Shown here piece by piece: positions 1 through 42,392 of a stretch of 42,392 nucleotides of DNA (position 1 is the stretch's first letter; each line of letters starts with the position of its first letter). The notes under the pieces were generated by a model, which worked only from the letters and a program-made list of their open reading frames with translations, was not told the DNA's origin and made no database searches. Source of the stretch: Chromatiaceae bacterium (GTDB lineage: Bacteria; Pseudomonadota; Gammaproteobacteria; Chromatiales; Chromatiaceae). The position numbers and the translations under genes were made by a program. The stretch spans positions 1-42,392 of the forward strand of contig PWTO01000261.1 of assembly GCA_003562815.1 (NCBI GenBank), given 5' to 3'.

Positions 1-96
1 AACGGCATCGAGATGGAACGCGACGAGAACGGCGCCCGTGGGATTTTCCTGCGGGCTTTGGTGGATTCGCCCATCCTCATCGAGGGTGCGCGTTAG
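1..96 (+). CDS. C-terminal end of an unidentified protein (partial)
   Basis: An open frame enters from the left edge and ends at TAG (94-96), giving 31 residues that finish in [16 protein letters not shown]. Codon choice is GC-rich like the neighbours and the stop lies 29 bp before the recA ATG, so it is probably the tail of a real gene. In many Gammaproteobacteria cinA/pncC precedes recA, but I do not recognise a CinA C-terminus here and give no function. The short gap allows read-through into recA. Confidence 0.5.
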
Positions 97-125
97 CGTA
101 TGTTAACGAAACAGAATCAGTGACA

Positions 126-1289
126 ATGGACGAGAATCGCAAGAAGGCGCTGGCGGCGGCGTTGAGCCAAATCGAGAAGCAGTTCGGCAAGGGCTCGGTG
201 ATGCGCATGGGCGATGCCGGCGCCATCCCGAATGTCGAAACCGTCTCGACCGGCTCCCTGGGGCTCGATATCGCCCTCGGTATCGGTGGCCTGCCGCGCG
301 GTCGCGTCATCGAGATCTATGGCCCGGAATCCTCCGGCAAGACCACGCTCACCCTGCATGCGGTGGCCGAGGCGCAGCGCGCCGGCGGCACGGCGGCCTT
401 CGTCGATGCCGAACACGCGCTCGATCCCGGCTACGCCGAGAAGCTCGGCGTGAATATGGACGAACTGCTGGTCTCGCAGCCGGATACCGGCGAGCAGTCG
501 CTCGAAATCACCGACATGCTGGTGCGCTCCGGCGCGGTGGACATGGTGGTGATCGACTCGGTCGCGGCCTTGACGCCCAAGGCCGAGATCGAAGGCGAGA
601 TGGGCGACTCGCACGTCGGTTTGCAGGCGCGGCTGATGTCGCAGGCGCTGCGCAAGCTGACCGCGAATATCAAGCGCTCCAATGCCATCGTCATCTTCAT
701 CAATCAGATCCGAATGAAGATCGGCGTCATGTTCGGCTCGCCGGAAACCACCTCCGGCGGCAACGCGCTCAAGTTTTACTCCTCGGTGCGGCTCGATATC
801 CGCCGCATCGGTTCGATCAAACGTGGCGCCGATGTCGTTGGCAACGAGACCCGCGTCAAGGTGGTCAAGAACAAGGTCGCGCCACCGTTTCGCGAGGCGC
901 TGTTCGACATCCTCTATGGCGAGGGCATCTCGCGCGAGGGCGAGATGGTCGATCTCGGCGTCAGTGCCGGCGTGGTCGAAAAATCCGGCTCTTGGTACAG
1001 CTATGACGGCAGCAGGATCGGCCAGGGTAAGGATAATGTGCGCAATTTCCTGAAGGAGAATCCGGAGATTGCCGCCGCCATCGATGCCAAGATACGCGCT
1101 GCCCTGCTACCGAAGCCAAAGCCTGCTCACGCCGAGGAGGGGGCCGGATCGGCATCAGCCCCCGACGCGGCCCCTGATGCCGCCTTGAAAACGCCGGCTG
1201 CTGCGGGCGATGCCGATGCCAAGGCGGCTAAGGACGCCAAGGATGTCAAGGGCGCCAATAAGGATGCCAAGGCGGCGACCGATGACTGA
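126..1289 (+). CDS. recA: RecA recombinase
   Basis: RecA is the DNA-dependent ATPase that forms filaments on single-stranded DNA, drives homologous pairing and strand exchange, and stimulates LexA self-cleavage. The product begins [13 protein letters not shown], carries Walker A GPESSGKT at residues 66-73 and the conserved [14 protein letters not shown] loop. I chose ATG 126 over an in-frame GTG at 120 because MDENRKKAL is the usual start in relatives. At 387 residues it is about 35 longer than E. coli RecA. The excess is a C-terminal tail rich in Ala, Asp and Lys with repeated KDAK/KDVK units. The acidic RecA tail normally modulates DNA binding; this one has mixed charge. The stop overlaps recX by 8 bp. 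Confidence 0.98.
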
Positions 1290-1857
1290 AGTGCTTGTGG
1301 AGTCCGCTCCGGAGGTTGCTGCCACGGAAGCCACGGTCGAATCAGCCGCAGCCGAGAGAGCTGCAACCGAGGCAGCCGCTGCCGAGGCGCCGGACGCTCT
1401 CTTTGAGGAGATCCGCAGCCGGGCGCTGAAGTTACTCAGCACGCGCGAACACAGTCGCCTGGAACTCGCGCGCAAGCTGCGCCAACGCGGTTATCCAGAC
1501 GCGGCCGTCGAGGCGGTGATCGAATCCCTAGTAGTCAACGAGCTGTTGAGCGAGGAGCGCCTGATCGCGGCCTATGTCGCCGAGCGTCTTGGTAAGGGCT
1601 TCGGGCCCTTGCGTATCCGCGCCGAATTGCGCGAGAAAGGGCTTTCGGATGAGAGGGTTCAGCCCTATCTCGAACTCGACGATCAGACCCTAATCGACTA
1701 TTTGACCCAGGCCTATCAAAAACGCTTCGGTGAGACTGAGGCCGAGGACCGGCGCGCGCAGGCGAAACGCGCGCGCTTCCTCGAGTATCGGGGGTTCCCG
1801 TCGCACTTGATCGCTCGCTTCCTCGGCTCGAGCCCGAGTGCCAGGTCAACTCGATGA
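1282..1857 (+). CDS. recX: RecX regulatory protein
   Basis: RecX binds RecA filaments and limits their growth and activity. The ATG at 1282 lies inside the last codons of recA (ATGACTGA overlap), which suggests translational coupling. The product is 191 residues. About 38 N-terminal residues are an Ala/Glu-rich low-complexity extension. The RecX three-helix repeats follow: a first repeat around [24 protein letters not shown], a second around [28 protein letters not shown], and a last around [19 protein letters not shown]. Each tandem has the typical spacing of Leu and Arg residues. E. coli RecX is 166 residues, so the extra length is all N-terminal. A start further downstream cannot be excluded, but no strong ribosome site was seen there. 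Confidence 0.92.
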
Positions 1858-2020
1858 ATGGGCTGATGCGCGCGCCCATGCTGATGTCGTCAGTGCCGAT
1901 ATCGATGCACGCGTTGATGCCGATGCCGACGCGCGCGCCGATGTCGGGCCGCTTTCCGTGCCGCTTCGAGCGGCGCATCCCGCTAATGCACAGACCCGTC
2001 TCCGGAGTCGACTCCTTGTC

Positions 2021-4630
2021 ATGAAGAGCAGTGCCCAGCTTCGTCAGGCCTTCCTCGATTACTTCGCCGAGCGTGGTCACACGCCGCTCGAGAGCAGCCC
2101 GTTGGTGCCGGGAAATGACCCCACCTTGCTGTTCACCAATGCGGGCATGGTGCAGTTCAAGGACGTCTTCCTTGGCCGCGAGAAACGCCCCTACAGCCGC
2201 GCCGCCACCTCGCAGCGCTGCGTGCGCGCCGGCGGCAAGCACAACGATCTCGAGAATGTCGGCTACACCGCCCGCCATCACACCTTTTTCGAGATGCTCG
2301 GCAACTTCAGCTTCGGCGATTACTTCAAGCGCGAGGCCATCGGCTTTGCCTGGGAGTTCCTGACCCAGACGCTGCAGATGCCGCCCGAGCGGCTCTGGAT
2401 CACCGTCTACACCGACGATGACGAGGCCGCGCGCATCTGGCTCGATGAGATCGGCATCGACCCGAGCCGCTTCTCGCGTTGTGGCGAGAAGGATAACTTC
2501 TGGTCGATGGGCGAGACCGGTCCCTGCGGACCCTGCTCCGAGATCTTCTACGACCACGGCCCCGAGATCCCCGGTGGGCCGCCCGGCTCGCCCGACGAGG
2601 ACGGCGACCGCTACGTCGAGATCTGGAACCTGGTGTTCATGCAGTTCGACCGCGACGCCAAGGGCGACCTGCATCCGCTGCCGCGCCCGTCGGTCGACAC
2701 CGGCATGGGGCTCGAGCGGCTTGCGGCGGTGATGCAGGGCGTGCACAGCAACTACGAGATCGATCTGTTCCAGGCCCTCATCCGCGCCGCCGCCGAGGCG
2801 ACCGGCTGCGATGATCTCGGCAACCAATCGCTGCGGGTGATCGCCGATCACATCCGCTCGGCGGCCTTCCTGATCATCGATGGCATCACGCCCGGCAACG
2901 AAGGACGTGGCTACGTGCAGCGGCGCATCATCCGCCGCGCCATCCGCCACGGCTATCAACTCGGACAGACGGCGCCGTTCTTCTGGCGGCTGGTCGCGCC
3001 CTTGGCCGAGCAGATGGGCGGTGCCTACCCCGAGCTGCGCGAGAAACAGGCCCAGATCGAACGGGTTCTGAAGACCGAGGAGGAGCGCTTCGCCGACACC
3101 CTAGAACAGGGCTTGCGCATCTTCGATGAGATCGTCGCGCGCCTGAGCGGCACCGAGATCCCCGGCGAGGCGGTGTTCCGGTTGTACGATACCTACGGCT
3201 TCCCGGCCGATCTCACCGCCGATATCGCCCGCGAGCGTGGACTGACCCTGGACATCGCTGGCTTCGAGGAGGCGATGGCGGCACAAAAGGAGCGCGCGCG
3301 TGCCGCGAGCCAGTTCGGGGCCGGCGAGAGCATCGCGCTGGATATCGAAGGCGAGACCGATTTCAGCGGCTACGAAGGGCTGGTCGATCAGGCGACGCTA
3401 ATCGGCTGCTACCTGGACGGCGCGCCCTGCGATAGCATCGGCGCCGGCCAGGAGGGGTTGCTGGTGTTGGACGTGACCCCTTTCTATGCCGAGTCCGGCG
3501 GACAGGTAGGCGATCGCGGCACATTGGAGACCGAGAACGGCCGCTTCGAGGTGCGCGACACCCAGAAGCAGTCCGGGGTGATCTGCCACCTCGGGCGCCT
3601 GCTCGAGGGCGGGTTGACGGTCGGGGATCGTCTCGAGGCCCGGGTCGATCGGGCGCGGCGGCGCACGATCGCGCTGCATCACTCCTCTACCCATCTACTC
3701 CATGCGGCGCTGCGCCAGAGGCTCGGCGATCATGTGCAGCAACGCGGCTCGCTGGTCGGGCCGGAGCGGCTGCGTTTCGATTTCACCCATTTCGAGCCGC
3801 TCACGCGCGAGCAACTGCGCGAGATCGAGCGCCTGGTGAACCAAGAGATCCGCGAGAACCACACCGTCGAGACCCGCATCATGGATCTCGAAGACGCCAA
3901 GGCCTCGGGGGCGATGGCCCTGTTCGGCGAGAAGTACGCTGAGCAGGTGCGGGTGCTGCGTATGGGCGATTTCTCGACCGAACTCTGCGGCGGCACCCAT
4001 GTGCGTGCGGTGGGCGACATCGGACTGTTCAAGATCGTCTCCGAGTCCGGCATCAGCGCTGGCGTGCGTCGCCTTGAAGCGGTGGCCGGCGATGTGGCGC
4101 TGAACTGGGTCGAGGAAGAAGAGGCGCGGCTGGCGCGCATCGCCGCCCTGGTCAAGGGCGCCACGAGCGATGCCGACGACAAGGTCGCGGCGCTGGTCGA
4201 GCGCTCGCGGCGGCTGGAAAAGGAGCTAGAGCAGCTCAAGGCCAAGCTCGCCAGCGCCGCCGGCAGCGAGCTGACCGATGCCGTGGTCGAAATCGACGGG
4301 GTCAAGGTGCTGGCCGCACGGCTCGACGGGGTCGATGTCAAATCGCTGCGCGAGACCCTGGATCAGCTCAAGAACAAGCTCGGCTCCGGCGTCGTCCTCT
4401 TGGCCACCGAGAGCGATGGCAAGGTCAACCTGATCGCCGGCGTCACCAAAGATCTGGTCGGCCAGTTCAAGGCTGGCGATCTGGTCAAGGTCGCTGCCGA
4501 GAAGGTCGGGGGACGCGGTGGTGGCCGGCCCGACATGGCTCAGGCCGGCGGTACCGATCCGGCGGGCATCCCGGCCGCGCTCGATCTGGTCGGCGATTGG
4601 GTCAAGGAGCGCGCGCAGGCGGTGTCGTAG
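2021..4630 (+). CDS. alaS: Alanine--tRNA ligase
   Basis: AlaRS charges tRNA-Ala and edits mischarged Ser and Gly. The 869-residue product starts [20 protein letters not shown], the usual AlaRS N-terminus, followed by the class II core ([24 protein letters not shown]). The editing domain contains [12 protein letters not shown] and CGGTH, which supply the zinc ligands. A coiled C-Ala region follows, ending in the Gly-rich [15 protein letters not shown]. The frame is open upstream to 1838, but that part is repetitive DNA between recX and alaS and does not resemble AlaRS, so the start is placed at 2021. The length matches the family (E. coli 876). The stop is 4 bp before lysC. Confidence 0.98.
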
Positions 4631-4634
4631 AGCG

Positions 4635-5864
4635 ATGGCATTGATCGTACAAAAATATGGCGGCACCTCGGTGGGCAGCGTCGAGCGCATCCAAGCCGTG
4701 GCGCAGCGCGTGAAGCGCAGTCGCGATCAGGGGCACGAGGTCGTCGTCGTGGTCTCGGCGATGTCCGGCGAGACCGATCGCCTGATCGGACTCGCGCACG
4801 CGATTCAGCCACGGCCGGTGCCGCGTGAACTCGACGTGCTGATCGCCACCGGCGAGCAGGTCACCATCGCCTTGCTGGCGATGGCCTTGGAAGCCGTTGG
4901 CTGTCCGGCGCGCTCCTACACCGGCTCGCAAGTGCAGATCCGCACCGATAGCGCGCACAATAAGGCGCGCATTCGCGATATCGACGGCGCGCGCGTGGGC
5001 AGCGATCTCGAGGCTGGACGCGTGGTGGTGGTAGCGGGTTTTCAGGGCATCGATCGCGCCGGCAACATCACCACCTTGGGCCGCGGCGGTTCCGACACCT
5101 CTGCGGTGGCCATGGCCGCCGCGCTCAAGGCCGATGAATGTCAGATCTACACCGATGTGGACGGCGTTTACACCACCGATCCGCGCATCGAGCCACGCGC
5201 GCGTAAACTCGACCGCATCACCTTCGAGGAGATGCTCGAGATGGCCAGCCTGGGCTCGAAGGTGCTCCAGATCCGCGCCGTCGAGTTCGCCGGCAAGTAT
5301 CGTGTCCCCCTGCGTGTGCTCTCGAGCTTTAGCGAGGGGGAGGGCACGCTGATCAGTTTCGAGGAGGAGAACGTGGAAGACGCCAAGATTGCCGGCATCG
5401 CCTTCGCCAAGGACGAAGCCAAGCTCACCGTGCTCGGGGTGCCGGATCAGCCGGGGATTGCCCACAAGATTCTCGGCCCCATCTCCGAGGCGAATGTCGA
5501 AGTCGATATGATCGTGCAGAATGTCGGCTCCGATAACGCGACCACCGACTTCACCTTCACCGTGCATCGCAACGACTACGACACCGCGCTGCGGGTGCTG
5601 CATGAGACGGCCGAGCACCTCTCGGCGCGCGAGGTCTCGGGTGATCAGACGATCGTCAAGCTCAGCTTGGTTGGCGTCGGCATGCGCTCGCATGCGGGTA
5701 TCGCCAGCCAGATGTTCGAAGCCCTGGCGCGCGAAGGCATCAATATCCGCATGATCTCGACCTCGGAGATCAAGATCTCGGTGGTCATCGACGAGAAGTA
5801 CCTCGAGCTTGGTGTGCGCGCCCTGCACGAGGCTTTTGGCCTCGCCAAAAAGACCATATTGTAA
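4635..5864 (+). CDS. lysC: Aspartate kinase (monofunctional)
   Basis: Aspartokinase phosphorylates aspartate, the first step to lysine, threonine, methionine and diaminopimelate. The 409-residue product starts MALIVQKYGGTSVGS, the kinase signature, and has GRGGSDTSAVAMAAAL in the catalytic domain. Two ACT domains occupy about residues 265-409 (LTVLGVPDQPGIAHKIL and LSLVGVGMRSHAGIAS), the usual site of feedback control by lysine and/or threonine. Many LysC genes of this class also have an internal start for a separate beta subunit; Val/Met codons near the ACT region could allow this, but I see no clear ribosome site. It begins 4 bp after alaS and is probably cotranscribed with it; alaS-lysC-csrA order also occurs in Pseudomonas. 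Confidence 0.97.
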   Translation: MALIVQKYGGTSVGSVERIQAVAQRVKRSRDQGHEVVVVVSAMSGETDRLIGLAHAIQPRPVPRELDVLIATGEQVTIALLAMALEAVGCPARSYTGSQVQIRTDSAHNKARIRDIDGARVGSDLEAGRVVVVAGFQGIDRAGNITTLGRGGSDTSAVAMAAALKADECQIYTDVDGVYTTDPRIEPRARKLDRITFEEMLEMASLGSKVLQIRAVEFAGKYRVPLRVLSSFSEGEGTLISFEEENVEDAKIAGIAFAKDEAKLTVLGVPDQPGIAHKILGPISEANVEVDMIVQNVGSDNATTDFTFTVHRNDYDTALRVLHETAEHLSAREVSGDQTIVKLSLVGVGMRSHAGIASQMFEALAREGINIRMISTSEIKISVVIDEKYLELGVRALHEAFGLAKKTIL

Positions 5865-6011
5865 CAATTGCTGCAATGCACGAATGTCTGCTGCTAAACT
5901 GATAGCTCTAAGCTTGTTGCGCCCCTGGCCGTTGCGGCGGTCGAATGGGCAGATGGCTTAAGGTAACAAGGCTGCGTGACCTAAGATGCTGAGGGAACCG
6001 CGGCTCGGCTC

Positions 6012-6031
6012 ATGAAAGGATAGAAAGGATA
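6012..6031 (+). promoter_or_regulatory. csrA leader: duplicated GGA-containing ribosome site and a three-codon minigene
   Basis: GAAAGGATA occurs twice in direct tandem at 6014-6022 and 6023-6031, just before the csrA ATG at 6039. Each copy has a Shine-Dalgarno-like AAGGA and a GGA core of the kind CsrA itself binds. The first copy also forms part of a minimal open frame, ATG AAA GGA TAG (6012-6023), which ends within the second copy. Autorepression of csrA through GGA sites over its ribosome site is known in E. coli; that it happens here is inferred. Confidence 0.5.
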
Positions 6032-6038
6032 GACCGCT

Positions 6039-6272
6039 ATGTTGATACTGACCCGCCGCGTTGGCGAAACACTGATGATCGGCGACGAAGTAACCGTCAC
6101 GGTGCTCGGCGTCAAGGGAAACCAGGTTCGCATTGGCGTGAATGCACCGCGCGAGGTTGCCGTGCATCGTGAAGAGATCTACGAGCGCATCAAACGTGAG
6201 CAGGCGCAAGGCACCGCCGAGCCGCGCATCGCGCACGACGTCGAACTCGACGGACGCCTAGACCCCGAATAA
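6039..6272 (+). CDS. csrA: Carbon storage regulator CsrA
   Basis: CsrA is a homodimeric RNA-binding protein that recognises GGA in hairpin loops of mRNA leaders and represses or stabilises transcripts for metabolism, biofilm and motility. The 77-residue product starts [16 protein letters not shown] and contains [13 protein letters not shown] and [12 protein letters not shown], the conserved beta strands and the RNA-contacting Arg region. It is longer than E. coli CsrA (61 residues) because of a divergent acidic tail. The gene lies between lysC and tRNA-Ser, matching the alaS-csrA-serV neighbourhood of E. coli. The 174-bp gap after lysC leaves room for its own promoter. Confidence 0.98.
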
Positions 6273-6291
6273 ACCGATCTCAAGCCGCCCT

Positions 6292-6358
6292 AGAAAACCC
6301 GCGCAGCCTGAACTGTTTTGTCCGCACATCGCGGTTGGGCGGGCGGGTTTTCTTTCTA
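6292..6358 (+). terminator. Probable csrA terminator
   Basis: AGAAAACCCGC (6292-6302) is an exact inverted repeat of GCGGGTTTTCT (6343-6353), and the second arm runs into a T-rich stretch (TTTTCTTTCT). The loop is about 40 nt and can itself fold partly (CCGC/GCGG near 6322-6334). It lies 20 bp after the csrA stop and before the tRNA promoter, which fits termination, although the loop is long for an intrinsic terminator. Confidence 0.5.
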
Positions 6359-6401
6359 CCACGTTCGCAACCCAACCGAACGGTCTCAAGGTTCGTACAG
6401 G

Positions 6402-6432
6402 TAGACGCGAGCCCCCTAAACTCTGCTACAAT
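6402..6432 (+). promoter_or_regulatory. tRNA-Ser promoter
   Basis: A -10 hexamer TACAAT (6427-6432) is preceded by TGC, giving an extended -10. A weak -35-like TAGACG lies at 6402-6407 with a 19-bp spacer. The bases after the -10 are almost all G/C (CCCGCCCC), the discriminator typical of stringently controlled stable-RNA promoters. The mature tRNA starts 11 bp after the -10. Confidence 0.6.
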
Positions 6433-6443
6433 CCCGCCCCTAC

Positions 6444-6534
6444 GGAGAGATGGCCGAGTGGCTGAAGGCGCTCCCCTGCTAAGGGAGTATGGGTTAATAG
6501 CCCATCGAGGGTTCGAATCCCTCTCTCTCCGCCA
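6444..6534 (+). tRNA. tRNA-Ser(GCU)
   Basis: A 91-nt cloverleaf can be drawn. The acceptor arms are GGAGAGA (6444-6450) and TCTCTCC, followed by G and an encoded CCA ending at 6534. The anticodon stem is CTCCC (6471-6475) with GGGAG (6483-6487), and anticodon GCT is at 6478-6480, reading AGC/AGU. There is a long variable arm around TATGGGTTAATAGCCCATC, as expected for tRNA-Ser. The T arm GAGGG TTCGAAT CCCTC is intact. Its place after csrA matches serV in E. coli; no tRNA-Arg follows here. Confidence 0.97.
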
Positions 6535-6541
6535 TTTTGAT

Positions 6542-6570
6542 TTTAACTCCATGAATTTTAAAGAGTTAAA
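6542..6570. repeat. AT-rich inverted repeat after tRNA-Ser
   Basis: TTTAACTC (6542-6549) and GAGTTAAA (6563-6570) form an 8-bp inverted repeat with a 13-nt spacer directly after the tRNA. It has no T-run and may be a processing or termination hairpin. The rest of the gap to sbcB (6571-6726) shows nothing I can name. Confidence 0.35.
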
Positions 6571-6726
6571 GACAGAAGATCCCGCCTAGACCACCCCAGT
6601 TGGCGACGGTCACAGTCCAGCTCAACGCCGAGATTTGTGCGCTGTGGCCGTTTTCGGCGCCCGGTGCTGTGGCCTAAGCTGTCCCGCAGCCGCCTGCCTG
6701 GCAGAGCGGCGCTAAAGGGCCTTAAC

Positions 6727-8172
6727 TCACAGTTCTTCGGCTGACATCGCCTGCTCGCCCCAGCGTTCGAGCCGGTCGAGGATCGCGAGCGCGCGCGGAT
6801 CGGCGCTGTGCTCGACGCGCAAGCGCTCGAGTCTGGCCTCATAGGCGTCGATGGTCAGGGCGGCGCCGGCGTCTGGATCGGTCAGACGCTCGAAGCGCCA
6901 GGCATCCCAGGCCTCGCGCTCGTCCTCGCTGAGCGTCTCCGGCCAACTGCGCGCGCGCATGCGAAACAGCAGGGTCGGCAGGCGTGCGTCCTCGAAGCGC
7001 GGCCGTGCCTCGGCCAGCTCGGACGGTGAGAGCGCATTGAGCTGGTCCATCAGGCGCCGATCGTGCGGCGAGAAGAATCCACCGCTGTAGAGCATCCGTT
7101 CCGGGTCGTTCGGCGTCTCGAACTGCGCGCGCGCGGCGAATGCGGCACTCAGACGCTCGGCGATCTCGGTGCGATGCCGCAGCGCGCGGCGCGCATGCTC
7201 GGCGACCTGATCGGGATCGATCCGCCAGCGCTCGGCGGCGTCCGGGTTCAGGGTCTTCATCGGCGCCAACATCGGTGCGGCATTGATCTTGATGCCTTTC
7301 ACTGGCAGGCGCTCGACCCCGGCGGGCAGCGCCTCACGCCGGGTGAAAATCCGCCGTTGCAGATCGTCCGGCGAGCACTCCAGCACCTGGGTCGGATCCT
7401 GGCGCAGATCGACACACAGCCGCGTGTTCTTCTGGCTCGGATGCGCCGCCACGCTGAGGATCGGCGCAATGCAGCCCTGAGCCGCCGCATAGCGGTGCGA
7501 GCAGTGCAGCAAGGGCTCGCCAGCGGCGAGCATCTCATCGACACGATCTTTGTCGCGCAGCCCCAGCGCGTAGTCGAACAAGCGCGGCTGCGCCGCCTTC
7601 AGCAGTCGCGCCAGGCCCAGGGTCGCGCGCACGTCGGCGAGCGCATCATGGGCGCCCTCGTGGGCGATCGCATTCGCTGCGGTCAGCTCCTCGAGCTTGA
7701 ACGAGGCCACGCCGGGCTCGCGTTCGGGCCAGTGGATGCCCTCCGGGCGCAACGCATGCGCGAGCCGCAGCACATCGATCAGATCCCAGCGCAAGTTCCC
7801 GTTTTGCCAGGCATGGGCATAGGGATCGATCAGGTGGCGGTAGAAGAGCCAGTTGTTGACGCGATCGTCGAACCTCAGGCTGTTATAGCCAACCGAGCAG
7901 GTGCCGGGCGTGGCGAGTTCGCGGTGGATCGCACGCGCGAACTCGGCCTCCGGCAGGCCACGCTCGAGCGCTTGCTCGGGCGTGATGCCAGTGACCAAGC
8001 AGGCCTCGGGCTGCGGTAAGAGATCGGTCGCCGGGCGCGCATAGCACACCAGTGGCGCGCCGATCTCGTTGAGATCGGCATCGGTGCGCAAGCCGGCGAA
8101 CTGGCAGGGGCGATCACGCGAGGGGTCGTTGCCCCAGGTCTCGTAGTCGTACCAGTAGAAGCTCGCCGCCAT
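6727..8172 (-). CDS. sbcB: Exodeoxyribonuclease I
   Basis: ExoI degrades single-stranded DNA 3' to 5' and takes part in mismatch repair and recombination. The 481-residue product starts MAASFYWYDYETWG, with the first acidic pair of the DEDDh exonuclease core. YNSLRFDDRVNNWLFYRHLIDPYAHAW follows near residue 100, and HDALADVRATLGLA gives the third motif. The remainder matches the SH3-like and helical ExoI C-terminal domains in length (E. coli SbcB 475). It lies 43 bp after rplS on the same strand, so it may be read from the ribosomal protein operon. Its start is the ATG complementary to 8170-8172. Confidence 0.95.
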   Translation of the reverse strand: MAASFYWYDYETWGNDPSRDRPCQFAGLRTDADLNEIGAPLVCYARPATDLLPQPEACLVTGITPEQALERGLPEAEFARAIHRELATPGTCSVGYNSLRFDDRVNNWLFYRHLIDPYAHAWQNGNLRWDLIDVLRLAHALRPEGIHWPEREPGVASFKLEELTAANAIAHEGAHDALADVRATLGLARLLKAAQPRLFDYALGLRDKDRVDEMLAAGEPLLHCSHRYAAAQGCIAPILSVAAHPSQKNTRLCVDLRQDPTQVLECSPDDLQRRIFTRREALPAGVERLPVKGIKINAAPMLAPMKTLNPDAAERWRIDPDQVAEHARRALRHRTEIAERLSAAFAARAQFETPNDPERMLYSGGFFSPHDRRLMDQLNALSPSELAEARPRFEDARLPTLLFRMRARSWPETLSEDEREAWDAWRFERLTDPDAGAALTIDAYEARLERLRVEHSADPRALAILDRLERWGEQAMSAEEL

Positions 8173-8215
8173 GGCTCAAGTCAGCCGGCGCCCAACAACA
8201 AAGCCACAGCCTGGC

Positions 8216-8560
8216 TCAGACCTTCTCTTTGATACGCGCGGCCTTGCCGGTGAGCCCACGCAAGTAGTAGAGCTTCGCACGGCGCACATCGCCGCGCCGC
8301 TTGACCTTGATCTCGGCGATCGCCGGGCTGTGGGTCTGGAACACACGCTCGACGCCTTCGCCATGGGAGATCTTGCGTACCGTGAAGGCGGAGTTGAGGC
8401 CGCGGTTGCGCTTGGCGATGCAGATGCCCTCGAACGCCTGCAGGCGCTCGCGATCGCCCTCCTTGACCCGGACCTGCACCACCAGGGTGTCGCCCGGCGC
8501 GAACGCGGGCACCGATGGACGCATCTGTTCTTGTTCGATTTGCTGGATGATATTGCTCAT
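8216..8560 (-). CDS. rplS: 50S ribosomal protein L19
   Basis: L19 sits at the 30S-50S interface. The 114-residue protein starts [14 protein letters not shown] and contains [54 protein letters not shown] and [17 protein letters not shown], all typical of bL19. A GTG four codons earlier (8572) would add MSND and overlap trmD. I prefer the ATG at 8560, which starts one base after the trmD stop and matches the usual MSNII start. It is the last gene of the rpsP-rimM-trmD-rplS operon. Confidence 0.97.
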
Positions 8561-8561
8561 G

Positions 8562-9347
8562 TCATTGCTCACTCTGTTCCGCTCCGACGCTCGGCCGCGA
8601 CCGTGACGCCTCCCGAAGATAGTCGTCGAGCAGCTGCTGCTCGACGTCGCTCATGCCTCGTTCTTGCAGCAGCTCTGGACGCCGCTGCCAGGTTCGCCCC
8701 AGCGCCTGCTGCAAGCGCCAGCGCTCAATCGCCCGATGATCCCCGCTCAGCAGTACCTGGGGCACGCGCTGATCGGCGATCGTCTCCGGCCGGGTGTAAT
8801 GGGGGCAGTCCAATAACCCGTTGGCATGTGAGTCCTGGCGCGCCGAGTCGGCATGGCCGAGCGCGCCTGGCAACAGCCGAATCACCGCATCCATCACCAC
8901 CATGGCCGCGAGTTCGCCACCGCTGAGCACATAGTCGCCGATGGACCATTCCTCGTCGACGCAGTCCTCGATCAGGCGCTCATCGACGCCTTCATAGCGT
9001 CCCGCGACCAGCACCCAGCCGGGCGCGGCGCTGATGCGCGCGATCCTCGCCTGATCGATCCGCTCACCCTGCGGCGACAGGTAGGCAACGCGACTGCGGA
9101 CCCCGGCAGCGGCCGCAGCCGCTTGAGCGGCCTCGATCGCGGCGCGCAAGGGCGCGTAGCGCATCACCATGCCGGGGCCGCCACCGTAAGGACGGTCATC
9201 GACGCTGCGATGCACATCGGTGGTGTCATCGCGCGGGTTGCGCAGGTGGATCTCCGCGATCCGCCGCTGCAAGGCCCGCGCCACCACGCCCTCTTCGGTC
9301 AGCGCGGCGAACTGCGCCGGAAATAGGGTGATGACATCGAAGCGCAT
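8562..9347 (-). CDS. trmD: tRNA (guanine-N1)-methyltransferase
   Basis: TrmD methylates G37 next to the anticodon of tRNAs reading CNN codons and prevents +1 frameshifting. The 261-residue protein starts [16 protein letters not shown] and has the trefoil-knot SAM site ([42 protein letters not shown]) and [12 protein letters not shown]. All catalytic landmarks are present and the length matches E. coli (255). It is the third gene of the conserved operon; the stop is 1 bp before rplS. The 78-bp gap before it carries three CCGCCCGG copies. Confidence 0.98.
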
Positions 9348-9377
9348 TGTTCCTACCTGGGGTTCACACCGGGGTTT

Positions 9378-9423
9378 CCGCCCGGGAACTCCGCCTGAGC
9401 CCGCCCGGGAGAGTCCCGCCCGG
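9378..9423. repeat. Three CCGCCCGG copies in the rimM-trmD gap
   Basis: CCGCCCGG occurs at 9378, 9401 and 9416 within the 78-bp non-coding gap between rimM and trmD; the first two copies extend to CCGCCCGGGA. The pattern could form alternative hairpins in the polycistronic mRNA. No function is established. Confidence 0.4.
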
Positions 9424-9425
9424 CG

Positions 9426-9947
9426 CTAGAACGCCGGGTCCCAATCGACCAGCAGCCGGCCCGCCTCGAAATCGACCTCGAGCACGCATTGCCCCCAGAC
9501 GAAGGGCAGCAGACGCTCGCGCTCCCCACGCACCACCAAGACATCGTTGGCACCGGTCTCGATCAGGTGACTGACCTGCCCGAGCGCGACGCCCTCGCTG
9601 GTCTCGACCCGCAGCCCCTGCAGGTCGATCCAGTAGAATTCATCCGCCGAGGGCGGTGGCAGTTGATCGCGCCGAATCGCGATCGTCTTGCCGCTCAGCG
9701 CTCGCGCCCGATCGCGATCCTCATAGCCCTGCAACTGCGCCACCAGGCCCTTGCCATGGCGGCGCCAGGCGAGCACGCGATGCGCATCGCCATCGATCAG
9801 CCAGGGCGTGTAATGGAAGATGTTCTCGAGCGGGCTGGTCTCCGAAAAGACCTTCAGCCAGCCGCACACCCCATAGACACCGAGCAGACGACCAAGCACG
9901 ACCGTCTTGGGGACCGCACCGTTTGAGGCATCAGCGCCATCGCTCAT
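9426..9947 (-). CDS. rimM: Ribosome maturation factor RimM
   Basis: RimM assists maturation of the 30S head and binds S19. The 173-residue product has the N-terminal RimM barrel (VVLGRLLGVYGVCGWLKVFSETSP, LAWRRHGKGLVAQLQGYEDRDRARALSGKTI) and the C-terminal PRC-type barrel (FYWIDLQGLRVETSEGVALGQV, ANDVLVVRGERERLLPFV). Length and domain order are normal. About 12 divergent residues precede the first strand, so the exact start within MSDGADASNG is not certain. It is the second gene of the operon, 55 bp after rpsP. Confidence 0.97.
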   Translation of the reverse strand: MSDGADASNGAVPKTVVLGRLLGVYGVCGWLKVFSETSPLENIFHYTPWLIDGDAHRVLAWRRHGKGLVAQLQGYEDRDRARALSGKTIAIRRDQLPPPSADEFYWIDLQGLRVETSEGVALGQVSHLIETGANDVLVVRGERERLLPFVWGQCVLEVDFEAGRLLVDWDPAF

Positions 9948-10002
9948 GGGCCAGTTGCGAGCTTAGCGTCAGCAACGACAGAGGATGCGCGCGGGCGCGC
10001 CG

Positions 10003-10269
10003 TTAGGCGGCCACGGCGGCGTCGGCGTCCTTGGCGGCTTCCTTGAGCAGCTTGGTCACGCGCTCGGAGGGTTGCGCACCCTGCTCAAGCCAATGTTGGG
10101 CGCGCGCGCGATCGACGCGCAGGCGGCTCTCGGCACCGGTGGCGCAGGGATTGAAGAAGCCCAGACGCTCGATGCAGCCACCGTCCCGTGCCTTACGGAT
10201 GTCGGTGACGACGATCTGGTAGAACGGACGCTTCTTGGCGCCGCCGCGGGTGAGTCTAATCTTGACCAT
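10003..10269 (-). CDS. rpsP: 30S ribosomal protein S16
   Basis: S16 is needed for 30S assembly. The 88-residue product starts [23 protein letters not shown], the universal S16 start, and continues [14 protein letters not shown]. The frame stays open 65 codons upstream, but that sequence is not S16-like, so the start is ATG 10269. The C-terminal end is Ala/Asp-rich. It is the first gene of the rpsP-rimM-trmD-rplS operon; its promoter should lie between here and the RNase P RNA gene, but I see no convincing -10/-35 pair. Confidence 0.98.
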
Positions 10270-10380
10270 CGCTATTGATCCAAATACTCGTTTCAGAGAA
10301 AAACATGCTGTGCAGGCAGGCGTAGGGACATCCGCCAAACGTAACACGCCATGATACCTGAGCCTATCCGCTCGGGAAAG

Positions 10381-10408
10381 AAAAAATCCGCAGCGTCGCC
10401 GCCAGCGG
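10381..10408 (-). terminator. rnpB terminator
   Basis: On the minus strand a hairpin (outer arms CCGC/GCGG, inner GCG/CGC, GCGA loop, small bulges) is followed directly by a T-run (A-run at 10381-10386 on the plus strand). It starts a few bases after the RNase P RNA 3' end, as expected of an intrinsic terminator. Confidence 0.6.
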
Positions 10409-10417
10409 GCGTAGAAA

Positions 10418-10788
10418 GGGGGAGTCGGCCTGTAAGCCGGGTTCTGTCGTGGACAGTCATTCATCTGGGACGCGGGTCACCCCGCGCCTCAAGCGACCTA
10501 CCCGGGAACGCATGCGGGCCGCATGTCGCGGCCGAGGCCGCTGGCTCCCCTATTTGGTCTTGCTCCGGGTGGGGTTTACCCTGCCGTCGCGTGTTGCCAC
10601 CGACGCGGTGCGCTCTTACCGCACCTTTTCACCCTTACCGCCCGCTCGCGCGGGGTTGGCGGTTTGTTTTCTGCGGCACTGTCCGTAGGCTCTCGCCCCC
10701 CAGGCGTTACCTGGCACCCTGCCCGATGGAGCCCGGACTTTCCTCCGCCTGACGCGAACGCCAAGCCGCGACTGTCCGGCCAACTCCC
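10418..10788 (-). ncRNA. rnpB: RNase P RNA (class A)
   Basis: This is the catalytic RNA that cuts tRNA 5' leaders. On the minus strand the 5' end GGGAGTTGGCC (from 10788) pairs with the 3' end GGCCGACTCCC (to about 10418) to form helix P1 with one G-U pair. The conserved core GGAGGAAAGTCCGGGCTCC lies at about 10730-10746, and ACAGTGCCGCAGAAAACAAACCGCC at about 10655-10684, followed by AAGGGTGAAAAGGTGCGGTAAGAGCGCACCG. The tRNA CCA-binding region GGGTGACCCGC with AACCCGG is present near the 3' end. The length of about 370 nt fits class A. Its position just after rsmI on the same strand recurs in Gammaproteobacteria. Ends are placed from P1 to within a few bases. Confidence 0.95.
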
Positions 10789-10888
10789 GGCTGCTAGTCT
10801 AGCGCCTCGCGGCCAGTCTGGCCATGGCGCCGAGGCATGCCCGCATCCTGCTCCCAGGCATTCGCCCTGACTCGCGGACCTGAAGGCA

Positions 10889-11791
10889 TCATGGTTGCTG
10901 GGCCCGATCGCGCGCCGCCAAGGCCGCTTGATACAATTGATTGCGCGCGCCGCCGGTGATGGCTGCGGCGAGCGCTGCGGCCTGCTTCAACGGCAGCTCG
11001 GCGGCCAAGAGTCCGAGCACGCGCCGTTGCTCGGCGCGCTCGCGTTCATCGTCGCCGCGCGGATCGCCCTCGATCATGATCACCAACTCGCCCAGCTGCT
11101 GCTCGGGATTTGCGGCCACCTGCTCGGCGAGCTTATCGAGGCGATCGACGAGAAAGGTCTCGAAGCGCTTGGTCAGCTCGCGCGCGACCACGGCGCGCCG
11201 TTCTGCGCCCAAGCCCTTGGCGAGATCGGCGAGGGTCGCCGCCGCGCGGCGGGCGCTCTCGTAACAAATCAGCGTGCCCGGCTCCTTGGCGATGTCTTGG
11301 CACCACGCCAGCCGCTGAGGGCTGGTGCGCGGCGGGAAGCCCACAAACAGGAAACGGTCGCTCGGCAATCCAGCCGCCGACAGGGCGCAGATCGCCGCGC
11401 AGGGCCCCGGGATCGGCTCAACGCGAAGACCTTGCTCCCGCGCCGCGCGCACCAGTAAGAACCCAGGATCGCTGATCAGCGGCGTGCCTGCATCGCTGAT
11501 CAGCGCCACTGACTCGCCGGCTTGCAGGCGCGCGAGCAGACGCGGGGCCACCTGATCCTCGTTGTGCTCGTGATAGGACAACAGCTCGCCCGCGATCCCG
11601 AAGGCCGCGAGCAGGGGGCGGCTGTGCCGGGTGTCTTCGCAGGCGATGACATCGACCTCGGCCAGCACCGTTTGGGCTCGCAGGCTGAGATCCTCGCGAT
11701 TGCCGATTGGTGTCGCCACCACGTATAGTATTCCAGCCAAATCATCCCCCCGACCGATTGGTCTCGTTGTTATCGTCTGACACGCGTGCAT
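10889..11791 (-). CDS. rsmI: 16S rRNA (cytidine-2'-O)-methyltransferase RsmI
   Basis: RsmI 2'-O-methylates C1402 in the decoding centre of 16S rRNA. The 300-residue product has the tetrapyrrole methylase fold: LYVVATPIGNREDLSLRA near the N-terminus, DVIACEDTRHSRPLL, SYHEHNEDQ, ALISDAGTPLISDPG, PIPGPCAAICALSAAGLPSDRFLFVGF and ARELTKRFET. The frame is open further upstream, but family proteins begin only 5-20 residues before LYVVATPIGN, so ATG 11791 is the likely start. It is divergent from the lipoprotein gene at 11882; the promoters of both must fit in the 90-bp gap. Confidence 0.96.
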   Translation of the reverse strand: MHACQTITTRPIGRGDDLAGILYVVATPIGNREDLSLRAQTVLAEVDVIACEDTRHSRPLLAAFGIAGELLSYHEHNEDQVAPRLLARLQAGESVALISDAGTPLISDPGFLLVRAAREQGLRVEPIPGPCAAICALSAAGLPSDRFLFVGFPPRTSPQRLAWCQDIAKEPGTLICYESARRAAATLADLAKGLGAERRAVVARELTKRFETFLVDRLDKLAEQVAANPEQQLGELVIMIEGDPRGDDERERAEQRRVLGLLAAELPLKQAAALAAAITGGARNQLYQAALAARDRAQQP

Positions 11792-11881
11792 GATGCCTGC
11801 ACAACACGTTCCCCTCCTAGGGGGCCTGGAGAGACCAGGCGGGGAAGCCTGGACACTCGACCCAAGCAACAGGAGATGCTG

Positions 11882-12586
11882 GTGTCCTTATCAAGAGTCG
11901 CCCTTCTTGCCATTGTCATTGCAATCGGCCTTGCCCTCAGCGGTTGCTTCTACACCAACGCCGCCCAGGTGCCGATGGCGAAAACCTATCCCTACACCGA
12001 GCAGCAGCGCATGCAGGCGGCTCACCATTGGCAGGTGCTTGCCGAACATGAGGCCAAGGGTATCCTGCAGCAGCACCATCTGCGCGCGACACCGCTGTAC
12101 CTGCCGCAGCGCCAGGATCACGCCAGCGGCGAGTTCGCGCGCGGTTATCGCGCCCTGCTCACCAGCGAGCTGGTCTCCGGGGGCGCCATCGTCAAGAAGC
12201 GGCCAGCAGGCGCCGTCACCGTCGATTTCGACGTCGAGGTGGTCAACCACTCCGGTCGCGGCTTCATTCGCCCCTACCCCGGGGTGATGACCTTAGCCGC
12301 CTTCGCCACGGGCGTCTCCGTGCTGGTGGCGCCATCCAGCAATGCGGGACTGGCCTTGATACCGCCGGTCGCGATGTCGGATGTCACCAGTGGTAGCTGG
12401 ACCGCTGTGGGTAATGAGGAGATCATCATTACCACCGAGATCACGGATAACGAACGCGTCCTCTATTCCTCGTCCAACATCTACTACATCAACCAGGGCG
12501 ATCGCCGACACTATGCGCCCCACCGGGTTCCCCAGCCACCGAGACCGCCACCGGTGCCACGGGTGGCCTTGGATAACCAGTGGTAA
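11882..12586 (+). CDS. Outer-membrane lipoprotein of unknown function
   Basis: I do not recognise this family. The product has a lipoprotein signal: a hydrophobic stretch ALLAIVIAIGLA followed by lipobox LSGC. The start is probably GTG 11882, because AGGAG (11871-11875) sits 6 nt before it but directly abuts the alternative ATG at 11876. The mature part of about 210 residues has no obvious catalytic motif. It contains a hydrophobic segment around VMTLAAFATGVSVLVA, a Tyr/Ser-rich stretch and a Pro-rich end (PQPPRPPPVP). It lies 10 bp before the FlgO-like gene and probably forms an operon with it. It could be a partner in an envelope assembly; the role is unknown. Confidence 0.75.
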   Translation: MSLSRVALLAIVIAIGLALSGCFYTNAAQVPMAKTYPYTEQQRMQAAHHWQVLAEHEAKGILQQHHLRATPLYLPQRQDHASGEFARGYRALLTSELVSGGAIVKKRPAGAVTVDFDVEVVNHSGRGFIRPYPGVMTLAAFATGVSVLVAPSSNAGLALIPPVAMSDVTSGSWTAVGNEEIIITTEITDNERVLYSSSNIYYINQGDRRHYAPHRVPQPPRPPPVPRVALDNQW

Positions 12587-12596
12587 GGATCCCGCG

Positions 12597-13199
12597 ATGA
12601 GCCCATCATCCTTCTTCACCTGCAGTGGCCGGCAATCCTGGCTTCGCCTATTGCCCATCCTCTTCAGTGTGCTGTTGGCCGGATGCTTCCCGGCTGCGAG
12701 CGCGCCTTATAGCAGTTATACGCAGCCCGATGCGTCGGCCAACCTCTCCGTCGAGATCGCCGCCGCCGCCAGACGCTTACTCAGCGTCAACCCGCAACTG
12801 CGGCAATACGATCCCATGATCGCGGCTACCTTCGTCGACATCAATGACCTGCGCACTTCCTCGACCTTCGGCCGCATCAGCTCCGAGCTCTTCGCCTCGG
12901 CCCTGTCTCAGGCGGGCGTTCGCATGCGCGAGGTGAAGATGCGCGAGAGCCTGTTCATAGAGGAGCGGCTCGGCGAGCTGATGTTGTCGCGCGATGTCAA
13001 GCGCCTCAAGGAGGCCTATTCCGCCAACTCGATCCTGCTGGGAACCTATGCGCAGGGCCAAAACCGGGTCTACGTCAGCGCGCGGGTGGTTCGCACCCGC
13101 GACGCCGTGGTGTTGGCGACGGCGGACTTCAGCCTGCCCCTGGACAATCATCTGCGCTCGATGCTCAATCAAGGCGCCTGGGGCCCTTGGTTGCGATAA
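12597..13199 (+). CDS. FlgO-domain lipoprotein
   Basis: The 200-residue product has a signal peptide with lipobox LAGC (LLPILFSVLLAGCF) and then a FlgO-type domain: ATFVDINDLRTSSTFGRISSELFASALSQAG, followed by VREVKMRESLF-like and VYVSARVVRTRDAVVLATADFSLP segments. In Vibrio, FlgO is an outer-membrane lipoprotein needed for flagellar stability, but the fold also resembles LpoB/CsgG-type domains found in non-flagellar lipoproteins. No flagellar gene is visible in the window, so a general envelope role is equally possible. It follows the unknown lipoprotein by 10 bp and precedes lpoA by 27 bp. Confidence 0.85.
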   Translation: MSPSSFFTCSGRQSWLRLLPILFSVLLAGCFPAASAPYSSYTQPDASANLSVEIAAAARRLLSVNPQLRQYDPMIAATFVDINDLRTSSTFGRISSELFASALSQAGVRMREVKMRESLFIEERLGELMLSRDVKRLKEAYSANSILLGTYAQGQNRVYVSARVVRTRDAVVLATADFSLPLDNHLRSMLNQGAWGPWLR

Positions 13200-13226
13200 A
13201 TCTTCTTCCCCGACGATGCGCTCTCA

Positions 13227-15065
13227 ATGATTCGCCAAGGCCGCTCGAACGTCCAAGCAGACACTAAGCGCCGTGGCGCGCGACGCACCGCCTTGGCGTT
13301 GCTCATCGGAGCTGGCCTGATGGCTAGCTGTGCCATCGATTCGGCCCGAGACACCGAGCGTTTACTCGACACCTTGCCGCCAAATGCACTCGCCGAAGCG
13401 CGCCGGCTGGAGCGCGAAGGCCAACCCAACGCGGCGGCCGATGCCTATCTCGCACTCGCCGAGACCACACCCGCGCCCGCGCGCCAACAGCTGCAAATCG
13501 AAGCCGCCAAAGCACGGCTTCAGGCCGGGGATGGGCATCGCGCAAGCCGCATCCTGCTGGAGCTGGATCAAGCCGCATTGACCGCATCGCAACGCCAGCG
13601 CGCCCTGCTGCTGCAGGCCGATGTGGCGCTGAGTCGCGGACGCGCGGCCGAGGCGATCGGCGCCCTCGATCGCGTCGATCGAGGCGCGCTGCCGACGCGC
13701 TTGAAAACGCACTCCCTCGGCTCCCTCGCGACCGCCTACCGGCTGAGCAACCAGCCGCTGCGCGCAGCCGAGCAACTCGATCGGCTCGATCGGCTGCTCG
13801 ACACCGCCGCTGCGCGCCTGGACAACCAGGTCTCGCTGCTCTTCACCCTGACCAGCCTGCATCAGGCCAGCCTCGCACAGGCCGCAGACACCACCACCGG
13901 GCGCCTGCGCGGCTGGGTCGAACTGGCGCAATTGCTCGCCGGCAAGAGCACGCCCTCGCCGGCGCTGGATGCACGCCTGCGCGATTGGCGCCGGCGTACA
14001 CCGAATCATCCCGCCCTGGCCAGGCTCGAGGACACCTACTTCGCGCGTCTCGCGGGCGGCTATGCCCCCGGCGCCAAGGCGCTCGTTCTCCTCCCAACGG
14101 GCGGACACTTCGGCGCCGCCGGCACCGTCCTCAGGGAGGGCATCATGGCCGCCTACGCTGCCGATCGCAGCGAAACCCGGCCAGCGCTGAGCTTCCGGGC
14201 GGACGGGGTTGCGCTGTCTTCGCGCGACGACCTCGCCGGTGCCAACCTGGTGATCGGGCCCGTGCAACAAGCCTCCGTGACCGCGCTGGCTCGCCAAGGC
14301 CCGCAGCCCGTGCCCACGCTGGCCCTCAACCGTGTCAGCGGCGCCACGACTGCGAATCTGTTCCAATTCTCGCTCGCTCCGGAAGACGAGGCCGCGAACG
14401 CCGCCAATTACGCCTTCACGGCCGGGCTCAAACGTGCGGCACTCGTCTATCCGCAGAGCGCTTGGGGCACACGCATGGCGGATGCGTTCCGCAGCCAATG
14501 GCGGGCGTTGGGCGGCACCCTCAGCGCACAGCCGAGCTATGGCTCGGTCAGCGAAGCCGCCAACGCCGTGGCGCACAGCGATGCACAGGTGGTGCTCTTG
14601 GTGGCGACGACGCAGAACGTCGCCGCGCTCTGGGAGGCCTTGCGGTTCACCGGGGTCGCGATCCCGGTCATCGCCACTTCGCATGTCTACGACGGCACCT
14701 TCAACCCAACCCAGCACCTGGGCTTGGCGGGGCTGTACTTCGTCGATATCCCCTGGCTGCTCGACCAGCAACGCGCCGATCGACTCTCGCGTCAGGCCCT
14801 GCGCGGAACCTTGAGCAACGTCAGCGGTCCCCTTGCCAGACTCTATGCGATGGGCATCGACGCCTATCGGCTCGCCCCGCGCATCGCCGAGATGGGTCAG
14901 CAGCCGGGAAGCTTCTTTGCCGGCGAGACCGGCGGGCTGAGTGTCGACTCGCGCGGCCAGGTGCGACGCCAGCTCACGCTGGCCCGTTTCACCCCCTCGG
15001 GGGTGATCGCGCCGGCGGGCATCCGTGGCGCTGCGCCTCCAGTCAGCGGTGCCAGCCACCCGTGA
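13227..15065 (+). CDS. lpoA: Penicillin-binding protein activator LpoA
   Basis: LpoA is an outer-membrane lipoprotein that reaches through the periplasm to stimulate the transpeptidase activity of PBP1A. The 612-residue product has an N-terminal signal with lipobox MASC (GAGLMASC). A helical TPR-like half follows (about residues 50-280, repeated LxxA patterns). A periplasmic-binding-protein-like half begins near ALVLLPTGGHFGAAG and continues with LALNRV, ALVYPQSAWGTRMADAF, VIATSHVYDG and YFVDIPWLLD. The length is within the family range (E. coli 678, Haemophilus 575). The rsmI-lpoA-yraN-dolP neighbourhood matches other Gammaproteobacteria, apart from the two extra lipoprotein genes before it. 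Confidence 0.95.
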   Translation: MIRQGRSNVQADTKRRGARRTALALLIGAGLMASCAIDSARDTERLLDTLPPNALAEARRLEREGQPNAAADAYLALAETTPAPARQQLQIEAAKARLQAGDGHRASRILLELDQAALTASQRQRALLLQADVALSRGRAAEAIGALDRVDRGALPTRLKTHSLGSLATAYRLSNQPLRAAEQLDRLDRLLDTAAARLDNQVSLLFTLTSLHQASLAQAADTTTGRLRGWVELAQLLAGKSTPSPALDARLRDWRRRTPNHPALARLEDTYFARLAGGYAPGAKALVLLPTGGHFGAAGTVLREGIMAAYAADRSETRPALSFRADGVALSSRDDLAGANLVIGPVQQASVTALARQGPQPVPTLALNRVSGATTANLFQFSLAPEDEAANAANYAFTAGLKRAALVYPQSAWGTRMADAFRSQWRALGGTLSAQPSYGSVSEAANAVAHSDAQVVLLVATTQNVAALWEALRFTGVAIPVIATSHVYDGTFNPTQHLGLAGLYFVDIPWLLDQQRADRLSRQALRGTLSNVSGPLARLYAMGIDAYRLAPRIAEMGQQPGSFFAGETGGLSVDSRGQVRRQLTLARFTPSGVIAPAGIRGAAPPVSGASHP

Positions 15066-15112
15066 TGTAGCGCGCGCGGTGTCTCATCAGCAAGCACGGC
15101 AAGGAGTCGATT

Positions 15113-15481
15113 TTGACCACCAAGGCAACGCCCTGGCGTAAACAACTCGGTGACAGCAACGAGCGCCAAGCGCGCGACTACCTGGAACACCAAGGGCTAC
15201 AGCATATCGCCAGCAATGTGCGCTGCAAACGCGGCGAGCTGGATCTGGTGATGCGCGATGGCGACACCTTGGTCTTCATCGAGGTCCGATTTCGCGCCTC
15301 GGCACGCTTTGGCGGTGCCGCCGCGAGCATTGATGCGCGCAAACAGGCGCGTCTCAGCGCGGCGGCGGCCTATTATCTGCAGCGCCATCCCTGCGCACTC
15401 CCCTGCCGTTTCGATGTCGTCGCCATCGATGGCGCTGGCGCCCTCACCTGGATTCGTCATGCCTTTGCCGCCCATGCCTAA
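15113..15481 (+). CDS. yraN: YraN family protein (UPF0102)
   Basis: YraN proteins resemble Holliday-junction-resolvase-type nuclease folds; their role is not settled. The 122-residue product has the family core RQARDYLEHQGLQHIASNVRCKRGELDLVMRDGDTLVFIEVRFR, where the E-x-D and ExK/ExR positions look like a PD-(D/E)xK nuclease site. The start is TTG 15113, with AAGGAG (15101-15106) 6 nt upstream; no ATG lies near the conserved N-terminus. It is downstream of lpoA as in E. coli. The last codons overlap the BON lipoprotein gene. Confidence 0.93.
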   Translation: MTTKATPWRKQLGDSNERQARDYLEHQGLQHIASNVRCKRGELDLVMRDGDTLVFIEVRFRASARFGGAAASIDARKQARLSAAAAYYLQRHPCALPCRFDVVAIDGAGALTWIRHAFAAHA

Positions 15482-16076
15482 CACCGTCACGGTCGCGCTC
15501 ATCGCCATCGCCATCGGCCTTGCACCCTGTCTCCAGGGCTGCGCCCCCGCCACCGTGGTCGGAACCGCCTATGGCGCCTCGGTGATTCATGATCGCCGCT
15601 CGGCGAGCACTGTCCTCGATGACGAGATGATCGAGATCAGGGCCAAACATCGCTTCTTCCAGAGCCCCGAGATCAGGCGCGCAAGCCGCATTGCCATCAC
15701 CAGCTACAACTACCGAGTGCTGCTCACCGGTCAGGCCGACAGCGCCGAGATCAGCCAGCAATTCGCCGAGGCCGTCAGCCGCTTGCCGAAGGTCGAGCAG
15801 ATTTATAACGAAGTCCAGATTAGGCCATCGATCTCGCTCGCACAGAGGAGCCAGGACGCGCTGATCACCTCGCGGGCCAAGCTCGCCATCGGCGGTGGGC
15901 GCGGCATCGAGGGCTTCGATGCGACCCGCGTCAAGGTCGTGACCGAGGACGGCGTGGTATTTCTGATGGGCCTGCTCACGCGCAAGGAGGCCGATACGAC
16001 CACCGAGATCGTGCGCCGGCTGCCCGGCGTCGAGCGCGTGGTGAGGATGTTCGAGTACATTGATGCCTCTCGCTGA
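15474..16076 (+). CDS. dolP: DolP-like BON-domain lipoprotein
   Basis: DolP (YraP) is an outer-membrane lipoprotein with two BON domains that binds anionic phospholipid and supports envelope integrity. The 200-residue product has a signal with lipobox LQGC (GLAPCLQGCAP). A first BON domain follows (EIRAKHRFFQSPEIRRASRIAITSYNYRVLLTGQADSAE), then a second (ALITSRAKLAI, VKVVTEDGVVFLMGLLTRKEAD, LPGVERVVRMFEY). ATG 15474 overlaps the yraN stop by 8 bp; ATG 15459, five codons earlier, is an alternative. In E. coli diaA lies between yraN and dolP; it is absent here. Confidence 0.92.
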   Translation: MPNTVTVALIAIAIGLAPCLQGCAPATVVGTAYGASVIHDRRSASTVLDDEMIEIRAKHRFFQSPEIRRASRIAITSYNYRVLLTGQADSAEISQQFAEAVSRLPKVEQIYNEVQIRPSISLAQRSQDALITSRAKLAIGGGRGIEGFDATRVKVVTEDGVVFLMGLLTRKEADTTTEIVRRLPGVERVVRMFEYIDASR

Positions 16077-17469
16077 GCGCATCGCCCAAGCCCTAGTCGC
16101 CATCGTCGGCGCCGACGCCCTGCTCGTCGACCCCGCCGATTGCTGGCCCTATGGCTACGACAACAGTCGCCGGCAACGTCTGCCCGCAGCGGTCGTCTTC
16201 GTCACCCACGCGGCGCAGGTCCAGGCCATCGTCCAGCTCGCGCATCGGCAGGGCGTGCCGGTGACCGCGCGCGGGCTCGGCACCGGCACCACCGGCGCCA
16301 CGGTGCCTGAGCGCAACGGCATCGTCATCGCCTTCGAGCGCATGAACCGCATCCTGCGCATCGACCCGGCCAATCGACTGGCGGTGGTCGAACCCGGCGT
16401 CGTCAACGAGGATCTGCAGCGCGCGCTCGCCGAGCATGGCTTCTTCTGGCCACCCGATCCGACCAGCGCTGCGGTCTGCACCATTGGCGGCAACCTGGCC
16501 TACAACTCGGCCGGGCCGAAAGCCGTGAAGTACGGCACCCCACGCGAGAACACCCTGGGCCTTGCTGCGGTGACCGGCACTGGACAGCTCATCCGCACCG
16601 GCGTGCTCACCACCAAGGGCGTGGTCGGCTACGACCTGACCCGACTCATCATCGGCTCCGAGGGCACGCTGGCGCTGATCACCGAGGCGACCCTGAAGCT
16701 CACCCCGCTCGCCGAGGCCAAGCAGACCTTGCGCGCGACCTATCGGGATATCCATGCGGCGGCCGATGCGGTGGCCGCGATCATGGCGCAGCCGATCACG
16801 CCCTGCGCGCTCGAGTTCATGGACGCCGCCGCGATCGCGATGGTGCGCCAGTTCTCGGACCTTGGGGTGAGCGCCGAGACCGGCGCGCTGCTGATGATCG
16901 AGATCGACGGTCCCGCCGAGTGCGTCTCGGGTATCGCCGACGCGGTGGCCGCCGCTGCCCGTAACCCCGGTTTGCTCGACCTCAGCGTCGCGCGGGAGCG
17001 CGAGCAGATCGCCGCGCTCTGGCGCACGCGCAAAGCGTTGTCGCCGGCGCTGCGGCATGTGGCGCCGAAAAAGATCAACGAAGATGTCGTGGTGCCGGTG
17101 TCGCGCATCGCGCCGTTCATCGATGGCTTAGAGCGGCTCGCGCGCGAGCATTGCATTCGCATCGTCAACTTCGGTCACGCCGGCAACGGCAACATCCATG
17201 TCAACCTGCTCGTCAACCCGGACGATGCCGACGAGATGGCGCGCGCGGCACGGTGCCTGGAGGGGGTCTTCGATCTCGTGGTCGCGCTGGGCGGCACCCT
17301 TTCCGGCGAGCACGGCGTGGGGCTCGAGAAGCGCGACTTCGTCGCCCGCGAGATCGACCCGCCGGCGCTCGCCCTGATGCGCGCGATCAAGGCCCAGTTC
17401 GATCCGAGCGGCATCCTGAATCCGGGCAAGGGGCTACCGCCGCAGGTCAGCGACTCGCCAGCGCCCTGA
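16063..17469 (+). CDS. FAD-linked oxidase, GlcD / D-lactate dehydrogenase type
   Basis: This 468-residue flavoprotein oxidises a 2-hydroxy acid such as glycolate or D-lactate; the exact substrate cannot be read from sequence. The N-terminal FAD_binding_4 domain has VTARGLGTGTTGATVP and DPTSAAVCTIGGNLAYNSAGPKAVKYG, and LIIGSEGTLALITEATLKL closes it. The C-terminal FAD-oxidase domain has NFGHAGNGNIHVNLL and GGTLSGEHGVGLEKRDF, the flavin- and substrate-binding region. No GlcE or GlcF subunit gene follows, so it may act alone like a Dld-type enzyme. It overlaps dolP by 14 bp. Glycolate oxidation would fit a Calvin-cycle phototroph handling phosphoglycolate, but that is inference. Confidence 0.9.
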   Translation: MPLAERIAQALVAIVGADALLVDPADCWPYGYDNSRRQRLPAAVVFVTHAAQVQAIVQLAHRQGVPVTARGLGTGTTGATVPERNGIVIAFERMNRILRIDPANRLAVVEPGVVNEDLQRALAEHGFFWPPDPTSAAVCTIGGNLAYNSAGPKAVKYGTPRENTLGLAAVTGTGQLIRTGVLTTKGVVGYDLTRLIIGSEGTLALITEATLKLTPLAEAKQTLRATYRDIHAAADAVAAIMAQPITPCALEFMDAAAIAMVRQFSDLGVSAETGALLMIEIDGPAECVSGIADAVAAAARNPGLLDLSVAREREQIAALWRTRKALSPALRHVAPKKINEDVVVPVSRIAPFIDGLERLAREHCIRIVNFGHAGNGNIHVNLLVNPDDADEMARAARCLEGVFDLVVALGGTLSGEHGVGLEKRDFVAREIDPPALALMRAIKAQFDPSGILNPGKGLPPQVSDSPAP

Positions 17470-17477
17470 CGATCCAC

Positions 17478-18029
17478 CTATCGCCGCCGCTGGCGAAGAT
17501 AGCCGCGACTGCCTTGATGGGCTTGCGGTGGCACCAGATCCAGTACTGGCACGCCGTCTGGATAGAGCAAGGGTGCCAATTCTTGCAATGCGCGCTCATA
17601 GACACGGCGTTTGAAATAGACCACGTCCTGCACCGGATACCAATAGCGCACCCAGCGCCAGGCATCGAACTCGGGCTTCTCGCTGCGATCCAGGCAGAAA
17701 TCCCCCTCGCCGCACTGAATCCGCAACATGTACCAGACTTGCTTCTGCCCGATACAGATCGGACCGCAGTGGCGGCGGATGAAGCGCTTGGGCAAGCGGT
17801 AGCGCAGCCAACCGCGCGTGCAACCGAGCACTTGGACCTGCCCTGGCAGCAGGCCAACCTCCTCCTCCAATTCCCGATACATCGCCTCGAGCGGGGTCTC
17901 GTCGGACTTGATCCCCCCCTGCGGGAATTGCCACGCATTCTGCCCGACGCGCCGTCCCCAGAAGAGACGCCGCTCCGTGTTGCTCAAGATGATGCCGACG
18001 TTTGGCCGGAAACCGTCCCCGTCGATCAA
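17478..18029 (-). CDS. rppH: RNA pyrophosphohydrolase
   Basis: RppH removes pyrophosphate from 5'-triphosphate mRNA and so starts 5'-dependent decay. The 183-residue product contains the Nudix box [23 protein letters not shown], preceded by [12 protein letters not shown] and followed by [13 protein letters not shown]. Family members start [15 protein letters not shown], so I place the start at TTG 18029 (LIDGDG). AAGG lies 9 nt before it. An in-frame ATG at 18068 would add 13 residues not found in the family. It converges on the GlcD-like gene with 8 bp between them and is divergent from the HAD gene. Confidence 0.95.
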
Positions 18030-18160
18030 GTTGCTGTACCTTGTTACGTTTCCATCGCATTCTTCCATACTCTGCCCAACAGCTTCAAATACCGCGCGCC
18101 CGACACCGCAATATCCGCGATAATCCTGCACCATCGCTCGTCCGCCCTTAAGCCACCGCC

Positions 18161-18817
18161 ATGCCTCTTGCCCTCTTCGACCTCGACAACACCCTGCTCG
18201 CCGGTGATTCGGATTACCTCTGGGGCCGCCATCTGATCGACTTAGGCGTCGTCGACGGTGAGCGCTACGAGCGTGCCAACCAGCAGTTTTACGATGACTA
18301 TCGCGCCGGCTGTCTGGATATCGATGCCTTTTTGCGCTTCTCGCTCGCACCGCTAAGCCAACACCCCTTGGAGCGGCTCGAACAGTGGCGCGAGGACTTC
18401 CTGCGCGAGCGCATCGAGCCGATCATGCTGGCTGCGGCACGCGCTTTGGTCGAGCAGCATCGCCGCGCGGGTGATACGCTCATGATCATCACCGCCACCA
18501 ATGCCTTCGTCACCGCCCCCATCGCGGCGCGTTTTGGGATCGAGCATCTGATTGCCACCGAGCCCGCGCGCGCGGCAGGGCGCTACACCGGCGAGATCGT
18601 CGGGCCACCGGCCTTTCGCGAAGGCAAGGTCGAACGCTTGCGCCAGTGGCTCGCAACCCATCGAGCGACATTGGCCGGCAGCACGTTCTATAGTGACTCG
18701 ATCAACGACTTACCCTTGCTTGAAACGGTCGACTTCCCGGTCGCCATCGACCCCGATCCGAGGTTGGCCGCGATTGCCCAGGAGCGCGACTGGCCGATGC
18801 GCTCGCTGCGTGACTGA
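18161..18817 (+). CDS. HAD-IB family phosphatase (SerB-like)
   Basis: This 218-residue hydrolase has motif [12 protein letters not shown] (residues 6-16, nucleophile Asp7), motif II Thr in [10 protein letters not shown], motif III Lys in REGKVERL and motif [13 protein letters not shown]. The helical cap between motifs I and II is of the PSPase type. Such proteins are often annotated phosphoserine phosphatase-like, but several act on other small phosphates or lipid phosphates, so the substrate is open. It is divergent from rppH. Its stop is only 3 bp before the predicted Pho boxes of the lipid operon, so it is probably outside that regulation. Confidence 0.9.
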
Positions 18818-18820
18818 GGA

Positions 18821-18876
18821 CCGTCATCGATCCGTCATGTCTCAGCCATCGGATCGACATGCGCCTTCGTTAAACT
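18821..18876 (+). promoter_or_regulatory. Predicted PhoB-dependent promoter of olsB (tandem Pho boxes)
   Basis: Four heptads start at 18821, 18832, 18843 and 18854, exactly 11 bp apart: CCGTCAT, CCGTCAT, CAGCCAT and TCGACAT. The PhoB half-site is CTGTCAT with 4-bp spacers; the heptads match 6, 6, 5 and 4 of 7 positions. A -10-like TAAACT (18871-18876) lies 10 bp after the last heptad, where a Pho box takes the place of the -35. The olsB start is 34 bp beyond. The spacing is seen directly; PhoB control is inferred. Confidence 0.75.
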
Positions 18877-18910
18877 GACACGTTAACCCGTTGCTATGGG
18901 CGGAGAGAAC

Positions 18911-19669
18911 ATGGGAGCGAGCGCACCTGCTCTAAGGATCAAACGCGGCGAGCGTCTATTCGTCGAACTCGCCGATTCAGCGCAAGCGGTGCGTGAGGCG
19001 CAGGCATTGCGCTATCGCGTGTTCGCAGAGGAGCTTGGCGCCAAGCTCAAGGCCGGCGAGCAGGGCCTTGACATCGACGAGTTCGATTGCGAATGCGAAC
19101 ACCTCTTGGTGCGCGAGACCAAGGGCAATCGCGTGGTCGGCTGCACCCGGCTGTTGAACGATCGCGGCGCCGAGCGCCTGGGGCGCTTCTATTCGGAGAG
19201 CGAATTCGAACTCGGCGCGATCCCCTCGCTACCTGGCCGCCTGCTGGAGCTGGGGCGCACCTGCGTCTCGCCGGAGTGTCGGCACGGCTCGGTCATCGCC
19301 GTGCTCTGGTCTGGGGTGGCGCACTACATTCACCAGCATCAGGTCGATTACCTGTTCGGTTGCGCCAGCGTGCCATTGGGCGAGAACGACTGCCAGGCAG
19401 CGGCCATCATGAATCGACTGCGGCGCCAGGCGATGGGGCCGGAAGCGCTGCGGGTGAGACCACGCGCGCCCTTACAGGCCACGGCGCGCGCCGACGATGT
19501 GCTTGACGCGCCACTGCCGGCGCTCCTCAAGGGCTATGTGCGCCTCGGCGCGGTGGCCTGTGGCGAACCTTGCCGCGATCCCGATTTCGAAGTCGCAGAC
19601 ATCTTGATGTTGCTCGATATGCGCGCACTCAATCCCAGTTATGCGCGACACTTCCTAGAGCGGATTTAG
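18911..19669 (+). CDS. olsB: L-ornithine N-alpha-acyltransferase (OlsB)
   Basis: OlsB transfers a 3-hydroxyacyl chain from acyl-ACP to the alpha-amino group of ornithine, making lyso-ornithine lipid at the inner face of the cytoplasmic membrane. The 252-residue product belongs to the GNAT-like Acetyltransf_5 group: AQALRYRVFAEELGAKL near residue 30, DIDEFDCECEHLLVRE, VVGCTRLLND, FYSESEFELGAIPSLPGRLLELGRTCVSPECR and YLFGCASVPLGE. ATG 18911 has GGAG 5 nt upstream and is preferred to ATG 18896. It is the first gene of an operon with olsA, a glycosyltransferase and a PAP2 phosphatase, behind two predicted Pho boxes. Ornithine lipid replaces phospholipid under phosphate limitation in several bacteria. 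Confidence 0.93.
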   Translation: MGASAPALRIKRGERLFVELADSAQAVREAQALRYRVFAEELGAKLKAGEQGLDIDEFDCECEHLLVRETKGNRVVGCTRLLNDRGAERLGRFYSESEFELGAIPSLPGRLLELGRTCVSPECRHGSVIAVLWSGVAHYIHQHQVDYLFGCASVPLGENDCQAAAIMNRLRRQAMGPEALRVRPRAPLQATARADDVLDAPLPALLKGYVRLGAVACGEPCRDPDFEVADILMLLDMRALNPSYARHFLERI

Positions 19670-19708
19670 CAAAGGTTCTCTCATCTACTGAATGAGGAAG
19701 GATTGATC

Positions 19709-20506
19709 GTGAAGAGACTCATCCCCCATGTGCGTGCCATCGCTCGCTTTTTGGCTCTCTTGGCGCATATTTTGCTTGGCGCGCTCATCGTGCTCGGCAT
19801 GGCGCTTTGGCGACGCCTTGGCCGCAGCACCCCGACATCGGCGATGGTGCAGTGGTGGTTTCAGCGCCTCACGCCGATCCTCGGTCTGCGCATCCGCGCC
19901 GACGGTCAGCAGGCGAAGAGCGCGCTGATCATCGCCAATCACATCTCCTGGATGGATATCCCGGTGCTCGGCGCACTGGGACCGGTCGGTTTTCTCTCCA
20001 AGGCCGAGATTCGCCAGTGGCCGCTGATCGGTTGGATGGGCGCGCAAATCGGAACCCTCTTCATCAACCGTGGCGGTCATCAAACCGCAGACCTGATCAA
20101 ATGCATCGAGGCGCGCATGCGCGAGCAGCGACCTGTGGTGATCTTCGCCGAAGGCACCACCAGCGATGGCCGTCAGCTGCGCGGCCTCTACCCGCGCCTG
20201 CTCGCGGCGGGCCAACAGCCGGGCGTCGATGTGCAGCCGGTGGCGATACGCTATGGCACCAATGCCGAGCCCGATCTCATCGCCCCGTTCATCGACGACG
20301 ACACCTTGATCCCGAACCTCTGGCGCGTATTGTGCCAGCCGAGCACTCAGGTTCAGGTGCACTTCCTCGCCCCTATCGTCGGCGCGGACCTGGATCGACG
20401 CACACTGGCAACCCAGTGCGAGACGCAGATCGCCCAGGCGCTCGAAGTGCCCATCGTGGCCAGGGCAACCGCCAAACGGCGTGAGCCCGAGATCACGACA
20501 CCGTGA
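19709..20506 (+). CDS. olsA: Lyso-ornithine lipid O-acyltransferase (OlsA, PlsC family)
   Basis: OlsA esterifies the 3-hydroxy group of lyso-ornithine lipid to give ornithine lipid. The 265-residue product has an N-terminal membrane anchor (ARFLALLAHILLGALIVLG, about residues 12-30). The PlsC acyltransferase motifs follow: NHISWMD (HX4D, His78-Asp83), FINRG near 119, and AEGTTSDG (about 147-154). GTG 19709 is chosen because AAGGA (19698-19702) lies 6 nt upstream; TTG 19703 is a weaker alternative. PlsC proteins can also make phosphatidate; placement directly after olsB (39-bp gap) argues for OlsA. Its TGA overlaps the next start by 4 bp (GTGA). Confidence 0.92.
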   Translation: MKRLIPHVRAIARFLALLAHILLGALIVLGMALWRRLGRSTPTSAMVQWWFQRLTPILGLRIRADGQQAKSALIIANHISWMDIPVLGALGPVGFLSKAEIRQWPLIGWMGAQIGTLFINRGGHQTADLIKCIEARMREQRPVVIFAEGTTSDGRQLRGLYPRLLAAGQQPGVDVQPVAIRYGTNAEPDLIAPFIDDDTLIPNLWRVLCQPSTQVQVHFLAPIVGADLDRRTLATQCETQIAQALEVPIVARATAKRREPEITTP

Positions 20507-21732
20507 ACACAGGCAGCGCGCGCGCTCAGGAGCAACCGTCGCCGGACGCGAGGCCGAGGCTCCATGTCGCGCTGGTGACCGAAACCTATCCGCCGGAGAT
20601 CAATGGCGTCGCCAATACCCTGGCGCAACTCGCGCGCGGCCTCGCGCGTTGCGGACACCAGGTCAGCCTGGTGCGCCCGCGCCAGCCGGTGGATCGACGC
20701 AACGCGCGCCAGCCAGGGGAGCTGCTGGTCGGCGGCGTGCCCTTGCCGGGTTATCGTGGCCTGCGCTTTGGTTGGCCGGCGTTCGGGACCGTGCAGCGGC
20801 GCTGGCGCGAGGCACGCCCGGATGCGATCTACATCGCCACCGAAGGTCCGCTCGGCCATGCCGCGCTGCAGGCCGCCATGTGCCTGGGCATTCCGACCCT
20901 CACTGGCTTCCATACCCAATTCCAGCAGTACTGTCGCCACTATGGTGTCGGCCTCTTGATGCGACCGATCGTCAGCCTGCTCAGGCGCTTCCACAACCAC
21001 TCCGGCGCGACCCTGGTGCCAACCCGCGCCTTGCAGCGCGATCTCGCCGCCGCAGGATTTCGCAATCTGCATGTGCTCAGCCGCGGCGTCGATACCGAAC
21101 GCTTCGCGCCGGCCTATCGGAGTGCGGCGTTGCGCGCGTCCTGGGGCTGTGGCGACGAGACAGTGGTGGCGCTCTATGTCGGCCGGATCGCCGCCGAGAA
21201 GCATGTCGATCTGGCGATCGAGGCCTTCGATCGGATTCGACGCACTCAGCCCGACAGCCGCTGCGTCCTGGTCGGTGACGGGCCTGCGCTGGCGCAGCTG
21301 CGCCGCCAGCATCCAGACCATGTCTACACCGGCGCCAAGGTGGGTGCGGAGCTGGCCGCGCACTACGCCTCGGCGGATCTGTTCGTGTTTCCGAGCCTCA
21401 CCGAGACTTTCGGCAATGTGCTCACCGAGGCGCTGGCCAGCGGCCTGGCACCCATCGCCTTCGATTATGCCGCCGCGCGCGAGCACCTACACCATGGCCG
21501 AAACGGCTATAGTATCCCCATGGCTGATCGCACCGCTTTCCTTGCGCAGGCCGAACAGGCCGTCAGCGACCATGCACAGCTAAGGCGTCTTGGCCAAGAG
21601 GCACGACGAACCGCAGAATCGCTGAGCTGGGAGCATGTGATCCGCGAGTTGGAGCACCATCTGTTCTCCGTCATCGATTGCGCCGACACTCAGAGCGAGC
21701 GCCATGAACCCATTCCTGCGACTGTTGAATGA
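20503..21732 (+). CDS. GT4-family glycosyltransferase, probably lipid-linked
   Basis: The 409-residue protein has two Rossmann halves. The N-terminal half starts VALVTETYPPEINGVANTLAQLARGLARCGHQVSLVRPRQ and contains GFHTQFQQYCRHYG. The C-terminal half has LYVGRIAAEKHVDLAIEAF, VLVGDGPALAQLR, and FVFPSLTETFGNVLTEALASGLAPIAFD, the donor-nucleotide region with the EX7E pattern. These match GT4 enzymes of the MgtA/SqdX kind, which glycosylate diacylglycerol or related lipids. Donor and acceptor cannot be read. Translation is coupled to olsA by a 4-bp overlap and to the PAP2 gene by a 29-bp overlap, so it probably acts in the same lipid pathway. SqdX activity would need SqdB, not seen here. Confidence 0.88.
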   Translation: MNTGSARAQEQPSPDARPRLHVALVTETYPPEINGVANTLAQLARGLARCGHQVSLVRPRQPVDRRNARQPGELLVGGVPLPGYRGLRFGWPAFGTVQRRWREARPDAIYIATEGPLGHAALQAAMCLGIPTLTGFHTQFQQYCRHYGVGLLMRPIVSLLRRFHNHSGATLVPTRALQRDLAAAGFRNLHVLSRGVDTERFAPAYRSAALRASWGCGDETVVALYVGRIAAEKHVDLAIEAFDRIRRTQPDSRCVLVGDGPALAQLRRQHPDHVYTGAKVGAELAAHYASADLFVFPSLTETFGNVLTEALASGLAPIAFDYAAAREHLHHGRNGYSIPMADRTAFLAQAEQAVSDHAQLRRLGQEARRTAESLSWEHVIRELEHHLFSVIDCADTQSERHEPIPATVE

Positions 21733-22231
21733 ACTCGAGACGCCGTTTTGTCGGCGTTGGAACCGTGCTCATCAGCGACCTTGGCTGCTACGGCCCTTCG
21801 CGCTCGTCAGCCGCCTCGGCAACGGCGTGTTCTGGTATAGCCTGATTGTGGTGCTCCCCATCGTCGATGGCTTCGATGGCCTCGAAGCCTCCGTGCATAT
21901 GCTGCTGATGGGCGGCATTGCGCTGATCCTCTATAAGGGCCTTAAAGGGCGCACCCGGCGCATCCGCCCCTGCCACTATGTAACCGACATCGCCACCAGC
22001 GTACCGCCGCTCGATCGCTACAGCTTCCCGTCCGGACACACGCTGCATGCGGTCAACTTTTCCACCATTGCGCTTTTCTACTATCCGCAGCTTGGCTGGC
22101 TGCTGATCCCCTTCACCTTATTAGTGGCCGCATCGCGCGTCGTGCTCGGACTGCATTATCCAACCGATGTCTTGGTCGCCTCCGCGATTGGGCTCGGCCT
22201 TGCCTATAGCAGCCTGTTGTTGATCGCCTAA
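21704..22231 (+). CDS. PAP2-family membrane phosphatase
   Basis: The 175-residue integral membrane protein carries all three PAP2 motifs: KGRTRRIRP (Lys81, Arg88, Pro89), PSGH (109-112) and SRVVLGLHYPTD (Arg145, His151, Asp155). Hydrophobic helices lie at about 43-58, 62-78, 115-130, 132-147 and 157-174. PAP2 enzymes remove phosphate from phosphatidate, undecaprenyl diphosphate or lipid A. In this operon, making diacylglycerol from phosphatidate as acceptor for the glycosyltransferase is the simplest reading, but it is inferred. It starts inside the glycosyltransferase gene. It is the last gene of the operon, convergent with the sulfur globule gene. Confidence 0.9.
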   Translation: MNPFLRLLNELETPFCRRWNRAHQRPWLLRPFALVSRLGNGVFWYSLIVVLPIVDGFDGLEASVHMLLMGGIALILYKGLKGRTRRIRPCHYVTDIATSVPPLDRYSFPSGHTLHAVNFSTIALFYYPQLGWLLIPFTLLVAASRVVLGLHYPTDVLVASAIGLGLAYSSLLLIA

Positions 22232-22272
22232 CCGCCACGGCCCCTGGCTTAGCAGGTTGCGCTTGCGAACGC

Positions 22273-22317
22273 AAAAAAGTCCGGCGGTCAGCCCCAACTG
22301 GGACCGACCGCCGGACT
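22273..22317 (-). terminator. Strong intrinsic terminator of the sulfur globule protein gene
   Basis: A perfect 12-bp stem (AGTCCGGCGGTC at 22278-22289 with GACCGCCGGACT at 22306-22317) encloses a 16-nt loop that can pair further. On the minus strand it is followed by six T (A-run 22273-22278). It lies 31 bp after the stop. There is no T-run on the other side, so it does not look bidirectional. Confidence 0.92.
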
Positions 22318-22347
22318 CGATGCCGTTAAGCGAGAGACGAACGCTGC

Positions 22348-22737
22348 TTATTGGGCTTCAGGCGCGGCCGGAGCAGCCGGCGCACCATAAGGCATGGCGC
22401 CCTGGGGGGCCGCATACGGAGCCGCACCATAGGGGGCGCCATAGTAAGGCGCGCCATAACCGCCGTAGTACGGGTTGCCATAGCCGTAGCCATCGCCGTA
22501 GCCGCGGCCATAGCCCTGACCACGCCCACGCCCATAGCCGCGACCGCCGCCGCTCATGCTCATGTTGAAGTCGCCGTAGCCATCGCCGAGCATGTCGCTG
22601 AACATGTCGCCCATGCCGTCGCCCCAACCGTTGCCGTGGCCCGGGCCACCGTAACCAGGACCGCCCCACCATGCGCTGGCGGAAGCGGACACACCAAGAA
22701 GGGCGGCAACGGCGGCGGCAGTAGCAAGCTTTTTCAT
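22348..22737 (-). CDS. Sulfur globule envelope protein
   Basis: Sulfur globule proteins form the protein coat around the periplasmic sulfur droplets that purple sulfur bacteria deposit during sulfide and thiosulfate oxidation. The 129-residue product starts [22 protein letters not shown], a signal peptide probably cut after Ala22. A Trp-Trp-Gly start follows, then Gly/Asp/Met and Gly/Tyr/Arg repeats ([23 protein letters not shown]) and an Ala/Pro/Tyr-rich end ([27 protein letters not shown]). This composition matches Allochromatium vinosum SgpA/SgpB as I remember them; the Ala/Pro tail seems more extended. GGAG lies about 8 nt before the ATG. The strong terminator, good -10 and dyad suggest high, regulated expression. 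Confidence 0.88.
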
Positions 22738-22806
22738 CTATCTTCTCCGAATTCGATATTTATCTGGGTTGCAAGCGTCGCCGCATTTCATGCGACAACG
22801 GAGATC

Positions 22807-22843
22807 ATTATATTAGCAACTTCTTAAATTGATAGTTGCTAAT
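22807..22843 (-). promoter_or_regulatory. Promoter and operator-like dyad of the sulfur globule protein gene
   Basis: On the minus strand a consensus TATAAT (22812-22807) lies about 70 bp before the start codon. Directly upstream, sharing only its first base, is a perfect 10-bp inverted repeat, ATTAGCAACT (22812-22821) and AGTTGCTAAT (22834-22843), separated by 12 bp. It covers the -35 region, where only a poor hexamer (CTATCA) is found. This fits a promoter whose regulator binds in place of the -35. The regulator is unknown. Confidence 0.65.
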
Positions 22844-22932
22844 CTCGATCTCTCCTCAGATGGCGATAGACACGACAAATCGCAATGCAAGCGCTGAACA
22901 TCGGTGATCACCGGTCTGGTACCGCTGCTCGG

Positions 22933-23826
22933 TCAGGCCGAGGGCGTCAACAAGCGCATCGACAAATCGACGGCTTCGACGTGCTTGGTCAGCCCGCCGA
23001 TCGAGATGTCATCGACGCCGGTCTCGGCGATCGCTCGCAGCTGTTCGAAGCGAATACCGCCGGAGGCCTCAAGCCGCGCCCGCCCGGCGCTCAATGCGAC
23101 CGCGCGCGTCAATTCCGAAAGCCCAAAGTTATCCAGCAAGACGCGCTCGACGCCGACCCCCAGGGCCTCGCGCAGCCCCGCCAAGGACTCGACCTCGATC
23201 TCCACCGCAACCCCCTCGGCAAGACGACGCGCCGCCGCGATGGCCGCGCTGATCGAGCCGGCCGCACTGATATGATTCTCCTTGATCAGGATCGCATCGA
23301 ACAGCCCCATGCGATGGTTGTGGCCGCCACCGCAGACAACAGCATATTTCTGCTGACGCCGCAGCCCAGGCAGCGTCTTGCGCGTATCGAGGAGGCGCAC
23401 CGGCAGTCCGGCCACCGCATCGGTATAGCGCCGCGCACGGGTCGCGGTGCCAGAGAGCAGTTGCAGATAATTGAGCGCAGTCCGCTCGCCGGTGAGCAGC
23501 GGGCGCAACCGACCTTCGAGGCCGCAGAGCCGTTGCCCCGCCTGCACCGACTCGCCATCGCGCGCCTGCCAGTCGATGCTCACCTCGGGATCGAGCTGCC
23601 GGAAGACCTCATCGAACCAGGCGCGCCCGCAGAGCACCGCGTCCTCGCGGGTGATGACCTCGGCGCGCGCGGTCGCGTCCGCCGGCAGCAAACCTGCGGT
23701 CAGATCGCCCGTGCCGACATCCTCCGCCAGCGCATCGCGCACCTGGGCCGCGATGAGGTCCAGCGGCGGCAGGCAGCGAGACAATACCTCCGCGCTCGGG
23801 TCGGGGGTCGGTACAGCGGTGGGCAT
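22933..23826 (-). CDS. nadC: Nicotinate-nucleotide pyrophosphorylase (carboxylating)
   Basis: NadC converts quinolinate and PRPP to nicotinate mononucleotide in de novo NAD synthesis. The 297-residue product has the family landmarks [102 protein letters not shown] and [13 protein letters not shown]. These include the Arg, His and Lys residues of the PRPP/quinolinate site. The length is normal (E. coli 297). It is divergent from ampD, a pair also neighbouring in E. coli. Confidence 0.97.
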
Positions 23827-23927
23827 CGGATCAGATCCTCGGAACGGTTAGCATAGGCGGGGATCATAGTGTGCGGGCTGATGGCCACTCAAGCGGCTCG
23901 CCAGACCAGCGAGAACATGCAACACCG

Positions 23928-24509
23928 ATGACTGATCCGAGCGCCCCCGCCATCGACCCTGCTGGTCGCCTGAACATCGCCCGCTGGCGGCCCTCCCCCA
24001 ATGCCGACCAGCGCCCGCCGGGCAGCGAGCCGGATCTGCTCGTGATCCACAATATCAGCCTTCCCCCTGGGCATTTCGGTGGCTCCTGGATCGAACAGCT
24101 ATTCCAGAACCGGCTCGACCCCTCGGCGCATCCCTTCTTCGCCCGTCTCGCCGGGCTGCGCGTCTCCGCGCACCTGCTGATCCGCCGCGATGGCGAGCTG
24201 CTCCAGTTCGTCGAATTGGATCGGCGCGCCTGGCATGCCGGACGCTCCGCGTTCGAGGGCCGGCCCGAGTGCAACGATTACAGCATTGGCATCGAACTCG
24301 AGGGCAGCGACGAGATCCCGTTCCAGCCCGCCCAATACGCACGCCTCGCCCAGGTCACCGCGTTGATTCGCGCGCGTTATCCAGCGATCACACCGGCGCG
24401 CATCACCGGACACCAAGAGATCGCCCCTGGGCGCAAGACCGATCCCGGTCCCGCCTTCGACTGGGATCGATATCGGGCGCTGCTCAACGACAGCGAAGGA
24501 GGACGGTAA
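23928..24509 (+). CDS. ampD: 1,6-anhydro-N-acetylmuramyl-L-alanine amidase AmpD
   Basis: AmpD is the cytoplasmic zinc amidase that cuts the peptide from 1,6-anhydro-MurNAc during cell-wall recycling. The 193-residue product has LLVIHNISLPPGHFGG (zinc His in VIHN), FFARLAGLRVSAHLLIRRDGELLQFV, RAWHAGRSAFEGRPECNDYSIGIELEG, and GHQEIAPGRKTDPGPAFDW with the second zinc His and the Asp ligand. Length and motif order match E. coli AmpD (183). ATG 23928 is favoured over upstream frame extension because MTDPS... runs directly into the family N-terminus. No ampE follows. Confidence 0.96.
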   Translation: MTDPSAPAIDPAGRLNIARWRPSPNADQRPPGSEPDLLVIHNISLPPGHFGGSWIEQLFQNRLDPSAHPFFARLAGLRVSAHLLIRRDGELLQFVELDRRAWHAGRSAFEGRPECNDYSIGIELEGSDEIPFQPAQYARLAQVTALIRARYPAITPARITGHQEIAPGRKTDPGPAFDWDRYRALLNDSEGGR

Positions 24510-24514
24510 GGCAC

Positions 24515-25360
24515 TCAGCCGAGGCGCGCAGCCACTGCAGCGGCAGCGGCAGCCGGGCGTGGCAACGGCATCGGTTGCGGCTGCTCGGAGGTCAGTACCT
24601 GCCGCGCCTCGGTCCAGCGCAGCAGCTCGATGGTGCCATCGTGATGTTCGACCAGCGCCGTGCAGCTCTCGACCCAATCGCCGCAGTTGCAGTAGGTCAC
24701 GCCATCGATCTCGCGGATCTCGGCGTGGTGGATGTGCCCGCAGATCATGCCATCGACAGCGCGGCGGCGCGCCTCCTCGGCCACGGCCTGCTCGAAGTTG
24801 CCGATATAATTGACGGCATTCTTGACCCGATGCTTGAGGTAGGCGGCGAGCGACCAATAGCCGAACCCGAGCCGACGCCGGAAGGCATTGAGCCGATGAT
24901 TCGCCGAGAGCAAGAGATCGTAGAGGCGGGAGCCGAGCATCGCCAGCCAGCGCCCGTTCTGCACCACCTGATCGAACTTGTCGCCGTGCAGGATCAAGAA
25001 CTGGCGACCGTCGGCGGTAGTGTGCACCAGCTCATCGCAGAGGCGCACATTGCCATACTCGGAGCCGAGGTGGTCGCGCAGGAGTTCATCATGATTGCCC
25101 GGCACATAGACCACCTCGGTCCCCCCGCGCGCCTTGTCCAACACCGCACGCACCACATTGTTGTGTGACTGCGGCCAGAACAGCCCGCCTTTCATCGCCC
25201 AGACGTCGATGATGTCGCCGACCAGATAGAGCTGCTTGCACTCGGTCGACTGCAGGAAATTCAGCAGAAAATCGGCTTGACACCCGCGAAACCCGAGATG
25301 CACATCCGAGATCCAGATGCTCCGGTACTTCAACGGTCTAAGATGCGTTACCTGACTCAT
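24515..25360 (-). CDS. PlcP-like metallophosphoesterase (LpxH-related)
   Basis: The 281-residue calcineurin-fold protein has SDVHLG (Asp19, His21), VGDIIDVW (Asp49), GNHDELLRD (88-96), LHGDKFD, and GHIHHAEI with CNCGDWVESCTALVEHHDG. LpxH has a related fold. The pattern FRGCQADFLL, WPQSHNNVV, VKNAVNYIGNFEQAVAEEARRR and NCGDWVESC is, from memory, that of PlcP. In Sinorhizobium and marine bacteria PlcP removes phosphate-bearing headgroups from phospholipids to leave diacylglycerol under phosphate starvation. Databases often label it UDP-2,3-diacylglucosamine diphosphatase. The last 30 residues are a Pro/Ala tail. ATG 25360 begins MSQVTHLRPLKYRSIWISDVH. It lies about 2.3 kb beyond the olsBA operon. 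Confidence 0.82.
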   Translation of the reverse strand: MSQVTHLRPLKYRSIWISDVHLGFRGCQADFLLNFLQSTECKQLYLVGDIIDVWAMKGGLFWPQSHNNVVRAVLDKARGGTEVVYVPGNHDELLRDHLGSEYGNVRLCDELVHTTADGRQFLILHGDKFDQVVQNGRWLAMLGSRLYDLLLSANHRLNAFRRRLGFGYWSLAAYLKHRVKNAVNYIGNFEQAVAEEARRRAVDGMICGHIHHAEIREIDGVTYCNCGDWVESCTALVEHHDGTIELLRWTEARQVLTSEQPQPMPLPRPAAAAAAVAARLG

Positions 25361-25421
25361 ATCGCCCAGGCCCCAGTCACATGATGTGGGCGCTATGGTC
25401 GCGCGGCTTTGTTGCGAGAGC

Positions 25422-25450
25422 ATGGACGATCAATGAAGATCTGATGAACG
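25422..25450 (-). promoter_or_regulatory. Weak Pho-box-like heptads upstream of the PlcP-like gene
   Basis: On the minus strand three heptads lie exactly 11 bp apart: CGTTCAT, TCTTCAT and CGTCCAT, matching CTGTCAT at 5, 4 and 4 of 7 positions. They sit about 60-90 bp before the PlcP-like start codon, in the region shared with argG. No good -10 was seen at the expected distance. A weak candidate, reported because of the neighbouring lipid operon. Confidence 0.35.
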
Positions 25451-25460
25451 CGCAACTGTA

Positions 25461-25488
25461 CCGACGACTGCCGCGCACTGCGTATACT
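25461..25488 (+). promoter_or_regulatory. Probable argG promoter
   Basis: TATACT (25483-25488) matches the -10 consensus at five of six positions. A weak -35 (CCGACG, 25461-25466) has a 16-bp spacer. The argG ribosome site GAGAGGAG (25504-25511) and ATG 25520 follow. No ARG-box palindrome was recognised. Confidence 0.45.
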
Positions 25489-25519
25489 GGGGCTTTTGCT
25501 GTAGAGAGGAGTTTTTTCG

Positions 25520-26743
<1,224 letters not shown>

Positions 26744-26817
26744 GCGGTTTGTATCCTCGAGCGCTGGCTTCAGCAGCGCCGGCCCGCCGCCGAAGAAGGT
26801 GCGTGCGGGTCCGCCCT

Positions 26818-26965
26818 ACCTTTTTAGGCCTTTTCAACTCCCGCTTGCGCAACGGACCGATGGCCTCGCGATAGAACTTGGCGACCTGGAAGCGATCGGC
26901 AACGACGCGAACACGTCGTCCCCTCCCCGGTGCTGCTTGACAATAAGCTGTCCATCCCGGTCCTC
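26818..26965 (-). pseudogene. ISL3-family transposase remnant
   Basis: In one minus-strand frame the DNA reads VRVVADRFQVAKFYREAIGP followed by LRKRELKRPKK, closely resembling the conserved VVADRFHVAK...LRKxELKRLKK segment of ISL3-type DDE transposases. Upstream the frame weakly reads WTAYCQAAPGRGRR, then meets a stop, and nothing transposase-like follows downstream. No full gene or terminal inverted repeats were found, so this is a decayed fragment. It fills most of the 300-bp gap between argG and the AT-rich diguanylate cyclase gene; nothing else is recognised in that gap. Confidence 0.7.
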
Positions 26966-27046
26966 AAACGCCGCTTCGCGGCTCGTTGTTGGTCCCCCAT
27001 CTTGACGCCTGTGTCGCTGTAACTTGCTGTGGAACTTAAAAATGTA

Positions 27047-28237
27047 ATGAAAAAAATCATTCAAAAGATTAGAAAAATACTCCACTACGGCCAGCTTGAA
27101 GGCATGAGCTATACGCATAATCGCAAGATTTTCAATGTCAATTCCGCTTCACTCATTGCGATCATTTCGGTATTGCTTTATAGCTTTAATCTGCTCGTAT
27201 TCATAAATTCTGATGTAGCTATGATTAATCTGGTTGCCGCGTCGCCGTTTTTAGTGCTTTATTTGATGCCACTTTGGCTTAACTACCACTATCGCCATCA
27301 ATATGCAAGCTGGATGATGTCTGCATCGATTACGGCATCAGTCGCTTTTAGCATCTGGGCGATTAACGGTACTTTTTTTAATTTACACTATTATTTTATA
27401 TTGTTTGCCATCGCGCCTTTGCTTTTTTTTACCAGCAAAAACAGGTATGCATTGCTATTTTTTTATTTTGTTAATATTGGCTTTTTTGTGAAGATTGAAT
27501 ATTTCGGAGTCGATACATGGTGGAAAATCGAGCAACCTATCGAACCTGAATCACAATTCTACCTCCAAACATCAAGTGTTGTGGTTAGTCTGCTAACTCT
27601 TTGGTTTATCGCATTTATTTCAGAACGATCCGCGCAGATCAACGAAGAGCGACTCGAAAAACTCTCCGCTCATGATCTACTTACAGGACTCGTTAATCGG
27701 CACTTCTTTGAGCAAAACTTGGCAAGCGCACTGAAAATCGCTCACCGAAACAATGGCATTGGAGCCTTAATGTTTATCGATTTGGACAATTTTAAGCCTT
27801 TAAACGATAACCATGGGCATCTCATGGGCGATTTGCTGCTCAAAGAAGCAGCATCGCGTCTCTCGAAGGCATTGCGCGAAAGTGACCTGGTAGCGCGCTT
27901 TGGAGGTGATGAGTTTGTAGTGCTATTTCCTCCAAGCAATACTGAGATCAGTCGTTATCGTGAAAATATTGAGAGTGTTGCCCATAAGATTCAACAGATA
28001 CTGTCACAGCCGTATTCCCTGAAAGACGATCGAGATGAGGCGAGTAAAGTCGTCTCTCATCGATGCACCGCAAGTATTGGGATCGCCTTTTATGATCATG
28101 CCGACGATATCGCGACCTTAGTCGAACATGCTGATAAAGCGATGTATCAAGCTAAACGGCAGGGAAAGAACCAAATCTGCGTCATGGGGCAAGTCATGGA
28201 TGACGAGCGACCTGATGGCGTTGGCGGCAGCGCCTAG
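27047..28237 (+). CDS. Membrane-bound diguanylate cyclase (GGDEF)
   Basis: This protein makes cyclic di-GMP from two GTP. Counting from ATG 27047 (396 residues; GTG 27029 is an alternative), there are about five or six hydrophobic helices between residues 33 and 192. The GGDEF domain follows: HDLLTGLVNR (209-218), LMFIDLDNFKPLND (241-254), RFGGDEFVVLF (284-294). The active-site motif is intact. An RxxD inhibitory site (RESD, 277-280) lies five residues before GGDEF, so product feedback is expected. The membrane half has no recognised sensor motif. Base composition is strikingly AT-rich with long T and A runs, unlike every neighbour, suggesting horizontal acquisition together with the adjacent IS remnant. 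Confidence 0.93.
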   Translation: MKKIIQKIRKILHYGQLEGMSYTHNRKIFNVNSASLIAIISVLLYSFNLLVFINSDVAMINLVAASPFLVLYLMPLWLNYHYRHQYASWMMSASITASVAFSIWAINGTFFNLHYYFILFAIAPLLFFTSKNRYALLFFYFVNIGFFVKIEYFGVDTWWKIEQPIEPESQFYLQTSSVVVSLLTLWFIAFISERSAQINEERLEKLSAHDLLTGLVNRHFFEQNLASALKIAHRNNGIGALMFIDLDNFKPLNDNHGHLMGDLLLKEAASRLSKALRESDLVARFGGDEFVVLFPPSNTEISRYRENIESVAHKIQQILSQPYSLKDDRDEASKVVSHRCTASIGIAFYDHADDIATLVEHADKAMYQAKRQGKNQICVMGQVMDDERPDGVGGSA

Positions 28238-28247
28238 TATTGCTGTA

Positions 28248-28682
28248 TCAGGCTCCGGAATGCGCACCCGGCAACGCAGATGGCGCCTCGCCCCGCTCGC
28301 GCAGCACCTCGAATGGATCGGGCGCGGAGCGCGAGCGGCCGACGTCTTTCAGCCGATCCAGATAGTCGAGCCACAACGGCTGCCAGCCGCGGCCGAGCTT
28401 ATAGAGGTACTGCCAATCGTAGAGGCCGGAACGGTGGCCATCGTCGAAGACGATCTTCACCGCATAGCTGCCGATCTGCTGCAGATCGGTGATGTTGACC
28501 GCCTCCTTGCCGATCTGCAGCTTGGCCTGGTCCGGCGTATGGCCGCGCACCTCGGCCGAGGGCGAATAGACGCGCAGGTATTCGCAGGGCAGCTGGAAGC
28601 GCGCGCCATCGTCGTAGGCGACCTCGAGGATACGCGATTGCTGATGTAGGTTGATCTCGGTCGGCAGCGGATGCTGTTCCAT
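28248..28682 (-). CDS. DUF971 family protein (GBBH-like N-terminal domain)
   Basis: The 144-residue protein matches the small DUF971 family, which resembles the N-terminal domain of gamma-butyrobetaine hydroxylase: TEINLHQQSRILEVAYDDGARFQLPCEYLRVYSPSAEVRGH, then VNITDLQQIGSYAVKIVFDDGHRSGLYDWQYLYKLG. The DDGH-SGLYDW stretch is the family hallmark. Function is not established; in some genomes these proteins occur near iron-sulfur or quinone genes. About 35 C-terminal residues are divergent. It converges on the diguanylate cyclase gene with 10 bp between them and lies 91 bp after hemH on the same strand. Confidence 0.88.
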   Translation of the reverse strand: MEQHPLPTEINLHQQSRILEVAYDDGARFQLPCEYLRVYSPSAEVRGHTPDQAKLQIGKEAVNITDLQQIGSYAVKIVFDDGHRSGLYDWQYLYKLGRGWQPLWLDYLDRLKDVGRSRSAPDPFEVLRERGEAPSALPGAHSGA

Positions 28683-28773
28683 CGGTCGGCAACTCCGGGA
28701 GGCTTCAAGTCTGCCGATTCAGGTGCGGACGCCGACCGGGTTTGCAAGGCAGCGCCGCCGAGGAATCGGGGAC

Positions 28774-29829
28774 TCAGGCGGCTTGCGCGTGCGCGATTCG
28801 CTCGACCTCGGGCCAGCCGCTACAATGGCGCTCGATCAGCCCCGCCAGCATCTCGAGATGGGCAGGATCGTCGTTGAGGCAGGGAATGTAGTGATACTCC
28901 TTGCCACCGGCGTCGATGAAGTAGCTGCGGTTCTCGACATCGATCTCCTCGAGCGTCTCCAGGCAATCGGCGGAGAAGCCGGGCGCGATCACATGCACGC
29001 TCTCGACGCCATCGGCACCCCAGAGCTTGAGCGTCTCGTCGGTGTAGGGCTGTAGCCACTCATCGCGCCCCACGCGCGATTGAAACGAGACCATCCAGCG
29101 ATCGTCAGCGAGTCCCAAGCGTTCGGCGACCATCCGCGCGGTCTTGTGACAATGGCAATGATAGGGATCGCCCGCCATGAAGTAGCGTTTCGGGATGCCA
29201 TGGAACGAGAACAACAGCCGCTCCGGCTCGCCCTTCTCGGCGGCAGCGGCGCGAATGCTGTCGCACAGCGCATCGATGTAGCCCAGCTCATCGTGATAGT
29301 GGTTGATGAAGCGCAGCTCGGGCAGCCAACGCCAGGTGGTCATCTCATTGGTGACCGCATCGAAGGTCGAGGCCGTGGTGGTGCCCGAGTATTGCGGGTA
29401 AAGCGGTAGCACCAGCAAGCGACGCACATTCAAGCTCTTGAGCCGGCCGAGGGCCTCGGCAACCGAGGGCTTGCCGTAGCGCATGCCCAGCTCGACATGG
29501 ACGTTGTCGCCAAAGCGTTCGCTCAAGAGCCCCTGCAGTCCGGCCGCCTGGCGCCGGGCCACATCGAGCAGCGGCGAGCCCTTGTCGGTCCAGACCGCCT
29601 GATAGGCCTTGGCCGAGCGGCTCGGGCGCACCCGCAGAATGACGCCATGCAGGATCAGCCACCAGACCGGGCGTGGAATCTCGACCACGCGCGGGTCCTT
29701 CAGGAACTCCGCAAGATAACGGCGCACCGCCGTTGGCGTTGGCGCCTCGGGAGTCCCGAGGTTCAACATCAACACGCCTAGGTGCTCTGACATGTCGTGC
29801 TCGAAGCCGACGACGCTCTTATATTTCAT
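28774..29829 (-). CDS. hemH: Ferrochelatase
   Basis: HemH inserts Fe2+ into protoporphyrin IX, the last step of protohaem synthesis, at the cytoplasmic membrane. The 351-residue product has GVLMLNLGTPEAPT, LPLYPQYSGTTTASTFDAV, LLFSFHGIPKRYFMAGDPYHCHCHKTA (catalytic His in SFHG), VSFQSRVGRDEWLQPYTDETL, VIAPGFSADCLETLEEI and YIPCLNDDPAHLEML. All main conserved blocks are present. The upstream ATG 29829 is kept, not Met13, because other gammaproteobacterial HemH proteins have a comparable leader of about 15 residues before GVLLxNLGTP. In a phototroph this gene competes with magnesium chelatase for the same porphyrin. Confidence 0.97.
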   Translation of the reverse strand: MKYKSVVGFEHDMSEHLGVLMLNLGTPEAPTPTAVRRYLAEFLKDPRVVEIPRPVWWLILHGVILRVRPSRSAKAYQAVWTDKGSPLLDVARRQAAGLQGLLSERFGDNVHVELGMRYGKPSVAEALGRLKSLNVRRLLVLPLYPQYSGTTTASTFDAVTNEMTTWRWLPELRFINHYHDELGYIDALCDSIRAAAAEKGEPERLLFSFHGIPKRYFMAGDPYHCHCHKTARMVAERLGLADDRWMVSFQSRVGRDEWLQPYTDETLKLWGADGVESVHVIAPGFSADCLETLEEIDVENRSYFIDAGGKEYHYIPCLNDDPAHLEMLAGLIERHCSGWPEVERIAHAQAA

Positions 29830-29959
29830 CGCAGTCCCACAAGGTTTACGCGTTTTCCCTGATCCCTATAACCCAGTTCCACAGATTGGCGTGTGCTAGC
29901 TGCTGTTTCAACCGGATTGCGCAATTGTGCGCCGGTTGCCATGACCGCTGGGAGCCGGC

Positions 29960-30511
29960 TCAGCCTTCTCGTGCGAGATTCAGCTGTTTATAGATCATGC
30001 GGAAGCGCTCGGGATCGTCCTGACCGAAGACCGGGTCCTGTACATTCGGCGCAGCCGCCAGAAGCTCCGACCACGCCGCCTCGGAGAGACAAGCCTGAGC
30101 CAGCGGAAAGGCCCGCTGCTCTTCCAGCTGCATGTGCTCGCGTAGCTGCGCGATCAGCGTGCGCCCCTGGCGCTCGACCTCGTCGCGGCGCAGGACTTCC
30201 TCGTGCACGATGCCCTCCAGGGACTCCTTGAAGCGTCGGTTGAGCAGCATCAGACTCCGATGCTGCTCCATCAGCTGCGTCAGCACCGCATGGCCTGGCC
30301 CCTCTTGGGCGAGCACCCGTTCGAAAATAAGATCCTCGCTCGGATGGTGCACCTGATCCTCGTAATCGATCAGGTATTCCATCAATTCGCACATCAGTTC
30401 GTAATCAGGCTCGAGGCCATCGCGAAACTCATCGAGCAGTCCTTCGAGCAGGCGCAGGAGTTGCGCGAGGCGTCGGTGATCCTGACCGAGACGCGCTATT
30501 AGATCGTTCAT
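29960..30511 (-). CDS. Hemerythrin-like HHE domain protein
   Basis: The 183-residue, mainly helical protein has the spaced His/Glu ligands of a diiron hemerythrin-type domain: LGQDHRRLAQLL, YEDQVHHPSEDLIFE, LMEQHRSLMLL and LREHMQLEEQRAFPLA. Such proteins bind oxygen or act in iron handling, oxidative or nitrosative stress. The start is probably ATG 30511, with GAGGTGG upstream; an ATG 13 codons earlier (30550) has no clear ribosome site. The C-terminal 35 residues are not part of the domain. It lies upstream of hemH on the same strand with a 130-bp gap that contains a hairpin (AACCG...CGGTT near 29911-29938) and possibly the hemH promoter. Confidence 0.88.
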   Translation of the reverse strand: MNDLIARLGQDHRRLAQLLRLLEGLLDEFRDGLEPDYELMCELMEYLIDYEDQVHHPSEDLIFERVLAQEGPGHAVLTQLMEQHRSLMLLNRRFKESLEGIVHEEVLRRDEVERQGRTLIAQLREHMQLEEQRAFPLAQACLSEAAWSELLAAAPNVQDPVFGQDDPERFRMIYKQLNLAREG

Positions 30512-30653
30512 GCGGGCCACCTCGTTGGGTAGATCTCGGTTAGTCAGCATCTCGGATGCCAGAGTTTGAACCGGGTCGGCTCTCGCCCCATCGTCTAGGC
30601 GCTGGCCGCATGATAGCGCTCACGCCGCTCGACACGCAGCCACATCGCCTGCG

Positions 30654-32402
30654 TTAGTCCTGCGCGCCGTCCCAGAGCAACGGCCAACGTCGGCGCAACC
30701 AGCGCCACACCAGCCCGCGCGGCTGTTTTACGCCGGTGACCACATAGGTCAGCACATCCGGATTATTGAGCGTCCACTGCATCCAGTCGCGCGCCCCAGG
30801 ACGTCCGCACAACAGGAGCCGATCGCCCATGCGCAGCGGCTGCTCAAGGCTCGGCAGCGGCCGATGTTCACCCGCACGTTGCTGCTGCATGAGGATGATC
30901 GCCGGCAGCGCTTGCGAGCGGTTGCGGGGATCGCGCAGGATATCCGCCAGGGTCGGCTCCCGGCCCTGCCCGGCCAACGCCTGCGCGGTCAGCCCTAAGG
31001 GCGCGCCGACCTTCAGCTCCCAGAGGATCGGCGGTTTCGCCTCGACCAGGGCGACGATCTTGCTAACGAGTTCGCAGGACCAGCTATCGGGCTCTTTTTC
31101 CGCCGCGCTGACGAACTCGTTGAGCAGCGGCGCGCTGAGCAAGGTCCGGATGCGTTGCGCGACGATCAAGCTCGGATGCATCAGGATATCGGCCTCGACT
31201 GCCTTGAACAGGGCCTCGTTGATCAGTTCATTCTCGCGCACGACGGTGAAGAGGTTCGGATTGAGTTCCTTCGCCGTCATGATGATCGAGAGATTGTTGG
31301 CGTCGTTGTCGGTCCCGGCGACGAGGCCCACGGCACGATGGATATCGGCTTGCTCCAGCGTCACCGCCTCGGTGCCCCGGCCCTTGATCAGCGGTCCCGG
31401 CGGCAGACCGGTGCGCTCGGGCTGCATCTCGATCACCGCCAACTCGACGTTTTGCTCGGCCAGGTGCGCGTAGAGCGCCTTGCCGAAGCGCCCATAGCCA
31501 CAGAGGACCCAGAGTCCATCCGCCGGCGGATAGATCGGCTCGGGCAGCACCGAGCCGCGCAACTGGCTGAGCCAGTCCTGCAAGGCGGTCAGGCAGGGCG
31601 AGTCGATCGCGGTGCTCAGGTAGCGGGCGAAGATATCGAACGGATCATAGATGTGATCGGTCCCGAACGAGGCCATATTGGCCTCGACATCGTGCGAATC
31701 GGCCCGGCAGATGACCTTGGCATCCGGGTGCATCAGCTTGGCTGCCAACGCCACCTTCAGATTCACCTCGTTGGAAGAGGTCAGCGCCAGGACGCCAGAG
31801 CAATAAGGGCTGCGCAGCCCGGCCAGCAGCAGATTGTCGGGGCGGCGCACATCGGCGCGCAGCGCGGGCACGAATTCGCGCAGCGACTCGAGCTTGAGCA
31901 GATCGATGCGCTCCGGATTGTTATCCAGGACGACGGCGCGCTGGCCGTGCTCGGTCAATGCCCGCACCAAGCCGCTGCCGGTCTGACCGTAACCGCAGAC
32001 CAGATAGAAGTCTTCGTTGATGGCGCGCACGCGGCGGCCAAAACGATGCTCCTCCATGGTGCGACGCAGCGCCTTGTCCTGCAGCAGCGTGATCATCGAG
32101 CCAATCGAATAGAGCCAACCGCTCACGGTGGCATAGATACATAGTGTCACCCAGATCCGCTGCGCGTCGCTGAACGCCGGTGGCAGCTCGCCGAAGCCGA
32201 TGGTCGTCGACATGTAGCTGACGAAGTAAAAGGCATGGAAGAAGCTCAGCTGCGTAGGCGTACCATCGACATGCTGACCGGGGATCAGCATCAGGCCGAC
32301 GATCGCAATCGAGTACAGCACGATCAGCGTCAGCAGCGGCGCACGCATGCGCCGCAAGATCAGAAAGATGATGCTGTCTATCTCGGACGTCGCTCGCGGC
32401 AC
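30654..32402 (-). CDS. Potassium channel with two RCK (TrkA-N) domains
   Basis: The 582-residue protein has a two-helix pore module: TM1 about residues 20-40, pore helix and selectivity filter STTIGFGE (65-72), TM2 about 83-105. TIGFG is a potassium filter of the TxGFG type. A first RCK-N domain begins FYLVCGYGQTGSGLVRAL (about 132-149, GxGxxG) and a second LWVLCGYGRFGKALYAHL (about 298-315), each followed by an RCK_C-like region (LPLRMGDRLLLCG near the end). It is a nucleotide- or ion-gated K+ channel with an in-cis tandem RCK. It is the second gene after the DUF6394 membrane protein gene with a 10-bp gap, so the two are probably one unit. Confidence 0.92.
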   Translation of the reverse strand: MPRATSEIDSIIFLILRRMRAPLLTLIVLYSIAIVGLMLIPGQHVDGTPTQLSFFHAFYFVSYMSTTIGFGELPPAFSDAQRIWVTLCIYATVSGWLYSIGSMITLLQDKALRRTMEEHRFGRRVRAINEDFYLVCGYGQTGSGLVRALTEHGQRAVVLDNNPERIDLLKLESLREFVPALRADVRRPDNLLLAGLRSPYCSGVLALTSSNEVNLKVALAAKLMHPDAKVICRADSHDVEANMASFGTDHIYDPFDIFARYLSTAIDSPCLTALQDWLSQLRGSVLPEPIYPPADGLWVLCGYGRFGKALYAHLAEQNVELAVIEMQPERTGLPPGPLIKGRGTEAVTLEQADIHRAVGLVAGTDNDANNLSIIMTAKELNPNLFTVVRENELINEALFKAVEADILMHPSLIVAQRIRTLLSAPLLNEFVSAAEKEPDSWSCELVSKIVALVEAKPPILWELKVGAPLGLTAQALAGQGREPTLADILRDPRNRSQALPAIILMQQQRAGEHRPLPSLEQPLRMGDRLLLCGRPGARDWMQWTLNNPDVLTYVVTGVKQPRGLVWRWLRRRWPLLWDGAQD

Positions 32403-32412
32403 GGCGCGCGCC

Positions 32413-32796
32413 TCAGCGACGCATCATCGTCGTCTCGATGATCAGCAGGATCACCGAGACCACATTCGCCACCACGGCGCCGGCCGCGAGCGAGACGACA
32501 CTGGACAGGGCGCTGGCGGTGAAGCCATCCGCCGAGGCATGCGCAGCGATGGTCCAGACGACCGCACCGGCGATCAGCTGCAAGATCGCGACCAGGCTGG
32601 TGGCCAGCAGCACGGCGCCCATCTGCGAGCGGTCACCGAGCTTGAGCACGGTTGCGATGAGGTTGACCACCAGCACCGCCGCGAACTCCCAGGCACGGTG
32701 ATGCGCGGGATTATCGATCTCGCCGTAGACGAAGCCGACGTTCAGGGTCAGGGCCAGCAGGATGAAGAATCCGAAGACGACCTTTTCGGGATTCAT
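32413..32796 (-). CDS. DUF6394-like membrane protein
   Basis: The 127-residue protein has about four transmembrane helices: FGFFILLALTLNVGFVYG, WEFAAVLVVNLIATVLKL, LLATSLVAILQLIAGAVVWTIA and LAAGAVVANVVSVILLIIETTMM. It resembles small proteins grouped as DUF6394, which I recall next to TrkA/RCK channel genes in other Proteobacteria. Function is unknown; a partner or regulator of the channel is suggested only by context. GAGGAG lies 7 nt before ATG 32796. The helix pattern and the 10-bp spacing to the channel gene are seen directly. Confidence 0.8.
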   Translation of the reverse strand: MNPEKVVFGFFILLALTLNVGFVYGEIDNPAHHRAWEFAAVLVVNLIATVLKLGDRSQMGAVLLATSLVAILQLIAGAVVWTIAAHASADGFTASALSSVVSLAAGAVVANVVSVILLIIETTMMRR

Positions 32797-32892
32797 GACG
32801 GGGCTCCTCGGTAGACGCGGACAGTCTCGATCATCACGCGTATCCTATCGGGTTTTTCCAGCTTGCCATCCGCGAACAGGCGTCTGTGTGCC

Positions 32893-33780
32893 ATGCGTCA
32901 ATCATCCCTGTCCCCACCCTTACCCGAAGCCGTCGATGCGCCGCGCGCGCAGATCCGCACCGAGCAGGCCGGGCGCATCGCTTACTACCAGGACACGCGC
33001 GGCGCTGGCCGAGCGCTGGTCTTGGTACACAGCATCAACGCGGCGCCGAGCACGTTTGAGGTCAAGCCGCTGTTCGAGCATTACGCCGGCCACCGGCCGG
33101 TCTACAGCATCGACCTGCCCGGCTTCGGTCACTCCGAGCGCAGTGAGCGTGCCTATTCCGCCGAACTCTACGCCAATGCGATCCGGGCGCTGCTCGAACA
33201 GGTGGTCCAGGCACCGGCGGATGTCCTCGCGCTCTCGTTGAGCGCCGAATTCGCCGCGCGCGCCGCGCTCGGCTCGCCGGCGAGTGTCGCCTCGCTGGCG
33301 TTGATCTCGCCGACGGGCTTCTCCGAGCGTGGCTTACCGCCGCCGCTCGTTGGCCGCGCCGTGCATGGGGCGATCGGCGCGCGGCTCTGGAGCCAGAAGC
33401 TCTACGACCTGGTGGCCTCGCGCCGCAGCATCCGCCACTACCTTGGCAAATCCTTTCAGGGCGAGCCACCGCAAGCGCTGTTGGACTATGCCTATGCCAC
33501 CTCGCACCAACCGGGTGCCCGCCACGCACCGCTGATCTTTCTCTCGACGCAACTCTTCACCCGCGAGGCCGTCTCCAAGCTCTATGCACGACTGACGACA
33601 CAGCCGGTGCTGGCGATCGCCGACCGCGATCCCTATGTCACCTTCGAGCGGCTGCCCGAGCTGGTGGCGCATCAAGCGAACTGGCAACAGCAGAGCCTCG
33701 GACCGCATCGCGGGCTGCCACACTGGGAACGACCGCAGGCCTTGTTTGCCGCGCTGGATCAGTTTTGGGCCACTGTGTGA
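32893..33780 (+). CDS. Alpha/beta hydrolase
   Basis: The 295-residue product has the alpha/beta-hydrolase core: ALVLVHSINAAPSTFEVKPLFEHYAG (oxyanion region), VYSIDLPGFGHSERS, ADVLALSLSAEFAARAAL (nucleophile elbow), VLAIADRDPYV (acid) and LGPHRGLPHWERP (His). The elbow reads S-L-S-A-E instead of G-x-S-x-G. From memory some proteobacterial relatives show a similar LSLSxEFA; substrate is unknown. ATG 32893 is taken as start; TTG 32863 would add ten residues of low similarity. It is divergent from the DUF6394-channel pair. BchO of bacteriochlorophyll synthesis also belongs to this fold, but no bch gene is nearby and I do not claim it. Confidence 0.82.
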   Translation: MRQSSLSPPLPEAVDAPRAQIRTEQAGRIAYYQDTRGAGRALVLVHSINAAPSTFEVKPLFEHYAGHRPVYSIDLPGFGHSERSERAYSAELYANAIRALLEQVVQAPADVLALSLSAEFAARAALGSPASVASLALISPTGFSERGLPPPLVGRAVHGAIGARLWSQKLYDLVASRRSIRHYLGKSFQGEPPQALLDYAYATSHQPGARHAPLIFLSTQLFTREAVSKLYARLTTQPVLAIADRDPYVTFERLPELVAHQANWQQQSLGPHRGLPHWERPQALFAALDQFWATV

Positions 33781-33859
33781 CTGCGGTGCACCTGCACGGC
33801 GCGAGTCTCGCGGGGCCATGAGGCCGGCCGGCGCGGCTCCTGCGACTTGGCGTCTGGCC

Positions 33860-34108
33860 TCAGCGTCGACCGCGCGACCGCCACCAGGTGCTGCCGACAT
33901 AGAGCAGCGACCCGATCAGCATCACGATCATCGAGAAGCCGAACCAACCGAGGAACAGATAGACCACCCGCAACCAGGCCACCCCCCCGGCGTCGATGTC
34001 TCTGAGGTCGACCGGCGCTTGGTGCAGGAAGCCGATCAGGGTCATACCCAACGCCAACACCAGCGACCAAAACACGGAGAACAAGAGCAGATTCGGCTTC
34101 TTTTTCAT
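33860..34108 (-). CDS. Small two-helix membrane protein, unknown
   Basis: The 82-residue protein starts MKKKPNLLLF and has two hydrophobic segments, about residues 8-27 (LLFSVFWSLVLALGMTLIG) and 45-70 (LRVVYLFLGWFGFSMIVMLIGSLLY). A short charged loop VDLRDIDAGG connects them and the end is basic (WWRSRGRR). I do not recognise a family. It is 66 bp downstream of nothing on its strand (its 5' side faces the LeuA/CimA-family gene end, which is on the same strand), so it could be cotranscribed with thrC and the synthase gene. Confidence 0.65.
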   Translation of the reverse strand: MKKKPNLLLFSVFWSLVLALGMTLIGFLHQAPVDLRDIDAGGVAWLRVVYLFLGWFGFSMIVMLIGSLLYVGSTWWRSRGRR

Positions 34109-34174
34109 CGGTAACGAGGAGCGGCAAAGGGCGTCAAGGAACCATCACGGACAGTCAAGCAACGGGCGTGAGCC

Positions 34175-35758
34175 TCAGGCCGCCGATTCCGCAGCGGCCT
34201 TGGCATCGGCGAGATCGCGTTGGCGTTTCAGCGACCAGTGGATCACCAGGTTCAGCATCCGCATGGTCGCGCCGATGGCGGCAAACACCTGGTTGGCGTG
34301 CACACCGCGGGTCTTGAAGGTGCCACGATCATCGGCCCAGCTGATCGTACACTCGGTGAGCGCATCGGTGCGCCCACCCTTGGGGATGCGCACCTCGTAG
34401 TCGACCAGCGCCGGCAGGCTCAGGCCCTGGGTCTTGACCACCCGCGCCAAGGCCTTGTTGAAGGCATCGAAGCCGCCATTGCCGCTGCCGGTGGCGGTCA
34501 AATGCTCGCCGCGCAAACAGAGCTTGATGCTGGCGGTGGATTTCAGTCCATAGCTTGAGGAAACAGTGCAGGCGATCAGCTCGGCGTGGCTGTAATCCTT
34601 GCTTTCAAGAACCTCGGCGATGATGAACGGCAGATCCTCGGCGGTGATGGTCTTCTTCGAATCGCCGAGTTCGACGATGCGCTTCAACACCTTGCGCTGA
34701 TTCTCCTCGGAGAGCGTGATGCCGATGCGCTCCAAATTCTTCGCCAACGACGCCTTACCCGCGAGTTTGCCGAGGGCATAGACGCGCCGGCGCCCGAAGC
34801 GCTCTGGCGAGAGCTTGGTGTGATAGAGGCTACCCTTGTTGTCGCCATCGGCATGGATGCCAGCGGTCTGGGTGAAGACATCGTCGCCGACGATGGGCGC
34901 GTTATCGCCGATGCGCTTGCCCGAGAAGTATTGCACCAGCTCGCTGACGTGCCCAAGATGGCTCTCGTCGATGCCGATCTCCAGGCCGAGCTGATCGCGC
35001 AGATTCACCACCACTTCGGCCAGCGACGCATTACCGGCGCGCTCGCCCAGGCAGTTGACCGTGCAATGCACCGCTGCGGCGCCGGCCTGCGCGGCGGCGA
35101 AGACATTGGCGGTGGCCAGGCCGTAATCGTTGTGCGGATGGAAATCGAAGCGACAGTCCGGGAAGCGCCGGATCATGTCCGACAGTGCCGTGAAGACGCG
35201 TTCGGGCGTCATCACGCCGAGGGTATCGGGCAGCATGAAATGACCGACCCCGGTCTCGGCGAGGGCTTCGGTCAGCGCGTAGACATAGGCGCGATTGTCG
35301 GCATAGCCGTTCGACCAATCCTCGAGATAGAGATTGACGGCGAGGCCGCGCTCACGCGCGATCGCGATGTTCGCCCGCACATCTTCGGCATGTTGCTCGG
35401 GGGTCTTGCCAAGCTGGGTGCGGCAATGCTTCTCGCTGCCCTTGGCCAGCAGGTTGATCACCTGAGCGCCGGCGCGCCGAATCCAATCGACGCTGCGCCC
35501 GCCATCGACGAAGCCGAGCACCTCGACACGGCCATCGAGGCCTTTTGGACGCGCCCAGTCGACGATCTGCGCCACCGCCGCCAGCTCGCCCTCCGAGACC
35601 CGCGCCGAGGCGACCTCGATGCGATCGACCCGCAGCAGCTCGAGCAGCGCCTTGGCGATATTCACCTTCTCGTCGGGCGAGAAGGACACGCCCTGCGTCT
35701 GCTCGCCATCGCGCAGCGTGGTATCGAGGATCAGGATGTGTTGGTCGTCTGGGGTCAC
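34175..35758 (-). CDS. 2-isopropylmalate / citramalate synthase family enzyme
   Basis: This enzyme condenses acetyl-CoA with a 2-oxo acid (2-oxoisovalerate for leucine, or pyruvate to citramalate for isoleucine). The 527-residue product has the HMGL-like TIM barrel: ILDTTLRDGEQTQGVSFS (metal and catalytic Arg-Asp), LYLEDWSNGY, FMLPDTLGVMTPERV, FDFHPHNDYGLATAN (metal His pair), AVHCTVNCLGERAGNASLAEV and TQTAGIHADGD. A C-terminal LeuA-type dimerisation/allosteric domain begins near LIACTVSSSYGLKSTASIKLCL. Substrate choice cannot be read safely. The start is GTG 35758, which overlaps the thrC TGA by 4 bp (GTGA), so translation is coupled to thrC. Confidence 0.9.
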   Translation of the reverse strand: MTPDDQHILILDTTLRDGEQTQGVSFSPDEKVNIAKALLELLRVDRIEVASARVSEGELAAVAQIVDWARPKGLDGRVEVLGFVDGGRSVDWIRRAGAQVINLLAKGSEKHCRTQLGKTPEQHAEDVRANIAIARERGLAVNLYLEDWSNGYADNRAYVYALTEALAETGVGHFMLPDTLGVMTPERVFTALSDMIRRFPDCRFDFHPHNDYGLATANVFAAAQAGAAAVHCTVNCLGERAGNASLAEVVVNLRDQLGLEIGIDESHLGHVSELVQYFSGKRIGDNAPIVGDDVFTQTAGIHADGDNKGSLYHTKLSPERFGRRRVYALGKLAGKASLAKNLERIGITLSEENQRKVLKRIVELGDSKKTITAEDLPFIIAEVLESKDYSHAELIACTVSSSYGLKSTASIKLCLRGEHLTATGSGNGGFDAFNKALARVVKTQGLSLPALVDYEVRIPKGGRTDALTECTISWADDRGTFKTRGVHANQVFAAIGATMRMLNLVIHWSLKRQRDLADAKAAAESAA

Positions 35759-37155
35759 GGATGCTCTCGGGCCGAGGTGTCTAGGGTCTCGCGCATGAAA
35801 CGGCTCACCGCCTCGGCCTCGGCCGGCAGCTCGACGCAGCGCGTCTCGCGCTCGAGCAGGCCCTGCAACGGCGGTGGCGGTGGCGGCGCGATGCCGATGG
35901 CCTTGACCACCGCCGCATCGAACTTGGCCGGATGCGCGGTTGCGAGCACCACCGCGTCGGTGGTGTCGGCTGCGGCGCAGGCACCGACGGCGGTATGCGG
36001 ACAGAGGAGATAGCCACTGGTCCGATAGACACGGCGGATCTCGGCCAGCGTCTCGGCATCGGAGACAGCGCGCGCGTCGAAATCCTCGGCGACACGGCGC
36101 TGGCGCTCGCCATCGACCTGAAGCTGTCCGGTTTGTTCCATCTCGGCGAGCAGCGCGCGCACCGCCGCTGGGTCTTCGTCGAGCAGATAGTAGAGATAGC
36201 GCTCGAAGTTCGAGGCCAACTGAATATCCATCGCCGGGCTCAGGGTGTGATAGACCTCGCCGGCGCGGTAGACCCCAGTCTCGACGAAGCGGCTGAGGAT
36301 AGCGTTGCGATTGGTGGCAACGATCAGGCGATCGATCGGCAGCCCCATGCGCTTGGCCAGCCAACCGGCGAAGACATCGCCAAAGTTGCCGGTCGGCACC
36401 GAGAAGCTGACGCGCCGCCGGAGATCGCCGCCGCTGATTCGCCCCCAGGCGTAGAAGTAGTAGATGGTCTGCGCCAGGATGCGGGCCAGGTTGATCGAAT
36501 TGACGGCACCAAGTCGATACTGCTGTTTGAATGGCAGGTCGTTGAACAGCGTTTTGACGATGCGCTGTGCATCGTCAAACGTGCCCTGCACGGCGATATT
36601 GTGCACATTGGCATCGAGCACCGTGGTCATCTGCCGCTCCTGGATCGGCGACACGCGGCCCTTCGGATGCAGGATGAAGATCTCGATGCCCGCCTTGCCG
36701 CGCACGCCGTAGATGGCGGCCGAACCGGTATCGCCCGAGGTCGCGCCGACGATGCGCAGCACGCCGCCTTCGCGCGCGAGCAGGTATTCGAACACATGAC
36801 CAAGCAGTTGCAGCGCAACATCCTTGAACGCCGCCGTCGGGCCGTGGAACAGCTCGAGCCACTGCCGATCGCCATGTTCGGCGAGCGGCGTAACCTCGGG
36901 ATGGAAGAAGGTCGAGTAAGAGCGTTCGACCAGGCCAACCAGATCGGCGCGCGGGATACTGTCGCCAACGAAGAGCGTCAAGATCTCCACCGCGAGCGGC
37001 TGAAAGCTGAGCTGAGACCAGCCCGTCAAGGTGTCTGCGGACAGCGTCGGGATGCGCTCTGGCACCAGCAACCCACCGTCGGTCCCCAGCCCCATCATCA
37101 CCGCCTCGGCAAAGCCGACCGGCTCCACACCGCCGCGTGTACTCAGGTATCGCAT
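35755..37155 (-). CDS. thrC: Threonine synthase
   Basis: ThrC converts O-phosphohomoserine to threonine with PLP. The 466-residue product starts MRYLSTRGGVEPVGFAEAVMMGLGTDGGLLVPE, the usual N-terminus. PLP Lys lies in HGPTAAFKDVALQLLG. IVGATSGDTGSAAIYGVRGK, HPKGRVSPIQERQMTTV and VPTGNFGDVFAGWLAKRMGLPIDRLIVATN follow. This is the long, E. coli/yeast-type form. A Pro run (APPPPPP) near residue 430 is a local oddity. Together with lysC elsewhere in the window it serves the aspartate pathway. Its stop overlaps the following synthase start. Confidence 0.97.
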   Translation of the reverse strand: MRYLSTRGGVEPVGFAEAVMMGLGTDGGLLVPERIPTLSADTLTGWSQLSFQPLAVEILTLFVGDSIPRADLVGLVERSYSTFFHPEVTPLAEHGDRQWLELFHGPTAAFKDVALQLLGHVFEYLLAREGGVLRIVGATSGDTGSAAIYGVRGKAGIEIFILHPKGRVSPIQERQMTTVLDANVHNIAVQGTFDDAQRIVKTLFNDLPFKQQYRLGAVNSINLARILAQTIYYFYAWGRISGGDLRRRVSFSVPTGNFGDVFAGWLAKRMGLPIDRLIVATNRNAILSRFVETGVYRAGEVYHTLSPAMDIQLASNFERYLYYLLDEDPAAVRALLAEMEQTGQLQVDGERQRRVAEDFDARAVSDAETLAEIRRVYRTSGYLLCPHTAVGACAAADTTDAVVLATAHPAKFDAAVVKAIGIAPPPPPPLQGLLERETRCVELPAEAEAVSRFMRETLDTSAREHP

Positions 37156-37508
37156 TGTATCCTAGTCGCTGTTCGAGGGAAGCGCGGGGCCGCCCGAATG
37201 TGAACCCTTCAAGGTAGTGAAAAGAGACGTCGCTCGCAACAGGTGGCACCCTGATGGGGTACCCGAAACGTCCACCACAGCACCCGCACAACACTGCGGG
37301 AGCAAGACTCGGCCAGACCCCCTCATCGTTGACAGGGGATTGTACCGGGCAACACAATGCGCGACCGCTTGCCAAGCCGGGGATGGGGCGACGCACTGCG
37401 GCTCTTAAAATGATGCCAACAACAACGGTCAGGGCCTCGGCTGTACGCATCAGCGCGAGCCCCTTGACCTTCCACCTAAATCTGATCTCCTGAGGGAGGG
37501 ACATCACG
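37156..37508. other. Divergent intergenic region, thrC / symporter
   Basis: No gene is supported in these 353 bp. The stretch holds a 7-bp hairpin GGCACCC (37245-37251) / GGGTACC (37257-37263) and a promoter-like pair (next entry). Ribosome-site-like AGGGAGGG lies at 37493-37500, before the GTG at 37509. The thrC promoter must also lie here on the other strand, but no clear -10/-35 was seen. No riboswitch fold was recognised. Confidence 0.5.
37329..37358 (+). promoter_or_regulatory. Possible promoter of the symporter operon
   Basis: A perfect -35 TTGACA (37329-37334) is followed after 18 bp by CACAAT (37353-37358), which matches the -10 consensus at four of six positions. It lies about 150 bp before the first gene, leaving a long leader. 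Moderate evidence only. Confidence 0.4.
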
Positions 37509-37766
37509 GTGACACCCGAAAATCGGTCCGCCTACTGGAAGGCGAATCTTCGACTCCTAGCCATCTTACTGGCCATCTGGTTCGTCGTTTCCTATGGATT
37601 CGGCATCCTGCTGGTTGGGCCACTGAATCAATTCTATCTCGGCGGCTATCCACTCGGCTTCTGGTTCGCGCAGCAAGGTTCGATCTACATCTTCGTGGTG
37701 CTGATCTTCGTCTACGCGGCGCAGATGAATCGCCTCGACAAAAAATTCGACGTCGACGAAACCTGA
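37509..37766 (+). CDS. DUF4212 small subunit of a sodium:solute symporter
   Basis: The 85-residue protein has the DUF4212 pattern: a short charged N-terminus (AYWKANLRL), helix LLAILLAIWFVVSYGFGILLVG, the loop PLNQFYLGGYPLGFWFAQQGS and helix IYIFVVLIFVYAAQMNRLDKK. It is regularly found immediately upstream of an SSF transporter, as here (14-bp gap), and is thought to be its small subunit. The start is GTG 37509, with AGGGAGGG about 8 nt upstream. Confidence 0.95.
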   Translation: MTPENRSAYWKANLRLLAILLAIWFVVSYGFGILLVGPLNQFYLGGYPLGFWFAQQGSIYIFVVLIFVYAAQMNRLDKKFDVDET

Positions 37767-37779
37767 GGGACATGCTGTC

Positions 37780-39636
37780 ATGACATCATCGCTCGATTAC
37801 TGGACTTATGGCGTCGTCGGCGCCACCTTCGCACTCTACATCGGCATCGCCATCTGGGCGCGTGCCGGAACCACCGGTGAATTCTATGTCGCCGGCAAGG
37901 GCATCCATCCGGTCTCCAACGGCATGGCCACGGCCGCCGATTGGATGTCTGCGGCCTCGTTCATTTCCATGGCCGGCATGATCGCCTACAACGGCTACGG
38001 CGGCTCGGTGTTCCTGATGGGCTGGACCGGCGGCTACGTGCTGCTGGCACTGCTGCTGGCGCCTTACCTGCGCAAGTTCGGCAAGTTCACGGTGCCCGAG
38101 TTCATCGGCGACCGTTACTACTCGCAGACCGCGCGCATCGTCGCGGTGATCTGTCTGATCATGGCCTCGATCACCTACGTCATCGGTCAGATGCGCGGCG
38201 TCGGCGTGGCCTTCTCGCGCTTTCTCGAGACCAGCTACGAGATGGGCCTCTACGTCGGCATGGCGATTGTCTTCGTCTACGCCGTGCTCGGCGGCATGAA
38301 GGGCATCACCTACACCCAGATCGCGCAATATATTGTGCTGATCCTGGCCTACACCATCCCGGCGCTGTTCATTTCGTTGCAACTGACCGGCATCGTCGTG
38401 CCGCAGATTGGCCTCGGCGCCAACTACATACCACCGGATGGCGGCGAGGTGACGATGACCCTGCTCGGCAAGCTCGACCAGGTCGTGACCGATCTCGGCT
38501 TCAAGGAGTACACCACCCAGACCATGGGCAACACGGTGAACATGTTCGCCTACACCCTGTCGCTGATGATCGGTACCGCCGGCCTGCCACACGTGATCAT
38601 CCGCTTCTTCACCGTGCCCAAGGTCAAGGATGCGCGTTATTCGGCCGGTTGGGCGCTGGTGTTCATCGCCATTCTCTACACCACCGCTCCGGCGGTCGGC
38701 GCCATGGCGCGCTTGAACTTCATCGACACCCTGATGGTGCAAGATACCGAGACCACCGTGCATGGTCTGGCCGCATTCGAGCCGCAGCCCTATGACGCGT
38801 TGCCGGAGTGGTTCCAGAAATGGGAGCAGACGGGGCTCCTGGTCTGGCAAGACCTGAACAACGATGGTCTGGTCCAGTACTACAACGACGCAGACGAAGC
38901 CATCGCGGCTGAGGCTGCCGGACTCGGCTACGCGGGTAGCGAGATCTTCCACGGCACTGCTGACCGACTGTCGGCCGGCCCCGACCGCGACATCATGGTG
39001 CTCGCGAATCCGGAGATCGCCGGTCTGCCGAACTGGGTCATCGCCCTGGTCGTCGCCGGAGGCTTGGCCGCTGCCCTCTCGACCGCCGCAGGTTTGTTGC
39101 TTGCCATCTCCTCGGCCATCTCGCATGACCTGCTCAAGAGCGTGTTCATGAAGGACATCTCAGAGAAGAACGAACTCATGGCTGGGCGTATCGCCATGGC
39201 CGGCGCCATCGTGGTGGCCGGTTACCTTGGTCTCAATCCGCCGGGCTTTGCCGCCGGGACCGTCGCCATCGCCTTCGGACTCGCGGCAGCGTCGATCTTC
39301 CCGGCGCTGATGATGGGCATCTTCTACAAGAAGATGAACGACACCGGCGTGGTCGCCGGCATGCTCTCCGGTCTTTTGGTGACCCTGCTCTATGTGTTCC
39401 AGCACACCGGATGGTTCTTCATCCGAGGCACTGAGTTCCTAGCCCCTGAACTCGGCATGAGCGCCAATTGGTTCTTCGGCATTACGCCGAATGCCTTCGG
39501 CGTGGTTGGCGCGGTGGTGAACTTCGCCGTCGCCTTCGCCGTCGCCGCGTTCACGGCCCCGCCACCGGATCATATCCAACATCTGGTTGAGGATGTGCGC
39601 GTGCCCCGTGGTGCGGGCGAGGCTGTCGACCACTAA
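37780..39636 (+). CDS. Sodium:solute symporter (VC_2705-type, ActP-related)
   Basis: This 618-residue transporter belongs to the SSF family and probably imports a short organic acid such as acetate with Na+ or H+; the substrate is inferred from relatives. It has 12-13 hydrophobic helices. SSF landmarks include FYVAGKGIHPVSNGMATAADWMSAASFISMAG, GGYVLLALLLAPYLRKFGKFTVPEFIGDRY, GLPHVIIRFFTVPKVKDAR and VAGGLAAALSTAAGLLLAISSAISHDL. A hydrophilic insert at about residues 325-410 contains DLNNDGLVQYYNDADE, an EF-hand-like acidic loop that I believe is common in this subfamily. It is encoded with its DUF4212 partner. In a photoheterotroph or mixotroph, acetate uptake would make sense. Confidence 0.93.
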   Translation: MTSSLDYWTYGVVGATFALYIGIAIWARAGTTGEFYVAGKGIHPVSNGMATAADWMSAASFISMAGMIAYNGYGGSVFLMGWTGGYVLLALLLAPYLRKFGKFTVPEFIGDRYYSQTARIVAVICLIMASITYVIGQMRGVGVAFSRFLETSYEMGLYVGMAIVFVYAVLGGMKGITYTQIAQYIVLILAYTIPALFISLQLTGIVVPQIGLGANYIPPDGGEVTMTLLGKLDQVVTDLGFKEYTTQTMGNTVNMFAYTLSLMIGTAGLPHVIIRFFTVPKVKDARYSAGWALVFIAILYTTAPAVGAMARLNFIDTLMVQDTETTVHGLAAFEPQPYDALPEWFQKWEQTGLLVWQDLNNDGLVQYYNDADEAIAAEAAGLGYAGSEIFHGTADRLSAGPDRDIMVLANPEIAGLPNWVIALVVAGGLAAALSTAAGLLLAISSAISHDLLKSVFMKDISEKNELMAGRIAMAGAIVVAGYLGLNPPGFAAGTVAIAFGLAAASIFPALMMGIFYKKMNDTGVVAGMLSGLLVTLLYVFQHTGWFFIRGTEFLAPELGMSANWFFGITPNAFGVVGAVVNFAVAFAVAAFTAPPPDHIQHLVEDVRVPRGAGEAVDH

Positions 39637-39648
39637 GCTCGACCCACC

Positions 39649-39677
39649 GCGAAGCGCATCGCCTCGATGCGCTTCGC
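39649..39677 (+). repeat. Perfect 13-bp hairpin after the symporter gene
   Basis: GCGAAGCGCATCG (39649-39661) and CGATGCGCTTCGC (39665-39677) are perfect inverted repeats with a 3-nt loop, 13 bp after the stop. There is no T-run, so it is not itself an intrinsic terminator; it stands just before one and may protect the mRNA 3' end. Confidence 0.7.
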
Positions 39678-39691
39678 GCACGGTGAATATG

Positions 39692-39716
39692 GCCCCGCGT
39701 TTGCGGGGCTTTTTTT
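39692..39716 (+). terminator. Terminator of the symporter operon
   Basis: GCCCCGC (39692-39698) and GCGGGGC (39703-39709) form a 7-bp GC stem with a 4-nt loop, followed by seven T (39710-39716). This is a textbook intrinsic terminator. Confidence 0.93.
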
Positions 39717-39726
39717 AGACGCAAGC

Positions 39727-39755
39727 AAAAATGCCCAGCGTGACGCTGGGCATTT
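39727..39755 (-). terminator. sodB terminator
   Basis: AAATGCCCAGCG (39729-39740) and CGCTGGGCATTT (39744-39755) form a 12-bp stem with a 3-nt loop. On the minus strand it is followed by a T-run (A-run 39727-39731). It lies 45 bp after the sodB stop, back to back with the symporter terminator. Confidence 0.88.
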
Positions 39756-39800
39756 CTAACCGCCGCGATCCATGCCGCTGAGCGCGGTCGCCGCGTGCGT

Positions 39801-40382
39801 CTAGCCTGCGAAGTTCTTGGCGACAAACGCCCAGTTGATCTTGCCCCAAATCGCTTCGAGGTACTTCGGCCGCGCGTTGCGGTAGTCGACGTAGTAGGCG
39901 TGCTCCCACACATCCACGGTCAGCAGCGCGGTCTTGCCTTCGGTCATCGGCGTGCCGGCGTTCGAGGTGTTCATGATCTCGACGCTGCCATCGCTGTTTT
40001 TGACCAACCAGGTCCAGCCTGAGCCGAAGTTGGTGGCTGCAGACTGGCTGAACTGCGTTTTGAACTCCTCGAAGCTACCGAACTTGGCGTTGATCGCCTC
40101 GGCCAAGGCGCCGCTGGGCTCGCCGCCGCCGTTCGGGCTCAGGCAGTTCCAGTAGAAGCTGTGGTTCCAGACCTGCGCGGCGTTGTTGAACACGCCGCCG
40201 GATGAAGATTTGATGATCTCCTCGAGCGACTTGCCGTCGAACTCGGTGCCCGGCACCAGGTTGTTGAGATTGTTGACGTAGGTCTGGTGGTGCTTGCCGT
40301 AGTGATACTCGAGGGTCTCGGCCGAGATGACCGGCTCGAGGGCGTTCTTCTCGTACGGAAGAGGGGGAAGTTCATGTGCCAT
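39801..40382 (-). CDS. sodB: Superoxide dismutase (Fe type)
   Basis: SodB dismutates superoxide in the cytoplasm. The 193-residue product starts [40 protein letters not shown]. The metal ligands are His in [10 protein letters not shown], His in [18 protein letters not shown], and Asp/His in [29 protein letters not shown] and the length of 193 are typical of FeSOD. It has its own terminator. It is divergent from the NAGGN amidotransferase gene with a 125-bp gap. In an anaerobic phototroph it protects against occasional oxygen exposure. Confidence 0.97.
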
Positions 40383-40507
40383 ACTGACTCTCCTGGCTTG
40401 GTTGCTGGGTCGGTTGTTGGGATGGGTGAATGGAACGCTAGCGGTAAAAACATAGGCCCGAGATGTCGGATATCAAGGAAAAATAGGCTGGCGGAGGTAA
40501 AAAGCTG

Positions 40508-42301
40508 ATGTGTGGCATTTGCGGAGAACTACGCTTCGACGGAACACCGGCGGATCTGGGCGCCATCGCGCGGATGATGGAGCGTTTGCAGGCGCGCGGA
40601 CCCGATCATGGCGGCAGCTATGGCGATGGCGCGGTGGCGCTTGGCCATCGGCGCCTGTCGATCATCGACCTCTCGGCGCGCTCGAATCAACCGATGGTCG
40701 ATCAGGGACTCGGGCTCGCGCTGGTGTTCAACGGCACCATCTACAACCACCCCGAGCTGCGCCGCGAGCTGCGCGATCGTGGCTACAGCTTCTTTTCCGA
40801 TGGCGACACCGAGGTCATTCTCAAGGCCTGGCATGCCTGGGGCGAACGCTGCGTCGAGCGGCTGCACGGGATGTTCGCGTTCGCGATCTGGGACACCAAC
40901 CGGCGCCAGCTCTTCCTCGCGCGCGATCGCTTCGGCATCAAGCCGCTCTATTGGAGCGAGGCCAGCGGCCGGCTGCGCTTCGCCTCGACCACTCAGGCAC
41001 TGGTTGCCGCCGGTGGGGTCGGCGGCGGGATCGACCCGGTGGCGCTGCATCACCTGTTCACGCTGCATGCAGTGGTGCCGGCACCGCGCACCATTCTCAA
41101 CGATCTGCGCAAGCTCCCGCCCGCGCACTGGCTGCGCATCGATGCCGATGGGCGGCGCACCGAGCAGCGCTACTGGCAGTTGAATGCAACCCGAGGCACG
41201 AGCGGTTCCGGGCTCCCGACGCGCGATGCCGAGTGGATCGAGGCCATCCACGACACGCTCGAGGCGGCCGTGCGCAAGCGCCGCGAGATCGCTGACGTGC
41301 CGGTTGGCGTGCTGCTCTCGGGCGGGCTCGATTCCAGCCTGCTGGTGGCGCTGCTGGCCGAGCACGGCGTCGGCGATCTGCACACCTTCTCAGTCGGTTT
41401 CGAGGACACGCCGGAGGAAGCCGGCAGCGAGTTCGAATATTCCGATCAGGTCGTTGCGCATTTCGGTACCCGCCATCACCGCTTCCAGGTGCCTAATGAC
41501 GAGGTGCTGCGGCGCCTGCCCGAGGCGGTCGATGCGATGACCGAGCCGATGTTCGCTCAGGACGCGGTCGCCTTCTATCTGCTCGCCGAGCAGGTCTCGC
41601 GCGAGATCAAGGTGGTGCAGTCCGGTCAGGGCGCCGACGAGGTCTTTGGCGGCTATTTCTGGTACCCGCGCATCGCCGCCGAGACCGAGGGCGCGCCGGT
41701 CGACCGGCTGCGCCGGCATTATTTCGACCGCGATCACGATGAGTACCTGCGGATGGTCGCGCCAGCCTACGCCGGGCCAGACCACACCGGCGCCTCGATC
41801 GCCGAGCGGCTCGCCGAGCCGGGCGCCGATGAAGTCATCGATGCGGTGCTGCGGCTCGATGTGACCACGCTGATCGTCGATGATCCGGTGAAGCGGGTCG
41901 ACAACATGACCATGGCCTGGGGCCTGGAAGCGCGGGTGCCCTTCCTCGATCACCAGTTGGTCGAGCTGGCGGCGCGTTGCCCGCCAGAGCTGCGACTGCG
42001 CGACGGTGGCAAGTATCCGCTCAAGGCGATTGCACGCGGGCGGTTGCCCGATGCGGTGATCGATCGGCCCAAGGGCTATTTCCCGATGCCGGCGCTCAAG
42101 TACGTGCGCGGGGCCTTCCTGGACTTCATGCGCGATATCCTCAACGCGCAGGCCTGCCGCGAGCGGGGGCTGTATCGTCGCGAGTACATCGAGCGGCTAT
42201 TGGATGCACCCGACCGGCATCACACCCGCATCCAGGGCAGCAAGCTCTGGCATGTCGCCCTGCTCGAGTACTGGCTGCAGCGCCACATCGACGGGCGCTA
42301 G
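40508..42301 (+). CDS. N-acetylglutaminylglutamine amidotransferase
   Basis: This asparagine-synthase-like enzyme amidates N-acetylglutaminylglutamine to NAGGN, a dipeptide osmolyte. The 597-residue protein has an N-terminal glutaminase domain with catalytic Cys2 (MCGICGELRFDG), RGPDHGG, GHRRLSIIDLS, VFNGTIYNH and FFSDGDTEVILKAWHAWG. The synthetase domain has PP-loop LLSGGLDSSLLVAL, SVGFEDTPEEAGSEFEYSDQV, QGADEVFGGYFWYPR and GLEARVPFLDHQLVELA. Opening blocks and length fit the subfamily found in NAGGN operons rather than AsnB. GGAGGT stands 9 nt before ATG 40508. Another open frame follows after 30 bp, where the N-acetylglutaminylglutamine synthetase gene is expected. Confidence 0.88.
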   Translation: MCGICGELRFDGTPADLGAIARMMERLQARGPDHGGSYGDGAVALGHRRLSIIDLSARSNQPMVDQGLGLALVFNGTIYNHPELRRELRDRGYSFFSDGDTEVILKAWHAWGERCVERLHGMFAFAIWDTNRRQLFLARDRFGIKPLYWSEASGRLRFASTTQALVAAGGVGGGIDPVALHHLFTLHAVVPAPRTILNDLRKLPPAHWLRIDADGRRTEQRYWQLNATRGTSGSGLPTRDAEWIEAIHDTLEAAVRKRREIADVPVGVLLSGGLDSSLLVALLAEHGVGDLHTFSVGFEDTPEEAGSEFEYSDQVVAHFGTRHHRFQVPNDEVLRRLPEAVDAMTEPMFAQDAVAFYLLAEQVSREIKVVQSGQGADEVFGGYFWYPRIAAETEGAPVDRLRRHYFDRDHDEYLRMVAPAYAGPDHTGASIAERLAEPGADEVIDAVLRLDVTTLIVDDPVKRVDNMTMAWGLEARVPFLDHQLVELAARCPPELRLRDGGKYPLKAIARGRLPDAVIDRPKGYFPMPALKYVRGAFLDFMRDILNAQACRERGLYRREYIERLLDAPDRHHTRIQGSKLWHVALLEYWLQRHIDGR

Positions 42302-42331
42302 TCTGGGGCACCGGAGCACTGGGGGTCTGCT

Positions 42332-42392
42332 GTGAGCGGACACTTGGCGACGCAGGCCTGGCGGCTGCGCATGGCGCGAGCCGCCATGCCTT
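42332..42392 (+). CDS. Start of the next gene, possibly N-acetylglutaminylglutamine synthetase (partial)
   Basis: An open frame from GTG 42332 runs off the right edge (20 codons: MSGHLATQAWRLRMARAAMP). Position, strand and the 30-bp gap fit the synthetase gene that normally follows the amidotransferase, and the WRLRMARA stretch loosely resembles the basic start of such proteins. There is too little sequence for a firm call; an ATG at 42371 is an alternative start. Confidence 0.35.
   Translation, partial: MSGHLATQAWRLRMARAAMP

Follow-up and report, generated by a model that had tools for sequence, protein, structure and literature searches.

A predicted PhoB-dependent promoter of four tandem heptads in front of the ornithine-lipid genes olsB and olsA of a Chromatiaceae bacterium

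Introduction

A run of evenly spaced 7-bp repeats directly upstream of an ornithine-lipid gene in a purple sulfur bacterium raises the question of whether membrane lipid synthesis in this organism is under phosphate control, and by which regulator. The repeats lie in a 42,392-nt stretch of DNA from a Chromatiaceae bacterium (assembly GCA_003562815.1, contig PWTO01000261.1, forward strand), the whole of which we analysed and call the window. PhoB binds direct repeats head-to-tail and contacts sigma at the -35 region, according to the available parts of a review (PMC4415409) and a modelling paper (PMC3348028), and tandem or paired Pho boxes are, in the accessible text of the literature, an established notion that extends to cyanobacteria and E. 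coli. A literature search returned nothing joining ornithine lipid, phosphate and Chromatiaceae. In partial records, the sole match that combined purple sulfur bacteria, PhoB and phosphate starvation was a river-to-sea metagenome study, and ornithine lipid combined with purple-sulfur genus names gave no ornithine lipid among the matches listed.

Results

Reading the sequence directly, we find four heptads on the forward strand, namely CCGTCAT at 18821–18827 and again at 18832–18838, CAGCCAT at 18843–18849 and TCGACAT at 18854–18860, in agreement with a previous sequence-only reading of this DNA that had placed their starts at 18821, 18832, 18843 and 18854 with a strict 11-bp period. They are 7-bp repeats close to CTGTCAT, held 11 bp apart by 4-bp spacers, and form two boxes. 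Heptads 1 and 2 make up a strong box, evident from the sequence, from matrix scoring (18821(+) ranks first in the window) and from conservation, while heptad 3 and the promoter-proximal heptad 4 make up a weaker one, evident from the sequence, from scoring of related loci and from conservation. The -10 hexamer TAAACT occupies 18871–18876 (+) after exactly 10 bp (18861–18870), as had been claimed. A consensus scan of 18700–18960 found no sigma70 -35/-10 pair, so that the hexamer stands 10 bp past the last heptad without a proper -35 element; together with the retention of this spacing in relatives, this supports the proposal of a PhoB-type promoter in which the box replaces the -35. The array does begin 3 bp past the stop codon of an upstream HAD gene (TGA, 18815–18817). 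The 34 bp previously given between the end of the array and the olsB ATG needs correction, as we count 35 to the ATG at 18896, and the likelier start lies at 18911. The four-heptad array and TAAACT in front of olsB are confirmed as real.

Conservation was examined at 80 fetched OlsB loci, two of which (L120 and L143, which start at or no more than 11 bases from the match) were excluded from every upstream count. Heptads were scored with a matrix of 19 Pho heptads from genes other than olsB and plcP, drawn from Halochromatium salexigens, another pstS of the genus and E. coli, because a profile search of the genome to which the window belongs (the source genome) left every PstS candidate below the model cut-off (best E=5.3e-7). 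Ten of the 19 came from sites initially chosen with the pattern YNGTCAYN4YNGTCAY, and the matrix therefore carries that consensus. For four-heptad p-values, obtained at 77 loci (L152, with 28 N in its upstream region, was dropped too), the best score in the 250 bp upstream was set against 250-bp segments picked at random from that locus, a large share of which are coding. By this measure, and without any olsB heptad in the matrix, the array reached p<=0.05 in 16 of the 16 loci that we took as Chromatiaceae (L073–L087 and L100) and in 58 of 61 others, the three exceptions being L093, L105 and L145.

The nearest named relative among the matches listed is H. salexigens, with 92% OlsB identity. 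A comparison of five genus genomes (the source genome, G001, G002, G003 and G005) gave 86% identity in the heptads, 54% in the spacers and 31% in the 58 bp upstream; G006 was omitted because it hardly differs from G001, and G004, which has a more diverged upstream region, was omitted by choice. Eighteen of 20 heptad core columns were invariant and the -10 hexamer was 88% identical. The comparison of relatives that the sequence-only reading had called for therefore shows heptads that are kept upstream of olsB and, within the genus, far better conserved than the DNA preceding them. Conservation is not limited to the array, since the 20 bp past the -10 are also 79% identical in the five genomes.

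Seedless Gibbs sampling of 79 olsB upstream regions (78 loci, with L152 kept, plus the window) converged on an identical information content in four of four runs, and its best motif was a period-11 four-repeat, placed in the window at the heptad 1 G, position 18823. This motif held 25.5 bits, against 12.5–12.6 bits for three sets of random segments from the same loci and 15.9 bits for the stretch from -500 to -250, where L105 was also excluded. Sampling extended over 40 bp, and the -10 lay outside. NANNNT followed at a spacer of exactly 10 bp in 76 of these 79 loci, many of which are closely related to one another, and at spacers of 6–9 bp in 0 of 79; clustering OlsB at 70% identity gave 31 of 33, and the three loci that lack the hexamer at this spacing are L093, L145 and L150. 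The site is evolutionarily conserved, and the olsB promoter module is unusually uniform across loci.

Which regulator would read this array can be approached through the other genes that carry it. In the source genome, the two-heptad pattern has nine matches, compared with one for a reversed control. Five of the nine lie within long open frames, and the two-heptad pattern alone is therefore unspecific; the remaining four stand before olsB, phoB, a PilZ gene and what we take to be the gene for a Sel1-like repeat protein. H. salexigens has 12 matches against three for the reversed control, six of which precede phoB, pstS, a gene for a PstS-like protein, phoX, ppk2 and olsB. The remaining matches there are L164, L169 and L170 in long open frames, L165 at the beginning of a frame of 100 codons, and L163 and L173, which have no clear gene. 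At H. salexigens phoX the full layout recurs, with four heptads, 10 bp and TAATAT; for the other Pho genes of this genome the match is with the box pattern. In this lineage, then, the motif stands in front of genes whose place in the Pho regulon is undisputed, including phoB of the source genome, and its presence before phoB, pstS, phoX and ppk2 in H. salexigens supports the identity of the olsB array as a Pho site.

The source genome encodes the cognate pair. Its phoB is split between two contigs, with a Pho box that begins 74 bp upstream of the phoB start and the first 28 codons on C210, and the remainder, followed by phoR, on C27; the C27 fragment scores 268.5 bits against a full-length cut-off of 296.2, and phoR, downstream of phoB at C27:795–1781, is above its cut-off. 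In searches with TIGR00975 and TIGR00972, presumably the PstS and PstB models, pstB is present in the source genome though no PstS exceeds the cut-off, and the seven other genus members have PstS. Two Pho-box-like arrays followed at 10 bp by a -10, L154 (source genome, C178, near 4383) and L193 (G022), stand in front of genes for small PilZ-domain proteins, hinting at a possible link to c-di-GMP within the Pho regulon.

Members of the OmpR/PhoB family often use direct repeats of about 10–11 bp, and the source genome has eight Trans_reg_C matches, one in the phoB fragment, which leaves seven others. The olsB repeats might on these grounds bind a different member of the family, responding for example to osmotic or envelope stress. 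We consider this improbable, as these heptads also stand before phoB itself, pstS, phoX and ppk2, and a stricter pattern, described below, also finds alkaline phosphatase and phosphate-selective porin genes in relatives.

The genes around the array define what a PhoB-dependent promoter here would control. OlsB, an ornithine N-acyltransferase-like protein (Pfam Acetyltransf_5), is encoded at 18911–19669 (+), and olsA, for a lyso-ornithine lipid O-acyltransferase-like protein (PF01553), follows at 19703–20506 (+). OlsB and OlsA models are the respective top NCBIfam hits, with 160.8 of 350 bits and 127.2 of 300 bits, below the equivalog cut-offs; these models look tuned to other lineages. At its end, olsA overlaps a GT4 glycosyltransferase gene (20503–21732, +), whose product may be a glycolipid synthase, and a PAP2-family phosphatase gene (21704–22231, +) overlaps the end of the GT4 gene in turn, so that the operon probably extends past olsB-olsA through both. 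Homologues of OlsA and GT4 are found beside olsB in 16 of the 16 Chromatiaceae loci, PAP2 in 12 and the upstream HAD gene in 12, with some loci cut by contig ends; in the two Chromatium loci L084 and L086, a PlcP-like gene follows GT4 in place of PAP2.

Two in-frame ATG codons, at 18896 and 18911, are both kept in several relatives. The second has GGAG at 18902–18905, ending 5 bases ahead of the codon, and is more likely to be the start, since the ATG at 18896 would be almost without a leader if the transcript begins near 18883. The olsB start region of L014 (G005) / L075 (Halochromatium roseum) contains in-frame tandem 12-bp units that encode MGAN repeats.

Upstream, the HAD gene matches a histidinol-phosphatase model (322 bits, cut-off 280). 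It is co-directional with olsB, ends 93 bp before 18911 and adjoins olsB in 12 of the 16 Chromatiaceae loci, and a terminator scan found 0 terminator-like sites. Read-through from this gene could be the main source of olsB transcript, with PhoB repressing or merely modulating it. Against this, NANNNT is kept at the activator spacing in 76 of 79 loci. L082, L084 and L086 have no histidinol-phosphatase gene in the fetched flank and yet give a four-heptad p=0.003 each. We give this arrangement only a slim chance.

Could the array be a chance resemblance in GC-rich intergenic DNA? The two-heptad pattern with <=1 mismatch has four matches in the window where 1.92 are expected, and 12 of 100 shuffles yield that number; the only match with 0 mismatches is the one at 18821. 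The two-heptad score of the olsB array is reached by 3 of 200 dinucleotide shuffles, so two heptads by themselves are only moderately surprising in 42 kb. Its four-heptad score of 26.9 is reached by 0 of 200, the largest shuffled value being 23.3. Four in-register heptads, kept in relatives with a fixed -10 spacing, make coincidence very unlikely, and it is the complete four-heptad array, together with its conservation, that decides the case for the olsB site.

A palindromic operator or RNA hairpin, suggested by perfect 8-nt inverted repeats at 18827–18834 and 18850–18857 (TCGATCCG/CGGATCGA, 15 nt apart), is rejected as having next to no likelihood, because the arms, compared by eye, are lost in two of the five genus sequences (G002 and G005) while the heptads are kept, and would lie before the point at which the transcript is predicted to begin.

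The second-best four-heptad score in the window belongs to an array that the sequence-only reading had missed, at 25411–25450 on the reverse strand (CGTTCAT, TCTTCAT, CGTCCAT and TCGCAAC, reading from 25450 to 25411), with a -10-like GACCAT (25395–25400, -) 10 bp past it. It precedes a gene for a PlcP-like metallophosphatase (24515–25360, -; Metallophos), which more likely starts at 25360, with a conserved MSQV, than at the listed open reading frame start of 25423, because the latter position falls inside the array. The divergent neighbour at 25520–26743 is, from its protein sequence, presumably an argininosuccinate synthase gene. The PlcP-like protein is related to and distinct from LpxH: it scores 49.8 bits with the LpxH model (cut-off 190.35), where another gene of the source genome scores 278.6, and we disfavour it as the LpxH of the cell. 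The name, based on family and neighbourhood, is meant as a likeness.

An array occupies the same place in L073–L076 (p=0.002 to 0.031), and over 13 rows of plcP-like genes p<=0.05 was obtained in 12, with L131 failing at p=0.917. NANNNT at the 10-bp spacing, read by eye from the printed hexamers, occurs in eight of the 13. As a general rule outside the genus, the plcP array is weaker than that of olsB. It seems that ornithine-lipid, glycolipid and phospholipase genes are coupled at this locus through two arrays that share a design. In G007, a member of the same genus at 89% completeness, a plcP-type array (L190) is present and an OlsB match absent, which suggests that the two units may occur apart.

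Across the 79 olsB upstream regions, heptad 4 has a GCAA core in 38, compared with two for heptad 1 and three for heptad 2. After clustering OlsB at 70% identity, the core remains in heptad 4 of seven of 33 representatives and in heptad 1 of one of 33; these counts, and the window's own heptad 4, which is TCGACAT, weaken a GCAA heptad 4 as a universal rule. GCAA-type heptads also occur in plcP promoters of the genus.

We searched 55 genomes with a stricter pattern consisting of a dual box, GCAA in heptad 4 and the -10, allowing <=1 mismatch. It gave 27 matches, compared with one for the reversed control, spread over 21 of the 55 genomes; the olsB array of the window is missing from them because its heptad 4 is not GCAA. 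Downstream genes were PlcP-like (10 matches, in 10 of the 55 genomes), olsB (six), PstS-like (two) and MaoC/phosphate-acyltransferase (two), with single matches before alkaline phosphatase, PhoX, phosphate-selective porin, metallophosphatase and PilZ genes, and two matches (L180, at a contig end, and L198) without a gene called downstream. The olsB matches, L187, L202 and L203 were identified from where they lie or from sequence identity, and PlcP-like proteins, L201 and L205 from a reading of the protein sequence. The arrays before a MaoC/phosphate acyltransferase gene, in G001 (L201, read from the protein) and G007 (L204, by Pfam), are GCAA-type and mark this gene as a possible further Pho target.

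These patterns invite a more far-reaching idea, which we offer tentatively and regard as rather doubtful. Across Beta- and Gammaproteobacteria, the olsB module would be a fixed 56-bp unit of four heptads, 10 bp and a -10, and would follow a position-specific code in which the promoter-proximal heptad is relaxed or rewritten. The sigma-adjacent PhoB subunit would then recognise a sequence other than the one read by the distal subunits. If true, such a code would set a graded response for lipid remodelling.

Discussion

Our comparisons suggest, with a probability of about 0.93, that the 56-bp element at 18821–18876 is a PhoB-dependent promoter driving olsB-olsA. From these data we infer a sequence of events in which, upon phosphate starvation, PhoR would phosphorylate PhoB, and PhoB dimers would bind head-to-tail, first to the strong box (heptads 1 and 2) and next to the weaker box (heptads 3 and 4). 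The upstream Pho box would bind PhoB first, an order that agrees with the title of Blanco 2012. The weaker box, in place of a -35 element, would then recruit sigma70 RNA polymerase to TAAACT, with a predicted transcript start near 18883, about 7 bases past 18876. The transcript would cover olsB and olsA and probably continue over the GT4 and PAP2 genes that overlap behind them, and phospholipids would be replaced by ornithine lipids and glycolipids, with the second array driving a PlcP-like phospholipase that would supply diacylglycerol.

This reading opens phosphate-dependent lipid replacement in purple sulfur bacteria to direct tests. The module with its exact -10 spacing, found at 76 of 79 loci, may also serve as a sharp predictor of Pho regulons in these bacteria.

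In other bacteria, Pho boxes have already been published upstream of olsB and of plcP, as the accessible parts of the relevant papers show. In PlcP-Agt remodelling, the genes for the PlcP phospholipase and the glycosyltransferase lie close together and have Pho boxes, in the available text (PMC4796936, PMC8528852); in the window, by comparison with that text, the glycosyltransferase gene stands behind olsBA, whereas the plcP-like gene is separate, in opposite orientation and with an array of its own. Vibrio cholerae makes ornithine lipids by another route, through OlsF, likewise under PhoB according to an excerpt of the report (PMC12186959).

Closer are Burkholderia sensu lato and Acinetobacter, for which Pho boxes before olsB have been predicted (PMC7814305 and PMC11828411, respectively, in part), and the likeness consists in a PhoB site in front of olsB. 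In Acinetobacter, the same partial text describes olsB as induced by phosphate limitation and regulated by PhoR, with olsA not co-regulated with olsB (PMC11828411), unlike the arrangement proposed here. For both groups, the available portions describe an 18-bp box, and mention no dual box with a fixed -10 spacing (PMC7814305, PMC11828411).

The same layout is found, at a different gene, in the E. coli pstS promoter, which, as read from NC_000913, has four heptads with an 11-bp period, exactly 10 bp and TATTTT. Compared with it, heptads 3 and 4 of the window are weaker and the spacers GC-rich.
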